Positions 1 through 8,222 of a DNA stretch of 8,222 nt are shown here, in pieces (position 1 is the stretch's first letter; each line of letters starts with the position of its first letter). The DNA comes from Deltaproteobacteria bacterium (lineage in GTDB: Bacteria > JAUYMQ01), in the NCBI GenBank assembly GCA_030698575.1, contig JAUYMQ010000225.1:1-8222 (forward strand), in the 5' to 3' direction. The translations under genes were made by a program, and so were the position numbers. The notes beneath the pieces were generated by a model, which was not told the DNA's origin, made no database searches, and saw only the letters and a program-made list of their open reading frames with translations.

Positions 1-213
1 AACCGCGGCTATGGTTTCCGTGAGGGGCTCGCCTTCGCGATCGGCGCGGGGCTCGGCCTGACGCTGGCGCTCGTGCTCATGGCCTCGATCCGCGAGAGCG
101 TCGACTTCGCCGATGTCCCGGATGTCGCCAAGGGCACGGCGCTGGTGCTCCTCATCGCCGGCAGCCTCTCGCTGGCCTTCATGGGCTTCGCGGGGCTGCT
201 CTCCTCGGCGTGA
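1..213 (+). CDS. rnfA: RnfA/NqrE-type electron transport complex membrane subunit, C-terminal part
   Basis: This is the last 70 codons of a gene that begins before the window; the frame is open from base 1 to the TGA at 211-213. The peptide is hydrophobic, with two membrane segments separated by a short polar stretch (SIRESVDFADVPD). The ending LAFMGFAGLL closely matches the RnfA C-terminus, where the family reads LAFMGFSGL, and the IRE-x-x-x-x-ADVP segment is also conserved there. RnfA is an integral subunit of the Rnf complex, which couples ferredoxin:NAD+ electron transfer to ion translocation; NqrE of Na+-NQR is its paralogue. About 120 N-terminal residues lie outside the window, so RnfA and NqrE cannot be firmly separated. 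The NqrM-like gene 7 bases downstream fits either complex. Confidence 0.85.
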   Translation, partial: NRGYGFREGLAFAIGAGLGLTLALVLMASIRESVDFADVPDVAKGTALVLLIAGSLSLAFMGFAGLLSSA

Positions 214-220
214 ACCGGCC

Positions 221-541
221 ATGACCGCGATCCTGGGCATCCTCGCCCTCGCCGTGCTCTTCGCGCTGTTCGGACTCTTCATGCGCGGGCGCCAGCGGGA
301 GTGCGGAAGCGGCTCATCGTGCGCAGCCCTGGGCCCGGACGGCGTCTGCCCGGCGAACCCCGACGCGTGCCAGGCGATCGCGGTGCGCGCTGCCCAAGCA
401 AACCCACCGCTCCGCTCACGACCCGGGGTCACGGCGCTGGACGTCGGCGCCGCGCAGCTCCGGCGATCCCTTCGGACCCGGATGCGGCCGGGAGGACGTA
501 CATCCATGGAGGACAATGGACATGCCGGACCGCACGGTTGA
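221..541 (+). CDS. Small Cys-rich membrane protein, NqrM-like (DUF539)
   Basis: A 106-residue protein starts 7 bases after the rnfA-like stop. One N-terminal membrane helix (about residues 3-22) is followed by a basic stretch and four cysteines (C28, C34, C43, C50) in a segment reading [10 protein letters not shown] and PDAC. This resembles NqrM (DUF539), a short one-helix protein whose four cysteines are thought to bind iron for maturation of Na+-NQR; the family reads roughly CGGLGALGIDxVC followed by a CDxPC-like motif. Cys spacing here is not identical. The tail after about residue 60 is low-complexity, rich in Arg and Gly, and longer than the usual family length, so the useful part may be only the first 60 residues. 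The 3' end overlaps the copper ATPase start by about 20 bases. No strong ribosome site precedes ATG 221; the start rests on position and the helix. Family call is moderate. Confidence 0.5.
508..513 (+). promoter_or_regulatory. Ribosome binding site deciding the copA start
   Basis: GGAGGA lies 2 nt before ATG 516 and 8 nt before ATG 522, both in the copA frame. Normal spacing favours ATG 522, giving a protein that starts MPDRTVEL rather than MDMPDRT. ATG 506 is in a different frame. Confidence 0.6.
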
Positions 542-3002
542 GCTCCCGATCCGGGGCATGAGCTGCGCGTCGTGCGTGGCCAAGATCGAATCGACGCTGG
601 CGCGGCAACCCGGAGTGGTGCAGGCCACCGTCAACCTCGCTACCGAGCGGGCCAGCATCCGCGTCCAGGACGGCGCCACCCCCCGGGGGCTCGTCGAGGC
701 GATCCGCGACCTGGGCTACGAGGTCCCCGGAGAGACCATCACGATCCCGGTGCGCGGGATGTCCTGCGCCTCGTGCGTGGCGAAGATCGAGGAGGGGCTG
801 GCGAGCCTCCCGGGCGTCCTGTCCGCCGCGGTCAACTTCGCGGCGGAGCGGGCCACCGTGGAGTACGTCCCGACCCAGGTGGCGGTCGAGGACTTGCGTG
901 CCGCGATCCGGGATCTCGGCTACGAGGTCGGAGAGGTCGCCGGGGCGGCGACGAGCGCGGAGGACCTGAGCGAGCGGGAGGCGCGGAGTCACCAGGCGCT
1001 GCTCTGGAGGCTCCGCCGGAAGATCGCCGCCGGCGCCGTGCTGAGCGTCCCGGTGTTCCTGGGAAGCTATCCGTCGCTCTTCCCCTGGGTGCCGGACATC
1101 CTCCAGAACTTCGTCGTCCTCTGGATCTTGACCACGCCGATCCAGTTCTGGGCAGGGTGGCAGTTCTACCGCGGGGCCTGGGCCGCCCTGCGGCATCGGA
1201 CCAGCGACATGAACACCCTCATCGCGGTGGGGACCTCGGCCGCCTACCTCTACAGCGTGGGGCTGATCCTCTTCCCCGGGTTCTTCCGAGCCCAGGGCGT
1301 CGCGCGCGAGGTGTATTTCGACACCTCCACCATCATCATCACGCTGATCCTTCTCGGGCGGTACCTCGAGGCGGTGGCGCGGGGGCGGACCTCCGAGGCG
1401 ATCAAGAAGCTGATCGGCCTGCAGCCCAGGACCGCCCGGGTCATCCGGCACGGCAGCGAGACCGACATCCCGGTCGCGGAGGTCGTGTCGGGCGACCTGG
1501 TCGTGGTCCGGCCCGGCGAGAAGGTGCCGGTGGACGGCGTGGTCCGCAGCGGGGCGTCGAGCCTCGACGAATCGATGGTCACCGGCGAGAGCATGCCAGT
1601 GGACAAGAAGGCCGGCGACGAGGTCATCGGCGCCACCCTCAACACGACGGGCTCGTTCACCTTCGAGGCCACCAAGGTCGGCAAGGACACGGTGCTGGCC
1701 CAGATCATCAAGCTGGTCGAGGCCGCGCAGGGCTCGAAGGCGCCCATCCAGCGGCTCGTGGACACGGTGACCGGCTACTTCGTCCCGGCGGTGATCGGCA
1801 TCGCGGTCGTGACCGGGCTTGCCTGGTACGCGCTCGGGCCGGCGCCGGCGCTGACGTACGCGCTGCTCAACTTCGTCGCCGTGCTCATCATCGCCTGCCC
1901 CTGCGCCCTGGGGCTCGCCACGCCCACCTCGATCATGGTGGGCACCGGCAAGGGGGCTGAGCACGGCATCCTGATCCGGAGCGGTCAGGCCCTGGAGACC
2001 GCCCACAGGCTGCGGACGCTGGTCTTCGACAAGACCGGCACCTTGACGGCCGGAAAGCCGGCGCTGACCGATGTCGTGCCGAGCAGGGCATTCATCGCCG
2101 ACGATTTCCTGCGCCTGGCCGCGAGCGCAGAGCGCGGCTCCGAGCATCCCCTCGGCGGGGCCATCGTCGACGGCGCGCGCCAGCGAGGGCTCGCCCTCAC
2201 CGATGCCGAGGACTTCCACGCGGTGCCCGGCCACGGCATCGTCGCCCGTGTGGATGGCCGCTCGGTCCTGGTCGGCAATCTGCGCCTCATGGAGGACCGC
2301 GGCGTCGATGGCGGACTCCTTACGGATGAGGCCGCGCGCCTGTCCAGCGCGGGGAAGACGCCCATGTACGTGGCGGTGGACGGACGGGCGGCCGGGCTCG
2401 TGGCGGTGGCCGACACCCTCAAGCCCAATTCGGCCGCGGCGGTCGCCGCCCTGCATCGGCTCGGCCTGGAGGTCATCATGATCACCGGGGACAACCTCCG
2501 CACTGCCGAGGCCATCGCGCGCGAGGTCGGAATCGACCGGGTGCTGGCCGAGGTCCTCCCGGGGGACAAGGCCAAGGAGGTCAAGCGGCTCCAGGACGAG
2601 GGCAAGCTCGTGGGAATGGTCGGCGACGGGATCAACGACGCGCCCGCCCTGGCGCAGGCCGACATCGGCCTCGCCCTCGGGACGGGCACCGACGTGGCCA
2701 TGGAAGCGGCGGACATCACGCTCATGTCCGGAGACCTCCGCGGCGTCGTGACAGCCATCGCGCTGTCCAAGGCCACGATGCGGAACATCAAGCAGAACCT
2801 CTTCTGGGCGTACGCGTACAACACCGCCCTGATCCCGGTGGCCGCCGGCGTGCTGTTCCCGTTCTTCGGCTGGCTGCTCAACCCGATCCTCGCGGCCGCG
2901 GCCATGGCCACCAGCTCGGTCTCCGTCGTCTCGAACGCCCTGCGCCTGCGGCGCTTCCGGCCGCCCGTCCTGCTGGACCACGAAGGGAGGCGGAACCGAT
3001 GA
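522..3002 (+). CDS. copA: Cu+-exporting P1B-1 ATPase CopA with two HMA domains
   Basis: An 826-residue heavy-metal P-type ATPase of usual family length. Two N-terminal HMA metal-binding domains each carry GMSCASC (C15/C18 and C82/C85). The ATPase core shows TGES (354-357, actuator), the membrane CPC metal site (459-461), the phosphorylation motif DKTGTLT (D503), the SEHPLGG nucleotide-binding motif (H542-P543) and GDGINDAP (701-708). In the last membrane helices, Y766-N767 and MxxSS (795-799) are the P1B-1 signatures for monovalent copper, so Cu+ (or Ag+) export from the cytoplasm is well supported. The start is set at 522 because of the ribosome site at 508-513; 516 is the alternative, adding two residues. 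The stop overlaps the next start as ATGA (2999-3002), implying translational coupling with the small membrane proteins behind it. No CueR- or CsoR-type operator was recognised upstream. Confidence 0.98.
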
Positions 3003-3289
3003 AACCCCTGAACCTCACCGTGATCGGCCTGACGCTCGGGCTCCTCAGCGCCATCACCTTCACCCTCTGTATCCTCTGGGATCTGGCCCTGCCCGCGTAT
3101 TCCATGATGCGCGTCTGGGAACTGGTGCTTCCGGGCTTTCGCGGGATCACCCCCGCGAGCTTCGTCCTCGGGCTCGCCGAAAGCTTCCTCTACGGCGTCT
3201 ACGCGGCGCTGGTGTTCGTGCCGCTCTACAACTGGCTGTCGCGGCGAATTGGCGCACAGCCCGCGACAGGAGGGATGAGACATGACTGA
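2999..3289 (+). CDS. DUF5676-like small membrane protein
   Basis: A 96-residue protein with two membrane helices (about residues 7-29 and 56-78) joined by a loop containing [13 protein letters not shown], and a short basic and polar C-terminus ([10 protein letters not shown]). A G-x-x-x-G-L-x-x-A first helix, an LPG-like loop and a final helix ending in LYN are typical of DUF5676 membrane proteins, which are often found beside copper ATPases and YHS proteins. No biochemical role is established for the family as far as I know. It begins inside the copA stop (ATGA overlap) and its own end overlaps the next gene by 8 bases, so it is part of one translation-coupled copper operon. The coding call is firm; the family call is moderate. 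Confidence 0.78.
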
Positions 3290-3524
3290 ATGGATCACGG
3301 CGAACTGGATCTGGATCGTGCTCGCGCTCGGCGCGGGGTGGTTTCTCCTGCGCCGCGGCGGCGCGGGCTGCGGGATGGGCGGCCACGGACGTCATGACCA
3401 GTCGGCGCCCGTGGCGAAGGGTCTCGACACGGATAGGTCACCTTCGACCGTCACCCATGACGAGCAGCTGACGAAGGGCGCGAGCTCCGCAGGCACGCCC
3501 CGCCGGCGTGGGGGGTGCTGCTGA
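3282..3524 (+). CDS. One-helix protein with Cys/Met/His-rich tail
   Basis: An 80-residue protein that I cannot assign to a family. An N-terminal membrane helix (about residues 8-23, WIWIVLALGAGW) is followed by a GC-GMGG-HGRH patch with C30, M32, H35 and H38, then a polar linker, and the chain ends in a Cys-Cys pair (C79, C80). Soft-metal ligands on both sides of the linker, together with position between copA and a YHS gene, suggest copper binding at the membrane surface (inference). AGGAGG at 3268-3273 precedes ATG 3282 at a normal distance, and the gene overlaps the previous one by 8 bases. The second half has composition close to random GC-rich DNA, so the end is less certain than the start. 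Confidence 0.65.
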   Translation: MTEWITANWIWIVLALGAGWFLLRRGGAGCGMGGHGRHDQSAPVAKGLDTDRSPSTVTHDEQLTKGASSAGTPRRRGGCC

Positions 3525-3541
3525 GCGGGAGCCCCGGCCGC

Positions 3542-3567
3542 GGCGCCCCGGAATGAGCCGGGCCGCC
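3542..3567 (+). other. Hairpin between the Cys-rich protein gene and the YHS gene
   Basis: A 10-base arm pairs with its partner over nine positions, with one C-C mismatch and an AATGAG loop. There is no T-run after it, so it is not a canonical terminator. It could moderate read-through or protect transcript ends in the copper operon; this is inference. It sits 40 nt upstream of the YHS start. Confidence 0.35.
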
Positions 3568-3606
3568 CGAGGTGGATGGAACCATCACACCGAGAGGAGG
3601 TCAATC

Positions 3607-3774
3607 ATGACAAAGGATCCTGTGTGCGGGATGGAGGTCGACGAGAAGAAGGCTGCGGCGACGGCGACCCATGAGGGGAAGACCTATCACTTCTGCGCCG
3701 CTGGCTGCAAGAACAGCTTCGAGAAGAACCCGCAGAAGTATCTCGGCAGCCAGGGCGGTCACTCCGCCCACTGA
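3607..3774 (+). CDS. YHS domain metal-binding protein
   Basis: A 55-residue protein that is almost entirely one YHS domain: DPVCGM (residues 4-9) followed by TYHFCAAGCKNSFEKNP-x-x-Y. C7, C30 and C34 are the cysteines normally associated with metal binding in this family. Such small soluble YHS proteins accompany copper ATPases and are thought to bind or sense heavy metal in the cytoplasm. The C-terminus ends GGHSAH, adding two histidines. ATG 3607 is chosen because AGGAGGT at 3595-3601 sits 5 nt before it; upstream in-frame starts would add Arg-rich sequence unrelated to the family. It is the last gene of the copA group. Confidence 0.95.
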   Translation: MTKDPVCGMEVDEKKAAATATHEGKTYHFCAAGCKNSFEKNPQKYLGSQGGHSAH

Positions 3775-3813
3775 ACATCCGGGGAAGGGGTTCGGGGGCC
3801 CTCGCCGACGATC

Positions 3814-3828
3814 GGGGGACTGGCCCCC
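3814..3828 (+). terminator. Weak hairpin after the YHS gene, possible terminator
   Basis: GGGGG-ACTGG-CCCCC forms a 5-bp G/C stem 40 nt after the YHS stop, followed only by TT. It may end the copper operon, but the short stem and missing T-run make this weak. Confidence 0.25.
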
Positions 3829-3833
3829 TTGGG

Positions 3834-3848
3834 CTGACAGAATGTCGG
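3834..3848 (+). promoter_or_regulatory. Upstream palindrome 1, possible activator site
   Basis: CTGAC-AGAAT-GTCGG is an imperfect palindrome of the same design as the one at 3874-3888, with its centre 40 bp upstream of that one. Two such sites about 107 and 147 bp before the predicted start of transcription would be a usual arrangement for a sigma-54 activator. The activator is unknown. Confidence 0.35.
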
Positions 3849-3873
3849 ACGTCCCGGCCGCACGCGTCCCCGG

Positions 3874-3888
3874 CTGACGTTCCGTCAG
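3874..3888 (+). promoter_or_regulatory. Upstream palindrome 2, possible activator site
   Basis: CTGAC-GTTCC-GTCAG is a perfect 5-bp inverted repeat with a 5-bp centre. It lies about 75 bp upstream of the -24 element at 3961-3978 and shares its half-site and spacer length with the copy at 3834-3848. The lack of a T-run argues against a terminator. Confidence 0.4.
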
Positions 3889-3960
3889 AGACGTCGTGCG
3901 AGGCCTCCCGAGCCCCTCCCCGCAAGCGCGCAGATCTTTGGCTCTTTCCTATTCCGGACT

Positions 3961-3978
3961 TTGGCATTCCCGTTGCTT
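3961..3978 (+). promoter_or_regulatory. Sigma-54 (RpoN) type -24/-12 promoter
   Basis: TTGGCATTCCCGTTGCTT has the invariant GG (3963-3964) and GC (3975-3976) separated by exactly 10 nt, and matches the consensus TGGCA-N6-TTGCT except for the two bases after TGGCA. It lies in a locally AT-richer patch in the non-coding region before the cupredoxin gene. Predicted start of transcription is near 3988, giving a leader of about 67 nt. It would drive the cupredoxin-ccdA-lipoprotein group. It rests on sequence match alone. Confidence 0.55.
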
Positions 3979-4054
3979 CTGCATGTTCTTGCCGGAGACG
4001 GGCTGGCCGAGCAGGCGTCTTCGTCCTGCCATGAACACGAGACGGAGGTGACCG

Positions 4055-4498
4055 ATGGGACATGGGCAGAGGCGGAACAAGCGGGCGAAGCGATGGAAGC
4101 GCAACGCGTACATTCTTATCGTCGGGACGGCGGTCGTCACCGTGGCCTGGCTGGTGGCGCCGGCGGCGCGTGATACAGGCCCGGTGCCGCCCGGCGGGCA
4201 AGTCGTCGACATCGACGGCACGATGGGCGGGTTCTCCATGCAGGAGATCCGCGCCAAGGCCGGGCGGCCGCTGACCGTGCGCCTCACCAGCGTGGACACC
4301 CAGTTCCACACGGACGGCGGCGGCAAGCACCAGTTCGCCATCGACGGGCTGGGCGTCAACATCATCGCTCCCCCGAAGGGCACGCGATGGGCGACGTTCA
4401 CGCCGGCGACGCCGGGAGTCTACGAGTACTACTGCGACGTGTGCTGCGGCGGCCGCGCGAACCCGACGATGCAGGGGCGACTCATCGTGGAGGCGTAG
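4055..4498 (+). CDS. Membrane-anchored cupredoxin with altered CuA-like site
   Basis: A 147-residue protein: a strongly basic N-terminus (residues 6-17), one membrane helix (about 18-36), then an extracytoplasmic cupredoxin domain. The domain follows the subunit II layout of cytochrome oxidase: KHQFAIDGLGVNI (H92 in the place of the first CuA His), TFTPATPGVYEYYC, then C127-DVC-C131 and M139. Subunit II normally reads C-x3-C-x3-H-x2-M. Here C-x3-C is kept and a Met lies near the usual place, but the second His is missing (Ala135/Asn136), and an extra C130 gives a CxxCC pattern. A copper site of a different type is likely. GGAGGTG at 4044-4050 supports ATG 4055. The next gene starts 3 nt after its stop, so it is first in an operon with a CcdA-like protein. 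Confidence 0.9.
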   Translation: MGHGQRRNKRAKRWKRNAYILIVGTAVVTVAWLVAPAARDTGPVPPGGQVVDIDGTMGGFSMQEIRAKAGRPLTVRLTSVDTQFHTDGGGKHQFAIDGLGVNIIAPPKGTRWATFTPATPGVYEYYCDVCCGGRANPTMQGRLIVEA

Positions 4499-4501
4499 CA
4501 C

Positions 4502-5311
4502 ATGCGCGCCGCCCGCGTCCTGACCTTCTCCGTCCTGGCGGTCGCCGCGCTCGGCGTGGCCGCGTGGCTCGGCCTCGGGCGGCCGCCGACACCGGCGTTC
4601 ACGGGGCTGCCGCCTGTGGTCACGCTTGGCACCGTCGTCGTCGCCGGCTTCGCCGACGGCTTCAACCCGTGCGCCTTCACGGTCCTGCTCCTGTTCGTCG
4701 CCTCTCTGCTGGCAGCCGCGCAGCTCCGCACGGGGGAGGGCGCCGTGGCGGTGCGGGGACGCGTGCTCGGGCTCGGGTCGATCTACGTCGCGGCGGTCTT
4801 CCTCACCTATCTGGCGCTCGGCCTCGGCCTCCTGGCCACCAGCGCCATGTTCACCCAGGCCCATGTCCCGGCCCGCATGGCGGCCGTGCTGTCCATCGCC
4901 CTCGGGCTCTGGATGTTGAAGGACTACTTCATCCCGGACCTCGGGGTCCGCCTTCAGGCGCCCGCCGCGGTCGGCGAGTGGGCACGGGCGTCGGCCCGTC
5001 GCATGACGGTGCCCGGTCTCGTCGCCGGCGGTATCCTCATCGGGCTCTGCACCGTTCCGTGCAGTGGCGCCGTCTACCTCGCGGTGCTCTCGCTGCTGGC
5101 CGCTCAGGCGGACCGCCTGGCCGGCTTCGGCTATCTCCTCCTCTACAACCTGATGTTCATCCTGCCACTGGCCGCGCTCCTCGTCGCCGCCTCCTCCCGC
5201 CCCGTGCTGGCCCGCCTCGCCCGGTGGAACCTCGCGCACCGGGAGCGGATACGCCTCGGGCTCGGGACGGGCGTCGTGCTGCTGGGCTTCGCCATCCTGG
5301 TCACGGTGTGA
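4502..5311 (+). CDS. CcdA/DsbD-family transmembrane thiol-electron transporter
   Basis: A 269-residue polytopic membrane protein with about six or seven helices. Two conserved motifs mark the CcdA/DsbD core: DGFNPCAF in an early helix (C57) and GLCTVPCSGA (C183, C187) in the middle. In this family a pair of membrane cysteines accepts electrons from cytoplasmic thioredoxin and passes them to extracytoplasmic thiol proteins used in cytochrome c maturation, CuA assembly or disulfide repair. C57 and C187, each next to Pro, are the likely pair; C183 is extra. Length is close to that of stand-alone CcdA proteins, with an added N-terminal helix. GGAGG at 4489-4493 supports ATG 4502. It sits between a cupredoxin and a lipoprotein gene, and its stop shares a GTGA overlap with the latter. 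A partner could be the Sec-thioredoxin at 7757. Confidence 0.92.
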   Translation: MRAARVLTFSVLAVAALGVAAWLGLGRPPTPAFTGLPPVVTLGTVVVAGFADGFNPCAFTVLLLFVASLLAAAQLRTGEGAVAVRGRVLGLGSIYVAAVFLTYLALGLGLLATSAMFTQAHVPARMAAVLSIALGLWMLKDYFIPDLGVRLQAPAAVGEWARASARRMTVPGLVAGGILIGLCTVPCSGAVYLAVLSLLAAQADRLAGFGYLLLYNLMFILPLAALLVAASSRPVLARLARWNLAHRERIRLGLGTGVVLLGFAILVTV

Positions 5312-5814
5312 GCCGTGCGCCCGGCCTCGCCCGCCGCGCGGCCGCGCCTGTCGTGCTGGCGCTGCTCTTCCTCGCGACGGGCTGCGGCCGCCCGCCCGAC
5401 GTCCCGCCCTCGCTGGCCGGCCTGCCCCTCACCCATACCACGCAGGGCGCGGAGGCGCTCGCGGAGATCGGGCGCCTGCACGGCAAGCGGATGCTGCTGC
5501 GGGACGCCTGGGTGGCGCATTACGAGCGCAACGCCGCCGTCGCCATGCTGTATGTGTCGCGCTCGCACCTCGGCCCCGTGGCGCGGTGGCAGTTCTCGCG
5601 CATGGTCGACGGGATCGGGCGCGGCGCGGCGAATACCGAGGGGCGCTTCACCCACCTGAAGGCACGCAACGAGGCCGGCATCCCACTCTATTCGGCGCTC
5701 GGGCTCGGCCAGGTCCACTACTTTTACCGCAGCGGGCCGGCCATCGTCTGGCTTGCGGCCGACGCCGAGGTCGCTCGCGAGGCGCTTGCCGAGACGGTCC
5801 GTCTCATCCGTTGA
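5308..5814 (+). CDS. Lipoprotein of unknown function
   Basis: A 168-residue protein starting at GTG 5308, which forms a GTGA overlap with the preceding stop. The N-terminus is basic, then hydrophobic (PVVLALLFLATGC), with a lipobox-like LATG before C26, so an exported lipid-anchored protein is likely. The mature part is alpha/beta-like with no family that I recognise: GAEALAEIGRLHGK near residues 47-60, WVAHYERNAAVAMLYVSRS near 68-86, and HYFYRSGPAIVWLAAD near 137-152. No cysteine other than the lipid-modified one is present. The frame stays open upstream to about 4387, but that part overlaps ccdA and is not coding. Operon context links it to copper or thiol chemistry outside the membrane; the role itself is unknown. 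Confidence 0.8.
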   Translation: MSRAPGLARRAAAPVVLALLFLATGCGRPPDVPPSLAGLPLTHTTQGAEALAEIGRLHGKRMLLRDAWVAHYERNAAVAMLYVSRSHLGPVARWQFSRMVDGIGRGAANTEGRFTHLKARNEAGIPLYSALGLGQVHYFYRSGPAIVWLAADAEVAREALAETVRLIR

Positions 5815-5829
5815 GGCAGCGGAGCCTTC

Positions 5830-6111
5830 ATGACGGTGACGATGCAGTATCGGTGGATCCTCATCCCGGCGGGCGCTCCCGGGTTGGGCGCAGCCGTTGC
5901 GGTCTACGTCCACGAGCGGAGGCGCTGCGCCCGGCTGGCGTGCCGCATGGCCGGCCGCCGGCTCACGCTGGCCCTCCTGATCCTCGCCCCGATCCTGCTC
6001 GCCACATCCACCGCGCTGGACCGCCTCCCCGAGTTGACGTCGGGTCTGATCGCCCGGGCCAGCGGGGATCGCCCGTCAGGGCGGGCGTCCGCGACGCGCT
6101 CCCGTGCTTGA
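5830..6111 (+). CDS. Small two-helix membrane protein, hypothetical
   Basis: A 93-residue open frame starts 15 nt after the lipoprotein stop, with GGAG at 5821-5824 spaced 5 nt from ATG 5830. Two hydrophobic segments (about residues 8-26 and 45-62) flank an Arg-rich loop with two cysteines (RRRCARLACR). The last 20 residues are low-complexity. I do not recognise a family. Its own ribosome site and membrane pattern favour a real gene, but GC-rich DNA yields such frames by chance and it could be spurious. Confidence 0.5.
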   Translation: MTVTMQYRWILIPAGAPGLGAAVAVYVHERRRCARLACRMAGRRLTLALLILAPILLATSTALDRLPELTSGLIARASGDRPSGRASATRSRA

Positions 6112-6135
6112 CCACGTGAGGGAACGTGTTAGCAT
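6108..6135 (+). promoter_or_regulatory. Sigma-70-type promoter with extended -10
   Basis: TTGACC (6108-6113) is followed after 16 nt by TAGCAT (6130-6135), preceded by TG one base away (6127-6128), the extended -10 pattern. Predicted start of transcription is near 6142. The element overlaps the preceding stop codon and stands before the secreted-protein gene at 6179. Confidence 0.5.
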
Positions 6136-6178
6136 CATCGATGGGTCCAGCAGAGTGACGGTGAGCCTCCGAATCAAG

Positions 6179-6484
6179 ATGACGACCAGGGAATTTTCCG
6201 CGCTGACCGCTGTGACGGCGCTCCTCGTGTTGCTCTTCTGCCTCTCCAGCTCCGCTTCGGCTCCCGCCGCCGAGACTGGATGCGCGGAGTCCGACTCCTC
6301 AGTCAGGGTCTGTGGGCAGTCGCGTCTCGCGGATCCCGTCCCAGCCATCGTCCCCCAGGTTTTCCCGATGCAGTGGGACCGGGCGGTGACCGCCTCGCTT
6401 CCGGTGCTGTCGGCTCCCTCGTTGGTTTCGCAGATCCACGCGAGCCCCTCGTCTCCGCGCGCTCCACCCGCTTCGCTCGCCTAG
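6179..6484 (+). CDS. Small secreted protein, hypothetical
   Basis: ATG 6179 gives a 101-residue protein with a clear signal peptide (hydrophobic core about residues 8-22, then SSSASAPAAE). The mature part has two cysteines (GCAESDSSVRVCGQ) and then a Pro/Ser/Ala-rich region with no recognised domain. In-frame alternatives are GTG 6161 and ATG 6104; the latter lies upstream of the predicted transcription start, and the signal peptide favours 6179. No strong ribosome site is seen. The promoter at 6108-6135 and the signal peptide are the main support. Function unknown. Confidence 0.5.
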   Translation: MTTREFSALTAVTALLVLLFCLSSSASAPAAETGCAESDSSVRVCGQSRLADPVPAIVPQVFPMQWDRAVTASLPVLSAPSLVSQIHASPSSPRAPPASLA

Positions 6485-6869
6485 CTCCGCTTCAACCGTA
6501 GCCGGCTGCTCCGCCCGATTCGATAAGGTCGGCGTCCGCTCCGGGGTCCCTCCGGCCTCGCGTTGCGCACCCGCCCCTATCCGGCGAACGGCCGGCCTCC
6601 CCCGAGTCCGCGCAGGCGCGTCCGCCGCGCTGACCGCCAGCCGGCGTGCCAAGGGCGGGGGATGGCCGTCGAGGCCATGCGGGCGCCGAAGGCGCAGAGG
6701 TCACCGTTTGCGTGGAGCCAGGCTCACCGGAGAGCACGAGGGCGAGACGGATGGAACAGAGGATCGGCACGACCGGCCGGGTGCGGGTCCGCACGATCAA
6801 CCGCTGCTCTGGCGAGCCGGCCAGCCATCTGGCCGCACAGCTAGAGCAGAGCACAGAAGCGGGGGCGAG
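6485..6869. other. Non-coding or decayed stretch with hairpins before the propeller gene
   Basis: 385 bases without a convincing gene. Several perfect inverted repeats are visible: CCGGC-GAACG-GCCGG (6581-6595), GTGCG-GGTC-CGCAC (6781-6794) and CGGCCAG-CCAT-CTGGCCG (6818-6835). The last two lie in the probable leader of the next gene and could be regulatory. A frame from 6751 (or GTG 6712) to 6873 has GC-rich third positions and ends in an ATGA overlap with the next start, but is very short. I found no convincing sigma-70 or sigma-54 promoter here. Confidence 0.5.
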
Positions 6870-6873
6870 ATGA
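6751..6873 (+). CDS. Possible 40-residue leader peptide, doubtful
   Basis: ATG 6751 opens a 40-residue frame that ends with TGA 6871-6873, overlapping ATG 6870 of the next gene as ATGA. Third codon positions are mostly G or C, as in the real genes here. It has one cysteine (TINRCSGE) and no recognised domain. The ribosome site is poor. The coupling geometry is the only reason to list it. Confidence 0.22.
   Translation: MEQRIGTTGRVRVRTINRCSGEPASHLAAQLEQSTEAGAR
6818..6835 (+). repeat. Perfect 7-bp inverted repeat in the leader of the propeller gene
   Basis: CGGCCAG-CCAT-CTGGCCG ends 34 nt before ATG 6870. It may be an RNA hairpin affecting translation, or a protein-binding site. There is no T-run, so it is not a standard terminator. 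Confidence 0.35.
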
Positions 6874-7775
6874 GACTGATCACGATGTGGCGGAGTCTGG
6901 TGGGATCTCTGGTGTGTCTGGCCGTGGTCGGCGGGCAACTGCCCGCCTGGGCGGGCGAGCGGCCGTCGAAGGGGCAGGCGAAGCGCGCCTTCGAGCATGT
7001 CCACGCGCTAGCGATGGATGCGGAGGGGCGAAGCCTCTACCTGGGGACGCACCCGGGGCTCTCCCGCACCGAGGATCGGGGCCGGACCTGGCAGCCGGTC
7101 ACGCTGTCGGCGACGCATGGCCCCCTGGATACCATGGCGCTGATCGCTGACCCGAAGGACCCGGGGACCCTCTACGTGGCCACCCACGAGGCAGGAGTGT
7201 TCAAGACGCAAGACGGCGGACGCTCCTGGGCCGAGACCAGCACGGGACTCGGAGGGCTTGACGTTCACGGCCTCGCCCTTGACCCCAACGACCCGCGGAA
7301 GCTGCATGCCGCCGTGCGCGGGCGGGGTGAGGGGGTGTACCGGACCACCGATGGCGGCGCCGTGTGGGTGAGGGTGGACGACGGGCCCGCCGGTGAGGTC
7401 AAGGTCCTCACCTCGGTGAACATCCCCACGGGGATGGGCGGGATCTTCCTCTACGCCGGCACGGCCGAGGGCCTGGTCCGCAATCCGGACTGCTTCTGAG
7501 GGTGGAAGGCGGTGGGCGGGCTGCCCACCAGGCGCACGGTGAACGGCTTTGCGGTGAGCCCGGAGAACCCCAACCTGATGTACGCGGCGATGCGCGACGG
7601 GATCTTCCGCAGTGACAGCGCCGGGGAGACGTGGGCCCGCGTGACGAATGGCCCGAAAAACGTCGCGGCCGTCACGGTCAACCCGAAGACGCCCAGCGAG
7701 CTCTACGCCGCGACGATGGACGGCAAGATCTTCCGGAGCGTCGATGGAGGCATGCGGTGGAACGAGTCTCGCTGA
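6870..7775 (+). CDS. Secreted Asp-box beta-propeller, probable selenoprotein (Sec210)
   Basis: A 301-residue protein read through one in-frame TGA (7497-7499). A signal peptide (residues 1-28, cut near AWA-GE) is followed by repeats of the BNR/sortilin Asp-box type, S/T-x-D-x-G-x-T/S-W. Their Trp residues fall at 74, 120, 166, 212, 255 and 297, a spacing of 46, 46, 46, 43 and 42. The TGA lies in the fourth box, N-P-D-C208-F-U210-G-W212, so the repeat register continues unbroken across it and the residue is internal. The N-terminal segment FEHVHALAMD...LYLGTHPGL resembles proteins annotated as F510_1955 family glycosylhydrolase; enzymatic activity is not evident. A hairpin after the TGA has the spacing of a bacterial SECIS element. 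The result would be a Cys-x-Sec pair in a surface turn, suited to redox or soft-metal chemistry. If TGA is a true stop, the product is a 209-residue truncated propeller. The next gene overlaps the end by 19 bases. Confidence 0.8.
7497..7529 (+). promoter_or_regulatory. SECIS-like element of the propeller gene (TGA plus hairpin)
   Basis: TGA 7497-7499 is followed after 11 nt by GGTGGGC-GGGCT-GCCCACC (7511-7529): a perfect 7-bp stem with a 5-nt loop starting with G. Bacterial SECIS elements lie within the coding region just after the UGA, with an upper stem about 11 nt downstream and a G early in the apical loop; both hold here. A bulged U like that in E. coli fdhF is not seen. Confidence 0.7.
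7746..7750 (+). promoter_or_regulatory. Ribosome binding site setting the GTG start at 7757
   Basis: GGAGG lies 6 nt before GTG 7757, inside the end of the preceding gene. It selects GTG as the start of the Sec-thioredoxin, placing the signal peptide at the very N-terminus. Confidence 0.7.
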
Positions 7776-8222
7776 CAGTCGCGGCCGTCTTCCTCCTCGT
7801 GATCGGGGCGCCTTTCGGCGCGACCGCAGGCGGGGCGAAACACCCGTTCGACGCGATGGCGGTCCATCGCCCCGTCGAGCTGTTGCCGGTGCCCGAGTTC
7901 GTGTTCACGTCCCTCGACGGGCGCGAGGCCCGGCTCACCGACTTGCGCGGGAAGGTGATCGTGCTTGGGTTCTTCACGACCACGTGACCGAACTGCCGGC
8001 GGGAGGCTCCCGCCAAGGCGAAGCTGTACCGGGAGTTCAAGGAACGAGGCGTCGAGTTCGTGGGCGTCGGGTTGCGCGAGAACGCGGCCGCGCTCAGGGT
8101 CTTCGCCCGGGAGTTCGGGATCGAGTTTCCGCTCTGGATCGAGCCGCAGGGCCGGAGCCCCGCCGCCTTCGGCGTATGGGGCCACCCCAGCACAATCCTC
8201 ATCGACCGGGCGGGCACAGTCG
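7757..8222 (+). CDS. Exported TlpA-like thioredoxin, probable selenoprotein (Sec77), 3' end beyond window
   Basis: A frame of 155 codons from GTG 7757 runs off the window when the TGA at 7985-7987 is read through. Residues 1-25 form a signal peptide or anchor (VAAVFLLVIGAPFGATAGG). The rest is a TlpA/redoxin fold: LPVPEFVFTSLDGREARLTDLRGKV with the usual first strands, then VIVLGFFTTT-U77-PN-C80-RREAP at the active site, a helix and strand (KERGVEFVGVGLRE), and GHPSTILIDRAGTV with the cis-Pro loop. The TGA stands exactly where the first, attacking Cys of CxxC belongs, so U-x-x-C is expected. A SECIS-like hairpin follows. Such proteins act outside the cytoplasm, reducing disulfides or handling copper sites, usually fed by a CcdA/DsbD protein like the one at 4502-5311. 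The gene overlaps its neighbour by 19 bases. If TGA were a stop, a 76-residue fragment without an active site would result. Confidence 0.85.
7985..8014 (+). promoter_or_regulatory. SECIS-like element of the thioredoxin gene (TGA plus hairpin)
   Basis: TGA 7985-7987 is followed after 10 nt by GGCGGG-AGGCT-CCCGCC (7998-8014). The stem has 6 bp with an AGGCT loop, or 7 bp with a GGC loop if A pairs with T. Distance and loop fit the bacterial SECIS pattern, and the loop resembles the AGGUCU loop of E. coli fdhF. It shares GGCT with the loop of the hairpin at 7511-7529. Confidence 0.72.

Follow-up and report, generated by a model that had tools for sequence, protein, structure and literature searches.

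Genes and features of the window

The window, that is, the whole stretch of 8,222 nucleotides that was analyzed (contig JAUYMQ010000225.1 of assembly GCA_030698575.1, a MAG labeled Deltaproteobacteria bacterium), carries on its forward strand a gene for a copper-translocating P1B-type ATPase with two HMA domains (516–3002), followed by genes for a YHS-domain protein (3607–3774), a stand-alone cupredoxin-like protein that resembles the C-terminal domain of nitrous-oxide reductase (NosZ) and has the motif CDVCC (4055–4498), and a DsbD/CcdA-like membrane protein with a weak family match (4502–5311; DsbD, E 0.0013). Downstream of these, on the same strand, are two genes that each contain an in-frame TGA: a putatively secreted Asp-box beta-propeller (6870–7775), and a TlpA/ResA-like thioredoxin (7757–8222), whose start overlaps the end and stop of the propeller gene and which runs off the window. 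In the TlpA-like gene, the TGA (7985–7987) would encode Sec77 of a UxxC motif, FFTTT-U-PNC, and a SECIS-like hairpin with the core GGCGGGAGGCTCCCGCC lies at 7994–8020 (folding z −2.45).

Translation of 6870–7775 gives 301 residues, with a single internal TGA at codon 210 (7497–7499) and a terminal TGA; annotation under the standard code would split the gene in two. The N-terminal segment resembles a signal peptide (6870–6956, residues up to about 29), with a hydrophobic helix at residues 4–19 in both sequence and model and low pLDDT at residues 21–37. The AlphaFold model (pLDDT 88, pTM 0.82) has six blades, and the six Asp-box tryptophans that the sequence-only reading had listed (residues 74, 120, 166, 212, 255, and 297) agree in position. 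That reading had also placed the TGA inside the fourth Asp-box, where the translation indeed puts it: residues 207–212 (7488–7505), D-C-F-U-G-W, form the turn between strands 201–206 and 213–214 in blade 4 of the model, and the D, C/U, F, U, and G of this motif are invariant in the alignment. The Pfam model for BNR/Asp-box repeats (PF02012) matches the protein with 35.2 bits, above its gathering cut-off of 27, and together with the six repeated blades of the model this identifies the product as a predicted BNR/Asp-box propeller. The perfect 7-bp hairpin previously noticed 11 nt past the TGA is also as described (7511–7529): a GGUGGGC/GCCCACC stem (7511–7517 and 7523–7529) encloses a GGGCU loop (7518–7522).

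Conservation of the TGA and its cysteine counterparts

The TGA at codon 210 is present in 33 of 33 genes of the propeller clade, from 31 genomes of Rokubacteria, NC10, Tectomicrobia, and deltaproteobacteria, and no other residue occurs at this column among them. In a scan of GTDB contigs, all 18 close relatives, from these same four groups, had TGA at column 210. A phylum-level search centered on the window's own MAG (G000) gave that genome alone, and the search was then centered on a second genome, G002: 25 of the 95 genomes searched in its phylum had a match, every clade match covering column 210 had TGA there, and none of the Sec-clade matches covering the column had cysteine. The ratio dN/dS is 0.10–0.43 downstream of the TGA and 0.07–0.28 upstream, which indicates at the sequence level that purifying selection persists past the TGA. 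The sole frameshift in the 33 genes lies just upstream of the TGA in locus L020 (about 3800–3835), and may stem from an error of assembly or from real damage to this copy of the gene.

The sequence-only reading had proposed that homologues be inspected for cysteine at column 210 and that the TGA be sought there in other genomes. The second search led to the 33 genes described above, and the first uncovered nine plasmid-borne homologues in Alphaproteobacteria and Burkholderia (31–42% identity) that have an unbroken DCFC motif with cysteine exactly at column 210. Our first view, that the CxU motif had no cysteine-containing relatives, was overturned by this plasmid search. By its alignment, the TGA-containing clade and the plasmid forms make a classic Sec/Cys pair. 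More distant propellers (L144b, L151, and L152) have an ordinary Asp-box without cysteine. The cysteine two residues before codon 210 is itself replaced in two loci: in L014 (Tectomicrobia; 6616–6624) and in L081 the codon for Cys208 is also TGA, giving a DUFU motif with two TGA codons two apart. Since L014 and L081 are far apart on the tree and L080, the sister of L081, keeps the cysteine (DCFU), Cys208 was most likely replaced by selenocysteine twice, in separate lineages.

The hairpin downstream of the TGA

The bacterial SECIS (bSECIS) model calls for a loop of 3–9 nt, a stem of 4–16 bp, G in the first two loop positions, a spacing of 16–37 nt, and a minimum free energy of −7.5 kcal/mol or lower (PMC13188914, section 5). 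The propeller hairpin agrees with every one of these constraints, having a 5-nt loop that begins with GG, a 7-bp stem, a spacing of 18 nt from UGA to loop, and a folding energy of −15.7 kcal/mol. The loop is GGUCU in 31 of the 33 propeller genes and GGGCU in the window and L086 only, and it starts 18 nt past the UGA in 32 of 33. The SECIS element of Escherichia coli fdhF likewise presents a GGUCU apical loop 18 nt past its UGA, the loop of those 31 propeller genes and the distance of nearly all 33; it differs in that the encoded protein is another one, the propeller stem is a perfect 7 bp, and the window's own loop is GGGCU.

The hairpin is conserved, but the covariation that the earlier reading had suggested looking for is slight, the sequence being nearly frozen: two stem pairs show double changes, not beyond those in shuffled alignments, and four pairs are invariant. 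Among the few variants, L073 has the hairpin moved by one codon with a U-A pair changed to C-G, and L008 has an outer G-C pair changed to A-U. The folding energy is unremarkable for this GC content (z −0.58), and neither folding z-scores nor covariation is decisive alone. In a 16-sequence alignment, the codons GTG GGC GGT CTG CCC have an entropy of 0–0.34 bits, the lowest of the invariant degenerate residues tested, the others having 0.67–2.18 bits. The hairpin sequence was not found in the Cys homologues. Because the TGA occurs in 33 genes from 31 genomes with no other residue at its column, and because synonymous change is rare in the hairpin codons, conservation of the TGA and hairpin is, on the evidence of the alignment, beyond chance.

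Selenocysteine as the very probable reading of codon 210

On the strength of the TGA conservation, the fit to the bSECIS model, and the Sec/Cys pairing, we conclude with high confidence that the UGA at codon 210 encodes selenocysteine and that the gene encodes a putatively secreted selenoprotein. The proposal from the sequence that the TGA is read as an amino acid, possibly in a selenoprotein, is supported by the cysteine in homologues, the 33 TGA-containing genes, and the conserved hairpin. SelB and tRNA-Sec would decode the UGA as selenocysteine under the direction of the hairpin that starts 11 nt past it.

Reading of the UGA as an ordinary amino acid (tryptophan, glycine, or cysteine) through codon reassignment or a suppressor tRNA would fit the lack of a detected tRNA-Sec in the window's own MAG but is scarcely credible, given that the propeller gene itself ends with TGA, that in-frame TGA is confined to columns that correspond to cysteine or are known to hold Sec (210, 208, the TlpA UxxC, and SelD), accompanied by a SECIS-like hairpin in the cases examined, and that the carriers possess SelA/SelB. 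It is also very improbable that the TGA is a true stop, which would leave a pseudogene or a truncated four-blade product with the remainder expressed from a GTG at 7512. Elsewhere TGA does serve as an ordinary stop codon, the window's own MAG has no detectable Sec machinery, and a GTG does follow the TGA, but all 33 genes in 31 genomes keep the TGA in frame with conserved residues on both sides and a frameshift only in L020, purifying selection acts downstream, unbroken homologues have cysteine at the TGA column, and termination at this point would break a closed propeller.

Selenocysteine machinery and the origin of the contig

The sequence-only reading held that a lack of Sec machinery in the genome would refute a selenoprotein, and on this point the evidence is divided between the window's own MAG and the other carriers. 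SelA, SelB, SelC, and SelD were all searched for in G000, which is 91.6% complete, and none was found: a candidate SelB (L036) turned out to be EF-Tu, and the candidate tRNA-Sec matches that were checked were ordinary tRNAs, mostly for serine. Most carrier genomes, however, have the machinery. SelA and/or SelB scored above cut-off in 14 of the first 17 carriers; in the phylum of G002, SelA is present in 83 of 95 genomes and in 20 of the 25 carriers; and among the 14 genomes tested for each, tRNA-Sec (SelC) was detected in 9 and a SelD of the Sec type, with its own TGA, in 12.

The discrepancy may lie in the assignment of the contig. The window has a GC content of 0.70, higher than all sampled contigs of G000 (0.61–0.68), its propeller falls inside a Rokubacterial clade (support 100/99), and the IF-2 of G000 is no nearer to Rokubacteria than to deltaproteobacteria. 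Because of this atypical GC content, the Rokubacterial propeller, and the placement of IF-2, misbinning or transfer of the contig is likely; the tetranucleotide profile does not separate the two. The contamination rating of G000 is 4.6%, and the contig is probably misbinned.

A further possibility is that the family is real but that the contig does belong to the G000 organism, which has lost its Sec machinery or has a divergent one, so that the UGA in the window's copy is decaying. The absence of all four Sec components from a MAG of this completeness would be expected under such decay, as would the U-to-G change in the hairpin loop, and the raised GC content could reflect transfer. We nevertheless regard decay as unlikely: dN/dS downstream of the TGA is below 1, the second Sec gene, the TlpA-like one, retains its hairpin, and the GGGCU loop is shared with L086, whose genome (G101) has SelA. 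The position of the window's propeller inside Rokubacteria, to which the IF-2 of G000 is no closer than to deltaproteobacteria, fits misbinning instead.

Comparison with known families

Among the 119 families of prokaryotic selenoproteins catalogued in 2026 there is no beta-propeller or BNR protein (PMC13188914), in agreement with the original impression that such propellers are absent from the standard bacterial selenoprotein families. Text searches of the literature found no propeller selenoprotein, the families of Haft and Tolstoy 2025 being covered through the list in the 2026 review, and no NCBIfam model scored above its cut-off for the propeller. The best family match, with 119.2 bits, is NF045728 (F510_1955 family glycosylhydrolase, a BNR propeller), which shares its repeat fold and resembles it in the HxH/GTH motifs of the strands; however, the propeller falls under the family cut-off of 175, its Cys homologues score 88–128 bits, and in a true member of NF045728, L144b, the Asp-box is of the ordinary type (DGGSSW), with neither cysteine nor selenocysteine. 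A true member is encoded near a Cys homologue on the plasmid pSinB. The Ycf48/HCF136 photosystem II assembly propellers (PF14870), which are seven-bladed, are also Asp-box propellers with sequence and structural similarity to the propeller described here, but they have no CxU motif and occur in a different context. Similarity to a GH74-like glycosyl hydrolase is in fold only (TM about 0.55, normalized by query).

By these comparisons, the propeller is a previously uncatalogued selenoprotein family, although the placement of selenocysteine beside cysteine is shared with known CxU and UxxC prokaryotic selenoproteins (PMC13188914, Table 1). We consider it probable that the new family, with selenocysteine in a C-x-U (sometimes U-x-U) motif on a propeller Asp-box turn, provides a periplasmic redox or copper-binding site outside the thioredoxin fold, in a copper operon that also encodes a second, thioredoxin-like selenoprotein. 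Most known selenoproteins have a thioredoxin fold, and the CxU propeller would extend the use of selenocysteine to an uncatalogued scaffold. It would also link selenium with the handling of copper by uncultured bacteria of soil and groundwater.

Gene neighborhood and possible function

Beyond the genes found in the window, related Sec-clade loci add genes for CcdA, SCO1, multicopper oxidase, Rieske, cytochrome c, MerR, and PCYCGC proteins, and the plasmid-borne Cys forms have SCO, TlpA, DsbE, CcdA, DUF411, and CueR genes as neighbors. In locus L004, a copper P-type ATPase frame (3400–6807) runs on into the propeller with no intervening stop, and the two may be a Cu-ATPase-propeller fusion. These copper and thiol neighbors, and the L004 ATPase that reads into the propeller, are the reason for proposing a periplasmic CxU/CxC protein of copper and thiol-redox handling, a role that the gene neighborhood leads us to rate as evenly balanced. 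In the mechanism that we propose, the selenocysteine would sit within a C-x-U pair where the Asp-box turns in blade 4 of the six-bladed propeller; this pair, or CxC in other bacteria, would form a site at the protein surface for redox chemistry or Cu(I) binding; the TlpA-like and CcdA/DsbD-like partners would keep CxU reduced; and the protein would serve periplasmic copper handling, for example, delivery to copper proteins or their protection.

CxU/CxC may act as a redox pair or as a pair of metal ligands for Cu(I). Known chaperones bind Cu(I) through CxC pairs, and the copper neighbors and apparent fusion in L004 are consistent with such ligation. The neighboring TlpA, CcdA, and DsbE genes also point to thiol-disulfide chemistry, and selenocysteine in known families is usually redox active (PMC13188914); we treat a pure ligand role as a serious but tentative alternative. 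A NosZ-like central copper site, suggested by invariant histidines in the Sec clade, was set aside, as some Cys homologues lack those histidines. The Alphaproteobacteria and Burkholderia whose plasmids carry the Cys forms can be cultivated, and so the function is directly testable.

Some neighbors of the propeller resemble the known UxxC thioredoxin-like and peroxiredoxin-like selenoprotein families (PMC13188914), and the TlpA-like and peroxiredoxin-like Sec genes appear to belong to kinds already known. The Sec form of the TlpA-like gene is also found downstream of the propeller in L004, L008, L009, L010, L012, L013, L017, and L018. Peroxiredoxin-like genes with an in-frame TGA (around FYMVA[T/D]...C) occur near the propeller in L003, L015, L017, and L018, and likely represent one more selenoprotein, again of a known kind.
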